Origin: Hoplostethus atlanticus
Lineage: Eukaryota > Chordata > Actinopteri > Trachichthyiformes > Trachichthyidae
Assembly: GCA_034670405.1 (NCBI GenBank)
Contig: JAXDDX010000012.1
Location: forward strand, 1,388,501 to 1,452,500
DNA length: 64,000 nucleotides
Reading direction: 5' to 3'
This document shows, one piece after another, positions 1 through 64,000 of the stretch. How positions within the stretch are numbered: position 1 is the stretch's first letter; every line of letters begins with the position of its first letter. Both the position numbers and the translations under genes were made by a program. Below the pieces are notes generated by a model that searched no databases, was not told the origin of the DNA, and was given only the letters and a program-made list of their open reading frames with translations.

Positions 1-140
1 ATGGAGGAGTTGTTTGGGCAGGGCTCTTACCAAGACCATTGCTAATTTGCCAACTGAGCTTACTTAACCCGTATCATCATATGGAATGGAAGGATGAGTC
101 CCTGTTGACCAGTTGGCTTCCTGCTTTCTGCTGCCTTCAG

Positions 141-389
141 AGTCAGCCCAGGTGGAGAAGCCAACCCTATCCTCCCAGTCCCAGTCGTCATCCTCAGGCT
201 CAGGGGTCCTGAACCCCTCATCGGGGCCTCCTGGATCCTCGGCCTCCACGGTGCCCGTGTCCCCGGTCCTGCAGTCCCCCACCCCCCCGCTGCTCCAGGA
301 CCCCACCCTGCTTCGCCAGCTCCTCCCAGCACTTCAAACTGCCCTGCAGCTCAACAACGCCAGTGTGGACATGGCAAAAATCAACGAAG
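141..389 (+). CDS. wac: wac exon: Ser/Pro-rich linker and [10 protein letters not shown] helix
   Basis: First wac exon in the window. The acceptor is ...ctgccttcag before 141 and the donor is gtgagg at 390. The frame reads [14 protein letters not shown], then a Ser/Pro-rich linker, then [27 protein letters not shown], a conserved hydrophobic stretch of WAC. It ends in phase 1 (one base of the next codon). An open frame continues to 610, but that is intron read-through. The exact acceptor could be two bases later (after ag at 141-142), but the phase with the upstream exon cannot be tested here. Confidence 0.9.
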
Positions 390-3300
390 GTGAGGAGACT
401 ACAGATACACATAAAACGTATCTTCAGCCAATGCTTCCTTTACAGTTTAGGTTCACACTGCCCAATTACAAGCGACCCAGGGCTTGTAAACAAGTAATTT
501 GTACTCAGAAGTGTCATTTATTGGACAGAGTTTTGGTAACCCACGAGATTGTACATTTTGGCAGTCGGAGAGCTGGAGAAATCAAACAAATCAGATTCTG
601 GTCCCTGTAACATTAGCTAATGAACTTCTATGTGCTCTTTGCTATAATTTACCTTCTCTGGTTTTCATACCAGGTAAGAACAAATAGCTGAATATGAGTA
701 TCAGTCCAGACTGCAGTTTGCCCTTGGTTTGTTTTGTCATGTTTGACATGAGTAACTGCTGGCTATCAGATGTCAACATCCATCTCCCTATACCCACAAA
801 ACCCTATGGAGCAATGTTCGAACAACAAAAGCCGAATCCCAATTCTCATTTTCACCCCTACGGCTCGTTTTCGAGGGCTCCCTCGTCCTTCGGTTTGGCC
901 CTCGGAACAGAGTCACAAGGGGTATCTCTCCCTATGAAATGGGACAACCCTTCAAGACCCTGATACGTCATCGATGACGTTTACGTAAACAGACGTAAGT
1001 TTGTTATCGGACTTTACTATGGCAATAATGGTATTATCACAGTGACATTTGCCATTCATCTGATGGAGATAGAAAAGCATGGACGCTCGCGATTCGTTCA
1101 CAATTTATACGTTTCACGCTACCAATCGATCAAACAAGTCATCAAATAAAAAAGACCACTGCTTCATTACCAGTCCACTTCATGACAGAATAGCGTTAGC
1201 GGTGCTCTGTAGGCTAGCAAGCCGTGCTCCTAACGTTACCCTGCCAGTCTGCACTGGTATTAGGAGCCGTAACAAGTGCAGCAACTTCGCTGCTGAACTT
1301 TAGTTATATTTCGGGCCGTCATATGCCATCAAAGGGGGGAAATGCAACATGGAAATATGTCAAAATGCAGGACTGTCATGCACAAATCAGCCTAAAAACA
1401 ATGTTGTAACGTTAACTAGCGAGGTAGAGACATCGGCATACTAGCGATTTTTTTGTTATGCTTGTTATAAAGAAAAGGTCTATAATACATTGAAACGACA
1501 TTAAACTAAGATAATACCACGGTTAGAATATTCTTTAAATCTTTATTAACAAAGAAAATACTACATCTGTGGTTCACTTTGGATGGTAGTGTAGCGTTCG
1601 CCATGATCTTCCAGTTGATTCGCAGGTAATTCTGGGAGACTTCTCCTAACCCTCGGTTTGTAGTGTGCCCCTGAAAAATCTCCGTTTGGAGGGCCATGTA
1701 GCCCTAGCACTTCGCCCTACCCCTCGATCCCAAGAGAATTGGGACACCCCTACACGTGAACGCGCAAAACGGAGGGGAACGGGCTAAGGGGTAGGGCCAA
1801 GGGGTGAATTGGGATTCGGTTGTTTTTTCGGTTGTATTTTGCGGTTGTTTTCTGTAGTTGGTACGATTTTAGGTTTTCACTCCAAACGAACTGCACTGCA
1901 GTTTGATTGGAACAGGCTGAGACCCACATTTTCAGGTGGTCTCGGTGCACTCCAGAGTTTGATTAAACCGCACCAAACATTCTTGGTGTGAACACACCCT
2001 TAGTTTAATCTCATAACTCACAGGCACTGAGGTCATCTTGCTTACAATTGAATCTTAGAGCTCCATATGTACCAAGGATGTTTCAATCTTGTTTCAATAA
2101 AAGATTGGTCAATACTGGAGCTATCCAAGAACCCATCACTTAATACCATAAATGTGAACTACTGGACATGGTTAGCTAAAATTACCAGACTGGCTGTCTT
2201 GCTGGTTGTTACATCGATGAGCACTAGTTGGAGCGAGACTTGCTGTAATGGTATTGGCTGCTGATTTGAACAGACAAGGACATGACTTGTAATCACCTGC
2301 CCACACATCTGAAGCTGCCCGCTGTTGAACTGAGCACTTTCATTGTCTGTCGGTAGCACAGTCTGGATGTCTGGACTGAGTGCCTCAGACTCATTTTCTA
2401 CCCCATTCTCCGCTGGCTGCAGTCAGTCCCCTTGACACACCAGCCATATGAGTGATTAACCTAAGGCTGTGCCAACACTAGGGATGCAACGATTATAGAT
2501 CGTATAGATTGCATTCATTTATTTCACAACACTACGGATGTATAAAATCACATGAGCATTCTTTAATTAGAGGTTTTATTGTATTTTTCCCCACAACATT
2601 TCTTTGTTGGCTTTAACAGTTGCTGCCTTCCGAAACAGAATACTATATTATATTATAACTATATTACTACTATTATAACTAACTATATTACAACATTGTT
2701 TAGTATTTTCAGTTTGTGTATATTTTTTCTACATTTCTTTTGGACCTGAGTAGAGAACGTGTAAAACATGGTGGAAAAAATGATCTAGTTGGCTTTTGAC
2801 TTTAACAGTTGCTGCCTTTTGAAACATAAATAATACAGTAACAGTGAAAATAAATAATAATGTATTTCCCTTCTGAACAAAACAAGGAGTCAAAGGCTGC
2901 AGGACCTCTGTCTGCATCAGGGCCCTTTTCACAAATTACACAATTATTTACAGTCCTTTCAGATCATATTATAGTGCAGGAATGTGAGCATGTTCACATT
3001 TTCAGTGCTCAGTCAGATCCCATAGTATAGTGCTGGAAGTCTACAAGTTCCTAATGTTGAGTTAGTCTTCTAGCATATTTACCTAGCGTTTACTCAACAC
3101 AGATGGGAGGAAGTAACAGGATGTGAATGGTCACACTGAAGCCCTTGAGGGGATTACATGCCGTTTTGGTCAGCGTTAATTTATAAACGGTGCAATGCTC
3201 CTTTTCCTGCTTTGCTGCCGTTGGTTTACGTTGCACTGAAAGCCCAACTCTTAACTCACCGCTACTTCGTTGATTGTAAGTGACCCTTTTAGATTTAATT

Positions 3301-6300
3301 CCCTACCAACTCAATGTTTCATTAAGTAACTTGCCACTTAACTCAGTTATTACTTAGTGTATTACCTTTATTTGTTGCAGTAAAGTTGAGGCGTTGGACC
3401 CTTTTGCCGCGACTTTTTTTTCAGCAGGTTTTGCAGATTGGATATCCATCGTCCAACCCCCTGGTCATTCTTTGTGTATCCAAAATGCTCCCACACTGAC
3501 GACTTCAGTTTTTTTTTTTTGGTGGTCCCTCGGCCATTGTTTAGCTAATGTAACGTTAGCGTAGCCCCCATTGATGTAGGTAGCCCCTGGTGTCGCTCTC
3601 GTGACAGCATTTGCCGCACGGCATGGTGCACCACTGGTCGGGTGTTTAATTTTCCTCACTGTGCAACCGTTGTTCATAGAAAAATAATGTACAATAATGT
3701 CCCCTTTTTGAGAGTGAGAACAGAAACACTCTGTGTAGCTGAGCCTTTTTAAAGCGCGGTTAATAGTGAAATCGGTTAATCGCTGCATCCCTAGCCAACA
3801 CTGAGGTTTGTTGGAGAGTTTTTGTCACCCAGGCTCATGGTCTCCTGATTCCTAACCCTCTCTCATCAATCCTTTTTTTAACCTGGATACCCTTTCAGCA
3901 TACTTCTCCATTCTGATCATCTTTTTTTCTATCACTTTATGTCTTATCTCCTCTCTTTACTTGTGCCTGCTTTCCCATACATGGTTTTGGTTGAGCCAGG
4001 TCTTTACTAGACTTTTCGGGTGCTGCATCTGGGTTCTTTGCTGTTACTGTTTTGCTGACTGTGCTCAGAGGATCTATGCGGACAGGTATAGCCCTGAGCG
4101 GTCTCAGCCCTGCTCCAGTACACAGCAGGTGGCAGACCAAGCGGAAAGACCGGTTGGCATCGTAGGGGGCACCTCAGTCATCCTGTCTGTCTGATGGTCT
4201 GCTTTATGATCCGTTTTTGGGAGGAGTGCACCTCTGCAGTCTGGGTGGTGGGAGGACAATGAGAAGTTATTGGCTCCTCCTCAGAGGGATTTGAACTGTG
4301 AAAATGGCTTTGCGGCTTGACGGGGCACTGCATCATCAGGCAATGTTTCTGACTCCTTCCTTCAGACAGCTTGCTGGGTTGTGAGTAGGTCATTTCTCAC
4401 TTGGCAGACTTTAGACAGCACCCTTTTCAGTGCTGAGGTTTGATTGTATGGGTCATATTCTAGTACGTACTAATTGGTGCGTTATTACATTCCTTTGCTG
4501 AAGTCAGATCAAAGTGCTGCCATCAAACCTTTTCCGTCTGCAGTCATAAGTTTGACAGCTCACCTAGCTGAGTACTGACAGCTGAGGTATAATTGCTGGA
4601 TAGCAGATGTGTAAAGAAGTGGGTCAGTGTTCCTCTGCTGCTGTTGATGGTATTTCCCAGAGATTTCCCTTACTCAGCACGCGTAAACATTAGCAGAAAT
4701 TGCTTCATCATAACGGCTCCCAGAAGCTAATCGAGGGAGAAGTGGTGTTATGGTAACTTAGTTTGAGCATAGTGGGGCCTGATATTAACTGTTTCAGCCC
4801 CCAGACACAATCAGGATTTTTATTGGATCATTCTGCTGCTCCACACACCAAATAAAAGAGACTGAAATGATGAAGTCCAGTAGTTCGAGTCCACTTTAGG
4901 ATTGGTTGTTTACACTGTAGCTATATTTAATTCCATATGTCTCTAAAATGTATCGCTAATTAACAAAGGAAATGTAAGGTTGTCATGTTTTTCTTTCTTT
5001 GATACTAGATGTACTTTATGTTGTAACTCATCTGTGCAAACATGAATCAATGTATTTAAAGTGCAAACTAGAAGCTGCCTGTAGGCCTAGAGGTGTGTGA
5101 CAAAGCAGGAAACCATTTAATTGATTCTGATCTTCTAATGTATTTTGTATGAGCTACACGTTGAACAACTGATGGAAAACATACAGAAAAAGGCAGGAAG
5201 TAGACTAGGGTAGAATTTGCAATGTGAAAAACAACATGCTTGTTTTTCCAGAAGGGTTTTTTTCCCAGTGGAGTAATGTTGGATGATGGCTGTAGAGGGT
5301 TAACACCAGCCAAATGCCTTTCGAATTTGTCGTCTCTACCAAACAGTAAATCAACTGTAAATCATGTTTAGCAAATAACCAACCACAAGTTGCAGCTCCT
5401 TTTCTAAAAAATAAAATAAAATCTAGTTGTATGGTTGAAATATTGGTAGCTAATTTTTGATTAAAAAAATGTTTCTGTCCTAAAGGTACATGAAATAACA
5501 TAATTACTTTTGTTTGAATAGGCGTTATCACCTTCACAAAGCTTTCTGTAACGTTAACATCAGTTGATGAAGAAGACGCGCTACAGTATGGTCTTGTTCT
5601 CCCTACTCACAAGAAAGCTCCAGGCCATGAGGTTTGCAAGTGCACTAGGTCACTGGGTTCACTGACAGGCTAATAATGCTAACATACATTTTCTTATGTC
5701 AGTTCCACATCTCTCGCCACTTACCACAGTGCTGCTTGTGGTAACAAAGATGACTGGATCGTTCTGGAGCTATACTGCTTTATATTGTCCTCTGCTGCTG
5801 ATATGAAACTCATATGAGGCTCGTTTCGGCAGGAATGTTCAACAAGAAAGGAAGTTATTTGTAAGCACAATCTAAGCTATAGAGACTGTAGCGTTCACTG
5901 TTTGTGTTGCGTACAATTGGCGACTTGGTTGGATGGGAGCTTGCCAGGCAAATGATAGTGTTATTGTAACCTGGTAGGGGATTTAGTGTCTTGCTCAAGG
6001 ACACACCCTCAGTTCAAGTACAGTTTCAGTACTCACCGTGTCACCCTGCTGTCCCCCATGATGAGATGTTTTGATAATGTGAGACTACTGTTCTCTTCTG
6101 ATTTCCACAAACTAGTACAAACTGAGTACTGTGTTTTTTTTCAGGTGGGCGTGTACATTATTTGTGTTACCGGAGTACTACTAAGCTGAATGACAAATGT
6201 AACTTTTATCGACTTCATTTCTCTCCGTTTTGAAATCCAAAATGCATCCACATATCTGCCTTGAGACTTGCTGGGGCTATTTTAACGGAGTCCATCATTG

Positions 6301-9300
6301 AGTAGTATGATAGCCCATTTCTCCACTGGCTCTACAAAGCTTAGCACTGCCAAAAGAGTAGAGTCTAACATAAAAGCTAAAAATGCAATGCACTCTTTTT
6401 CTATTGCTGTAAAATAACATACATTCAAGTATTGATACTAGGATTTTAAGTATCGTTATTGAATCAGACAAAATAAAATTGATGCATCTGAGAATCTTTT
6501 TTTTTAAAGAATAGACTTGGTATTTGGTTGGCGATGCTCTCACCATTCAATAGGGTAGCTCTTCTAAGCAGCATACAAAAGAAAAGGCATTTCTTAAAAT
6601 ACCTTTCTTGGTTGAACTTGATCAGAGACTCTCATGTCTCACATGTTTTTGTTCCCATGTACTCCTTCATAGTTTGGAGGTGAATGTGATTTGCCCCCCT
6701 TAGTGTATTGTAAATTTTAAGATTGCTTTTGTCTGTTAAAACCTCTTCAGTTTCATCAGAACTCAGCTTAGTGTTTTTAGAAATGACTAGATTCCTTCCA
6801 TTGTTCACCTATAAGTGATGGTTTTGTGGCTGTTTTTATATCTCTCATTTCTGTCCCTCTGCAGTTTATCATTCTAAATACTAACACTGATTTTGGCATT
6901 GTCGCTGTCCTTTTGTCAAACTCGATTATCTGGATTCCTCCAGTTTTATCGTCCTTGTTCCATTCCAAATACATGGTCTGCATTGTGATCTTGGCAATAA
7001 ATTGTCTGGGCCTTGTCTTTGGTTGCAAAGTTCCTCTTAAGTACAAATTAACTTTGTATGATCTTCCTCTAGGCAAACATGACTTTTCTTGGGAGACACA
7101 TTTCTAGTATAATGAAAGTAAGACTGTTTATTCAACTATTATTGATGGAGCAGTTTTTTTACAGTTTGACATGGAGAAATTGACTACAGAACTATCGCCA
7201 CTGAACTATCGTTTTTCCTTCATGTTATAAACCTAAGACTGGTATGGACTAAAGATGCCTCACATTTGTGCAGGCCCACAATTAAAAAGCTGTTGAAGAT
7301 CTTCTACTTCAGTTAGTGATTTCCTATGTTTCCCAGAATGCCTTTTGATAACCTCCAGAGAACGTGCCTGAACTTGTTGTATTCAGCTTGGTTTTGTGTG
7401 AAGCCGGAAACTGTAATAACGATAGTGTTTCTATATCAAGGCGCATGTCTTGGGGCTGCATCGCATTATGGCCTATTGATATTTCCTCTTCTTATATGAT
7501 GGATTTCTCCCCGTATGTTGTTGAACGTCGGAATCAAAGAGCAAGGGCTTCTCTCTAGACCCACCAGTTTGTGCTGAGGGACACCAAAACTTGTCGTTGA
7601 TGTTTTAGATTGCTGAAAGCATTTCTGCTATCAAACTCCATTGTAGCTATGCTGGAAATAAATTGACGTTATCCGCTGGAATAGGAAAAATACACCACAA
7701 AATGGACCCAGAAATGCAAGTTACGATGCCAGTACTCATATAACAATTTGAAAGCGTTTTTATGGTCGATTTAAGTCTGAGAACTTTTGAGTTTGCCTTC
7801 AATTAAGAAGGCTGAGGACACATGGGTGTTGAGTCTGTTCACCCCACAGCCAGTTCAAGCAGCATTAGTACAATTCTTACATCCTTACAAGACAACATCA
7901 CAGAATTTGTTTGGCCACTACACCTCAGTGGAATGCAGTTTAATAACACAACAATTCAATCTCAGCTGTGTGAGGTCTAATAGTTTCTCTGTTTTCCTCC
8001 ATAGTTCTCACAGCTGCTGTCACACAAGCTTCATTACAGTCGATGCTCCACAAGATCCTCACTGCTGGGCCATCGGCTTTCAATATCACTACTCTGCTCT
8101 CTCAAGCTGCTCAACTCTCCAACCAAGGTAGGGGAAGCCCATGCAAAACCATGTCTGCACGAACATTATGATGCTGATGCTGTAACAATCCTGTTTTTTT
8201 GTTGTGTATGTGCCTGCTTAACGCTTGAAAGAGCAACTAGCCTTCTGTGTTTGCTGTGTGTTTCCTTCAAGGGAAATTGTCAGAATTGAGAATTCTGATG
8301 CAGATGATGGCATTAGCTATTTCCTGGCTACTGTTTATCACAGTTACAGCCTTTTGCATTTTACTGGGCCTTTGTTTACTTATATAATGGTTTTCTTGCC
8401 GGCTACTGAGGATAGGCATTGCATTTAGTGCATTGTTATCTTGTGGTTTTGTGTTTTCTCACCTGCAGAGTATGTTCTTATTTTTTTCCAATATCATTTG
8501 TGCACCTAAACATCCCATGGTCTGTATGATTGTAGCTTACTATAATCTTCTTTCTCGTGTGCGTGTGTGTGTACCTCTAGCAGCTCAGCAGTCAAACCAG
8601 TCGCCAATGTCGTTAACGTCGGATGCCTCATCACCCAGGTCCTACGTTTCACCCAGGATCAGCACACCGCAGACCAACGCCGGTCCTCTGAAACCCCTCC
8701 TCAGCACGCCTCCTGTCATCTCACAGCAAAAAGTAAGAATACAATCATGTAGTATTTGAACCCAATGTTTTAAATTGAATGAAGTTGAATACCAGTGGTA
8801 ATGTAGAAGCATACGTGGTCTCACAGGTCCCAAATCGATGCTTGTTTTGCAAAACTCATGGACTAGACAAAGTTTACTGTTAATCACTGCAAGCAGTTAT
8901 CTTTCTATACTGGGGACAGGAGTTTTTTTTTCATGTTTTGGTGTAATATTTCTAACGTGTGTGTTCTAGGTGAGCACGCCAGTGGTGAAGCAAGCGTCTC
9001 TTCCCCAGCCCACGCCTCAGCATCCCCTCTCCAGTGACAAGCATCATGGTCATGACACCACCACTGCCTCCCCACGCACCCACCACCGGCATGGGTAGGT
9101 TCGCTACAGTCACTGTCCACCTTGCAGCCTCACCAAGGTGGATTTAAATCAAAGTGACATGGAAAGATAATTTGGCTGGTCTTGGAGAACAAATGATAGC
9201 ACTGGGGTGTTTGTTTCAGATACTGCAGTAACATGGATCTATAGGTCATGAGGTGGACATGCTGTGGATGTTAAGGAATGTATTTCTTTTCAACTGCGTG

Positions 9301-11612
9301 GAGGTCTCTGACCGTGATGGAGGCTGTTGGCGCCAAAACCCGTTGGTTTTTAATAGTTAGCCTTTTGTCTGTTGCTCTTCAAGAATGGCTGACTTATTTC
9401 ACTCTTTAGCCAACACAGGTAGAGCAAAGTAGGGAGTTTTTTTCCATCTTCTGTTTTAATTTAAGTATTGAACAGCATGATTTTATCCAAACCTCTGACA
9501 TCCAAACTGACTGGTAACTTCAAAAGTTGTGTTCTGAAAGTATATTCATTTTTAAGACTTCTAATTTTGTTGTTGGTACATGTAATTCCTTTAACTGTAG
9601 TTGACTTGGTTGAATAAGTGGTGTGCACCATGTACTTTTCCATTTTTTTTCCACATTTCAATGTATTTAAACTAGTCAGATCGTTTACCTGTCTGAACAA
9701 CCCGCTTCCCCCGTGGGTTCTGTCAAAATCATTTCATAGAGCTGACAAATTGCAGCTACCCTGTGTGCTTTTCTGTCAAGTCTGCTATATAAGTAAGCAA
9801 AGAAATATGTCTTCCCCACAACACAAGAAGCTAATCCCTGACCAAGTCCCTCACAATGTAGTGTTGTGGCGCCATCTGCTGGTGGATGGTGGACTCAGCT
9901 CGCCTGTAGCCAATGATTTATTCAGTTGTCCCCCGATTGCTGGAGTTTGTTCATTTATTTATTGCATACAATACCTAGAGGATGTTGTGATCCATTTGGT
10001 CAGTGATACTCGTTACTTAAGATGAGGATGTTTACTTGTCTCTGAGAATAGCTTTCCTGGATGCACACATAGCCAGTGCGGTGTTGCTTGCAGTGCATTG
10101 CATTGCTTACTGGTGCAATTTGCAGTTCACTAGCTTCCTCAAAGGCTCTTCAGCAGTAGTGGTGGGTACTGTAGATGCATTACAGCCAACCTCGAGTTGC
10201 CAGCCTATATCTAAAATATACTTTCCTGTGGGTTTCCCCAGCAACCTTCTATTTAGTCAGCCCCTCTTCCTCTTAAGCCAACCTCTGCTCTTGCAGACCC
10301 ATGTTGGTGACTTTAGTTTAGTTTTTACTGTTTGCAGGTCATCTTAAAATTGCAATAAATATCTTCCCACAAAGACCATACTGGTTACATGCACCCACAG
10401 TTTTACTACATCTAGTGCTTGTCTTGATAACTGTATACGGATGTATAATAGAGCTTTTACTGACAAGTTGATGGCCAATCACACATTTGGTGACCACGCA
10501 TGGAAATTTTAACCTAACATTACCTGTGAATACCATGTGTTATACAATGACAGCTATCTGCCATGTTTGATCAGCTATTTTGACACTACATGAAAAGAGT
10601 AATAAACAATGTTTATTTAAAATATCACAATCCCTGATTTCCAATATTAATTCTCGCCAGTTTACAGCCTAAATGCCTCATGAGTGGAAAGCTGGAAAAT
10701 TGTTTTTCAATTAAATGGGCCTTTATGGTTCTATAGTTTTATTTTGTTTATGCCTTATAAAGCATAGAGTTGGTCCCAAACTTATTTCAATTTTGGAATT
10801 TTATACAGTTTTTTATTTTTTTTTATTTGTGCAGTTGTCAATGTTCCCATCTAGCAAAAACACTTACAGGCTCCCTCATTGTGTTTTTCTTCCAGCAGTC
10901 AGAGGAGTCCCTCCCCCGGTCCCAACCACGTCACCTCCAGCAGCAACGCCCCCAACTCATCCTCCGCTCACCCCAGCTCCTCAGTAGCCCGGCCCTCCTG
11001 CACCTTCACTCCCACCCTCGCTGCCCACTTTAATGAGAATCTTATCAAGCATGTCCAAGGCTGGCCTGCCGACCACGCAGAGAAACAGGTTTGTACTTCT
11101 GTTTACCATTTTCACCATTGTCCCTGTTAGTACTATGAAAAATGTAGTGCCGTGCTTTAAAATGAATCTGCTACGAATCACTGCTGATTTGCAGTTTGTG
11201 GAACAAGATGGCATTGGAACAATAACTGTTGTACTAAAAGTGAGAGAACATTTTCCCCCTTGTTTTGTGTTTGCTGAACGAATTGCTTGTCTTCAAGGCA
11301 TCAAGACTACGCGAAGAGGCCCACACCATGGGGAGCATCTGCATCTCTGAGAATTGCACAGAGCTCAAAAATCTCCGATCCTTGGTCAGAGTCTGTGAAA
11401 TACAAGCGACATTGCGTGAGCAGAGGTAAAAATAGAAAATATCTTGACTAGAGAAGGATGCACTTCATGACATTTAAAGTTAACCTTACAGATTACAAAC
11501 ACCACGGCTAATGCTTGGTCTCTCTCTGTTTCTTTCCCACAGGATACTATTTTTGAGACAGCAAATCAAAGAACTTGAAAAGTTGAAGAATCAGAATTCA
11601 TTCATGGTCTGA
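141..11612 (+). CDS. wac: wac, C-terminal seven coding exons (5' part outside window)
   Basis: Vertebrate WAC is a nuclear adaptor. Its WW domain contacts RNA polymerase II and its C-terminal coiled coil binds RNF20/RNF40 to promote histone H2B mono-ubiquitination; it is also linked to autophagy and mitotic entry (family knowledge). Here seven exons (141-389, 8005-8127, 8584-8732, 8970-9094, 10896-11088, 11298-11425, 11543-11612) join in one open frame of about 345 residues, roughly the second half of the usual protein of about 650. Landmarks read directly are [60 protein letters not shown] and the end [18 protein letters not shown]. The WW domain and start codon are upstream of the window. 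All junctions have GT/AG borders and compatible phases. I could not decide which paralogue (a or b) this is. Confidence 0.95.
832..1819. mobile_element. Non-autonomous inverted-repeat DNA transposon (superfamily unassigned)
   Basis: The left end CCGAATCCCAATTC (832-845) is the exact reverse complement of the right end GAATTGGGATTCGG (1806-1819). Subterminal blocks are related too: 'cacccctac' on the left, and on the right 'gtgaattggg' preceded by 'aggggtagggccaaggggt'. A second internal inverted copy of the motif ('ccaagagaattgggaca') lies near 1728-1746. No transposase frame is visible. I could not identify a clean target-site duplication, so the superfamily is not called. The element is about 1 kb, within the first wac intron of the window. 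Confidence 0.7.
2471..2478. repeat. hAT target-site duplication, left copy
   Basis: GCCAACAC immediately before the TAGGGATG end of the hAT element; identical to 3794-3801. Confidence 0.9.
2479..3793. mobile_element. Non-autonomous hAT element with intact 8-bp target duplication
   Basis: The ends are TAGGGATGCAACGATTA (from 2479) and its imperfect inverse TAATCGCTGCATCCCTA (ending 3793). They are flanked by the identical 8-mer GCCAACAC at 2471-2478 and 3794-3801. An 8-bp duplication and TAGGGATG-type ends are hallmarks of the hAT superfamily. The 1.3-kb interior has no hAT transposase; its largest minus-strand frame (107 codons, 3465-3788) starts inside the right end and matches no family I know. 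The exact duplication and recognisable ends point to a fairly recent insertion. Confidence 0.9.
3794..3801. repeat. hAT target-site duplication, right copy
   Basis: GCCAACAC immediately after the CATCCCTA end of the hAT element; identical to 2471-2478. Confidence 0.9.
8005..8127 (+). CDS. wac: wac exon: [12 protein letters not shown] segment
   Basis: The acceptor is tccatag before 8005 and the donor is gtaggg at 8128. The exon is 123 nt (41 codons), phase 1 on both sides, so skipping it would keep the frame. It reads [20 protein letters not shown], then [21 protein letters not shown], continuing directly from the previous exon's KINE. This is one of the best conserved parts of WAC outside the WW domain and coiled coil. 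Confidence 0.95.
8584..8732 (+). CDS. wac: wac exon: [16 protein letters not shown] segment (tandem acceptor)
   Basis: The donor is gtaagaat at 8733. The acceptor is a NAGNAG pair (ctctagcag). Splicing after the second AG starts the exon at 8584 and gives [12 protein letters not shown], the form I expect from other vertebrates. Splicing after the first AG (start 8581) adds one alanine. The exon encodes a Ser/Pro-rich segment with likely proline-directed phosphosites (SP/TP repeated: SPMS, SPRS, STPQ, STPP) and ends in phase 0. Confidence 0.92.
8970..9094 (+). CDS. wac: wac exon: VSTPVVKQ and His-rich segment
   Basis: The acceptor is gtgttctag before 8970 and the donor is gtaggt at 9095. The exon is 125 nt, entering in phase 0 and leaving in phase 2. 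It starts [20 protein letters not shown] and then turns His-rich ([19 protein letters not shown]), the least conserved part of the gene here. The downstream exon restores the conserved QRSPSPGP sequence in frame, supporting both borders. Confidence 0.88.
9095..10895 (+). other. wac intron (1.8 kb)
   Basis: Intron between the His-rich exon and the QRSPSPGP exon. It contains a CTCF-like motif on the minus strand at 9867-9885. I see no repeat with recognisable ends and no additional exon. Confidence 0.85.
9867..9885 (-). promoter_or_regulatory. CTCF-like motif in wac intron
   Basis: The + strand reads tggcgccatctgctggtgg, i.e. CCACCAGCAGATGGCGCCA on the - strand. This is close to the vertebrate CTCF core (CCASNAGRKGGCGC). 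Pattern match only. Confidence 0.5.
10896..11088 (+). CDS. wac: wac exon: QRSPSPGP and [19 protein letters not shown] segment
   Basis: The acceptor is tccag before 10896, with a second AG three bases later (cagcag, a NAGNAG). The donor is gtttgt at 11089. Use of the first AG gives [11 protein letters not shown], matching the serine before QRSPSPGP in other vertebrates; the second AG drops it. The exon runs through a Ser-rich linker into the highly conserved [20 protein letters not shown] and PADHAEKQ, ending in phase 0. The N-terminal Ser/Pro motif is a likely SR/proline-directed phosphorylation region. Confidence 0.93.
11298..11425 (+). CDS. wac: wac exon: coiled-coil part 1
   Basis: The acceptor is gtcttcaag before 11298 and the donor is gtaaaa at 11426. 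It reads [13 protein letters not shown], then [17 protein letters not shown] and [12 protein letters not shown]. This is the start of the WAC coiled coil that binds RNF20/RNF40 in mammals. The stretch ICISENC is slightly unlike what I recall of mammalian WAC, while the flanks look the same. It ends in phase 2. Confidence 0.95.
11543..11612 (+). CDS. wac: wac terminal coding exon: coiled-coil part 2 and stop
   Basis: The acceptor is ttcccacag before 11543. It reads [20 protein letters not shown], then FMV and the stop TGA at 11610-11612. It completes the C-terminal coiled coil and the invariant NSFMV end of WAC. Confidence 0.96.
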
Positions 11613-13045
11613 GAACTTCTTGTTGAGAGTTGAAGTGAGAGCTGAGAAAGGGGGAAGACCCATTGCACATAGTTGGAAGCCGGAGGGAGGACAGTTGTTC
11701 AGTTCGTTGCCCCCAGTCTTAACACACAGGAGCTACAGTCGGGTTGGCTTTGGACCGTTGGGCTGGGCGAGCCTAGGGGGATAACGGTGAAGAGTTGTTG
11801 ATGCGGGAGGGGAGAGGAAGGGGTTTATTTACAAGACTCTGTTTTGTAAAAACCCCGGCGGAAAAAAAATGTAGATTTCTTGTAGATGTTATCTATGTTG
11901 TAAATATGTTTTGTAGATTGAAGCCATGGAAAGCCATGCCTATCAAAGCTTTTGACATCCAAACTAATCAACGCCTAGGCGGCTACATTCATTAGCTAGC
12001 CTTTCCTTCATGTTAACTTGTCTGCAGACTTAAAGCTTAATTTTGTCAATAAATCGTTGAACCATTGCCTTGAGCATGTGTATGACCTGCATGGAAACGG
12101 AGGAAGATGTTTTAAGCCCTTCATTTACAGGAAAGCATAGCATAAAGCAGAACACTGGCGTCAATATAGTTTTTCCTTCAAATTAGTCCGTCTAGATCCT
12201 GTTTCCTCTGCCCTTTTGGGTTGAACTGTAATGCTTACTCAGGCTCAGTAAACATCCCCTTTTTGGCAGGTTCATCATGACAGGTCGCAATGGTTCACTG
12301 ATCTATTTGCAGCTTCCAGTGGCCCTGCATTTTCCAAACTGAAAATAACAGTGCCTGTTGGTGTGGTGGAGTGAGTGAGTGATTATTAAAAAAGAAAAAG
12401 GAAAAAAAAAAAAAAAGAAGAGGAAGGAGATGTGATGGCGTGCTGCTTTGGACCATTCCCACTGCAAGCCCCTCCCCTGGCCTTGGCCCTGCCCAGTTAT
12501 AGCCCAACTGCCAGATCCTCTCCAGAGGGACTGACATCAGCAGCTGTTACTTCAAAACCCTTATAGTTTTTTTTTTTGTTGTTCTCAAAACTTTACAAGA
12601 TTTATTTATTTTTCCTCCTTTTTTTTTTTTTTTTTTTTTTTTCTTTTCTTCTCCCCCCTCCAATTTTATAATAGAGAACTGTACATTTTAAAGGCGAGGA
12701 GGCACCGCTCGTTCATTCCTTTGTACAGTTGCTAAAGTAACCACGGAGTTTTAAGAAAAGGACAACAAAGAATAAAATGGTTTTATTAAAAGTTGCAGTG
12801 GAGACTGGTATATCACAAGATGTACTGTACTCATAAATGATTACCACATGTTTAACTTTTGCACCCAGTTGGGAAGGAGTGGCACTAGTGCTACTGGGAA
12901 GCGAGCGACGGGTTTGGGCACTGCCAATGGGCGAAGGGACAATTCTGATCACTAACCCCGCACAATTCAGTCAGAGCAGGGCGATGAGAGGTCACAAGGT
13001 CAAATGTGAAATCTATGTATTGTAATAAACATGCTAAACTAAAGT
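11613..13045 (+). other. wac: wac 3' untranslated region with alternative poly(A) signals
   Basis: This begins after the TGA. AATAAA hexamers lie at 12048-12053 and 13024-13029, with another in 'aagaataaaatgg' near 12771, so short and long 3' ends are plausible. U-rich tracts (12617-12641 and around 12570) and GTAAATATGTTTTGTAGATTG-like AU-rich sequence near 11898 lie inside. The end coordinate is an estimate after the 13024 signal; no transcript evidence is available. Confidence 0.6.
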
Positions 13046-14040
13046 GAGCACTGGTTATTTTATTGGAGTATTAAGTTAGGTTTCGTTTATACGCTAGTGC
13101 CTTGTTGAAAGTCTTAAGTCTCACAACCTCATTTACCTGAATATACCACACCTATTGAGTTTCTTTTTTAAAATCCTCTATTTGACCAACAAAAAAAGAT
13201 CTTCGACAAGCATGTCATGCATAGAGTTGTTTTTCTAGCACGCCCCATCCCTCTTTTCTTTGTTGGTTCCCCACTGTTGAGTAGGGTCCTAAGCTGCGAA
13301 GGCCTGTGTTTTTTTCCCACCATGCTATCTATTGCATCTATAACTGACCTGCACCACACATTCAGTAAAGGTGACCACATCATTGCTTTGTATATTGTTT
13401 CCTGAAGTATATTGACAACAGAAATAAAATATGCCTCTCCAGGGCCATGTTGTGCTTTGGTTTTTCGTGGGTTTTTGATGGTCCCATATTTGCTTAAATT
13501 GTTTAATTTCCTGCCTGGTTGTTTGAATTCAAATAAACTTGGGGAATTTTGGATGATTTTGAAAGGGTCAAGCAGTATGTTATCCAAATGCTGCACTAAC
13601 TCTGCAAACAGCGTGTTTCATGGGGGGGAAAGCCCAACAGTTGAGTACTTTTAGAAGGGAAAAACACATTGCATCAGTTGATTATACTTTGCAGTTATTG
13701 CGCTACTACAGTCAAGCAATTGAGCAATTGTTGGCTGTGCTGTCTTCACTAGCAAAACGAGGTTGTGGATAATAACTTTTTCCATTTGTCCTATTAGAAA
13801 CCATGCTTTCTTTCTGTATGTGTCTTCCTTGACATGTCCACTAATCCAATCTAATCCAATACCTAGGAAATTGTCTTGAATAAACAACATAATTCAGGGT
13901 TTCATTCACCATATTTGACTTGTGAACTCTACTGCGCCCTAGTGTTTTTGTTTAGCACTGCAGAATGGGGAGGTTTTAACCTTTCCTCTTCAGAAACCTG
14001 ATGCTATCAGTTTGGAGGTCACTCCCGTCTGTCTTGCTGG
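13046..14040. other. Gene-free stretch downstream of wac
   Basis: No exon or repeat end is recognisable. Further AATAAA motifs near 13425 and 13532 could serve a longer wac 3' end, but I cannot show it. Confidence 0.5.
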
Positions 14041-14044
14041 CATA

Positions 14045-14137
14045 CACTACCGGTCAAAGGTTTTAGAACAGCCCAATTTTTCCAGTTTTCATTGAAATTT
14101 AAGCAATTCAAGTCCAGTGAATAACCTGAAATGAGTC
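14045..14137 (+). mobile_element. Tc1/mariner terminal inverted repeat fragment
   Basis: After a TA dinucleotide, CACTACCGGTCAAAGGTTTT starts a sequence typical of the outer repeat of teleost Tc1-like transposons ('ttagaacagcccaatttttcc', 'caagtccagtgaataacctgaaatg'). Only about 93 bp of one end is present. There is no transposase and no partner end within several kb, so this is a solo remnant. Confidence 0.75.
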
Positions 14138-14665
14138 GAGTCGGAGGGCGGAAGGAGTCTCAAAGCAACATCAGAGTAATTGACCATGTGTTACCCGTTA
14201 GTGTAAGTCACCAAGGTGTGATCATGAACCTTGTCTTTAAATAATACACAATATCAGAGTAGAAAAGCTCGTAGAGATTCATGTCCATCCTGTTTTTGTG
14301 TTCATGTGTTTGTGTATATTTGTGAATGTTGATGTCTAGCTAGGATTTTCTAGAAAGGTTGAAAATGTTTTGGTTTTGGAGGCACTGGACTCAGTTTCAG
14401 TGTCACCTCTTCCAGCAGCGTATTGGTGATGAGTTTTGTCAAGCTCACTCATCTCAATGTTCAATCATTTCATGAATCAATGTCACACAACAAGCAACTG
14501 GAGTTTTCACTCATTTATGATAAATAACAAACATTAAAGATCCATAACATCAAATATTAAATCACAATTCAACATGTAGCATCTTTGTAGCCAGAGATGT
14601 CCATGTAGCAGTGTCTCTTAGAGAAGCAGTCTTCATCCTCCTCCTCCTCCTCCTCCCTGCTCCTC

Positions 14666-15405
14666 TTACAGGAGACTGGCCAGTCCAGAGCAGATTCCTC
14701 TGCTGGATCCAAACATGGGAATGGGGGACTCCCAGCTCACAACAAGGTTGTGAGAGTCCAGATCAGTGACTGTGGGCCTCTTCTTGGGTCCAGTATTGGA
14801 GAAGGAGGGCATCACCTCCTCTTCATCACCATCCTCCTCCTCCTCCCTGCTCCTCTTACAGGAGACTCTGGCCAGTCCAGAGAAGATTCCTCTTCTGGTT
14901 CCAGCCACGGGACTGGGGAGCTTCCAGCTCACAACAGGGTTGGGTGACTCTGTGTCAGAGTCCAGATCAAACAATAGCGGAGCTAGCTCCTCATCCTCCT
15001 CTTCATCCTCCTCCTCCTCCTCCTCCTCCCTGCTTCTCTTATTGGAGACTCTGGCCAGTCCAGAGCAGATTCCTCTGCTGGGTCCAGCCATGGGACTGGG
15101 GAGCCTCCAGTTCACAACAGGGTTGGGAGAGTCCAGATCAGAGTCAAGATCAAACTCTAGCGGCGCTAGCTCCTCATCCTCATCTTCATCATCAGCATCA
15201 TAGTTTTCAGAGGTGATGATGATAGGTGGGGTCAGACGATTCTCCACTAACTCTTCATCCTCCTCCTCCTCCTCCTCTATAGACTCTGAGGATGAGTTTG
15301 ATGGAGGGTTCTCTTCATCGCTCACCTCAGGAGATTCATCTTCTACCTCACTCTCAGAGAACATGACCGGTAGTTGGTTCTCCCAGGGATGTTCAAAGTA
15401 CCAGA
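14666..15405 (-). CDS. Acidic repeat protein, exon 2 (tandem ~60-residue units)
   Basis: The acceptor CTTTTAG lies just upstream on the minus strand. The frame is open for about 245 codons to TAA at 14666-14668. The repeats are visible at DNA level as near-identical blocks around 14680-14750, 14850-14970 and 15040-15160. Glu runs are encoded by (GAG)n tracts prone to length change. Plus-strand serine-rich open frames across this region are mirror images of the GAG/GAT tracts. Confidence 0.6.
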
Positions 15406-15579
15406 CTAAAAGAAGAAAAAGAGAGTTAGTTCATCACCAGTGAAGACGTGGCTCGATGGGCCACACACACCCAGTTGTATTCTGATTTGTTTTGCTCCTT
15501 TTGTTGTTAGTTTATTAAACACGTATAAACATGTTGAAAACTCACCATACGCTGGATTTAAATAAAGGTTGGGGCTCAT
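14666..15579 (-). CDS. Unrecognised two-exon gene for an acidic repeat protein (257 aa)
   Basis: I do not recognise this protein. Exon 1 (15546-15579) encodes MSPNLYLNPAY; a 140-bp intron follows (donor GTGAG at 15545, acceptor CTTTTAG at 15406). Exon 2 (14666-15405) continues VWYFEHPWENQLPV-MFSESEVEDE. The body is Glu/Asp/Ser-rich. It contains about three tandem units of roughly 60 residues, each with a DLDSD..NPVVSW motif, P-S-P, then SRGICSGLARV and KRSREEE, a basic patch before an acidic run that could be a nuclear signal. No signal peptide or membrane segment is evident. The chosen ATG is the first in frame; an upstream GTG is in frame but unlikely. The last unit ends early (SGLASLL-stop) because of a 2-bp difference. 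No transcript evidence; it could be a gene carried within a mobile unit. Confidence 0.6.
15546..15579 (-). CDS. Acidic repeat protein, exon 1
   Basis: ATG at 15579, reading MSPNLYLNPAY plus one base; consensus donor GTGAG follows on the minus strand. The same exon with intact ATG, length and donor exists in copy 2 (53881-53914), which supports a real splice structure. Confidence 0.6.
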
Positions 15580-16031
15580 TTCTACAGTCACAAAGAAGTA
15601 TAGTCAAAGGCAGTTCAAGTGTCGCTGTTTCAGGTCTTCTTGTTTGTGATTTTGGCTCTGAGATCAGAAACTCTGCAACATGATGGAGTTCTATAGAATG
15701 TTCTTTGTGATGTCATAATGTGAATGTTCAGGCTGTCAGGATTGGTGGATTCGATTTCTAATGCCATGATCATGTTATCATATTGATATTGACATTTAAT
15801 AATATGTGGTATGGCTATACATTTGTTTTCTATATTAATGCTGTGGGCAAACAGCTTCATCCAGGCAGACAGAGACATGCAAGTCCTTTTTGCTGTATCT
15901 GTTCTGCTCTTATTGTTGTACCTCACCAACATACAGTCTAGAGGGATTCCCATATAGACCAATACGTGAGCACTATCTGGCCAGTAGATATTACATAGTT
16001 GTAACTGGTGTGGGTGGGTCAGGGGAGTCGA

Positions 16032-16082
16032 TGTTTGATTGACAGGTGATCTCTGGGAAGTGCTGTGTAGAAACACCACAGC
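16032..16082 (-). promoter_or_regulatory. 51-bp conserved block upstream of the acidic gene
   Basis: Lies about 450 bp upstream of the acidic gene's start. It is shared with a solo copy at 59765-59815 on the other strand (48 of 51 bases by my alignment) and, less closely, with copy 2 near 54357-54405. The core on the minus strand is ACTTCCCAGAGATCACCTGT followed by CAATCAAAC. A promoter or repeat-end role is inferred only from position and conservation. Confidence 0.4.
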
Positions 16083-16158
16083 ACACTTACACTCATCCTC
16101 CAATTAACCTTAGTCATCAAGCAACAATTGAGTGCATCTGTATCAGTAAGGTTTTATA

Positions 16159-16183
16159 CCCCCCCCCCACCCCCCCCCCCCCC
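16159..16183. repeat. Poly-C tract
   Basis: Near-uninterrupted C run with a single A, at the outer border of the acidic unit, copy 1. Confidence 0.9.
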
Positions 16184-16515
16184 GGCAAAGTTGGCAAGGT
16201 TGTGAACTGCCTATAAACATTACATGGCTGTCTAGCTGATGTTCAGGATTATTTTGTGTCCCAAAACTTTGCTCAACTAAATGATAGATGAACTGAGGTC
16301 TTTTCCATGTCAGCCCTGAACGTATCTATGGGCAAATTTAACTCTCTCCTAAAGGGATTATTATTATTAGTTATGTGTTACATGGATAAAATGTATTTAT
16401 CCAATGCAGGGTCTAGTCATCTCAAAAGGTACAGACTGATGTGCGACAGAAGACTCAATCTCATGATCAAAACCTCAATATCTTCTTCAGGTTCTGAATA
16501 CCGATCATACTGCCG

Positions 16516-16536
16516 TCTACCTGCAGGGGGCGGTAG
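16516..16536 (+). promoter_or_regulatory. CTCF-like motif
   Basis: The core CTGCAGGGGGCGGTAG is near the CTCF consensus (CNNCAGGGGGCGCT). Same strand as the site at 17408. Pattern match only. Confidence 0.45.
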
Positions 16537-17407
16537 CTGCAAAGGCTTTTCTCCCTGGCTTGGCAGCATAGGTTTCAGCCAAGAGACTACCTCTGGTCTA
16601 ATGATGGTGCTGGCAGGTGAGGAGCCCACCGGTTCTTGAGAGCAGCATTGATGCTCGTCCTATGTGAAAGACCTCTGAACTCATTCTCCCAGAAGGCAAT
16701 GCAGTGTGTTGTGCTCCTATATATAGATTAGGGGGTAGAGCGTGGCACTACCTCTGCCAGGGTTGGAGTTTTGACTCGATGTATTTGCAGAGAAGGTGTC
16801 CCAAAAAGGCACCTTCACAGAGTGGTTCCTCTTCCATTTAGAAATATGAAATGAACTTCTAAGGTGATTTGTTTTCTCCCAAAATGGGACATGCAGTATA
16901 ACAATGCTTCAGTTGCGTTAAATATGAATTACATCCACTTCCAAGTCATTTCAAGCAATGAGAGCTAGAGACAGAAGAAGAAAGCCTTTGTGGTTGAGGC
17001 ATCCAGCAGCTTTGGGTTGGGTTGGGTGGACTCTGAGTTTTGAAGGCCAAAACTGATGCCAGTATTGTTAGTTGAAGCTGTCGATAGCTGGTTTTTTTTG
17101 CCGATATTCAATATCTCTAAATATGACTATTTTCATGCCAAAGAATTACAAGTATTCAATGTTTCCCCCGTAATTTTATTCTTGGCAGGGTGGAAAAGCC
17201 TCTGAAACAGCATTTAGACCATGAGATACTGAAACACCCTTGAAACCCAAGGATCATAATAACAATAAACATCATCATGCTTATTTATCCTGGGAGAAAT
17301 CCACTTGAGCCTCTATGGAATGAGATGGAAGCTATCCGGAGCGAAGATCCACCACCAGCCGACTTGAGTCAGTATCTCTGTGGGAACAATGTTCGTCATG
17401 CTGTGAA

Positions 17408-17427
17408 CCCGCCACTAGGGGGCACCA
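17408..17427 (+). promoter_or_regulatory. CTCF-like motif
   Basis: CCCGCCACTAGGGGGCACCA, a close match to the consensus CCACTAGGGGGCGC with one change. It lies between wac and bambi and could mark a domain boundary. Confidence 0.6.
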
Positions 17428-17823
17428 TTGCCTTTCTTAGACAGCAGAAGCAGGGCTGAGCACCAGCGGTGGACCACAGATCATCTACCAAATGTAAGGT
17501 CTTCTCTTTTGCAGCACTGAGCTTCTCCAAGGAATCCATTCAGAGTAATGCAGAAATTGAAGTGCAGGTCCTTATAACCCAATCCTGTACATCAAAGCTG
17601 CTCTCAGCAAGTTGCCGATGTGTCTGCCCACGTACCCGTTGATTCCATCACTCTGAATTACACTGGATATTTGCCTCTGGTGAGGTATCAATTACCTTGA
17701 GGAGAATAAAAGAGACGGTGGAGGACGGAGACAGTCTGCCTATCTCTCTCTCCACCTTGATATGGCTCACATCAAAGAGAGACAGGAGGAAGACAGGAGG
17801 TGTCAGAGGAAGTGTGTCTGCCC

Positions 17824-17825
<2 letters not shown>

Positions 17826-17863
<38 letters not shown>
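17826..17863. repeat. (GT)n microsatellite
   Basis: About 19 GT units in the wac-bambi interval. Confidence 0.97.
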
Positions 17864-17864
<1 letters not shown>

Positions 17865-17962
17865 CGTCTACCTGTGAGAACCAGTTTGACAGACATTCGG
17901 AGTCATGACAATTTTTGTGACGTGAGGTCGTCTCGGCTGCTCCTCACTTCTGCAAGGGGCTA

Positions 17963-18049
17963 GTTTAGGGTTAGGACTCGGGTTCAGGGTTAAGATCAGA
18001 ATTAGGACTTGGGTTTAAGTTAGGGTGAGGGTTAAGGTTCAGTTAAGGG
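17963..18049 (+). repeat. Degenerate TTAGGG/GGGTTC repeat
   Basis: TTAGGGTTAGG, GGGTTCAGGGTTAAG, TTAGGGTGAGGGTTAAGG and similar. A loose telomere-like minisatellite, not a pure telomeric array. Confidence 0.6.
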
Positions 18050-18370
18050 ACATAACATTCAACGTGCTGAAGAATGCACAGGCACAAGTTATTTAAGAAG
18101 CACTGCAAGAAGAAAGAAGAAACCTAACAAATGTAACCACCTGAAAGAGCCAGGGGGGAAAAGCATGTTTACAACTTAGTTTAGGTTTGACGTTAGAAGT
18201 AGGACTGGGTTGAGGTTAGGGCCTTCTAGCAGACAGAGTCCTGCCTCTTCTTCCACAGCAACGGCTGCCACAGCAGGAGGCCCCAGGCGGGGGCTTTTGT
18301 TAGGCAAAGCAGGGTCCTTAGGTTCACCGGCCCAATGAAGGACAAACAGCTGTAGACAAAGTGACACCCC

Positions 18371-18372
<2 letters not shown>

Positions 18373-18410
<38 letters not shown>
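18373..18410. repeat. (CA)n microsatellite
   Basis: About 19 CA units. Confidence 0.97.
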
Positions 18411-18413
<3 letters not shown>

Positions 18414-19689
18414 TCCCTTTAGTCCCCACCGCCCTCCACCCGGGTCACACCTACAAGTGTCGACGAGTCGTTGCCTAATGCGTGAAGGGAGCCACAACCT
18501 GTAGGGTGTAATCACGCCTTACATGACATAACCCCTCACCCCCCACCCCCCACCCCCCATCCCGTCCTGAGAGCTCGTCAATGCTTATCCTCTCAGCATG
18601 AAAAGACACACGTTGTTGTTTTCTTACTGGTGGGCTTTTAGCGTCATGCATCCTAACTCCATTAGGAACACGGTGGTACACCACGTTAGCCTGCGTCAGG
18701 GTGGTTGACCGTCACTGGGGTTGAGCTGGTGGGATTCAACTGAGGGAACTGTGAACGCCAGGTAAGAAATCAAGAGTCAAGAATCAACTGACTTGGGGCA
18801 TCATGACTCAGTCAGTCATGTGGCAATGAACCAAGCAGGGAGCAAGAGGGGAGAGCAGTCTGAGATGAAGCTTTTTACCATCTTTGACCAGTAGGTGGTA
18901 ATAGTTAACCATGGTACCTGTGGAGCATCTTGGCAGAATCCTATCAAAAGAAATCTGCAACAAAATGTTTTCATCTCAGTGACACCAGGACCCAGTATCA
19001 TAGGACTGGTTGACCTGGTTGACCTCAATGAACCTCAGCTTTCTGGTGTCTGCATGCAGTACAGACCGGTGGATCCCAAACCTTTTCATGTCAAGAACCC
19101 CCCCCCACCAGCCTTGGAAGACCCTCAATGACTCCTGCAACCTCCTCCAGGACTGATGACATGGTGTAGGTCTGGTTGAGGTCCTGTCTGCGCCCGTTAG
19201 CTCCCGTGGTTGTACTCTATATAGGTAAATGGTGCAGTAGCGGTTTTGGGCTGGCGCCTCTGTGGAATTACCGACAATTACGGTAATTGCTGTCTGTATC
19301 GCTTCTAATGCTCCCTCCAGTCTGACACGGCATCTCTGATCCTTGTGTCCGTTGGGCACAATTAAAATAAATGTGTAAAGGTCTAATTGCGCCCAGCAGG
19401 TCTTCCCTAACGAGAAATTCCTATAATACTCCTACAATATTCCTATAATACTCCTATATTCATTTGTAGTGTGTTGGGAGGCTCAATAGTGAGTTTGTGC
19501 TTTGTTTTTTTTTTAATCTCCTATGTTGTCACTGTAATATTCCTATAATATCCCTATAGAGACTTAAAGTGTGTCTGTGATACTCAATAGTGAATTGATA
19601 GTGACTTTAACGTCATTTTGTCCTACAGCTGCAAGATATTTTAAAGTTTAAATTTATATTCCAACCTTCATTTTCTTACGAAGTAGAAC

Positions 19690-19880
19690 TATAATAATAA
19701 TATAGTGGATTTTAGAAGGATACTATACGAATACTATAAACTATATATATAAACTATAAACTTTGTGTAATATCCTACATGAATATTACGCCGTTACTAT
19801 GGGAGATACATAAATATCATAAGGTACTATCAGGTCACTGTAGTACCGCAGACTCCTTATAGAAATATCATAGGAATGTT
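19690..19880 (+). repeat. Dispersed AT-rich repeat, copy 1
   Basis: Shares blocks in the same order with 23725-23880: 'ttttagaaggatac', 'tataaact', 'aatatcctac..gaatattac', 'ataccataaggt' versus 'atatcataaggt', and 'gtaccgcag' versus 'gtaccacag'. Related 'cctataatattcctata' words continue upstream to about 19420. An old interspersed element of unknown class. Confidence 0.6.
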
Positions 19881-20021
19881 ACAGACTGGACTCTAGCCTT
19901 GCCTAGAAGTTGCAGAAAGGAGTTGGTGCTGATATCGATCGCAGTCCTTTGTGTGTGTGTATGTGTGTGTGCGTGTGCGTGTGCGTTTTTTGGTTTGCTT
20001 AGAGGGCAATTGAGTGTCTCT

Positions 20022-20033
20022 CTGTGTGTGTGG

Positions 20034-20064
<31 letters not shown>

Positions 20065-20083
20065 TGGGTGTGTGTGTGTGTGT
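20022..20083. repeat. (GT)n microsatellite, interrupted
   Basis: GT repeats with GGGT interruptions. Confidence 0.95.
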
Positions 20084-20277
20084 CGTCTCGCTGGCGCCAT
20101 GTGCCTTTTTTGATTGCTAATTTCTCTAACCGCCTGTCCGCTCCGCCCAGAACAACCATCCACCCAGCAGCAGCAGACTGGTAGCCCGACGAAAGCAGCC
20201 CAGCACGGCGTCAACCTGGCTGCCAGCAGGGGTGACACTGCAGGTACGCTGCTACTGGCAGCCCTGGCATAGTCAGA

Positions 20278-20500
20278 CAAATAATAATAAAAACAACAAA
20301 TAACAAACAGTAAATAAAATACTGCTACTACAAATACTAATAAATAAATAAAATTATACCACAAATAATAACAATAACAAATAAATAAAATACTACTTCT
20401 AGTAGTACAACAAATAATAACAACCACAAATAACTAAATAAAATACTACTACTAGTACTACTGCTACAAATAACAACAATAAGAATAATAAAGACATATA
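20278..20500. repeat. AT-rich AATAAT/ACTACT low-complexity tract
   Basis: Long purine/AT-biased run of AAATAA, AATAACAA and TACTACT words; a simple-sequence-derived region. Confidence 0.8.
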
Positions 20501-21939
20501 CCCCACAGGGTTTGGCATATATTTCAAAATAAATGTTAAAATGTAACTTCATATATTTATGTACAAGGTATCTTGCGATGAGCAGACAGGCCTATCAGTA
20601 AGTCAATTAATTAATTGTCATTATCCTGGGATATACTGTCATGGATACATCCTCTTGGGATACATTTAAATGTATTCCTTGACAAATGTTTTTCCCCTAC
20701 CGTGTAAATACACGGAAATACATTTAGAGCATGTACTGTAAGAAAGTGGCTTTCTTTTGGTCATTTTGACAAACAATGTGTTGTTGAAATGGATGCAAGT
20801 ATATTATGCACTAAAATCCATCAACGCAAGCCCGTGTATATTTCACCAGTGCCACAGGGAGTGAGACAGACCAGGGCAACACTTTGGTAACCTGGAGTGA
20901 CTGCTGCCTGGACCAATGGCACTGAACTATGACATATGGAATATGGTACTATGGAAATGAAGGACAATGAATGAAGGGGTTGCCCTAACCAGCAGCGTCA
21001 AGCCGGCCAGAGGTACCCAGAATGAGACCGGAATTTAGGCGATTTTGCCTTCAAAATAAAATCGTCAAATGTGCCACTTTTGAAAATAAGTAATCAACTA
21101 TTAGGGCGTACAGAGAAACAAAAGTCGCATTGAAATACACTAAAGGAGTTGTATAAAATGAATGAAACTATAGCTGTACAGATACTAAAAATATTCTATT
21201 GTATTATGGTGCATGGTATTTCCTGATGAAAGAGTGTCTTATGGATCAGTACATGTATGGATAACATATTAATATTCAATGGCTTGGACAGAAAAAACAT
21301 ACCAAAAGGTTTTATAATTAAACTGGATTGCAAAGGTAGAGCAATGTTCTCTTTATGCTGCGTGAGTATATGGTGACCTACATCGAATAACTGATATTAT
21401 TAACCAAGTAGTAATATCAGTCAGTCATCAGTCATTGCTCCAGTCATTGCTCCAAATAGCACAAACTGAACCAGAACCTGCGCCTACTTCACTGGCCAGA
21501 CATACAAAAACAAGGATGTGTAGGCTCAAAAAGCCAATGACTAGATGCAAGTGGAGCTCTAATGGATGGGTGTAATGGATATGTTGCACTGATGATGGCC
21601 AAACTCAAAAATGTCTAGTACCTTTGTGCTCAATAAAATGTCAGTAATCGGTCATGTGTAGAGTAAAACATCAGCTTTGCTTATCAACCTTCCATTTGTA
21701 ACTGTGAGCTGCAGTTGATCCCTAACATTTTTAATTCAAGTCTACATCAATGGGCTTTGGGGTTTCAAGGGACTTTGCCATTGTTTAGGGTTTAGTGACT
21801 CGACAACTTAAAGGCTGCTCTTCAAATGAGTACTTTGAATTACTAAAAAAGTTGTGTAACGTATAGTATTTAGTCGCAAATAAGGGTTTTTATTTCGAAA
21901 ATTAACAGCGGAAGTAATATCGTTTCTTATTCTGATTCG

Positions 21940-22517
21940 TTTATCGCTGATGGTCTGACCAATGAGCGCTGAGGGGGCGGAGCTCCGTAGGACCGCAGCT
22001 ATTTCTCCAACTAAACCTCCTCTGCCTGGAGTCTGTCTGCAGTCTCTGAACCGACAGAGTTGACGGTCTTTTCTATTTTAAAAACATTTCACTGTCCAGG
22101 AATACAAAAGTGATGCTTCACCGTCGCCGGGTATCCGAAGAAGCAGAGGAGGACAAGCGGTGACAACTTTCCATCGTGTTTTACTCTCTCGCCAGGAGTA
22201 TATTTCTCTTTTTTTCCACCGTTTTCTGCGTAAAGAGCCGCTTCGCTTTGCGCTCCCAATAATGCCGGACAGCTTTTAGAGCAACTTCGCGTGACTTTTC
22301 TTTCTTGATGAGGGAGGAAAAAAAAACATTTCGGGGGTTGATTTCAATCATCTCGTGTTGCTTTTGAAGGATTGTGAGTTGCCCACCCTCGGCTCAGGAA
22401 TGCATCGTTTTTCGTTATAGCTCCATGTAAGCGTTTTTTGTTGTCGTCCAGCTCTCTGCCCAGCGGGATCTGCTGCTACTGGATATACGAGGACTTTTGC
22501 GCATTAATTTGCTGTAA
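21940..22517 (+). promoter_or_regulatory. bambi: bambi promoter and 5' untranslated region
   Basis: A CCAAT box (21959-21963, ACCAATGAGCG) and a GC box (GGGGGCGGAGC, 21973-21983) lie side by side, giving a TATA-less promoter with transcription probably starting at about 22010-22090. Between about 22028 and 22070 there are several GTCT/CAGAC-type Smad half-sites (gtctgtctgcagtctc), in line with the known induction of BAMBI by BMP/TGF-beta signalling. The remaining sequence to 22517 would be a roughly 450-nt leader. The start point is inferred from motifs only. Confidence 0.6.
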
Positions 22518-22593
22518 ATGGATCGCCATTCCAGTTTCATTTCCATTTGGCTGCAACTGGAACTCTGTGCCATGGCTGTTCTTCTCACCAAAG
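22518..22593 (+). CDS. bambi: bambi exon 1: signal peptide
   Basis: Starts MDRHSSFISIWLQLELCAMA and ends ...VLLTK plus one base of a glycine codon; donor gtatag at 22594. This ATG gives the conserved N-terminus and cleavable signal peptide. The in-frame internal ATG (AMAVLL) would remove most of the signal, so it is unlikely as the start. Confidence 0.96.
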
Positions 22594-25500
22594 GTATAGA
22601 CTTTGATCTGCGGACAGGACTCTCCTGGGCCTGCATGTTTGTTTGTTTCCCCAAATCAGGTTAAAAAAAAAAAAATATGTGGAAGAGTGATAATACGAGG
22701 CTGAACTTAAAACCCACTTAGGGGCCCTGGCTTTACTCCCCCGTCCGACTTGAGTGCTGAAGAGCGATGGGATCCAGAGCCAGTGTTTCTCACGCTGCAA
22801 AATAGATCCCTTGTAACAAGTCGGCTCTTCTAGTATTGTAGTCTTTAAAAAAGCTTATTTTTATGGCAAACGAGTGTGAAGCAAATCTCTCCAGACCAGA
22901 GGGGGTGAGAGAACTCGGTGCAAATCAACTTGTTTCAGGAGTTTTTGTGAATCAAGAGTGATTTTCTTGATACTAGTGCCGGTAAATTCAAGATAGCGAC
23001 ACTTGTGTTGTAGAAATAAAAAATCCCCAAAGAAGTGAAACAAGTGGAATTATCTCAACACACTGGCAGGATTTTATTTATTATAAGATATTAATTATAA
23101 GTATTATACGTTTTTTTTTTTTTTATACAAGATGACTTGTTAAGAGAGACCTTTTTGCAGTACAGCCATTTTCCCCAGATAAACCCCTAGCCTGTTATCC
23201 CAAGCTCACTGAAACGCTGTTATATATTCTCTACTAACCAGTAACAGACATATAGGTGTTTCTGGTTCTATTTGAGGCTGCATCCGTTTCACATGGATAA
23301 CATGTGGTTGCCTCTTGTTATTATGTCAATTGTAAAGAATATCTGCAGCAGTCAGAGCCTCAGTGCTCGGCCTGTTTCTCCCCCCTCAGCCCACAAAAGG
23401 GGCCTCTCCTTTCTAATGAAATATTCTCCAAATGACCTGGCTGGGCCCCGCTGCTCCAATCATTCACAGAGAAAACACTGATCTGATGAATGTGCTGCTA
23501 GACTGCAACTTCACACGTTCAGAAAAGTCCTTCCACTGAGTGAAAGATGATATTTTGTGTTTCTGAAACACTGTATTTTTTAGAAACAGCCACTAACACT
23601 AGGTAAGGCTAGAAAGAAAGTCCTTTTAGTTCATAGCCTCCATGGATTGTCTGCCTCTTTTAGATTTAAGTCTATTTTTGCCATTTCTGATGTAAGATGG
23701 TCGTCAGCCTCATGAAACAATGATAGAAATCCTATAATCAATTTTAGAAGGATACATATACAAACATCAGGGCAAAACTATAAACTACATTTAATGTCCT
23801 ATGGGAATATTACAGTGATAACAGATACAAATACCATAAGGTCACCATTGAGTACCACAGCCACCCTATAAATGAAAGAAATAAAAGAATAATAAAGTAT
23901 TTTTTGTTAGGTCAGATCTCAGCAGCTGTGCCTGGCCTACTTTTCCGTGCCAGTTTATGTTTTGAAAAGTAATAAAGGATATAGATGAAGTACTGAGTGG
24001 GTAAAAGAAAGGAGCCTAATGATAAGAGTGCTGGAAGCCCTTTAGATGGGACCTCAGTGCACCCCGCCCCCCAAGCAGTCCTGACCACAAGTAAAGCTTT
24101 GCGTGCAAATGGGAAAAGGAGTCTCCTGCGCTGCACTCTGCCCCCCCACCACCCCCCTTTACAAGTTTCCATTTGGGTTGAAAGAAATTGACTTTGGCAA
24201 ACAAACCACTAATTACAAGCTCCACGGTTCCTGTTTTATAATACAGACAAAAAGGGCCATTTTGCATGCAAAGCTCTTAAATGTAGGCATATTTTTGCAA
24301 AAAGAGAAGATTCCCCTGAGGTCTTTCAAGTTACCTGGCTGGTTATTGCAGGGCTTTCATGTCAAACACCCCCAAATAGACCTGCATGAGACCACAGACC
24401 CCCATTTGATGAGATTGTGTCCCGTTTTGTCCCCATCTGAGCAGCATTTGTTGTTGCCTTCATACAGAGTCGCCTATCTGTCTGTGCTGTAGGCAGAGAG
24501 ATCACAGTGCAGACAGCAGTCATCCTTACACAGTCTCTTATTGTGCTAACTTCCAGAAGTGGACTAATAGTGAGATTAAACTATGGTTTATTTTGCTGGG
24601 GACCCCTGGAGGCCCCCAGACCCCAGTTTGGGAACAAACTGGTTTAAGAGATTTCTGACAAACATGCCAAACAGCTCGGCTGCAGAGCACGCTAGCGTCA
24701 AACTATAGGCCTAAACATGTCTGGCTGCTGATTCAAAACGAGGACATATTCAGAAATAAAGCAGCCGTGCCTCAGAAGCTGTAAACACGTCTTGACATAA
24801 GTCTCTCTCTTTTTTTTTTTCTTCAGGAGAAATAAGGTGTTACTGCGACGCGCCGCACTGCGTGGCCACAGGATACATGTGCAAGTCGGAACTGAACGCC
24901 TGCTTCACCAAGGTCCTGGACCCGCTCAACACGAACTCTCCTCTTACCCACGGGTGTTTAGACCCCGTCGCCAACGCCGCCGACGTCTGCAGCAGCAGCA
25001 GCGCCAAGGTCACGGACGCCCTCAGCGGGGCCTCGGCCACAGCGCTGGAGTGCTGCCACGACGACATGTGCAACTACAGAGGCCTGCAAGACCTGGCGCA
25101 CACCAGGGAATCGACAGGTAAGAGGCTCGCTGGATTGGGATGCCGTCGCTTGGACGTTAACCTCCGCTGTGGTCAGGACGCTTGTGTTTTCACCCCTATT
25201 GAAACTCTCAAGACTGCAGTACCACGAGCTTCCAGGGTTCTTCAAACGCCTCCCTGTTTATGGACATGCAGGCCACCTTTGCCCCCTCCTTTTTTATAAT
25301 TCCAACCTTTGCAGAGCGTCAGTTTGATTTTTAATGGGCTCCAGCACAGCGGCTGGGAAGGCAGGCAGCAGGCAGTTTACCTTAAGCACTTGGACCAAGA
25401 TCAGATATAGTTTTTTTTTTATTATGTGTGCACCATGTAATTTTCCCACTGAGTAGGAATGTGCCTTGTAGAATGAATACTCCTTGACAAGGCTGCATGT

Positions 25501-26253
25501 TGGGCATAAATACTAGCTCGTTGAGTTATGAAAAGGTGCATAGAGAGAGAGAGGAAGGGGAGCTCTCCTGTGGGCATTTTCTGTTATGGCCCTGTCCAGA
25601 GTGGGCTATAGTTTATTAGCTCAAATTAATTTCTGGCCCTCGGTTGGGGTAAGGTGACTCATTTGCTTTTGCCCCCGCTGCCCTTTCTCGCCCTCGTCTC
25701 TCTGTCTCTCTCTTGCTCTGTTTCTCTCTCTCTCAGTTCAGTTACTTTATTGGAAACCGTATTGCAGTATACAAAATCATCAATATCTATAAGAACGTAC
25801 AACCAATCAGACGTCTCTCTCAACCTCTGTGCAGATCACGGCCGGTACCAGCCGGAGAGCAACAACAGGAACCTAGTGACCCGGGTTCAGGAGCTGGCCT
25901 CGGCCAAGGAGGTGTGGTTCCGGGCGGCGGTGATCGCGGTGCCCATCGCCGGCGGCCTCATCCTGGTGCTGCTCATCATGCTGGCGCTGCGAATGCTCCG
26001 CAGCGAGAACAAACGGCTGCAGGACCAGCGGCAACAGATGCTGTCGCGGCTCCACTACAGCTTCCACGGCCACCACACCAAGAAGGGCCACGTGGCCAAG
26101 CTGGACCTGGAGTGCATGGTGCCCGTCACGGGCCACGAGAACTGCTGTCTGACCTGCGACAAGATGAGGCAGGCCGACCTGGGCAACGACAAGATCCTGT
26201 CTCTGGTGCACTGGGGGATGTACAGTGGCCACGGGAAGCTGGAGTTCGTATGA
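22518..26253 (+). CDS. bambi: bambi: BMP and activin membrane-bound inhibitor, complete (261 aa, 3 exons)
   Basis: BAMBI is a single-pass plasma-membrane pseudoreceptor. It resembles TGF-beta family type I receptors but lacks the kinase, and it damps BMP, activin and TGF-beta signalling by forming inactive receptor complexes; effects on Wnt signalling are also reported (family knowledge). Exons 22518-22593, 24827-25117 and 25835-26253 join in frame to 261 codons plus TGA, against about 260 in mammals. Seen: signal peptide (about residues 1-20), an ectodomain with ten cysteines (C30, 32, 37, 44, 51, 69, 80, 101, 102, 107) ending in the ECCHDDMCNYRG signature, and a membrane segment at about 153-174 (AAVIAVPIAGGLILVLLIML). 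The short cytoplasmic tail is almost invariant (RMLRSENKRLQDQRQQML and SLVHWGMYSGHGKLEFV). It lies about 10 kb downstream of wac, as in other vertebrates. The a or b paralogue is not decided. Confidence 0.97.
23725..23880 (+). repeat. Dispersed AT-rich repeat, copy 2
   Basis: Same order of motifs as 19690-19880 ('ttttagaaggatac', 'aaactataaactac', 'gtcctatgggaatattacag', 'ataccataaggtcac'). Lies within bambi intron 1. Confidence 0.6.
24350..24450 (+). repeat. 'gaccccc' dispersed repeat fragment
   Basis: 'tttcatgtcaaacacccccaaa' then 'accacagacccccatttgat' resembles 48615-48715 ('cagacccccaggtagacaca', 'gtggacccccatttaat') and a shorter piece at 19080-19105. An interspersed repeat of unknown class. 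Confidence 0.5.
24827..25117 (+). CDS. bambi: bambi exon 2: cysteine-rich ectodomain
   Basis: The acceptor is tttcttcag before 24827 and the donor is gtaagagg at 25118. It encodes residues 26-122 (EIRCYCDAPHCVATGYMCKS through ECCHDDMCNYRGLQDL), with all ten ectodomain cysteines expected for the three-finger fold of TGF-beta type I receptor-like ectodomains. The middle (about residues 74-98) is Ala/Ser-rich and less conserved. Local GC content is clearly higher than in the flanking introns. Confidence 0.97.
25118..25834 (+). other. bambi intron 2 (717 bp)
   Basis: GT/AG intron whose length is divisible by three. Read through from exon 2, it stays open until a stop at 25297-25299. The last 181 bases before exon 3 are also open in the bambi frame. 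Contains a CT-rich tract before the acceptor (about 25689-25738). Confidence 0.9.
25835..26253 (+). CDS. bambi: bambi exon 3: juxtamembrane, transmembrane and cytoplasmic tail
   Basis: The acceptor is ctgtgcag before 25835; stop TGA at 26251-26253. It encodes residues 123-261: DHGRYQPESNNRNLVTRVQE, the membrane segment and the strongly conserved tail (LHYSFHGHHTKKG, ENCCLTCDKMRQADL, HGKLEFV). An open frame extends upstream to 25654, but the N-terminal part is intron 2. A second long frame over 25713-26501 is a shadow in another phase. Confidence 0.97.
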
Positions 26254-27012
26254 CTTCCTGCTGGGAACTATGTGACTGTGACTGTCACCCCCCCCTCCCC
26301 TCCCCTCCCTTCCTGTTCTGCCCCGAACACAGCCGAGCCTCTCGCTCGTTGGGGTTTCACTTTTTGTTACTTTTAACAGAAATTCCCACCTTTACTCTTC
26401 CAGTGGACTGTTGGGCTTGTGTTTTTTTTCCTGTTTTTTTTTTTCCAATGACGAAAAAAAAAAAAGACAAGACTGATCTCATGCCGTGTGGTTTTTGCTA
26501 AAGGAGCACTTTACTTGAAAATGAAAGGCAAACCAATGAGGAGCTGTATTTAAAACTTGAGGGAGTAGGACTGAGGTGGGCCTGAGGATCCTGGACATGA
26601 CACTGAACCTTGAAGGATTCCAAATTTGTCTTATTTGCACATTTGTAAAAAAACATAAAAAACAAACGAAAAAACAAACAAAAAAGTTGCTTACGTTGCT
26701 TTGCTTAAAAGAAGAAGAATTTTACACTGACCAGGGTACAAAAAGGACTTGTTCGAGGAGTTACAAGAAACAAGTTGAGAATTCAGTGTTTGACTGTAGG
26801 TGTGCACATGAAACACACTCGTCTCATGATTCAAGCTTATTGTAAAGATTTTAAAATATATATATATTTTTTTGTCTGATAAAACTGACCGGTGTGAGTC
26901 TCGTTTTGGGTGAATGTCCAACATCTCTCTTTGTGATCAGACTATAAGCTTGATTGTGAGTGTGAATGGGGAAAAAAAAAAACATCCATTAAAAGTGACT
27001 TTTTATTTATTT
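26254..27012 (+). other. bambi: bambi 3' untranslated region
   Basis: Follows the TGA. The best poly(A) signal is ATTAAA at 26988-26993 with a T/GT-rich stretch just after it; the end is estimated at about 27012. AT-rich stretches (ATATATATATTTTTTT near 26858) and A-rich runs lie within. Confidence 0.6.
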
Positions 27013-27098
27013 GACGATTCACTCTTCTGTTTGTGCTGTATGTTCATAATCATCCATGTTGGTCACACACAGCATTTGGTAAGCAAGTCAAAGAGAAA

Positions 27099-27103
<5 letters not shown>

Positions 27104-27142
<39 letters not shown>

Positions 27143-27152
27143 GTGTGTGTGT
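27104..27152. repeat. (GT)n microsatellite
   Basis: GT repeat with a TATATAT interruption, just beyond the bambi 3' end. Confidence 0.97.
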
Positions 27153-27660
27153 CGGACAGTAAGGCCTTGTTTTACAGTAGTGCTGCTACATCTGACTCAG
27201 TCATTCTTGAACCCTCTCCAGAGGTCAGGTTTTCAGCTTCAAACAACTTTTTTTTTTTTTTTTCTCTCTTTGGATTTATCCTGGAAGTAGTAGCGCTATT
27301 TTATACTCACTCTGATGCCAGTAAATGCCTCCCTTACTCTGCCTGTCAGGATGTAGTTCACTGAAAACACTAACCCTCCTGTGTCCAGCAGGGTGTCAGT
27401 GAAGAGCCGTCACAGGCTCAGTGATGCCACTTTTTAGGATTTCTTAAGGAGCGATGCTTTGGGAACCAGATGCCTCCATGTCTGCCTGCTGCTCTTAACA
27501 TTGGAAGACTGTCGTTTTGTAGTCTTCGTGTTGTTAGGGATGAATTTTGAAAAAAAAAAAAAAAAACTTAAAGGGGAACTTTTTTTATTTTGCACATATT
27601 TCTCACACATCTCAGAACTGTAAACACTGTAAGGTATTTTAGCTGAGCACAGTTTTAAAG

Positions 27661-28074
27661 TTTTGTGGAGCGATTGCAAAATGTAGTTTTTCAAGTTGAG
27701 TTTTACATCCCTTTTACAGCACAGTGACTAGCGTCTGAGGAATTCAACTCAAAGGAGCTCGGTAACCGCTCTGTTACCCAACGAACTGGAGACTAGCGAG
27801 TGTAATTGGCAGAGAATCTGTTACAATACCAAATACTGGAAGAACACAAGAGTTTAGGTGCATTATGGGTAGAAGACCACTTTATATCTGAAAACTTGCG
27901 AAATGTGCATGCAAACGGCAACAAGTCTAACGGTAAACGGCTGAACCGCTTGATTTTGTTTTGACGCTTGGTTCGGAGGTTGTGGTCAGGGGTTTCGTTT
28001 GTGCTCACTTGTCAGAAGTTTCTAAACTACGGTCGGCTATTTACATTTCCAGCCGTCCCAACGTCACGTCGGCT
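27661..28074 (-). repeat. Inverted dispersed repeat, copy A
   Basis: The 414 bases are near-identical in reverse complement to 32811-33230. From one end to the other they share the 'tgtggagcgat' end, 'gaggaattcaactcaaaggagctcgg'-type sequence, and the 'ccgtcccaacgtcacgtcggct' end. Both carry a parallel minus/plus open frame starting MSTNE(T/K)PDHNL. Homology stops abruptly at 28074. Probably a transposon fragment; class unknown. Confidence 0.8.
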
Positions 28075-28290
28075 GCGGCGCGGCCACAACAGTAGGCGTA
28101 TTGTGTACCGCGTGCGTCACACAAAGCACGATTGGGACGTTTGGGGTTCAAAAGTTCACCCTCGACAGTTTCCTCACCGTGGCAACCGCAAGTGAGACGG
28201 CGGCCCGTAAGTGGTTTAAAGTGGAGGTCCGCCTCGCCAACGAGTGTCTCCGCAGCGAAACGGCGACCCTTGTTTCTTTCCATTAGGAGG
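28075..28290. other. CpG-rich block
   Basis: Dense CG dinucleotides (gcggcgcggcc, gtaccgcgtgcgtca, agacggcggcccg, cgcagcgaaacggcg), in contrast to the AT-rich surroundings. It abuts repeat copy A and has no partner at copy B. Could be a small CpG island or the rest of a transposon. Confidence 0.45.
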
Positions 28291-29673
28291 ACAGGAAAAC
28301 ACTATTAGCAGCTAACCACTTAACGGCAGCTTGCATTAGAGAGGCTCAGCCGGGCCGGGCCTCCCCCAGGACTATTACCCTCCTAACAATAACAATGTCC
28401 TCTGCCTGGCCTGCCTAATGTGCCTGCTGTTTTCTTTAGCCTGGTTCTGCTTTGCTGGCTCACCCAAGGGCGTCAAGGTGAGGCACTCTCCATACATTCA
28501 CCTAAGTGAGTCCGAATTCGACCTATAGCTTTATTTCAGCTGAAGGAATTCATTTGAGGGGATCACTCAGGACCAATGTTGATATTTTGGGGTCCTAGAT
28601 CTAAGGATTTACCACACTGACCAAACTATCTCATCAGTGTGCAGGGATTTGACACCCCTGAGCTCACCTGATGATAGCAGACACAAGGTAGCTAGCGACG
28701 TGGTTGACGTGCACACCTTGACGAGCGTGCATTATGTAAGTGCACATGTATGGACACATACCAGCATACACACAGAACACACTCCCTCCCAGAACACACT
28801 CCCTCTCTCTTGTTCTGTGTCTAGCTAGCTGGCTTATGCATTAATTGCATGCACACACACACACACACACACTGCTGCTCCAGTGCTGCCATACTGAGGC
28901 CTCCTCTTGTCTCACCGATACCCAGCAGTCACAGTGTAGCTCCGACAATAGAAGGAGCCAGCAGCGGCGGCGCGGTCATTAGCGTCGGTCCATTTTGTGC
29001 AGCGCTAGGCGGTCAAGCTGTTTGCATTCACATGGAAATGGAACGAGGCGGCCGACTGGCTCCTTTCAAAAGAGCCCCAATTTGTTTAGAAGCGACTTCA
29101 AACCGCCCCCCCCCAGTTTGTCACTACATTTTTATTTTATCTACCCAAATCTCGCTGTCCTTCCTCCTCCCCCCCCCCTCGCCAACCCTCCTCACCACCT
29201 TACCACCACCGCAGCTGCCTCCATGCGTGTGCTCAGTGCTCAGATACGTCGCATTCTTAGGTGGGTGACATTTTCGCCGCTCGTAACGCACAGGGTTAAC
29301 AACAGCAATTTAAATCAGAGAGGTGCTGCTCTGGTTCCCTCCCCTGCTCCCTGCTCCCCCCTCCACCCTCACAATAAACCTCTGATGCAGCCGTGGCGGG
29401 CACGGGGCCTTCCTGGGCTATGGCTGCGGCACATGTGAAACAATATATGAAGTGTAAACACACATGGAACCTGTTAACACCTGCACACAGTAATGGACGC
29501 ACACCTCCCAGGGTAGTAACAGGCCTTTTTTTTTTTATAACCTTGTATGTTATTCTTGTTTTTGCTCCCGCTCCCTCGGTGTGGCGTCGGGAATGTCAGG
29601 TATGGTAGCTAATGTCTCTCAGCTAGCTTTCGCACCAGCATCAAACACCTGAATAAAGGTGAGTCCCTTTTTA

Positions 29674-29674
<1 letters not shown>

Positions 29675-29713
<39 letters not shown>
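29675..29713. repeat. (CA)n microsatellite
   Basis: About 19 CA units. Shorter CA runs of the same kind lie at 28852-28872 and 30500-30529. Confidence 0.97.
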
Positions 29714-29715
<2 letters not shown>

Positions 29716-30498
29716 CACTGAGCTGCACTTCACACGTTTTCAATGATTTGATAGGTTGATAACAATATGATTTCATCACCCACAGAAGCATATTTATACA
29801 CACATGGAGGCTGAAGCTGCTTCTGTCGGTGAAAAGGAGTCGCAGTCCAAATCATATCCCTGATACTTGAAGGCTGTTTACTAATTCCCACCCACAAACA
29901 AATAGAAACATCCAATAAAATAAACACGGTCATTTCAGAAAAACGGAAAAAATATTTTTATTGACAAAATCCACATGGAGACAAATCCTCCTCTCTGGTG
30001 ACAGACATCCGCTGGAATAAAACGTGGTCTAAATATTTAGCCAATTCATTTCCTTCTTAGTGGATAAAAAACACACGTTCAGTGCATGTCCTCATTTACC
30101 CCCCCCATCTAAACATTTACCCCAGTGTGTTGTTAACATTGAGATATAAATCTGCCCCAAAAGAAAAATAATAATGTTGGGAATGTTTACAGCACGGACC
30201 AGGCCTCCTCGAGCTAAATGTCACCGTCTGTAAATAGCAAGGAAGTTTTGTTATGTTCCAAATAAGAGGGATTTGCGGTGAATTCCAGCAAGTAAGTGTA
30301 AATAAAACGGATCATATGGGAGCTGCTGCAGAATTAGGAGCAGTCAGAGATGGAAATGCTTTGCTAACTAAAACGTGTTTTTGTCGTACGCGGCTATATA
30401 CTCACGCTGGATTAGTAGCTCTTCATGCCCTACCTGCCTGGACAAAGGTTAAATGAGATGCTGTCAGGTGTGGATAACAGGGCTAGGGGTATCATCTT

Positions 30499-30534
<36 letters not shown>

Positions 30535-31563
30535 GCATATGTACAGGCATGCATGCATCACACACACACACACAGACTTACGGGCCCCAGTGATGAGCTG
30601 TCCCCGTCAGGTCCAGGTCTCCTTTCTCAGGAGGCTTCATAGATGACGTGGTGACACACATCAGCGTCTCTGTGCAGCCAAGGGGCACCGACTGGCCCCC
30701 TCTCTGTCAGCTGAGGGCCCGGGCCCCTAAAGACAGATGGCAGAACAATGCCCCCCCCTCACCCCTCCTCACCCTCCCCGCCCGCCCTAAGAGGCTGACG
30801 CTCCCTCCAACCACTCATCCACTCGCACATGACATGAATAGGATCACACACTGTACACGAGTGGTAGCATTTCTTCTGTGCGTGTTGGTTTTGTGTGTGT
30901 GTAGTGAAACCTTAAACAACGTTAAGCCACAATAAGTCTCACCACTCATTCTACCTTCGTTAAAGTCGCCATCAGTTTCATCATCGTTGAAAAGCATCCT
31001 ATCCCTCCTTGCAGCGAGCCTTTAAGCGCTTTATCAAGCCGTGGCCGCAAAGACACATTTAATAAACACGAACAGGGAGAGGGAGGGGCGGAGGCGGGGG
31101 GCACCCTAAAGGTTGCGTGCATGCTGAGCACTGATGATAATGGCTTCCACAAAAGCCATTCGGCTTGGCAGCGGGCCAGTCTTCTGCCAAACGGCGGCGT
31201 GCACCTTGAGTTGGCAGGTGTAGCCTTGGGACTCGCTGGCTGGCTCCGATGTGCGCTCATTGTGAGAGCAGATCCCAGGGATTACCGAGCTGAAAGCAGA
31301 GAAGCTTGTGTCTTTCTGAGCTGAACGCTAAAACCACCATCCAGAGTTTAGGAAGTTGTCTGAAATAACACGCGGTCGATGACATCGAGGGTGTCGGTCT
31401 TTGCACCCAGAGCGCTGGCGTTGCATCAGAAAGTCTCGAACCCCATCGTGATACACACACAGTAGAATCACTTCCACTCGATACTGTAGATCACCCAGGC
31501 TACACAATTTCAGCTACTTGTTATCCATTTGAAACTACCGATCCATTTTCTTATTTCTATTCA

Positions 31564-31612
31564 GGGTCAAGGGCGTGGGGGCTGCAGCCTATCCCAGCAT
31601 GCATTGGGCGAA
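31564..31612 (-). repeat. LINE-type 3' tail fragment
   Basis: 'ggctgcagcctatcccagca' followed by 'tgcattgggcg' is the reverse-orientation form of the fish retroelement tail seen intact at 36999-37130. Confidence 0.6.
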
Positions 31613-31699
31613 AGACTTGCACAAACACACTCTCACGCTTACATTCACAGAAAGGACCAGGGCTGGATGGTACCTGAACCACCAGGACGCCACTTGTCA

Positions 31700-31860
31700 G
31701 CTAAGGTCAGAGGTCAGAGATCAGCTGCACAACAGCAGCCCTGCAGCTGGAAGGAAGGGATTCAGTGCGTTGCTCAAGGACGCTTCAGCAGGCTGGATGC
31801 TTACTGTCACACGGGGCTTCCAGTTGACGGACGGTCTCCCGAACCTTTGTTTGCAGCTTT
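31700..31860 (+). repeat. SINE-like repeat, copy 1
   Basis: 'gtcagaggtcagagatcag', 'gggattcagtgcgttgctca' and 'cttcagcaggctggatgctt' match 48945-49062 in order. The 'cttgctcaaggacacttcagcagg' theme is a common teleost repeat. Confidence 0.6.
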
Positions 31861-32810
31861 AGACGCTAACAGCGGAAGACGTGCTCCATGTAACCGACTC
31901 CTAGAGCTGATGGGGTTGTTTCTGTCTGATGTCAACGTTGCAGACATGATAAGAAGACAGTCTAGCTCACACCGGTAGAGTTGATTACAAGGATCTTACA
32001 GACTAAATACGGCGGGCCAGCTGTATATCTACGCGTGTTTTACTACTCTCTCTTCATCTAGTGTTTATCCTGGCTTTGTCAAGTGACGCCCTACAACACG
32101 TCGAGGAAAAATGTGCTGGCGTGTGTTTTCACAGGGGAGACCTGCCACTTCACCCAGCCAAAGGAGTCTATGAGTGATAAAAGTAAGTGGAGCAATAAAA
32201 TCCCCTCCGCCTGACAAAATGAATTTATCTATTTGTTTATGTTTGAGTACTCGCTAACTGACACAACTACCACATGTTGAGTATAGCGCCTCGGGGCATG
32301 TGAAATATGACATTCAGGAGCTGCTGCGTGCGGGGAACGCTGGGTAATTGTTTTCTCGGCGGATCGCCTTTACGACGTTTCCTCGGGAATGTTAAATGGC
32401 GTTTTTTTGTCCATTTAATGTCCGTATTAACCATGTGAAATCGGGACAGACAAGTAAATACCCATGCTGCTGACTGAGGCATCGGTCTAGCAGAACACAT
32501 GGAAAGTAAGAATAGGTCGTTTTTTAAAAGATTATTGTTTGAAATTGAAAGGAAACAGTTTGTGTACCATAAACCGACCCGTGCCCTTGGGTAACAACCG
32601 GAGAATGGAAATACGTGGGGGTGCTGTCAGTTCGAACTGGCAAAAGTGACCCCGGTCAACGTCAGGGTTGAGTGTGGAAGGCCAGTGTTAAGACGTCAAG
32701 GCGTTATCAGGTGACAGCCCATAGGACGTTCCAGTTGTGCGAGGCTCGCTATGAGTTATTTCTCCTGGGTGATGTGTGTGACCGGAGTAACACACAGGCA
32801 CACACCAAAA

Positions 32811-33230
32811 AGCCGACGTGACGTTGGGACGGCTGGAAATGTAAATAGCCGACCGTAGTTTAGAAACTTCTGACAAGTGAGCACAAACGAAAAACCTGAC
32901 CACAACCTCCAAACCAAGCGTCAAAACAAAATCAAGCGGTTCAGCCGTTTACCGTTAGACTTGTTGCCATTTGCAAGCACATTTTGCAAGTTTTCAGATA
33001 TAAAGTGGTCTTCTACCCATAATGCATCTAAACTCTTGTGTTGTTCCAGTATTTGGTATTGTAACAGATTCTCTGCCAATTACACTCGCTACAGTCTCCA
33101 GTTCGTTGGGTAACAGAGCGGTTACCGAGCTCCTTTGAGTTGAATTCCTCAGACGCTAGTCACTGTGCTGTAAAAGGGATGTAAAACTCAACTTGAAAAA
33201 CTACATTTTGCAAGTTATCGCTCCACAAAA
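32811..33230 (+). repeat. Inverted dispersed repeat, copy B
   Basis: Reverse-complement partner of 27661-28074, about 4.7 kb away. The parallel frame (32877-33113) differs from copy A at several residues (T/K, R/Q, C/S, R/C, P/S, S/C), so it does not look constrained as protein. Confidence 0.8.
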
Positions 33231-36200
33231 AATAATAAACATACTGAATATCAGCACAATTTATTGGCTTTTGGCAGCTTCAGTGCACCTGGTCAAAGAG
33301 CCAATCCACCCAGACCATTGTTGAATAAAACTCTGATGTATCGTCGCTTTGTTCAGCAAAAGCAGTTTATTTACTTGCAGCATGGAGAGAAGTACACGGA
33401 TGGCGGGGAGAGATCTACGTCCATCTCCACGGTCATCCTCCTAAACCCAGAGGGAGGTTTTAGCCGGCTGGGTGATGTTTCTTATCTTGTTTACTGGATT
33501 CAGTAGCATTCCACTCTGGCCTTCAGTACTTTCCCACACAGAGTACATTGATTCATAGGTTAATACTGAGATCATAATAGTATCATAATAGATCATAACT
33601 TTTTATTTTTATTACAAAATATTAACATCATAACAGCACTTAATGGTTAAGGCATAATATCCACCATTTACCGGTCAGGTCCGTCAGTCGAGCTCCCCAA
33701 GTTGACCAGGCCTCTCTCAGTCCTCTTCACAGCACCGTGGTCTGTTTGGAAACTGGAGAGCTCAGAGATAAACAGCAGGGCCTTTTGCTTATCTGGTCTG
33801 TCTGTCCCTCCGCCCGGTACAAGGCAGCTGCCCAAAGCCCTCCGGGGTCAGAGTGGCATCCAGTGGGAAAACTGTGAGACGGGACAGGTTGTTTCTTTGT
33901 TCTGCGGTGCTGTGTGCTTGTCTTGGCAGGTCAGGTGTGGCCAGTGGTTTTAGTGACCTCACCCTAACCTCTGTGTTTGAAGCTCTCACTGGGATGCCTC
34001 TCTGAGCTTGGTTCGGCCCAAAGACAACGGGGCCGGCGCTTGTTTTAAAAGCACAAATTAGACATGAAGGCCAAGTAGTCTAAGGGGCTGGACTAAAGCT
34101 CCAGTCTCTGCGGAGGCGTGGGTTCAAATCCCTTTGGGCGGCAGGATGGTTAGTGGTTAGTGAAGTCGTACCCCAACTGGAAGGCCCACGCTCAGTCCCC
34201 CTACGCAGCCATACCTACCGAAGTATTGAGCAAGACACTGGATGACCCTGCCTCCAAACCAGAGGGCGAAAAGACAGTTTCCTCTGGTGAATCAATAAAA
34301 TACATTTAAAAAACCCAGCTCTCCTCCTCTTCTCAGGGCTTGTGTTGATAGGATAGAACGTAATTGTGAAAAAGGGGGAAGTGGACTTTGAAACATTAAT
34401 ATGTTGAGACGTGGGCCGGTCCCCGGGGGGTTGCATCTGAACAAGTCAGGCCAAGCAAACAGAGGAGACTCTTTGCTGTGGCCCGCGTGAACTGGGAATC
34501 AGGAGGTCCACTGTAGCTCGACTAGCCTCTGAAACACTAAGCTCCATGAGTCAGGTGTGTTTTTGTGGGTGGGTGAGCGGTGAAGTTATACAGGTAGCTA
34601 TCTCACATGACGCCTGTTAGACTGTTTGGAGAATAGAAGTAAAAACAGGGCAAGAGAGAGAGAGAGAGAGAGTCATAGAGCATGAAGGCTCTTTCCTCCC
34701 TCTGCCCTGCCCAGCTCTGCTATTCATCATCGGGAGGGGGGGGGGGGGACTGTTTACTGCCGGGGTCAAGGTCCCAAGAACATGTTTACGGGCTCTCTCT
34801 GAAGAGCCATTGTTGTTAAAGCGCACCCCGTGCATGCAACGGCCACACTGAAGATCATATCTAGCAGGGCCCCTCTGCCCTCGGGCCGATAGGAGCCCGT
34901 TTTAACCACATTCAATGCCACAAAAGAACATTTAAAACCCGTTAAGGTTTTGAGGATGAGATGTCCGCCGCGCTCGGTTATCGATCGCCCACGGCTGCTT
35001 ATTTATTCTTCCACATTAATGTAAATGTCATTGAATTTGCCCTGAGACATGGTGAATTAAACATAACATTATATTTCCACGGCCAGACTTTATACTTCCA
35101 TAACCTGAGCGCTGGAAGCAGGAGCTCTGGATTTCATTTGCCTTTTTTTTTTCAGCGTGGGAGGTTACCAGACCACTCTAACCTTTTTAACATTAACTTT
35201 TCTTTTTTTTTTTCCCTCTCAAAAGATCTTTGTGATAATCCTCTTCTTCCCCCCCTTTGCTCTTTTGGTTCCCCTGTGGGGTGTATACTGAAAAATGCTT
35301 TTACTGCAGCTCTACGTCTCTACTCCCCCTCTTCATTACCCATCACTCCTCTTCCTCTCCACCACAGCTTCGCCAAAACCCTTCCTAGCCCAGCCCAGCT
35401 CGGCCCAGGCCAGCCCAGCAAAGCCCAGCCCAGCTCCCAGTGGCATCCTGTGTGGTTGGGGCCGTGGTGGCGTCCCTCATCTGTGGAACATTAAGAGTGA
35501 GAAGCAGATTAAGCCTGTCTCCCAAACACTGGGCAGACCACTGAGGTCTGGACCCAGAGAGAGTGAAGGGAGCCGTGGGGGCGAGGAACAAATTACATTT
35601 ATTTAGTCGCTGTAGCTTTTTGTGTACTTCTGCTTTTTGAATATTTTGAAAGTTGGTGATTTTACTTTCAGTTTAAGAATGTTTTGACTGGAGGATTGAA
35701 CTTTGCAAAATGTTTAAATCTGTTTCAGAGTACTTCGTAGGCCCCCGTAGCAACACAAACGGGCCAACAGTAAATGACATCAGCATCAAACCTGGTAGTA
35801 TGTGGAGGTAATGTTAACTCACTGTAACAAAAAAAATCTCAAATGTATCCATGATAGTAGCTAAGTTAGCATTAGCCAAGAAGCCTTCCATCCAGCTACA
35901 GTATTATTGGTTTGCGTCCGTGGTTGTCTAGCTAGTTGGCTAACCCGCTAGCTAGCTGGATAGCTAGTAGCAACACAAACATCAATTTTGTAACGTTATT
36001 GAGTAATGGGGATCTTGTATCACCTATTTTGTCTCCACTTATTATCAAATAGTGACATGAATCTGAGAATATTTCTACAAAAACATGATGAGCAGTATCA
36101 ACAGTTCATTTACAGAAAGTAAACAGTAATCCAAGTTGCAGTTGTGACTTGTGACACTATATTTTAACCTCTTTTTGTTATTATTCTTCAACCTGCAGTC

Positions 36201-36998
36201 CTTTTTGCATCACATGGGATATATATATATATGTGTGTGTGTAACAATGCCTGTGTTTTTAAGCTACTGTTTATTCTTTACTGAGCATTTTAAATGAGCT
36301 ACCTTTTACTTTGTACATTTTTACGCCAGCGAATTTACCTCTGCTTAAGCAGAATTTCAAAGTACCAGTGCATCTGCTTGAGTTTGGTATTTCGGTACTC
36401 TTAATTTCCACTCCTGTGTGGGGGTTAGTGAGCGGGGATGTGGGCATGGGGATGGGGGTGGTGGGGGGCAGGAGTCAGGGTTAGTGTGGCAGTCTGGGAC
36501 AGACAGACATAATTCAGACCAGAGGTGGAACCTGAGAGCCCTGCAGTCTGACAGGAAGCGCTGGCTTAACTCCTGTCCCATTTAGGAGCTGACAAGAGGC
36601 CTGGCCTGGTCTGGAATGGGTCGGCTTTGAGGGGATCAGGGTTAGCCGAGGCTGGACTCAAACAGGCCTCTACTGGACCGAACTGGAAAAATATTCAACT
36701 TAACAAACAACTTAATTTAATATTGTATTCAGGCTTAAAATCTTTAACATTTTTGAAAAATGTCTGCAAAATGTATGAAATAATTGCACTTGCAATTTAC
36801 TCCTAATCCAGCTTTTTGCTCGATTGTGTTTGGTTCCCATGCCGTGGCAGTTGTGCTCATAATATTAAACTTTTTCCACTTTTCTCTTCGCCAGTTTACG
36901 TTGCCACCTATCCCGTCATGCCATGCCCACACAGGCATCCTTGTGAAATCGTGTCTGGTCTGCAACTACTCTAAGGTGTAGTCATGTATTACATCTGC
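33231..36998. other. Gene-free region
   Basis: No exon recognised. Contains the tRNA-Leu-like repeat, a G run (34736-34749), a Pro/Gln-codon-like CCCAGCC repeat (35390-35430), and an AT-rich unique block at 34930-35140 that may be a conserved element. Long frames here (for example 34961-35494) show no domain. Confidence 0.6.
34062..34145 (+). repeat. tRNA-Leu-like pseudogene or SINE head
   Basis: The anticodon-arm and variable-arm region 'gctggactaaagctccagtc' then 'tctgcggaggcgtgggttca' closely follows tRNA-Leu (AAG). However, the anticodon would be AAA, the T stem has a mismatch, and the acceptor ends do not pair. The following 'ggttagtgaagtcg..gagcaagacactgg' resembles a SINE body, so I call it a tRNA-derived repeat, not a working tRNA. 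Confidence 0.65.
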
Positions 36999-37130
36999 CC
37001 TGTGATGGACTGGCGACCTGTCCAGGGTGTTTTCCTGCCTTCCACCCAATGCATGCTGGGATAGGCTCCAGCCCCCCTGTGCCCTGAATAGGAATAAGTG
37101 GGTATAGAAAATGAATTAATGAATGTATCT
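36999..37130 (+). mobile_element. LINE 3' tail (teleost L2/CR1-like)
   Basis: 'tggactggcgacctgtccag', 'ccacccaatgcatgctggga', 'taggctccagcccccctgtg' and a terminal 'gaaaatgaattaatgaatg' are the standard 3' tail of a widespread fish non-LTR retroelement. 5'-truncated, no coding sequence. Confidence 0.8.
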
Positions 37131-38369
37131 GAAAAAACCCACATCACATCTTGATTTCAGCCAGTCAACACTCCTTCAGTGAGTGATTGACACCATCACT
37201 GATGTTGTTGTTAATAAGTCCATAAACACTGTGACTTGGATGACTAACAGACTGGTGCCATGTTTGAGCCCCTGTCTGGAAGAGTGGAAAACATGCCCGT
37301 ATAACTGCCTCTGCCTTTAATATGTCGTGCTGGGAGCGCAGGGAGAATCTGCTCCTATTAAAATAAAATGCTGCGTTAAGAGCGGAGCGTTGTTGAGTCC
37401 AAGGGATCTACAGTTGTGGCTTCAGAGACAAGGGGGGCGTGTAAAATCAGAGGTATTTTGAATGTAGCTAGGGCTTATAAATGTCAGAAATCCACGTACA
37501 AGTCTCCTGTGTGTGTTTGAAAGAGGCTTTAACCAGGCGGTGACGTTTCCTCCTATTCTCAAAAAGCAACTCTTGGTTTTTGTCTCCAAGTATGGCCGTG
37601 CGGTGGTTTTTGAGTGCGTTTGATTTTACGTGTTGCAAATGTGTTGCGGTGTGTATTTCATTTCAGCATGCCTCGGCCTCCTGCTGGTCAAGCTCGTTCG
37701 CTGTGATCTCAGCTTCCACTCCTTGATATTTTCACGTCATAAATTCCACAATTTCACCTAAAACACAACACAACACACCTAATACTCGTCCACCTTGTAG
37801 CCCTGCTGTGTACGTGTGAATTAGAGAGAGACGGTGTGGATCAGTGTGTGCGTGAGTGAGAGAGACACATCGTTGTTGGCAGGACCTTTCTGTTCTCACA
37901 GCGGCGTCCAGGAATTTTTTCATCGTCAATTTCCCTGTTTTTCGTGGCCTGAGCGTGTGATGTCATCTGCATGGATTTCCAGCACCATGACGGCTACTCC
38001 TCTCGCTTCCCTCCTCTGGCGCTGCACCGCTTCTGATACCTGCTCTGCAGAACTCAAATAAAAACTGAAGTTGGCTGGACTTCATCTCCATCTTGCTGCC
38101 TTTTACCATATCACCCTTAAGTGGTAGTATATGGTTGGTTATATTCTTCTATGTCTTGTTAATATTTTTCTTTGCTGTGTCCTATCATCTGCTGCTGCTG
38201 TGGATGAGAGCATCAGCTAAACGTGTCTCTGCACATTTGCTTGCCTGTAAATGTGTACTTCTCATTTTCTGTCCTGTGTATTTTATACGTTTCAACATCA
38301 GTGTTAACATGTGCAGTGAGCCTAATGTTTATGTCTGACTGTGCAGCCAAAGTGGATATGAGAGCCTGT

Positions 38370-38500
38370 AAGGGTAACGGGGGGGGGGGGGTGGGGCTGG
38401 TGGTGCGGCGCGGGGGTGGGGAGGGGGGGGGATGGGGAGCTGAGTGGGACATGGCAGCAGCCCTATAAAACTGCAAACAGGAACCAGATGACATACGATT
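38370..38500 (+). promoter_or_regulatory. G-rich tract followed by a TATA box: candidate promoter
   Basis: A run of G blocks (about 38379-38433), able to form a G-quadruplex, is followed by CCCTATAAAACTGC (TATA motif at about 38463-38469). A start would fall near 38495. No downstream protein frame is convincing. Motif-level evidence only. Confidence 0.3.
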
Positions 38501-41500
38501 AGCGCTGACAGACTGACAGGCAGGCTTCCCCTCCACGCTGTTAGCAGGGGTCCGAGGAGGGTTGCTGCTTAGTCCGACCACAGACCCAAACCGTCCCGGA
38601 CAGACAGCACCACACTTTATCAACGTCTCAAAAACCTGATTCCACAGGGCACGGCGTCTTAAACTATGGGTCAGGACGCAAAATGCAGATTTCTGGCAGG
38701 GCTGCTGGTAGTTGTAATGTAGGCACGACTTCTCATTTCCAGCAGCATCACTTCTACTGCTGTAAGAGCATCAGCTGAAATGCACCATAAAATCAAAACC
38801 ACATTCTGTATTCCTAATTTTCTATCCAAACTCGAGTTCCCATGACCTTGTTGCGGTGAGGTTTCTGAACTATTGAACAACGCAGAAGTCGGGGTAGCGT
38901 GGTCCTGGGCGCTGTGCTCCGGGCGAGCTCCCCCAGAACTAGTCTCCTATTAATTAGATTTGAGAGGCAAACAACGACGTGACCAGGACAGGACGTTTCT
39001 CACGACCTGAGGAGAACTCCTCAGTGACACAATCTTCTGGTGTGTAATCACATTTGGGATGTTATTATCCCTTCTTGTGTGTGTGATTGGCATCAGTGAG
39101 CTGGAGCAGGTTCCCACACCAAGTATAACATTATTGAAACTGAAGCTCAACAAGTGCTGGCGAGTAACTAATATCTGCTATTTTATTTTGAAATATGAAT
39201 TGTCTTGGTATTGAATATTATTGGTCAAGGAAAAATCTTAACATGGTTTTAAAACATTGCTCATGTTGCACATTTTTCAATAAAAGTAATAGGAGTAGAC
39301 CAATATTCTCCTTTTATTATATTTTGATATTGATCAGTCAATGTTGTCCACTTTTGATATGATGGATGTTTGTTTTTATTACATTTTTATTGTAGAATTA
39401 ATCTATACTGGTTGTCTATGGAAGCCCTTAATCTGAACTGATTATAGTGGCATTTTGATCCGATTCCACAGTTTGAACCACATTAACCAAGTTATTATCC
39501 TGGGTTTCAATAGAGAGTTTTAGTGTCTTGTGGTCTAAATAGTATTTCAGAGTCTTTCCCACCCTGACAAGAATAAAAATCACCAAATTGGATTTTCTTT
39601 CATTTGGCATTAAAGTAATCCAAAATATTTTTTAATATTGGCACAAAATAGTGGCCATTGGCAGCTTCAGCCCAGTATCAGTACCAGCCTTCAAAACCCC
39701 ATTGATTGAACCAGGTGTCTACCTATTGCGTTTGGATGCCGTGCAGATGATTAGGCTGCCTCGTGTGTTCAGGCTGGTTCTGCTCCAGCAGCAGGGTGAG
39801 TGACAGGGGCCTGCTGAGTGCTCTGCTAATGACACTCATTCCCTTCCATGTCTGTCTCCACGGTAGCTTACCCCTGCAACCAGTTCCCCATGTCTGCTGG
39901 CTGCAGCACACAGCACCAATCAGCTCCTACCTGCTTCCCATAAAGCAGAGGAACACTCCCTCTCTCTCTCTCGCCACAGAAAGGAGAAGGAAAAAACTCC
40001 AGTATGAGGACAGGATGGCAAGAACTACAACAGTACACAATAACAAAAATAACATTAAAAATGAAGTAAAAAGATAATTTCGATGCAGGTCAGGATTTTA
40101 TTTTGTCAAGTGCCATTTTCTGGATACTAGTTGAAGTAAGTGAAACTACAAGTGGGATTATCTCATCCCACCGGCAGAATTTTTCACTCGTTTGAAGAAA
40201 GTTTTCGATTTTACTGGCAGCGAAGAGTAATGGTTTGAAAAATATAAACTTTTAATACCCAGAAATCAAGTAAACTTCACACACATGTTTACCAAGCCTG
40301 TGATGCTTCATACCAAAGGATACTAAAGGAAACCAAAAGGGACCAGAGAGGCAAAACATCTAACATTGGAGAGTCCAGCTTTCTCTGGACAGAGCGCTCA
40401 GTTTGGATCCATCAGGTCCTGTGGTCGGAGAAGTGTACATACCTGACACTAGGATTTCATTTGGGCAAAATCTATGAGGTTTAAATGAGAGGGGGATTGG
40501 ATGCTCTTCTGTGTTGGAGCCCCATTTTGTGGTTTAGGCTGATAAAAGATATATAAAAATCTTCAAATGTGACTTGTTATGACGGGCATGTTTTGCAGAG
40601 AAGGAAGATGGCTCACTGCTGTTTCCGAGTGTCTTAGAGGGAGGTGATTTACGGTGAAAAAGATTGAAAAACAAGACAAAAAAAGAAAGAATGAAACTGG
40701 AAAATCTCAAGAAAAGAAGAGAAAGGAAAACAGGGGGAGAGCGGGACGGTGCCTGCCTCAGGTAGTGTGTCCCAGGCAGAGCAGAGACAGGAAGAAATGC
40801 CCAGCAGGAGGGCGGGATCATTATGATATCCTGTTACAGCCTGGAGCAGCCTACCAACTACAGTTTAGTAGATGTTACTCCCTCCCTCCCTCTCCCTCTC
40901 TCTCTCCTTCTCTCTCTCTCTCCCTTTGTCTCTCTCTCGCACATACACAAGACACACACACACACATCAGCAAGGGACACATAGATGCATCTCTCTCATT
41001 TCTCATCTAAACTCCTTCATCCTCTCTCACCTTTTTCTTTCTCGGTACAGTTTCATCCTCTTTTTTTCCCCTCCACGCCATGAACCGGTCTCCTCCTTTA
41101 ACCTTCTCTCTTTCTGTTTGGTAGCCTGCACCCCCCCACCCCCCCTCCTCCCCACCCCTCCCTTCCTGGCTTGTGTTCCCTCTCAGTTTTTATTGCACAC
41201 AATGATTATGTCTCATTGAGGTTGCCCTACCTTTTCATTTCCATGCAACCAACTCCCAATTACGCTCATCAAAGACGGAAAGGAGGGGGACGCAGGTTCG
41301 GTTACAGTTTCAAACGGCGCTAGACTTCCTGCTGCCGAGGAGGGAGCTGCAGGAAAACAGGGCCGGTGTTTTTTCTCTGAATGATAAAAGCCGACGTTTT
41401 GCAGACATGACACGCATCTCCAAAATGGCCGTAAAAGTCTGAAACAGAAGCGTAATAGTAGTTTTTCCCCCCTCTACGCTGAAATGTTGACCTGTTTAGA

Positions 41501-43402
41501 CAGAGGCCTGTTCCGAAAACACACATTACGCCACAGAGGCAACATCTCATTTAGGCTACCTCTAAAACACTCCAAAACGGCTTCATCCTGAGGTAAATAC
41601 AGATCCAAATAAAAACACACACGCTCAATCATAAAAGGTCAGAAGTGAAACACCAATGACGTCGCAGCAGTGTAGCTGTTGTACTTTGGCATCGCTCCCT
41701 TCCCCATTAATCCCTCAGGCAGCAACACTTGCCCCACCAGAAACAGTTGCCATTTTATGTTTGCCATTAGTGGAGGTGCTGAGAGGGTTGAAAGTATAAT
41801 GACTTTCTCGACAAAGCCACAGCTTTATGAGTGTTTAGCAGAAGACGTGCCACACAGTGAGATGCTGCGTGGAGCGGAGGCGGCATAGTTGGAAAGGTTT
41901 TTTTTTTCTTTCTACCCATTCAGCGAATTTGTCCAAATTCCATTCCTGCTCTCCTGATTCGTTGCCACACATGCCAAACCGAAGTGTAATTGCATGCACG
42001 TTTATGAGATCCACTTGGCATAGTGGGAGATTTGGTTAAATGAGTGGGACCAAATTGTTTGGAGATTCTCTTTCTCACAGAAATACACACACACACACAC
42101 ACATCCATACACACATTAAATGAAAGGCTTACATTGTCTGTATGCTAACCGTGGTACTTCAGTAAAGGTTAGGGCTATGTCGAGGCATGGCTGGAGGACG
42201 GCGTCAGAGCAGACAGAGAGATTATGTCTGTGTTTTCTGTCATTTACTGCCAAATTATATGTAATAGTTCAAGTCATTATTTGGGTTTCAGTAAATGCCA
42301 TCCCATAGTCAGAGGGAGAAAGAGAGAGAGAGAGAGAGAGAGAGATAGTCTACCAGCTAGCTGCTACCTAGTTTGCTAAATTGAAGATTTTATCAAAGTG
42401 GAAGAGGAACTGGACCAACAGAATCTGCTTATCTAAACTAACAGTGAACCACCAGGCTGTCTTCTCATGGAGTCGGCCAGCCGAGGTTGGACAGCACTGC
42501 AGAATGGCATGACATGCCCTGGCCCGACAAACTGTAGACCATTCCCATCGCATTATTGCATGACATCATATGAATCAGGGTGGGGTCGGCAATCCTGACC
42601 GAAGCAGTCATACCTCTTTCATTTTTAAAGGGACAATAAACCTGAGCCGCTGTGTGCAAGTCTGTTCCTATAGCTGTGGAGGAAGGTTCGGTTCTGAAAC
42701 CGGAGATGCATCACTTGTACTTACAATGAAGAACCCGGCAGAACATTGTGTGGAAAGGATGTTGACGTTGAAAACCTGTGTAAATTTAGAAAAGTAGAAA
42801 GTTCCTGCGACGGCTACCTGCAACGTTTGGTGAAGTTGGGACCTGATTGGGATCAATATTGTTGAAAACAGTTCACAAAGCTGCTTTAATGATTCTTTTA
42901 ACGTAGCCGTTAACTTTTAACGGTTGACGGTGAACTCGACCACTTCCTGTAGGCCTTATAAGGTCAACCGTGTGATACACCAGTGATCCCCTGGAGCTGG
43001 TGGGGGTTTTGCTCAAGGGCACTTCAGCAGGGAGGATTTGTGGACCCTGGTCTTCTGCCTCTACCCACCACCCCTCTTCCTTCAGTCCTCATGAAGTTAT
43101 CCAGACATCTCTTTAATACCCAACTTAGTCATCGACTGTTTGCCAATCTTATGGAGTGCTCTGCTATGTTACGAGCTCGTAAATGGCCAAATCAAACATC
43201 GTCTTTTCCCCGACACCTCCGTTCGGTCCGATTTCCCTCCCCGGAGTTGTTGTCTGTGCTTTCTGTGGTGCGCTGCCAGAGCCACTTGTTATCTCGATAA
43301 TGTGTACTTCGCTCTGGCCTGGGAATGGTTTACCATGGTAATTAGTGTTTGTAAGCCCTTGCCGAAGAAACGGGAAGAAGCACCTGGTGACAAGCCTGCC
43401 TT

Positions 43403-43404
<2 letters not shown>

Positions 43405-43441
<37 letters not shown>
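43405..43441. repeat. (CA)n microsatellite
   Basis: About 18 CA units. Confidence 0.97.
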
Positions 43442-43443
<2 letters not shown>

Positions 43444-44007
43444 GGGAAGCTGAGGGAGGAACAGCTGTTTTTCACTACTGAGTTTCGGCTGTATTTTTCC
43501 CGAGCGAACCTTTTCTTTTTTCTCTCTCTCGCTTCACAAACAAAAGCATGAGAACGGGTATGCCTTGTTAGGGACGTTCCCTCCCGAGGAACCAGGTAAT
43601 CGCACCGCGCCACTCCTTCCAAAACACGAGGCCGCTTGTACGCCGACGGATAATTTCTGCCGTCATTTTCTCTGCAACAGAAGCTTTCCACCAAACGGTG
43701 TAATTCCAGCAGCTCCAGACCTGTCATTTAACCCCCCCGAAAACTGGTTTCAACCAGCTCGGCGGGACTTTCTGACTCTCCGACAAGACATCGAAATACG
43801 CTGACTTAAAGCGGACGCTCTCCCGTTTCATCTCCGATAGTGGTTACCGCCATTGAATTGGATTTGTCCTCAATAGGACACATCCACGAATGTCCCGGGA
43901 CTAGTTGCACTATCAGGAGGGTTGGCGTCAAAGTAAAGGACAAGAAGACGCACAATGACGCACCTCGATATTACTGGAATCATTTCACAGACTTTTTGTG
44001 TTTACGA

Positions 44008-44035
44008 CTTCTTCTTCTTCTTCTTCTTCTTCTTC
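44008..44035. repeat. (CTT)n microsatellite
   Basis: Nine CTT units. Confidence 0.97.
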
Positions 44036-45594
44036 GCAGGGCCCGTCACCCTTTCATTTGAGCATTTCTTACCTCTCATCGTCTCTCTCTTCTTCTACTC
44101 ATTTGTCTCCGTCTGTCCTCATCCCCTTTGGGCTTTGATCCGCTGCCAGGTTATAATGGCTGTGTGGCGCTAAACATACACTCTTGGCGTTTCCAGAGAC
44201 GGAGACGGAGAGCATCGGATGGTATGAGGAGGTAAAGAGTTTGATAACGTGGGAGGAGAAATGACCCGGGCCGCTTCACTTCTAAAGGCCTCGGGGGGGG
44301 GGGGGGCTGAGAGGCGTCATTACTCGACATTATAAATCATTATGGGATTTGGGACTCCACAGCTAGGAGGAATTCGTCCCGTCCAATGAAAAGGCTCCGT
44401 TCATCTTATGCTCTAACGCACAGATAGAGCTGGCACTGTCTGGTTTCCACAGACTTTCGCCTCAAGTTTTTTGGCTATTAACCAATTAACCAATCCCATT
44501 TTTGGCATGTGCTGCGCGCCATAGGAAGCTTTACCATGCAGCAGCGCGCGGTGACGTCGGCCGTCATAAGCTCACAGTTTCCACTCAGCAGCATGATGTC
44601 AAAAGGCTGAGACGCCAAACATGCCCCGAGATCATTACAGGCTTAAATCTATTATACCCCCGAAGCTAGCGGTCGGCGACTCGACCCGCTTTAAACACAC
44701 ATTCACACAACACAGAAACACCGACGTGGTGAGTGAACGCTTCATCAAAAAGTAAAGAAAAAAACAGGTTGAAACACGTGACCAGAAGACTGTACGCTCA
44801 TGTTAAAGGAGGGAGAGTGAGGAGGGAGAGTGAGGAGGGAGAGATGGCGTGTGGATTTGTGTGCTTGTCATGGTCAAGCCAAAGCATTGGCAACGTGAAA
44901 GAGACCTTTTAAAGGGCCAGTTCGCAAAAAAACCCAAAATCAGTGCCACTAAGATGGAAACAAGCGCATTGTGGTGCAGCTGCTGCCACGCTCACAATGC
45001 CCTGTGTATGTGTGTGTGTGTGTGTGCCATGTGTCGTTGACAGTGCATCACTGTGTGTGTGTGTGTGTGACATGTGTTCAAGCTTAACCAGCTCGTTGAC
45101 TGTTTACCCCTCGGCCGTTTTGTTTGTCCTGTCGGCTCGTCGCTTTCACTCTCTGTTTGCCGAAGAAGAACGAGGGAACAAAGAGGAAGAAAGGGACGGA
45201 TGGAAGGAACTAGAGAAAAAAGGAGGGGGGGGGGGAGTAGAGGAGGAACAAACGGCCATGTCGACGGAGGAGGAGAGACAGATAGCGGGCAAATATTTAC
45301 CGTCCCGTCCAGCCGGCTCCCCGGGAGGCCCTGCCTAATGAAAGACGAGGGTGTTTAGAGGAGGGTGCGGCCGTTCAATTACCAGCTCCCACCAGCACAC
45401 AGTAGTTTGTGTACAAACACTCTTTCTACTGTGAGGGGGAGGGGGGTGAGTGTGTGTGTGTGTGTGTAAGGAGGGGAGTTTGTATATGTGTGTGTAGGTG
45501 TGTATGTGTGTGTGTGTGTATTAATTAAAGCGTCTTATGTAGACCCATGCACATTCCTTGATTTTCTCCCAGTGTTTTAATCTAGCTCTTTGTT

Positions 45595-45599
<5 letters not shown>

Positions 45600-45644
<45 letters not shown>

Positions 45645-45725
45645 GGGGGGCGGTTGAGTTTCAGTTGTGGGTGGGGGTTGATGGTTGTGTGTGTGTGTGT
45701 GTGCGTGTGTGTGTGTGTGTGTGTG
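45600..45725. repeat. Compound (GT)n microsatellites
   Basis: GT runs at 45600-45641 and about 45686-45725, separated by G-rich sequence. Confidence 0.97.
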
Positions 45726-45841
45726 GGGGGGTCTTTCCAGCTCTTCATTATGTAAACAGTGTTTACGTTGGCCACTGAGAACCCCCTGAGGGATGTTTAG
45801 ACAGAGCCCTTCATCAGCTAACACTGAAACCATTAGCACCA

Positions 45842-45842
<1 letters not shown>

Positions 45843-45874
<32 letters not shown>
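45843..45874. repeat. (CA)n microsatellite
   Basis: About 16 CA units. Confidence 0.97.
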
Positions 45875-45876
<2 letters not shown>

Positions 45877-45918
45877 ACACAGTGCAAAGACACCTATAGG
45901 CACACACACATACCCCCA

Positions 45919-45974
45919 TTTCTTTCTTTCTTTCTTTCTTTCTGTCTTTCTTTCTTTCTTTCTTTCTTTCTCTC
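45919..45974. repeat. (TTTC)n microsatellite
   Basis: Tetranucleotide run with one TCTG interruption. Confidence 0.97.
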
Positions 45975-46088
45975 TCCTTATTCTAGGAAGGTTTTTTTCA
46001 GGGAGTAGCAGGCAGATATAAAACGGAGCCTCAGTGATTCTCAATTGGGATGGAAGAACCTCTAATCTCTGACATTGTTTATTCTTGA

Positions 46089-46089
<1 letters not shown>

Positions 46090-46161
<72 letters not shown>

Positions 46162-46170
46162 CACACACAC
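46090..46170. repeat. Long (CA)n microsatellite
   Basis: About 40 CA units with one GC interruption; the longest internal CA array in the window. Confidence 0.97.
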
Positions 46171-46796
46171 TACCACACAACTCACAACCTATTCCAGATA
46201 GCCTCCATGTCTAAACGGGGTGAAAGGGGGAGTTACAAGCTACAAACTTTTTACCTCACATCTCTCAAAAACAACTCCCTCGCTCTGCGGCGTGGCGAGA
46301 AAGAGCCGAGGCTGCAAAGGCCATGAGGTTTCCATCCAACGAACACAATACCATTCCCTCTATGTCACCGAGCACCCCGTGTCAGCCAGCGCTCTCGCCG
46401 GGCATCCAAGTCTCATACTCTAAATTTAATCAAAATCATACTTCTTGTCCAAAAGCAAGCCTCTGCACACATCATAGCTGAACGTATAGCTTGTGTAGGT
46501 CCTGTAATCAGACGCTGAGGGTGTACGGACGGCTAATTGGAACTGGCAGCAAAGGAGCGAGCGGGAGCCAAGCGCTTGAGAAAGTAGGAAGAAAGACATT
46601 GGAAGAGGCACGTAGTTCAAACATCCTCTCGTATACGTTGTGCAACTCTGTTTATGTCCGGCTGGGCCTGCTCCCGCCGGCAGCCGGCCCCCGTCAAACC
46701 AGGGGGACACTGAGCAGTGGCTGCTACGTAGGAGGGGATTCAACCGGTGCCACGGCGGCTGGCGGCATGGCTTCTGCTGCGGATCGTCCCTCAGCA

Positions 46797-47001
46797 CCGG
46801 TGATGTAGTGGCAAATGAAAAGATGGCTGAAGTATGAGCAAACCAGCACCAATACAAATACAAGTCACTTATATTTTGGGAAAAACATCAACTTAAAATA
46901 CTCATATTCATATCTAACTGTGGGTGAAGTTAGATGTGGGTGTTGCTGCAAATAACAAGGCTGGTGAAGGGAGTGTAGGTTCACCCTCTACTACATCTCT
47001 G
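46797..47001. mobile_element. MITE-like element, family X copy 1
   Basis: Starts CCGGTGATGTAGTGGCAAAT and ends CTACTACATCTCTG, an imperfect inverted repeat. The same ends, 'gtgatgtagtggtaaat' and 'ctcctctacatccctg', bound 61252-61388, and the left end alone occurs at 63182. No coding sequence; 205 bp. Confidence 0.65.
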
Positions 47002-48944
47002 CTTGGCACCAAGAAAAAATGTGTGTTTGTGTTTATGCCCCGTGTGGAAATAACTGGCATTCACACGAGATGCGATATTTCCACCGCTGCCTTGGAAAAT
47101 GCGTCTGGTCACCCTCAACCCATGCTGTCATGCTCGATGCTCGGAGGGCACGCCCAAAATACAAAACGCATTCCTCAGCCGTATGGATAGGGTTTACAGA
47201 TGCGTGCGGCGGGATGTTTAGGATGTGGCGGCGGGGTCGCGTGCTGTGGCTCTGATGACGCATGGGGCTCGCAACAGCAACCGGGCCGCTCGCGCTTTCA
47301 TGGCTTTTTTTTTTTTTTGCGTGGACGGCAGTTCGACGCGCCTCCTCCTGACTCAGATGCAGCACCTGCAGAGAGAGCGCAGTAGAAACCGTTTGAAGTG
47401 ATGAGGTGCGATGCGAGGAACAGGCCTGACGAAGTGCCCGGCAGCTTCTCTCTCTCTCTGCGTCCTTCTGGACTAAAGACTTCTTGGAGTGCTCTTTATC
47501 TGTCTGTCTCTCTGTCTGTCTCTCTGTCTGTCTCTCTCTCTCGCCATAGAAGTGTTTATCTTACTCTTATCTGGGAACCCTTCCTCTGTCCTTCCTCTTG
47601 ACTTAGCATGCCCACCATACTGTGTTTAGAAAGGGGTCTCAGAAGTGAAGTGACTGACTCATCTGACCACAGACCGATTTACTCACACACACACACACAC
47701 ACAATGTGGAAGTGTGCGATCTGTAGCCCTCAGGTACTCTAAACACACACACGACATGTTGCGTGCTCTCACTCTGTTTAGTCTTTAAAAGTCCAGGAAA
47801 AACGCCCCTCCTTTGAAGCCTCCACGAAGCCAAAGCATGCCTCCCAGCGTCTCCCCCTGCTCCGGGTCTGGAGCTGCTGTGGCCTACATGGATCCAGTTA
47901 AACAGCCTCACTATAGGGACGTTCATATTTTGTCTTTATGGGCGTGTAAAACATTCTGTTTATACTATAATGCACCGCAGAACGGTCTATTAGCCATAAT
48001 AGGCTTCTTGGCAAAGCTCCAATTAATGCATAAAGTAAACAATGTGTGTATTCAGCCCGGCCTGCTAAATGAAACGACAGAGAGGCATTGAGATGCAGGC
48101 GATAAAAGCGGTTTAGGAATAATTCAGTGTCTTGAATTGAATTAGCCGCGTAGCCCCAAGCGGTGCGGAGAGAACATAAAACATAAGATTTGTCAAACGG
48201 ATTTACTTTGCCGTGACTGCTTGGATTCCTTTGGCCACGTCTTCCTGTGATTTCAGGGAAGCACAAAAGCGGCATTCTCTCTTTAACACTGCGTTTTAAT
48301 TGTGTCGCAGCGCTTTTTCTCTACGCCGATGCCTTTGAAAACTACAAAGTCGCTTTTTGAATGACTCAACAAGTTAAACATCCCAGACATCTAAAGTCAC
48401 ACTGGATAAGAGTGTGTGTGCTGGTCAAAGAAATAACACTAAATATTGATTCAAGCTGGGGGGACCGTGGCTGAGGATGTAGCACAGTTTGGCTCCTGGC
48501 TATAGGGGCTTGGCTCGCTGACATTAAAGCGACTCAGCGATAGCTCTATAAGGGCATGGCCCCGTCTCTCCTTCACTGTTGTGACTGTTTCAAAGACTCA
48601 GTTTGAATGCTTTGAGGAACGTTTTCATGCCACAGACCCCCAGGTAGACACACATCAGGCCGTGGACCCCCATTTAATAAGATTTTGTCTCAAGGACCCT
48701 CGTATGGGAAGGTTTTTCTTGCTGTTTCGTATTCAGACCTATGATTGGAGAAGACTAGATTCTCTAGTCGGGATAATCAGTTAAATTGTAGTTGAATTAA
48801 ACTATTCCCCGTTTTTCTGGAGAGCCCTTGAAACCCCCGTCAAGGACCGTTTGATCTACCCTCAAAAACTACAGCAGAAAAGATTGTACTTTGACATTTT
48901 ATTGACCATGGGGCATTTCTGTCTTTGTTTCCCTCCTCCAGGGA

Positions 48945-49062
48945 GGTCAGAGGTCAGGGGCAGTTACAGAACAGCTGGGAGGGATTCAGCGTCTTGCTCA
49001 AAGACACTTCAGCAGGGTGGATGCTTGAACCCGGGACCTCCAGTAGAAGGACTGTGTCTCTA
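48945..49062 (+). repeat. SINE-like repeat, copy 2
   Basis: 'gtcagaggtcaggggcag', 'gattcagcgtcttgctcaaa' and 'gacacttcagcagggtggat' match 31700-31860 in order, continuing with 'gcttgaacccgggacctcc'. Confidence 0.6.
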
Positions 49063-49491
49063 AGGTCAGATACAAGTGGAAACACACACAGACAAACATT
49101 GTGTTCTATTATCCCAAAAAAAAGAGCTAGCATGAAGAATAATCCCACCTGTTGTTTCTGTGTTTTGACCACACCTGTTGAAACCTCGGTCTGGGTGCCT
49201 GTTTCGCATCATCATTACGTATAACAAAAACGACTTTAGCGGTATGATACTTCTGGCCGACTAAGAATATATCACGTAGAGCCGACGGCTGATAAAGACG
49301 TCTGCAGCGAGACAGACCGAGATACAAACGGAGGACAAACCCCTCGAGGAAGTAGAACTAAAATAGACCGGGAGAGAGAGGACACTTTGTAAAATCAGAT
49401 AAGCGCACAAGACATAAACACACAAAACAAAAAACTCTAAAATGCACAAATACATGTGAATATACTTACCCATGCACACCATCATGTGACT

Positions 49492-49517
49492 ACACACACA
49501 CACACACACACACACAC
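49492..49517. repeat. (CA)n microsatellite
   Basis: About 13 CA units. Confidence 0.95.
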
Positions 49518-51577
49518 GAGTGCTGGGGCATCTGGATATCTTTGGCCGGTGTGTATCAGGCAGGCGGAGGTCTGTGAATTCGGATAGGAGTGGCGGAGGT
49601 TCGTCCCCGGGGGAGCCAGCCGTTCCCCTGGCCTGTCTGGAGATAAGACGCCGAACACTCCTCCGAAAAATCCCCCTCTTCTCCCTCCCTCTCTCCCTTC
49701 TGGCTGCCCTCTCTCCACCATCTCAGCCTTATAGCCATCTATTCCTATCTTTCACTCTGTCCTTGCGCTCTCCTCTCCTTCTTCAGTATCTCCTTTACCC
49801 GGCCCCCCCCACTCCTAAACACATCCAGCATTCCAGGGGCCTGAGAGGGTGAAGGCAGGAACGACACGAAAAGTTTGCTTTTCTTTTGGCAGCTTCTCTG
49901 AAATTACAAATGTAGCTTATTTCTGTTGTGTTATTTTGTCGCAGCGTCCAGCTTCTCCACTGTTTAAGGATCTTTTGTTTCCCCCTGAGCGGAAAAAATG
50001 CCAACGGGCCGCAAAACAGACGAAACAAAAACACCCCCGTGGAAAAGCACGCCGCGAGGAATGGCAGCCTCCACTGTTTGTTTTACTGATATAAAAAGAT
50101 TACTTTTCCCTCGCCTCTGAATGAAGTGGTCCGGTGTGACAGTGGCTGAGTTTATGCACCGTGGCGGCATGACAAATTCCTCCATGTTTTGTTGGTTAGC
50201 GTGGGACCTTCAGAAACGGTGACCCCAGACTCACCTCTGCGCGCAACGCTGGGCCCAGGGAACCCACTCGGCCCCAATAATGAGATCATTACCAACAGTT
50301 AATTAAAAGCGATGCGTCTTCTAAAGCTTTGCCCCATATCGCATTGTGTCCGAACAATTGCGTCCCTTGTGGACGTCCGAGGATGAAAGGGTGAGCCAAA
50401 TGGAGGAGAACGCCCATTGTCCTCCTCCTGAGAAACTGTCTTCCCTCGCTTTTTGCCTTTCAATGAATGCTTTGTGTGCGCGCCGGGGTCCGGGGCCGTC
50501 CTCCGGGGGTTCAGAGGGACGGTGCCATGCCGAGCCGAGCTGAGCCGAGCCGAGCCCTGCCCCAGTGTCACCGGGCTGAGGTCTGGGGATGGAGAGAGGC
50601 CTGGTGACTGGGGGGGTTGGTGGGGAAGACCAGAGGGGCCATCGCAACCTCTAGTTTACCCTTAGACAGTGAGAGAGGCAAGGAATCCAGAGCATTAGTT
50701 GATCACCCTAATCACCTTTATTAGGAGTATGACCCAAAGGAGGCTTTTATTTTGATAGATATGGGTCTATCAAATATTATTTATTATGTACTGAAGCCAC
50801 CGATAGCCAATATTTTGATATATTTAATATCTTTGAATTTGACCATGCCAAAAATGTATTAGGGTTTCTTTCTTATTTTATTATTATGTCTCCAAGGAAA
50901 CCCAAACAGATGAATCAGATTTGAAAAAATATATATATTTGTCATTGCAGGTTTTACAGACTGTGTTTATAAGCTATGGTCAGGGAGGAACCGGATGAGG
51001 TGCCAATATCTGATATTTAGCCCAATATTGACTCGATCCATCAGAAAATCGATAAATCTTTCTAACGCTACACTGCAACACCCATCTTTTAACAGAACAA
51101 ATATTTAGGTTCTGATAAACCTTTGACAAAAACATGTAATTGTAGTAATTTGACATTTCTTTTTCCTCGTGTTTTTCTCCTTTTGCTGTAATGAATGAGG
51201 TCTGTGTAGCCTCTGTGTATCCACTGCTTGATATTGCACTGGAATAATCTCAGCTACATATTTTCTGTGTGAGAATATTCTTTCTCCAGACTCCCTTGTA
51301 GAAAATCTTTTTTTTTTTCCCCCTTCTCTCTCTATCTGTATGCACGATAACACTGGCGGACATATGTTCCATAGCTGCGCCTGGTTAGCCCGAGTCTTTA
51401 TCTGTTGTGTGCGCTCTGTCATTCACCCTTGGAAGAGCAATGAATCCTCCAGACAACTATGTTGAAGTTATCTCCCGGTCCGGTGCCACTGGTCCTATCG
51501 CTGAGAGCACGTCTCCGACCTCTACGGGGCCCTGAAAGGACACCATCTGTCCTTTCGCTATTGAGGCAAAGGGAGGA

Positions 51578-51580
<3 letters not shown>

Positions 51581-51615
<35 letters not shown>
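51581..51615. repeat. (GA)n microsatellite
   Basis: About 17 GA units. Confidence 0.97.
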
Positions 51616-51616
<1 letters not shown>

Positions 51617-52885
51617 CCTTCCAGAGATAAGCCCTGGCAATCAGAAGGGAAAACACACAGTTGCGGTGATGAAATAAGGCTTTATTATTGGACAAATATC
51701 ATGGTGAGGTGACTCTTGATCAAAGACTGCACTGTACACCGGACCAGCCTGTCTGAGGTGGTGCAAGCCTTAGCACTCTGTTTACCCTGGCCTTAGATTA
51801 GGAGACGAGCTATGTTATAACTCCTCATATCACGTAACCATAACCTCTCTGTATCTTTTCACTCATTGCACAAGGTCAGTGTCAAGATATTGGTGTTCTC
51901 GATATGATAAAGGAGCCGAACTCTACATAAACTTTGAGTTGAACTTTGAGTTGTTGAATTTCGACCAAAGACGGAAAAGGGAAAAGCAAGAAAATGACAT
52001 GCTGGGAGAGGGAATGCGGAACGCCGGACCCGGAGGAGGATCCGCGCTGTTTGATGAGTGTCTTGGTGACAGGTACAAACAGCACATTAGAGGTGTTTTA
52101 GTATCCGTGGAACCTGTTCCTGTGGCCTGATGCCTCGACGGAGGTTCGTCCCGTTGAGGAGGGTGACAGAGAGCAATGTGCAGAATGCCAAAGGTTCCTC
52201 CTCGTGCAGCCTGCCTCTTAACCCATGTGAAAGGTTTCTGTTGGCCTGTCGGAGAGGCGCGAGGGCCGAGTGCAGGTCTTTTGTCATTCCTCACATTCTT
52301 CTCTGGTACACAAACAGGCTTGAAACTCACCTCGGCGCCTCTTCACCTTCGGCTGCCCCGCAAGGGTGTAATTAGGCCTAACCTCGGCTGTTCGAACAGC
52401 ATAATGACACGGTGTACACGGATCGCGGAGATGTGTTTGTTTCTGGAGAGGATGTGAGATTGGAGAGTTTCCAAGTTTTGAAGTTGGAGTGCATTGAGTG
52501 ACTATGTGGACTCTCATTGGTCCCTTCTGTCTCCAGTGTGTCTCTATGGGATGACACAGCAGGAAGCTGCCTACGTCCTTTCCCCAAGCCTTTACCTGAA
52601 AGCCTCCCCTCCTCCTCATCACCAGGCTAAGGGATGACATCAGCTGGTTAGCATGTTGTTTGGAGGTGTATTTCCAGGCGGGGAGTGGCAGCAAGCAATG
52701 GTCTTTCAACCTGCCTCAAGGTAGTTGTTGAAAGCACAGAAACTCCCAACCCCATATTTAGCTTATACTAGCAGGCGAGAGAAGTGACTCAGACTATTTG
52801 TGACCCTGTCTACCGGAAAAGATATAAAAGCTAGCCATATTGGATGATTTTGTCATTTATCGCTTATGATTTAAATCATCGGTTT

Positions 52886-52990
52886 CGGGGTGTCCTGCTG
52901 ACTCAGCAGTCTGGGGTGCATACCATGTGACCACGACATCCTGGGTTCGAATCCCGCCTGGGGCTTTTGTTGCATGCCTTCCTCATCTCT
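52886..52990 (+). mobile_element. tRNA-derived SINE, head (interrupted)
   Basis: 'ggtgtcctgctgactcagca' (A-box region) and 'catcctgggttcgaatcccg' (B box GGTTCGAATCC at 52944-52954), then 'gcttttgttgcatgccttcc', the recognisable 5' part of a common percomorph tRNA-derived SINE. The expected tail does not follow; the acidic unit copy 2 begins instead, and a matching tail is found at 54535-54605. Confidence 0.8.
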
Positions 52991-54475
52991 CATCATGTCC
53001 ATCTTGTTTTTGTGTTCATGTGTTTGTGTATATTTGTGAATGTTGATGTCTATCTAGGATTTTCTAGAAAGGTTGAAAATGTTTTGGTTTTGGAGGCACT
53101 GGACTCAGTTTCAGTGTCACCTCTTCCAGCAGCATATTGGTGATGAAGAGGTTTGTCAAGCTCACTCATCTCAATGTTCAATCATTTTATGAATCAATGT
53201 CACACAACAAGCAACTGGCGTTTTCACTCATTTATGATAAATAACAAACATTAAACATCCATAACATCAAATATTAAATCACAATTCAACATGTACCATC
53301 TTTGTAGCCAGAGATGTCCATGTAGCAGTGTCTCTTAGAGAAGCAGTCTTCATCATCCTCCTCCTCCTCCTCCTTGCTCCTCTTACAGGAGACTGGCCAG
53401 TCCAGAGAAGATTCCTCTGCTGGGTCCAGCCACGGGACTGGGGAGCCTCCAGCTCACAACAGGGTTGGGAGAGTCCAGATCAGAGTCAAGATCAAACTCT
53501 AGCGGAGCTAGCTCCTCATCCTCATCTTCATCATCAGCATCATAGTTTTCAGAGGTGATGATGATAGGTGGGTCAGACGATTCTTCACTAACTCCTCCTC
53601 CTCCTCCTCCTCTATAGACTCTGAGGATGAGTTTGATGGAGGGTTCTCTTCATCGCTCACCTCAGGAGATTCATCTTCTACCTCACTCTCAGAGAACATG
53701 ACCGGTAGTTGGTTCTCCCAGGGATGTTCAAAGTACCAGACTAAAAGAAGAAAAAGAGAGTTAGTTCATCACCAGTGAAGACGTGGCTCGATGGGCCACA
53801 CACACCCAGTTGTATTCTGATTTGTTTTGCTCCTTTTGTTGTTAGTTTATTAAACACGTATAAACATGTTGAAAACTCACCATACGCTGGATTTAAAAAA
53901 AGGTTGGGTCTCATTTCTACAGTCACAAAGAAGTATAGTCAAAGGCAGTTCAAGTGTCGCTGTTTCAGGTCTTCTTGTTTGTGATTTTGGCTCTGAGATC
54001 AGAAACTCTGCAACATGATGGAGTTCTATAGAATGTTCTTTGTGATGTCATAATGTGAATGTTCAGGCTGTCAGGATTGGTGGATTAGATTTCTAATGCC
54101 ATGATCATGTTATCATATTGATATTGACATTTAATAATATGTGGTATGGCTATACATTTGTTTTCTATATTAATGCTGTGGGCAGACAGAGACATGCAAG
54201 TCCTTTTTGCTGTATCTGTTCTGCTCTTATTGTTGTACCTCAACAACATACAGTCTAGAGGGATTCCCATATAGACCAATAAGTGAGCACTATCTGGCCA
54301 GTAGGTATTACATAGTTGTAACTGGTGTGGGTGGGTCAGGGGAGCCTATGTTGTCTATGATTGACAGGTGATGTCTGGGAAGTGATGTGTAGAAACACCA
54401 CAGAAACACTTCCAATCATCCTCCAATTAACCAAGCAACAACTTGAGTGCATCAGTATCAAAAGGTTTTATACCT
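52990..54475 (-). repeat. Dispersed acidic-gene unit, copy 2 (frameshifted)
   Basis: Nearly identical to 14276-16160 in the same orientation: upstream block, exon 1, intron, exon 2 and downstream flank. It is about 400 bp shorter, mainly because coding repeat units are missing, plus small indels in the flanks. Flanked by apparent SINE head and tail. Confidence 0.85.
53385..53914 (-). pseudogene. Acidic repeat protein, copy 2 (pseudogene)
   Basis: Exon 1 (53881-53914, MRPNLFLNPAY) keeps its ATG and donor. Exon 2 starts at 53740 with the same acceptor and reads the same MFSESEVEDESPEVSDEENP. Near 53566-53571 the plus strand has 'ggtgggtcag' where copy 1 has 'ggtggggtcag'. This one-base loss shifts the frame into a stop at 53508. 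Beyond it the original frame is still readable (ELAPLEFDLDSD, PSRG-type unit) down to about 53385. Only one full repeat unit remains. A broken copy, or a sequencing error at a G run. Confidence 0.7.
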
Positions 54476-54534
54476 GTTCCCTTCCTATGCTTGTCCCAGC
54501 AATAGCCTTAGGTTGTCTGTGTGTGTTGTCCATA

Positions 54535-54605
54535 ATTCTTCCTGTCTCTCTCTGCTTTCGCTGTGTAATAAAGGCAACCATGCTCCCAAAAAATCTTTAA
54601 AAAAA
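54535..54605 (+). mobile_element. SINE tail (separated from its head)
   Basis: 'ttcctgtctctctctgcttt' followed by 'gtaataaaggcaaccatgct' and an A-rich end is the usual 3' part of the SINE whose head is at 52886-52990. Position and orientation fit one SINE split by the acidic unit. Confidence 0.55.
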
Positions 54606-57600
54606 TCATGTTTGATCACCAGTATAAAGCCAGTATCAAAGTATAAAGTATCTAAAGGATGTGCTTTGTTGACATTCAGCATCTTATCACAAATGCATTC
54701 TGTCTCCAGTGTATCTGAGTCACAATTGAAGCAAAATAAGGAAGATGTTTTTCTTGCCCTCACAACCGCTCCATGTTGGTTGGTATTTCAAAGGCACATC
54801 ATTTCCTTCTCTCCAATGAAAAAGTCGTCTAGAGACAGAGGCTTTGAAAGGCTTCCAGCGAATCCTATTAAAGAAATATCATATAATTCAATTCTTTTTT
54901 TCTTCTTTACCAGAGGGGCCCATGTGAACAAAAGTGCTCCGAACCTATTCGTGCAACATCTGTTTGCAATGCTGTCCAATTCTGGGCACTGGGCACCCAA
55001 GAGGAGGAAAAGGAAGACAGTGCTTTTCGTCATCTGATACGGTCCCATTCGCACACAACAAAGCGAGGGGACATAAATCCTCACTTCTTCAATAGGAAAA
55101 TATCTTTTTTTATATTTCCGTCGAGGGGTCACAGTCGGCGTGACATCAATGACGTGTTCACTTTCTGTCTCTCGTTGTGGGACGGCCTTCGGGCCTTTCA
55201 TACGATGGCTTTGTTGGAACCCAGAATGTTTTCCTTTTGTTTCTGTATGGTTTTGTTTCATTCAATAGCGTTCCTGGTCTCCATTGAACTTCCCGTTTCA
55301 AAGAGGCCACAGAGATTTACTGAACTATTTTGTTTAACTTTCCAATTAGGGTGTTCCTTTTTGTTTTTTTTGTTTTTTTTTGTGGAAGACGCATCAGTTT
55401 TCCATTACCTTTCTCCACAACATCCCTAATTGGACAAAGGACAGTGTGCCCGCGAGTCAGGAATATGATGTCACATCGGCCTATAACGTCCTAAACATGA
55501 CAAGGTGGCATTTTTCTACTGGCAAACACATGTCTGCGAAGACCTCTCTCGTTTGTTGTGTCTTCATTAGAAGACATTGGAGATCAGCAAAGAAAACAGA
55601 CAGTGAAAGAAAACAGACATGTGTTGTGTTAAATAGGAGTTATTAGCTCTGAATTAATTACAGTAACAGCTCGTAAACAATGACAGAGGGGTTCACTTTA
55701 GTGTCGACAGTGCATTGTGGAAGTTTGAAGTTCAAATATAATCCCTTTCCCAGCATGTGGGAGTCTGCTTGTCTGTCTGGCAGTGAGAAAAAAGACAGAT
55801 AGAGACAGACTGCAAGACTGCTGACCACACACTGCAGTAGGGGGAACAGGTATGTGGAGGAGGGGGAGGCGCTGGGCTGTGTGCAGGGGGAGTTAATAGG
55901 TGAACGCACAACCCAGTCTTACCTCTCTCCCAGTGAACCTTCAGTTTGAACTGTTGATGTGTTGTTAGGCTAAACCATGGCCAAAGCTATAGCTCCCATT
56001 GGCTGCAGTATGACAATGCTAAAGGCTAAGTTAAGCTGTGCGTTGCGTCGGCCTGATTGATCTGGTGAGGCACGGCAGACAGCTCCAGCTGGAGATCAAA
56101 GGAAAGCCTCTTCTGTGCAGTAGAAGTGGGGGAGAGGGGAGGAGGGAGGTAGGTTGGAGGTGCGTCCCGCCCCCGTCCAACAGTGCCAGATGTTCCCCTC
56201 TCTCCGTGTCCCATCATGCTTGATAATTGCACGGCGCACCGTGGGCTCCGTCCATGCCCCCTTGACATTAAAGTGCAGCGCCTGGCGGGGCGCTGGGCTC
56301 AGCAGAGCTTTGAATTAGCCCCGGCTACAGCAGTTGCACAGGCTCCAGGAAGACAGAGCGTCATACCGCAACAGTCCCTCCACCCACCTCCATAACCCCA
56401 GAGAGGCCCTGAGTGGCCTGCAAGCCCCTAGGCTCAGGGGCATGATCCTGGGCCAATTATGGATCCAGAGCTGGGTGGCTGGTGGTATTAGTAGGACTGG
56501 AAGTGGAGGCGGTGGAGAAAGATGCGTGTGTTTATGTGTGCGTACACTGGAGCATGCATGTTTTTGTGTGCGTGCATGCTGTCCACATTCAACCCCATGT
56601 TTACTGGTGTGCGGCGCATCTCTCGCATCTGAGAGTCCAGCTAGGTTGCGTGTTCGTCCCTCCCTGTTACCGTGTGAGTCACCACCGCCGGCCTCGGGGC
56701 CTGTTCCACTGGCACCAGCCCTCCTCTCTGCATGGCCATCATTATAGGTACGCCGTATCCCAGGCAGCCATGGGGGCTGAAATTAGGGCGTGCAGGGACA
56801 GATAATGACAAGGTAGAGAGGCTGCAGACATGACACCAGCTTTTAGTGTGGCAGACTGGCTCCATGTGTCCAGAGACAGACCCCGCTCCCCTCCCTCCCC
56901 GCTGTCTCCCCCTTCTTCAGCCTCCAGCCTCCGTCCCCTGACCCCCACCTCGCCGGCCAATCTAACCCAATGAGAGGCTCCCCACGCTGGGCTGTCTGGG
57001 TGAGTCAGGTGCCTCCTCTGTCTGTCCTCCAGGGGCCCTCCACAGACAGATGGGAGATGATAAGTGGCTGCAGGTGGTGCAACGGCTGCACACACTCAGC
57101 TGTTGCTATCGCCGATCAAACACACACACACACACACACACATGCGCACACACACACTCACAGCACTCCCTCGCCCAGGCCTAGCTGGTCTGTCATCACC
57201 AGTTGTCCTATCTCCCTCCCCGCAGCCTTAACCTCGGTGCACCTGTACTGCAGGGGATACACACAGAGATAGACCTTGGCCTTGCCTTTATTTGCTCATT
57301 CCCCCTATGTCTCATTCTTTAAAGCCCCGGCTTGTCTCAGATAGTGGTGGCAGTGTGCTGTGTGAACAGTGAGGCCATTGACGACGTATTGATGAATGGA
57401 TCTAGATGTGACCGGGTGGGACGTTGGATGGCAGGTGCTCAGGGGGGCGTTGGGTTGAAGGAGCACTTTGTCACTTGGCGTTAAATCCCTTGGTTGCCTT
57501 TCTGTTGTCATGCCGTGCTTTTACTTGTGTCCATCTTATCAGCATATCATGTTGTACTAAAGCAAGGCTAGAAGTTCATTCAGTAGTAAATCATCTTATT

Positions 57601-58284
57601 GTGTAGTGTGTCAAACACTTCATACCACCTGCACACCTCTGATGTACAACCTTTACAGCAACCCAAAAATGTCGATGAATTACACCGACACTTTGGGCAG
57701 GTTGTGTTTACGTAACCTACAGTGTTGCCGCACCGCAGTTATGTTTTGATTTTTCCCACATTGCCCCACATTGTTTCCAAACACTCGCTTCCCCGAGGCC
57801 GTGTACCCTGTTAAATCACTCACAGAGGCCGTAAACACAGCCGTCTCTCCCATCCAGAGTGAATGAAAGCCAGTTTAACGGCCTTCTGCTGACTCTTGGC
57901 ACGCTCCCGCCTTCCCACCGATGAATGAACACTAATATAATATAAAAAAAGTACGTAACGCTCGCTCCAGTTCCCCCTCCACCCCTCCTCCCATCCTTTC
58001 CTCAGCACACGTGTTATATTGCGGCGTTCACCCGGGAGTCTGTTTGACACGCAGAGGTGTAAGGGAGCTAAGCAGGGCCCGACGGCTGGAGTCGGGCCGT
58101 AAACCTCCCGTCTCCTCACAGATCCCCCCTGAGCCTTTGATGGCATTCGTATGGTAATGCCCCTCTGCTGTCGGAGACTAGGCAAAAGTAATGGAGCAGG
58201 CAGGCACTGTAAATGGGGTCATTGTGCAGGGGATACTATGGCTGTGTGTGTGTGTGTGTGTGTGTGGACGTGGTGGGTGGGGTT

Positions 58285-58410
58285 ATTTCATTTAGCTGAT
58301 GCTGTTCTGCAGAGGGACCTACCATGAGGAAGCAGGTAGGGGTGCAGTGTCTTCAACAGGACACGTGGCTGCTGCTGGATTTGAACCTGACACCTTCCTG
58401 CAGCTCGGCA
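58285..58410 (+). repeat. Teleost retroelement-tail repeat
   Basis: 'catttagctgatgctgttct', 'aggtaggggtgcagtgtctt' and 'gctgctggatttgaacctga' follow the layout of the common fish repeat that contains 'cattttagcagacgc' and 'gatcgaacc'. Confidence 0.55.
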
Positions 58411-58699
58411 ATCTCCATCCGGATCCCCGAGCGGACCGGTGGCACCGTGAAACCGACGGCAGGTTGATTTCTGTCGTCTCACATTGCTAACAGCATGGCT
58501 GCACTGAAGGTTGCCTCTTAACTGAGTAACCCCTTTTCCCAGTCCTCCAGTTAGCTGTCTATTTCCCGTCCAGGATCCATCCCTTACTTATTATTAAAGA
58601 GAAATTCAAGACAAATCGGCGTTTAAAAGCCTGGATCGCCAAAACTATAAAAAAAAACCCTGCCCTGAATGTGTTTTGGTCCCATGGCCTTCATCAGGG

Positions 58700-58760
58700 T
58701 GTGTAGATAAGATAAAACTTTATTGGTCCCTGTGGAGAAACTGGGTTGTCAAAATGAACA
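58700..58760 (+). repeat. 'aactttattggtccc' teleost repeat
   Basis: 'gataagataaaactttattg' then 'gtccctgtggagaaactggg' matches a frequent fish interspersed repeat with that signature. Confidence 0.6.
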
Positions 58761-59764
58761 AGCAGCGGAGAACGAAAAGAAACAGAATATAAACACTTGT
58801 GGGATGCAGCCAAGAATTACAACACAATACAACAAGTAGACTAGGGAAAAAGTATGGATTACTTACATGTATGGATTACTGTGAAATATGTTCTATACAT
58901 CTACATCTTCCTATTGAACAGCACTTTGCAGCTTTTGTTTGGAAAAGTGCTCTATAATTAAAGTTATTATCCTACGTATAGAAACATAAGGTTGTGTAAA
59001 CATGACCTCTGACATAGAGGAACCAGAGGGCCGTGAGCAGGAAACAGATCTGTGAGTTTACAGCGGTAAACACGATGGGATCTGTTTTCCTCCTTTTGCA
59101 TATCCAAGGTTTTGCACGTCACATCGAGGCCGCCGCCTCTTTGATCCGATCTGCAGCACACTGGCTCCCTTGTTCCTGGCAATTAGGATTACATACGCTG
59201 CGGCGTCCGACGCTCTGCCGTCGCAAATACAGAGAGGCGGCTTGTGGAGAGCCGTGGCGTGACGCTCTGTTGTTGAAGCAGGGGGGGAGATAGGATCTGC
59301 GCTCTGATCTCACCGTAATCACATTAGTGGCGTTTGAACTTTGTTTTCTCTCTCGCTGCGGGGATTCACTCTGGCCAAATAAACCTATAGGATGTGTTGT
59401 ATGTACAGGAGATCACAAACTGATGGGCAGCAGATAGAAAACATTGGGGTTTGTTTCATGTCACCCGCCCACCAACCACCACCAACCACCACCACCACCT
59501 TTGTCTCTCTCTCTCTCTCTCTCTCTTTCTTGTTGGTTTTCACCCCGCCACCCCTCCTGCCTCCTTTCTGTCTGTTCTCTCTGCAGGTTATCAGGTCAAA
59601 GTGAAGTACATACCAGTGGGTGCGTTGGCCTTTCCCTGGGAGACAGGGACAGATTATTCCTCTGATGAGAAATGGAGGGAAGAGGACCGAGGCGTAACCC
59701 CCGCTACGCCTCTCGGTCACTTTCTCTCTTTAAAAGTGTTTTGTTTTGGTGCTCGGCGCTCGTC

Positions 59765-59815
59765 GCTGTGGCGTTTCTGCACTGCACTTCCCAGAGATCA
59801 CCTGTCAATCAAACA
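59765..59815 (+). repeat. Solo 51-bp block from the acidic unit's upstream region
   Basis: Reverse complement of 16032-16082 with three differences in 51 bases by eye. Homology drops off on both sides, so only this block, not the gene, is present. Confidence 0.75.
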
Positions 59816-61251
59816 GTGTGTCCAGCACTGTGGCGTCTTTTTCCTTTGATTTTCTGTCGATGAAGTTTGAGTTTCTGTAGGTGGCGCTATCGCTGCTCAT
59901 GCTAACCCCCCAGTTCTTCCTCTATTCACGCAAACAAACCGCTGTTGCTGCTGCCGGAAATATAAATCGCATCACTTCCTGTGTGCCCAGGAATCCAACC
60001 TATCCCACCTATCCAACACGGGTGTTTAGAGCAAATGTAAAAGCTTTCATGAGCTGGGTATAGAGTGACTCACTAGTGTGTGGAGAGCAGCAAACATCCA
60101 TTTATATGAAACTGTGTTATTACTTAAAGCTCCAGTTTGTGTTCTTTCTCATGTTCATGCATTCAGCAGAATTATTCAATATTCTTTTAGCGTCTACTCT
60201 AGAAACCCAAACTGAAATACAAGTGGACTGAGAGCTCAGAAAAGAGAGAGAACCCACATTTCCCCCCGCTATAATGTCAACCCATCTCTTTTTTTTTATA
60301 AGGCACTCGAAATAGCGAAAGATAAAATATCAAAAGACGAAAAGAGGAACGTCTGCACAGTTATAATTTAGCCTTCAGAGCCGGCCCAAATGGAGCTCCT
60401 CTCCCACTTTATTTAAGAAGGAGAGGAGGGAAGAGAAGCCAAACCATCTCTGAGTGATTTAGAAGCCTCTCCGCTTGGTGTGGCCATAATTATGGCTGTA
60501 TGAGATTGAAGGGTAGGAGGAGATCCTGGAACCCCGGCCAAGATTATAGTTTACTCTCCAGAGGGAGAGAGACATAGAGAGAGAGAGAGAGAGAGAGCAG
60601 GGCTGAGTTAGAAAGAAAGGGAGAAAGAGAAGGACACACATTGTTTCCTTTTTTATCATAGGTTTGTCTTTCATCCTTTATTTTTATTTTCCCCTCTATA
60701 TTTTCATGTCGTGACAATAATGCAAAATGAAATAGAAATTGAGAGAGAGAGATTTAATCCTTTACTTGCTTTACTTGTCATGCTTGTCCGCGGTGCCCGA
60801 TGGCTCGCCGTAACGTACCGAGAACTGAACAACTGGCTCCCACGTCCAGCCAGGGGACATCCATCAAGATCCCACCCCGCATTTAGATCCACCACCGAGG
60901 GAGGCACTGGGGCAGGAAGGGAGGGAGGGAGGGAGGGAGGGAGGGAAGGAGCGAGGCAGCAATCCTGGTTTTCTGTCCATGAATCCGGTCAGAAATAGCT
61001 TGATACAGGCAGCAGATCAGGCTGCGGCATGTGAAAAACTCCCCCCTCAAATGATTTCTCCATATTGGATTGTAATGAAATGTTATATTGTGCCAAGCCA
61101 GGGCTGTCAGGGAACACTGGAGGGATGCTGACTCTCTCGCTCTCTCTCTCTTTTCTTACTGCACATGAAAGCTCCTATTTTAACTGTATGGTTAGTTACT
61201 TTACTTTTAGGTTTCGAGGGCGTGCTGGAGGCAGTGCAACTGCAGCGCATA

Positions 61252-61388
61252 CCAGTGATGTAGTGGTAAATAAAAAAGATGGGCAAACTATGAACTCCGG
61301 TTGGTGACGGTCATGAGGAAAACAACCACCAATATGAACCAAAATCAATAGGTGGGTTTGGTGGTTTTACCCTCCTCTACATCCCTGG
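61252..61388. mobile_element. MITE-like element, family X copy 2
   Basis: Ends CCAGTGATGTAGTGG and CCTCTACATCCCTGG are near-perfect inverted repeats; the interior is 'taaataaaaaagatgggcaa' and similar. Related to 46797-47001. Confidence 0.7.
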
Positions 61389-61531
61389 TTCCATCCTGTC
61401 ACATCCCATAGCAAGCTGTCATTAATTCAGTGTTGGATGATTTTGATTTTGTGTTTGTTTCAGTGTGAGATCAATCCACCCACAAGGATGCAACTAGACA
61501 CATAAATGCAACATTTTTTAAAAGTAGATCC

Positions 61532-61551
61532 TACACACACACACACACACA

Positions 61552-61590
<39 letters not shown>
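61532..61590. repeat. (CA)n microsatellite, interrupted
   Basis: CA run with one CT interruption. Confidence 0.97.
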
Positions 61591-61597
<7 letters not shown>

Positions 61598-63324
61598 AAG
61601 AGGTCCATGCTGATTAGAACCAGTTCCCTCCAGGGTCATGTTGTGATTGGTCGGCTGCAGAGCAGGGGTTTTGCTAGTGGGGGGGTGGGGGGGGGGGGGG
61701 GGTTATGGAGGGAAACTGCACTCAGATATGGCCTCCTAATGAGTCCAACTACACACAGGGAATGGATACACAGGCAACACACACACACACACACACACAC
61801 CCCACCCTGCACTTACATGATGGGGCTTTCAAGGAGGGCAAACATAATTTATGAAACCCTAGAACCCCATTTCCCCCCCGACTTTCCTAACTGAGTTTCC
61901 TGCAACGAGTGGAAAAAAGGGAGATTCTCAGTGACTTTGATGGAAGCCAGGAAAGCCACTTGACTCTGGAGGGGTCCCGCGTTGTTTAGGCTTGGCTTTT
62001 GCTGGAAGACAGTTACTAATAGAATTTATCAGCCGGTCAAGCGGTGGGGAAAGGATCTGGTAGCGGGGTGGGGGGAGGGGCATGGCGTGTACCAGCAAGC
62101 TGATGGGACACTTTGATAAATGTGAGGGAAGCTTCCAGAAGATCGTTCCCAGATAATGTACTTCTCTGCACAGAGTCTAGGCAACATGCACACCGATCGT
62201 TTATCTTGTAAAAGCACCAAATTTGGTGTACATGCGCAGCAAATTGGAATACATGTACAGTTTGATGCCCTGAACACTTTCAGGATTGGAAGCATCGGAA
62301 AATCATTGCCAGCAAATGGGTTTTCCTGTATATTTGTTGAACTGACCGTGACAGGATTGAAGAATTGTGTCTACACCTTACCTGTTTTGATGGCCAAGGG
62401 ATGGAAAAGTTCAAAGGAAAGCACCATAAGCTGTTCAGATCATCATGTAATGGAGAATTCAATGATTTTGGGTAGAAAAATACAATGAAATTGCAATTTT
62501 AAGAAAAGTGAGACCATTGCCATTCTCCCATATGCTTGACTGTCATGGATGGGAAGGTTCTCGGTTTATTGACACTTAGCTCCACATGTATGTCAGTTTT
62601 CATGCAAACCTGAACACTCTGTCCTATTTTTTGCTTGTTTTACCTGGAACGAGACCTTCGGCGATGCTGTGTCTGTTGTCTGAGACGCGTCAGTGTGGGT
62701 AACAGGACCTCCTCTTTTAGCCTGTGTACTCAACGTTGTGATCAAGCGTGGACTATTTAGATTGCAGAAGGCGGAGGTTAGCGCATGGCAAACACAAACA
62801 GACAAACAGAGACGGCCACGCAAATACACAGAGGGCAAACAGAGACACCCACAAACATGCACAGGTACACACACACACACACACACATGCATCACCCAGC
62901 AGCAGCGGTTGGATGACACCATATCTGAGTGACACTTTGACTCCTGTTTGTCTCTCTGGATGCGGCGTCCATGTTGTGTCGTCTCCTTCAACACAGTGGC
63001 CCCCGAGCCTGCCGCTAGCTCCCACACTGCTTGGCTCAGAGGGCCTATCATTGGGTGGATGGTTTGTGGCGAGGTGACTAACTCGATTCCCTCGTGATAA
63101 TGTTACACCGGGGGGAAGCAGATGTAGAGGGAATGAGTGTATGAAATAATCGGTGTCATATTGTTTTATGGGGTTGGTCAGCGGTGTAGCGGCAAATAAA
63201 AAAGGTCAAAATTCAATTATACTTCCAGAGAAGTGTTCAGTTGAGCTTTCCTTAAAAGATCCCATCCTCATATAACATAGGTCAGCTTCATACTACTGGT
63301 GACTAGTAGTTTTCTTGCCTACCT

Positions 63325-63392
63325 ATGTTGAATGCACTTATTGTAAGTCGCTTTGGATAAAAGCGTCTGCTAAATGACTGTAATGAATGTAA
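63325..63392 (+). repeat. Teleost SINE/LINE 3' tail
   Basis: 'ttgtaagtcgctttggataa' then 'aagcgtctgctaaatgactg' and 'taatgaatgtaa' is a very widespread fish retroelement tail. Confidence 0.75.
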
Positions 63393-63930
63393 AAAACATG
63401 TAATGGTGATGATGTGAGGCTGAAAATGTTGGTTAACACAGTTAGGTGGATTCTCCTTCCATTGTATCCTCGGTGATAATGCAATTTTCTGCACATCTAT
63501 ATTTGATATGGGTCTGCATTATAACAGTGAGAGCAGACAATACCCAAACACGCACACTAATCCCGTTGCCCCTGACAACAAGCCATATTCTGGGTGGCTG
63601 AGACTCAAACAGAGCATTTTTTTAAGGGGAGGTCAAACTGCCTTAAAGTCGGCAACAAACAAATACACCTCGCAAAGCCTCCCCCACCTTTCTCGCTACT
63701 TTTGTCAGTCCTCGCCACACCCGCACATTGTGGAGTTGAATGGCCGGTATGGAAAATAAACTGTTCAGGTTACTGAGGGAGAAAAGCTCTTAAGTCAAGT
63801 GAAAGGCCAACAAAGGGAATTGTGGTCCAAAGGCCTTCAGCTGTTTTGCTGCCGTGACTCTGCTCGGTGTTTTACATCATCCTGACAGTGACGGAGCTAC
63901 ACACAGCACAGACTGGCACTGCATGGACCG

Positions 63931-63931
<1 letters not shown>

Positions 63932-64000
<69 letters not shown>
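63932..64000. repeat. (CA)n microsatellite running off the window end
   Basis: At least 34 CA units; the true length is unknown because the window stops inside it. Confidence 0.98.

Follow-up and report, generated by a model that had tools for sequence, protein, structure and literature searches.

A fast-changing, intron-bearing multigene family in Hoplostethus atlanticus, with SIM-type motif arrays in one branch and rolling-circle-type ends in another

Results and discussion

Two copies of a two-exon gene in the window

The 64,000-nucleotide stretch of the Hoplostethus atlanticus genome analyzed here (the window; C12:1388501–1452500, C12 being contig JAXDDX010000012.1) contains two copies, A and B, of a minus-strand gene unit. 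By self-BLAST and global alignment the segment common to both spans 14278–16161 (minus strand) at copy A, and alignment places the copy B segment at 52992–54505 (minus strand). Between them lies a BAMBI gene, recognized by the Pfam domains BAMBI and BAMBI_C on ORFs at 24796–25299 and 25630–26253. Elsewhere in the window, an inverted pair of about 420 bp (27661–28074 and 32811–33230; 96.7% identity by self-BLAST) flanks a 4.7-kb stretch, Rfam marks a UnaL2 LINE 3′ element at 63329–63383, and an ORF at 98–610, for which Pfam gave no match, is one that we take to resemble WAC.

Copy A reads much as the earlier note had proposed, as a two-exon gene with a 257-residue product (pI 4.05). Exon 1 (15546–15579, minus strand) starts with the ATG at 15579 and encodes MSPNLYLNPAY plus one nucleotide; it is followed by a phase-1, GT..AG intron of 140 bp (15406–15545, minus strand), alignable across the three subfamilies described below, and by an exon 2 of 740 bp (14666–15405, minus strand) that includes the stop codon at 14666–14668. 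The tandem units of about 60 residues noted earlier correspond to 183-bp units present in 3.0 tandem copies; self-BLAST and tandem-repeat analysis delimit three units of 183–192 bp (VVSW..SRGI(C/F)SGLA..KRSREEE) at 14636–15190 (minus strand). The last repeat of both A and B is 2 bp shorter than the other repeats of A, and because of this loss the A protein ends in GLASLL. Reading of the shifted frame recovers, at 14569–14637 (minus strand), an out-of-frame remnant of the C-terminus (DEDCFSKRHCYMDISGYKDATC plus a stop), and in both copies this frame still reads DEDCFSKRHCYMDISGYKD(A/G)TC, the C-terminus found in frame in other members. Upstream of exon 1, a promoter-proximal block, TATGACATCACAAAGAACATTCTATAGAACTCC (15685–15717, minus strand), can be made out in alignments, slightly altered, in members of each subfamily (G1, G2 and G3), and it may have a promoter role.

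Copy B is broken. Its exon 1 (53881–53914, minus strand) and its intron (53741–53880, minus strand; 140 bp, identical to that of A) are in place, while its exon 2 has a single repeat unit, where that of A has three, and carries a 1-bp deletion, so that the reading (53508–53740, minus strand) runs into a premature stop and ends at 88 residues. Both window copies are middling and probably decaying members of their family: A is open, end-frameshifted and without a strict SIM (see below), and B is broken.

The same-orientation duplication of A and B is real, with B being only 1.48 kb long and not the roughly 1.9 kb first described. Self-BLAST pairs 14279–14766 with 52993–53483 and 15000–16160 with 53347–54474, both in the same orientation, and global alignment of 14278–16161 with 52992–54475 gives 32 substitutions in 1474 aligned columns (2.2%), copy B lacking 375 bp, equal to two repeat units, and five short pieces that are present in A. 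The differences are unevenly spread, with 0 in the 140 bp of the intron, 14 in 554 in the 5′ flank and 11 in 388 in the 3′ flank. Transversions outnumber transitions by 21 to 11, many being G/T or C/A, an unexplained oddity of assembly or mutation. The ends first assigned to the duplicated segment were too short, as the match between A and L010, another copy on C12, reaches to about 14136, and that between B and L010 runs about 30 bp past 54475. By distance, the two most similar of the four C12 copies (A, B, L009 and L010) are A and B, with 18 differences per 1160 sites against 22 for A–L009, 25 for B–L009 and 32 for each of A–L010 and B–L010. None of the 1160 compared sites groups A and B against L009 and L010, so that A and B need not be direct duplicates of each other.

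Just past the 3′ limit of copy A, at 14043–14130, there is an CACTACCGGTCAAA.. end that we presume to resemble a Tc1-type terminus, a pattern whose frequency in the window does not exceed that expected by chance. On the other side, about 51 bp of the 5′ flank (16032–16083) are found again at 93–98% identity in at least eight other places (best 40 of 1228 candidates scored); in L038–L042 this stretch belongs to a dispersed repeat with common stretches of about 95–430 bp, for which those five loci gave no Rfam match.

Members across the genome

Searches of the fish's own genome (632,777,144 bases in 1161 contigs) bear out the idea of a dispersed gene family. With all 29 candidates scored, a protein query with the exon-2 N-terminus located family exon-2 starts at 28 places on 16 contigs, the weakest being one within an array on C183 (E 0.28); a 29th match, on C403 (E 1.8), was dismissed as chance. 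Just two copies and no homologue, the outcome that the earlier note had set against its own reading, did not arise. The DNA query 14276–16160 gave at least 143 matches, including at least seven family places, two of them fragments, inside about 2.8 Mb of C12 (best 40 of 1228 candidates scored in both cases). A C-terminal query gave 53 matches, several per copy (61 of 61 candidates scored), of which the weakest, on C26 (E 0.9), is probably chance, and all 31 matches to a third-subfamily query fell at already known places (49 of 49 candidates scored).

Alignment of the fetched loci to copy A yielded 27 gene models, a procedure that may overlook first exons that have diverged; no model was obtained from L027, L029, L030 or L032. 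A maximum-likelihood tree of 26 rows resolves a group G1 of 12 rows (support 100/96), which includes A, B and the three further models on C12 (L009, L010 and L012), and a group G3 of six rows (support 100/100). The remaining eight rows, designated G2, did not come out as a single clade in this tree, and L027, L029 and L030 were assigned to G2 by similarity. One G3 locus, L023 (C183:403000–406900), is an array of five modeled tandem copies with six N-terminal matches on a single contig, and a recognizable exon-1 ATG is missing in three of the five.

The ATG, donor GT and acceptor AG are kept, at the same places as in copy A, in 17 of the 27 models, nine of which have at least 230 codons (L009, L010, L013, L014, L018, L019, L021, L023e and A). 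Conserved start, splice sites and frame are thus present in several members, as in a functional coding family. Just three models (L014, L018 and L021, on three contigs) are intact through the conserved DCF(S/F)KRH C-terminus, so that the family may be mostly dead; neither A nor B is among these best-preserved members. L016a and L016b have exon-2 open frames of 372 and 374 codons and have lost exon 1. An AATAAA lies within 700 nt of the C-terminus in 5 of 14 copies examined and is missing in A, B and the intact L014. Unique flanks, splice sites and frames rule out a satellite as the sole explanation. A viral or phage origin of the protein was also rejected, none of 600 pattern matches in viral_contigs being confirmed and phages giving no match, in collections that are poor for a fish gene.

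Spread at the DNA level

The earlier argument that the copies are not retrocopies extends to the whole family, since the intron and the 5′ flank are retained in members of all three subfamilies; the introns kept in G1, G2 and G3 rule out a retrocopy family. The promoter-proximal block, exon 1, intron and exon 2 move together, and the spread was therefore at the DNA level.

Copy B is an insertion into an older, SINE-like repeat, which is interrupted there. A repeat search with the copy B unit removed placed the 5′ part of this repeat at 52883–52992 (plus strand), to the left of copy B, and its 3′ part at 54539–54609 (plus strand), to the right; we take the repeat to be a tRNA-type SINE. Of 41 other matches listed for the repeat (best 40 of 235 candidates), 23 end at query 131–133, the start of the copy B unit. 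On C1, C5 and C87, 8 bp separate the 5′ part from the right part, which starts at query 165, and three of the matches listed (C25, C381 and C1140, at 69–72%) run across the insertion point of B. About 31 bp at the right edge of copy B belong neither to the repeat nor to the recognized unit.

Mariner-type MITE ends (TACAGTTTTTTNCGATTGCT and relatives) stand on one or both sides of six G1 and two G2 loci, these being the only ones among 26 (L011, L013, L014, L016, L017, L018, L025 and L030), and the end pattern was not found in the window at up to 3 mismatches. Their absence from the window and presence at only 8 of 26 loci rule out mariner MITEs as the general carrier. Beside the family member in L030 there is also a 1.4-kb mariner-type element (3706–5104, sense), with inverted ends of about 370 bp at 93.5% identity and an ORF piece inside.

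G2 copies between rolling-circle-type ends

The surroundings of the G2 genes are an abundant repeat (2529 first-look candidates, best 40 scored) that begins TTATTAGGGTTCAAACCCCGAAGGGGTAGAACCCTATTG (START), a beginning often arranged as roughly 50-bp subunits in tandem, and whose other end reads GGTTTGAACCCGCAAATCGCCGCTTGCGGCTATATT (END). The flanks were at first thought to be LTRs, an idea abandoned once the ends turned out to be of the START/END type. In 5 of 11 G2 loci a START lies upstream and an END downstream of the gene (sense coordinates: L015, 2435–4648; L019, 3175–5208; L022, 3082 to about 5543; L024, 549–5631; L028, 2659–5724), and the other 6 of 11 have no upstream START. An END is found downstream in 8 of 11 loci when partial ones (L020, L022 and L027) are counted, and both START and END are missing in L025, L029 and L030. 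At the thresholds used, homology among the five START–END loci stops at these ends and the outer flanks differ, and none of the five has an END between the upstream START and the gene. No START or END was found in the window or in G1 and G3 loci at E 0.01.

The ends have further structure. Inverted repeats of 11 bp lie 6 nt inside START (GGGTTCAAACC) and about 25 nt before the matched END stretch stops (GGTTTGAACCC). A stem is predicted for the 3′ palindrome GCCGCTTGCGGC in three of seven ends (L021, L024 and L028); in L015, L019, L022 and L027, whose ends are diverged or truncated, no stem is predicted. A DINE-1/HINE element would be expected to insert at TT, to make no target-site duplication and to have T strings at its ends; no target-site duplication is evident in the five bounded loci, where the base to the left of START is C, A, T, G and A. 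An excerpt of PMC4067079 proposes that end bypass, or composite transposition between neighbors, captures host sequence and makes tandem arrays, puts composite transposition forward as a cause of DINE-1-linked gene duplications, and cites gene fragments on rolling-circle elements in bats and maize. As judged from their sequence, the anatomy of the G2 loci matches the prediction of the composite-transposition model in that excerpt.

The proposal that the gene is carried on a mobile unit thus divides: it is not supported for the window's own copies, whose ends vary, and is supported for subfamily G2, in which 5 of 11 loci lie within rolling-circle-type ends. One could go further and regard the whole family as a transposon of its own, the acidic protein being an accessory gene and the fixed ends so far unrecognized, as might be suggested by the dispersal across 16 contigs, the fixed outer ends of the five G2 units, and the mariner-type MITE ends beside six G1 loci. 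We consider this very unlikely, given that the neighbors of the C12 copies are not those of the remaining G1 copies or of G2, that neither A nor B is flanked by a convincing pair of terminal repeats, and that the MITE end pattern is missing from the window at up to 3 mismatches. In addition, A, B, L009 and L010 do not share their ends, so that these copies are not a fixed-end element, and a fixed-end transposon is ruled out for A and B.

SIM-type motifs in the predicted proteins

The earlier note could not place the protein in any family, and Pfam scans of A, L014, L021 and L023e agree, giving only matches below cut-off; they also contain no RING domain of the kind expected in a SUMO-targeted ubiquitin ligase. 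A PDB search gave one weak acidic match for A (E 0.28) and none for a motif pair. Between a conserved N-terminus and a conserved C-terminus the proteins have first hydrophobic-plus-acidic units and then VVSW/KRSREEE units, both in tandem. Copy A encodes 26% D + E together with KRSR/KKR patches, and the product is short, strongly acidic, probably disordered and probably nuclear.

In seven G1 models, VGKxLTPPVII(I/L)TSDSEEEE-type units stand in tandem between the N-terminus and the VVSW units (2–5 in the counted frames). The SIM consensus, as given in an excerpt of PMC8616421, is hXhh or hhXh (h = I, V or L) beside acidic residues or serines, an example from Daxx being IIVLSDSD. SIM-consensus motifs in G1 fall mostly within tandem LTPPVIIITSDSEEEE units; the counterpart sequence is LTPPDIILPSYSEEEE in G2 and TPPVITISDSEED in two G3 copies. 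A strict count over 26 proteins, N-terminal motif included, gave three to six SIMs in seven, one in nine and zero in ten (A, B, L009, L010, L012, L023c, L023d, L023e, L025 and L031). The seven candidate SIM-rich proteins (L011, L013, L014, L016a, L016b, L017 and L018) are 7 of the 12 G1 models, and L011 has further motif units in another frame that were left out of the count. Over 300 shuffles the means for these seven were 0.37–0.79; the observed count lies above all 300 shuffles in L011, L016a and L016b and was equaled by at least one shuffle in L013, L014, L017 and L018. Neither A nor B contains a strict SIM, A having just IIIT-SEN and VMF-SES remnants. Tandem SIMs are thus a credible predicted property of the seven G1 models, not of the window copies.

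A different reading of these proteins is that they are acidic transcription-activating or histone-binding factors, in which the hydrophobic-acidic units are not SUMO motifs at all. The composition of copy A is of this type (26% D + E, pI 4.05), and A has LAPLEFDLDSD-type acidic-hydrophobic stretches and no strict SIM. Against this, the G1 units fit the SIM consensus followed by an S-x-S/acidic stretch, near the IIVLSDSD of Daxx in the PMC8616421 excerpt, and we judge the alternative to be unlikely.

Divergence of exons and introns

In none of the 12 pairs compared is exon 2 less diverged than the intron; it is significantly more diverged in seven, and the two are nearly equal in three. The pairs were our choice from 14 aligned sequences and are not independent. 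In the pair L014–L019, 6 of 130 intron positions differ as against 34 of 120 in the exon (p = 2.1e-7). When all pairs are averaged by group, dN of the exon is higher than the divergence of the intron in 8 of 10 comparisons, the exceptions being those within G1 (dN 0.055, intron 0.112) and within G1b. For the N-terminal region, 7 of 10 group comparisons give a dN/dS of 0.49–0.76, and the other three, each of G2 with another group, exceed 1 (G1–G2, 1.90; G2–G3, 1.28; G1b–G2, 1.12). The VVSW units give a dN/dS of 1.66 (14 distinct of 22 found), so that no purifying selection is evident there, and the hydrophobic-acidic units give 0.59 (over 11) and 0.33 (over 12), values biased low because these units were chosen by protein pattern, as the VVSW units were likewise. 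With exons more diverged than introns, loss of constraint alone would not account for the pattern, and the alignments suggest diversification between subfamilies, or homogenized introns, with weak constraint inside subfamilies.

These data bear on whether the family is simply a non-functional repeat, that is, an old gene whose pseudogene copies were amplified passively in TE-rich segmental duplications and whose frames are open through youth. Several observations fit such a history: 18 of 27 models either have a damaged start and splice set or fall short of 230 codons, the 14 distinct VVSW units show the high dN/dS just given, the C-terminal frameshift is common to A and B, and SINE-, MITE- or HINE-type sequence adjoins the gene in 17 of 26 loci examined. 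Passive decay, however, predicts equal divergence of exons and introns, and from this the 12 chosen, non-independent pairs (exon significantly ahead in seven, near equality in three) and the group means (8 of 10, the exceptions being within G1 and G1b) depart; furthermore, three copies, each on a different contig, have retained the start, the splice sites and the C-terminus. We regard a dead repeat as a somewhat unlikely explanation for the family as a whole.

A proposed history of the family

Copy number, gene structure, the decay of most copies and DNA-level spread with the intron and 5′ flank are established by these observations, as are the insertion of copy B in a SINE-like repeat and the bounding of five G2 copies by DINE-1/Helentron-like ends. 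What emerges is an intron-bearing family, fast-changing and absent from the libraries searched, of which one branch has SIM-type arrays and another shows bounding of the rolling-circle type. The account that we favor, with a probability of roughly 60%, is that of a dispersed multigene family outside the libraries searched, whose G2 copies spread in rolling-circle units and whose SIM-rich G1 members are candidate SUMO binders. In each intact gene a very small first exon is followed by a single phase-1 intron and a large second exon. The G2 copies would have spread by composite (end-bypass) rolling-circle transposition between neighboring elements, and the window's own C12 copies through other DNA-level duplication. 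With their several motifs, the SIM-rich G1 proteins may bind SUMO or SUMO chains, and by such binding would join nuclear SUMO-rich assemblies.

The host SUMO system silences transposons and viruses. It is conceivable, and in our view quite improbable, that this is a multi-SIM nuclear family that both spreads as cargo of composite Helentron-type units and engages the host SUMO system, a host-type gene that has become mobile DNA or is in conflict with it, in which case the exon-over-intron divergence would mark the conflict.

Should intact members be expressed, this would be a vertebrate multigene family absent from the searched libraries, with tandem SUMO-type motif arrays. The family also leaves a readable record of its spread, in tandem arrays, in a SINE-like repeat interrupted by an insertion, and in cargo between Helentron-like ends. 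With an intron-bearing gene found repeatedly between START and END, composite transposition would become testable in such a fish genome. Titles and the openings of abstracts in the literature on multicopy or poly-SIM fish families and on introns outliving exons make no mention of this family, which does not establish its absence from print.

Comparison with known systems

Among multi-SIM proteins, the SUMO-targeted ubiquitin ligases RNF4 and RNF111 resemble the seven G1 models in having several tandem SIM-consensus motifs. They differ in that the four fish members scanned have neither a RING nor any other Pfam domain above cut-off, and in that the fish motifs, which are putative SIMs, are embedded in poly-glutamate. 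Slx/Sly of mouse are an example of the rapid birth and death of multicopy reproductive gene families, and the fish family may be likened to them by description only, as multicopy, acidic, fast-changing and rich in pseudogenes. The likeness to Daxx is drawn from the SIM alone: a hydrophobic core directly before S-x-S and acidic residues, as in VIIITSDSEEEE, recalls the Daxx-type SIM in the excerpt of PMC8616421, with the difference that the fish family has tandem arrays.

For the G2 surroundings, the closest counterparts are the non-autonomous Helentrons known as DINE-1 or HINEs, which the excerpt of PMC4067079 characterizes by inverted repeats close to the termini, a palindrome at the 3′ end, tandem repeats and insertion at T-rich sites. 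The G2 repeat resembles them in its subterminal inverted repeats, its 3′ palindrome and its internal tandem repeats of about 50 bp. In mite HINEs the inverted repeats, of 12–15 bp, are placed at about 2–4 and 38–60 in the same excerpt, and the distances of the G2 inverted repeats from the ends are slightly beyond the range described there. A further difference is that in G2 a two-exon, host-type gene is enclosed, with the START and the END on its two sides coming from different elements.
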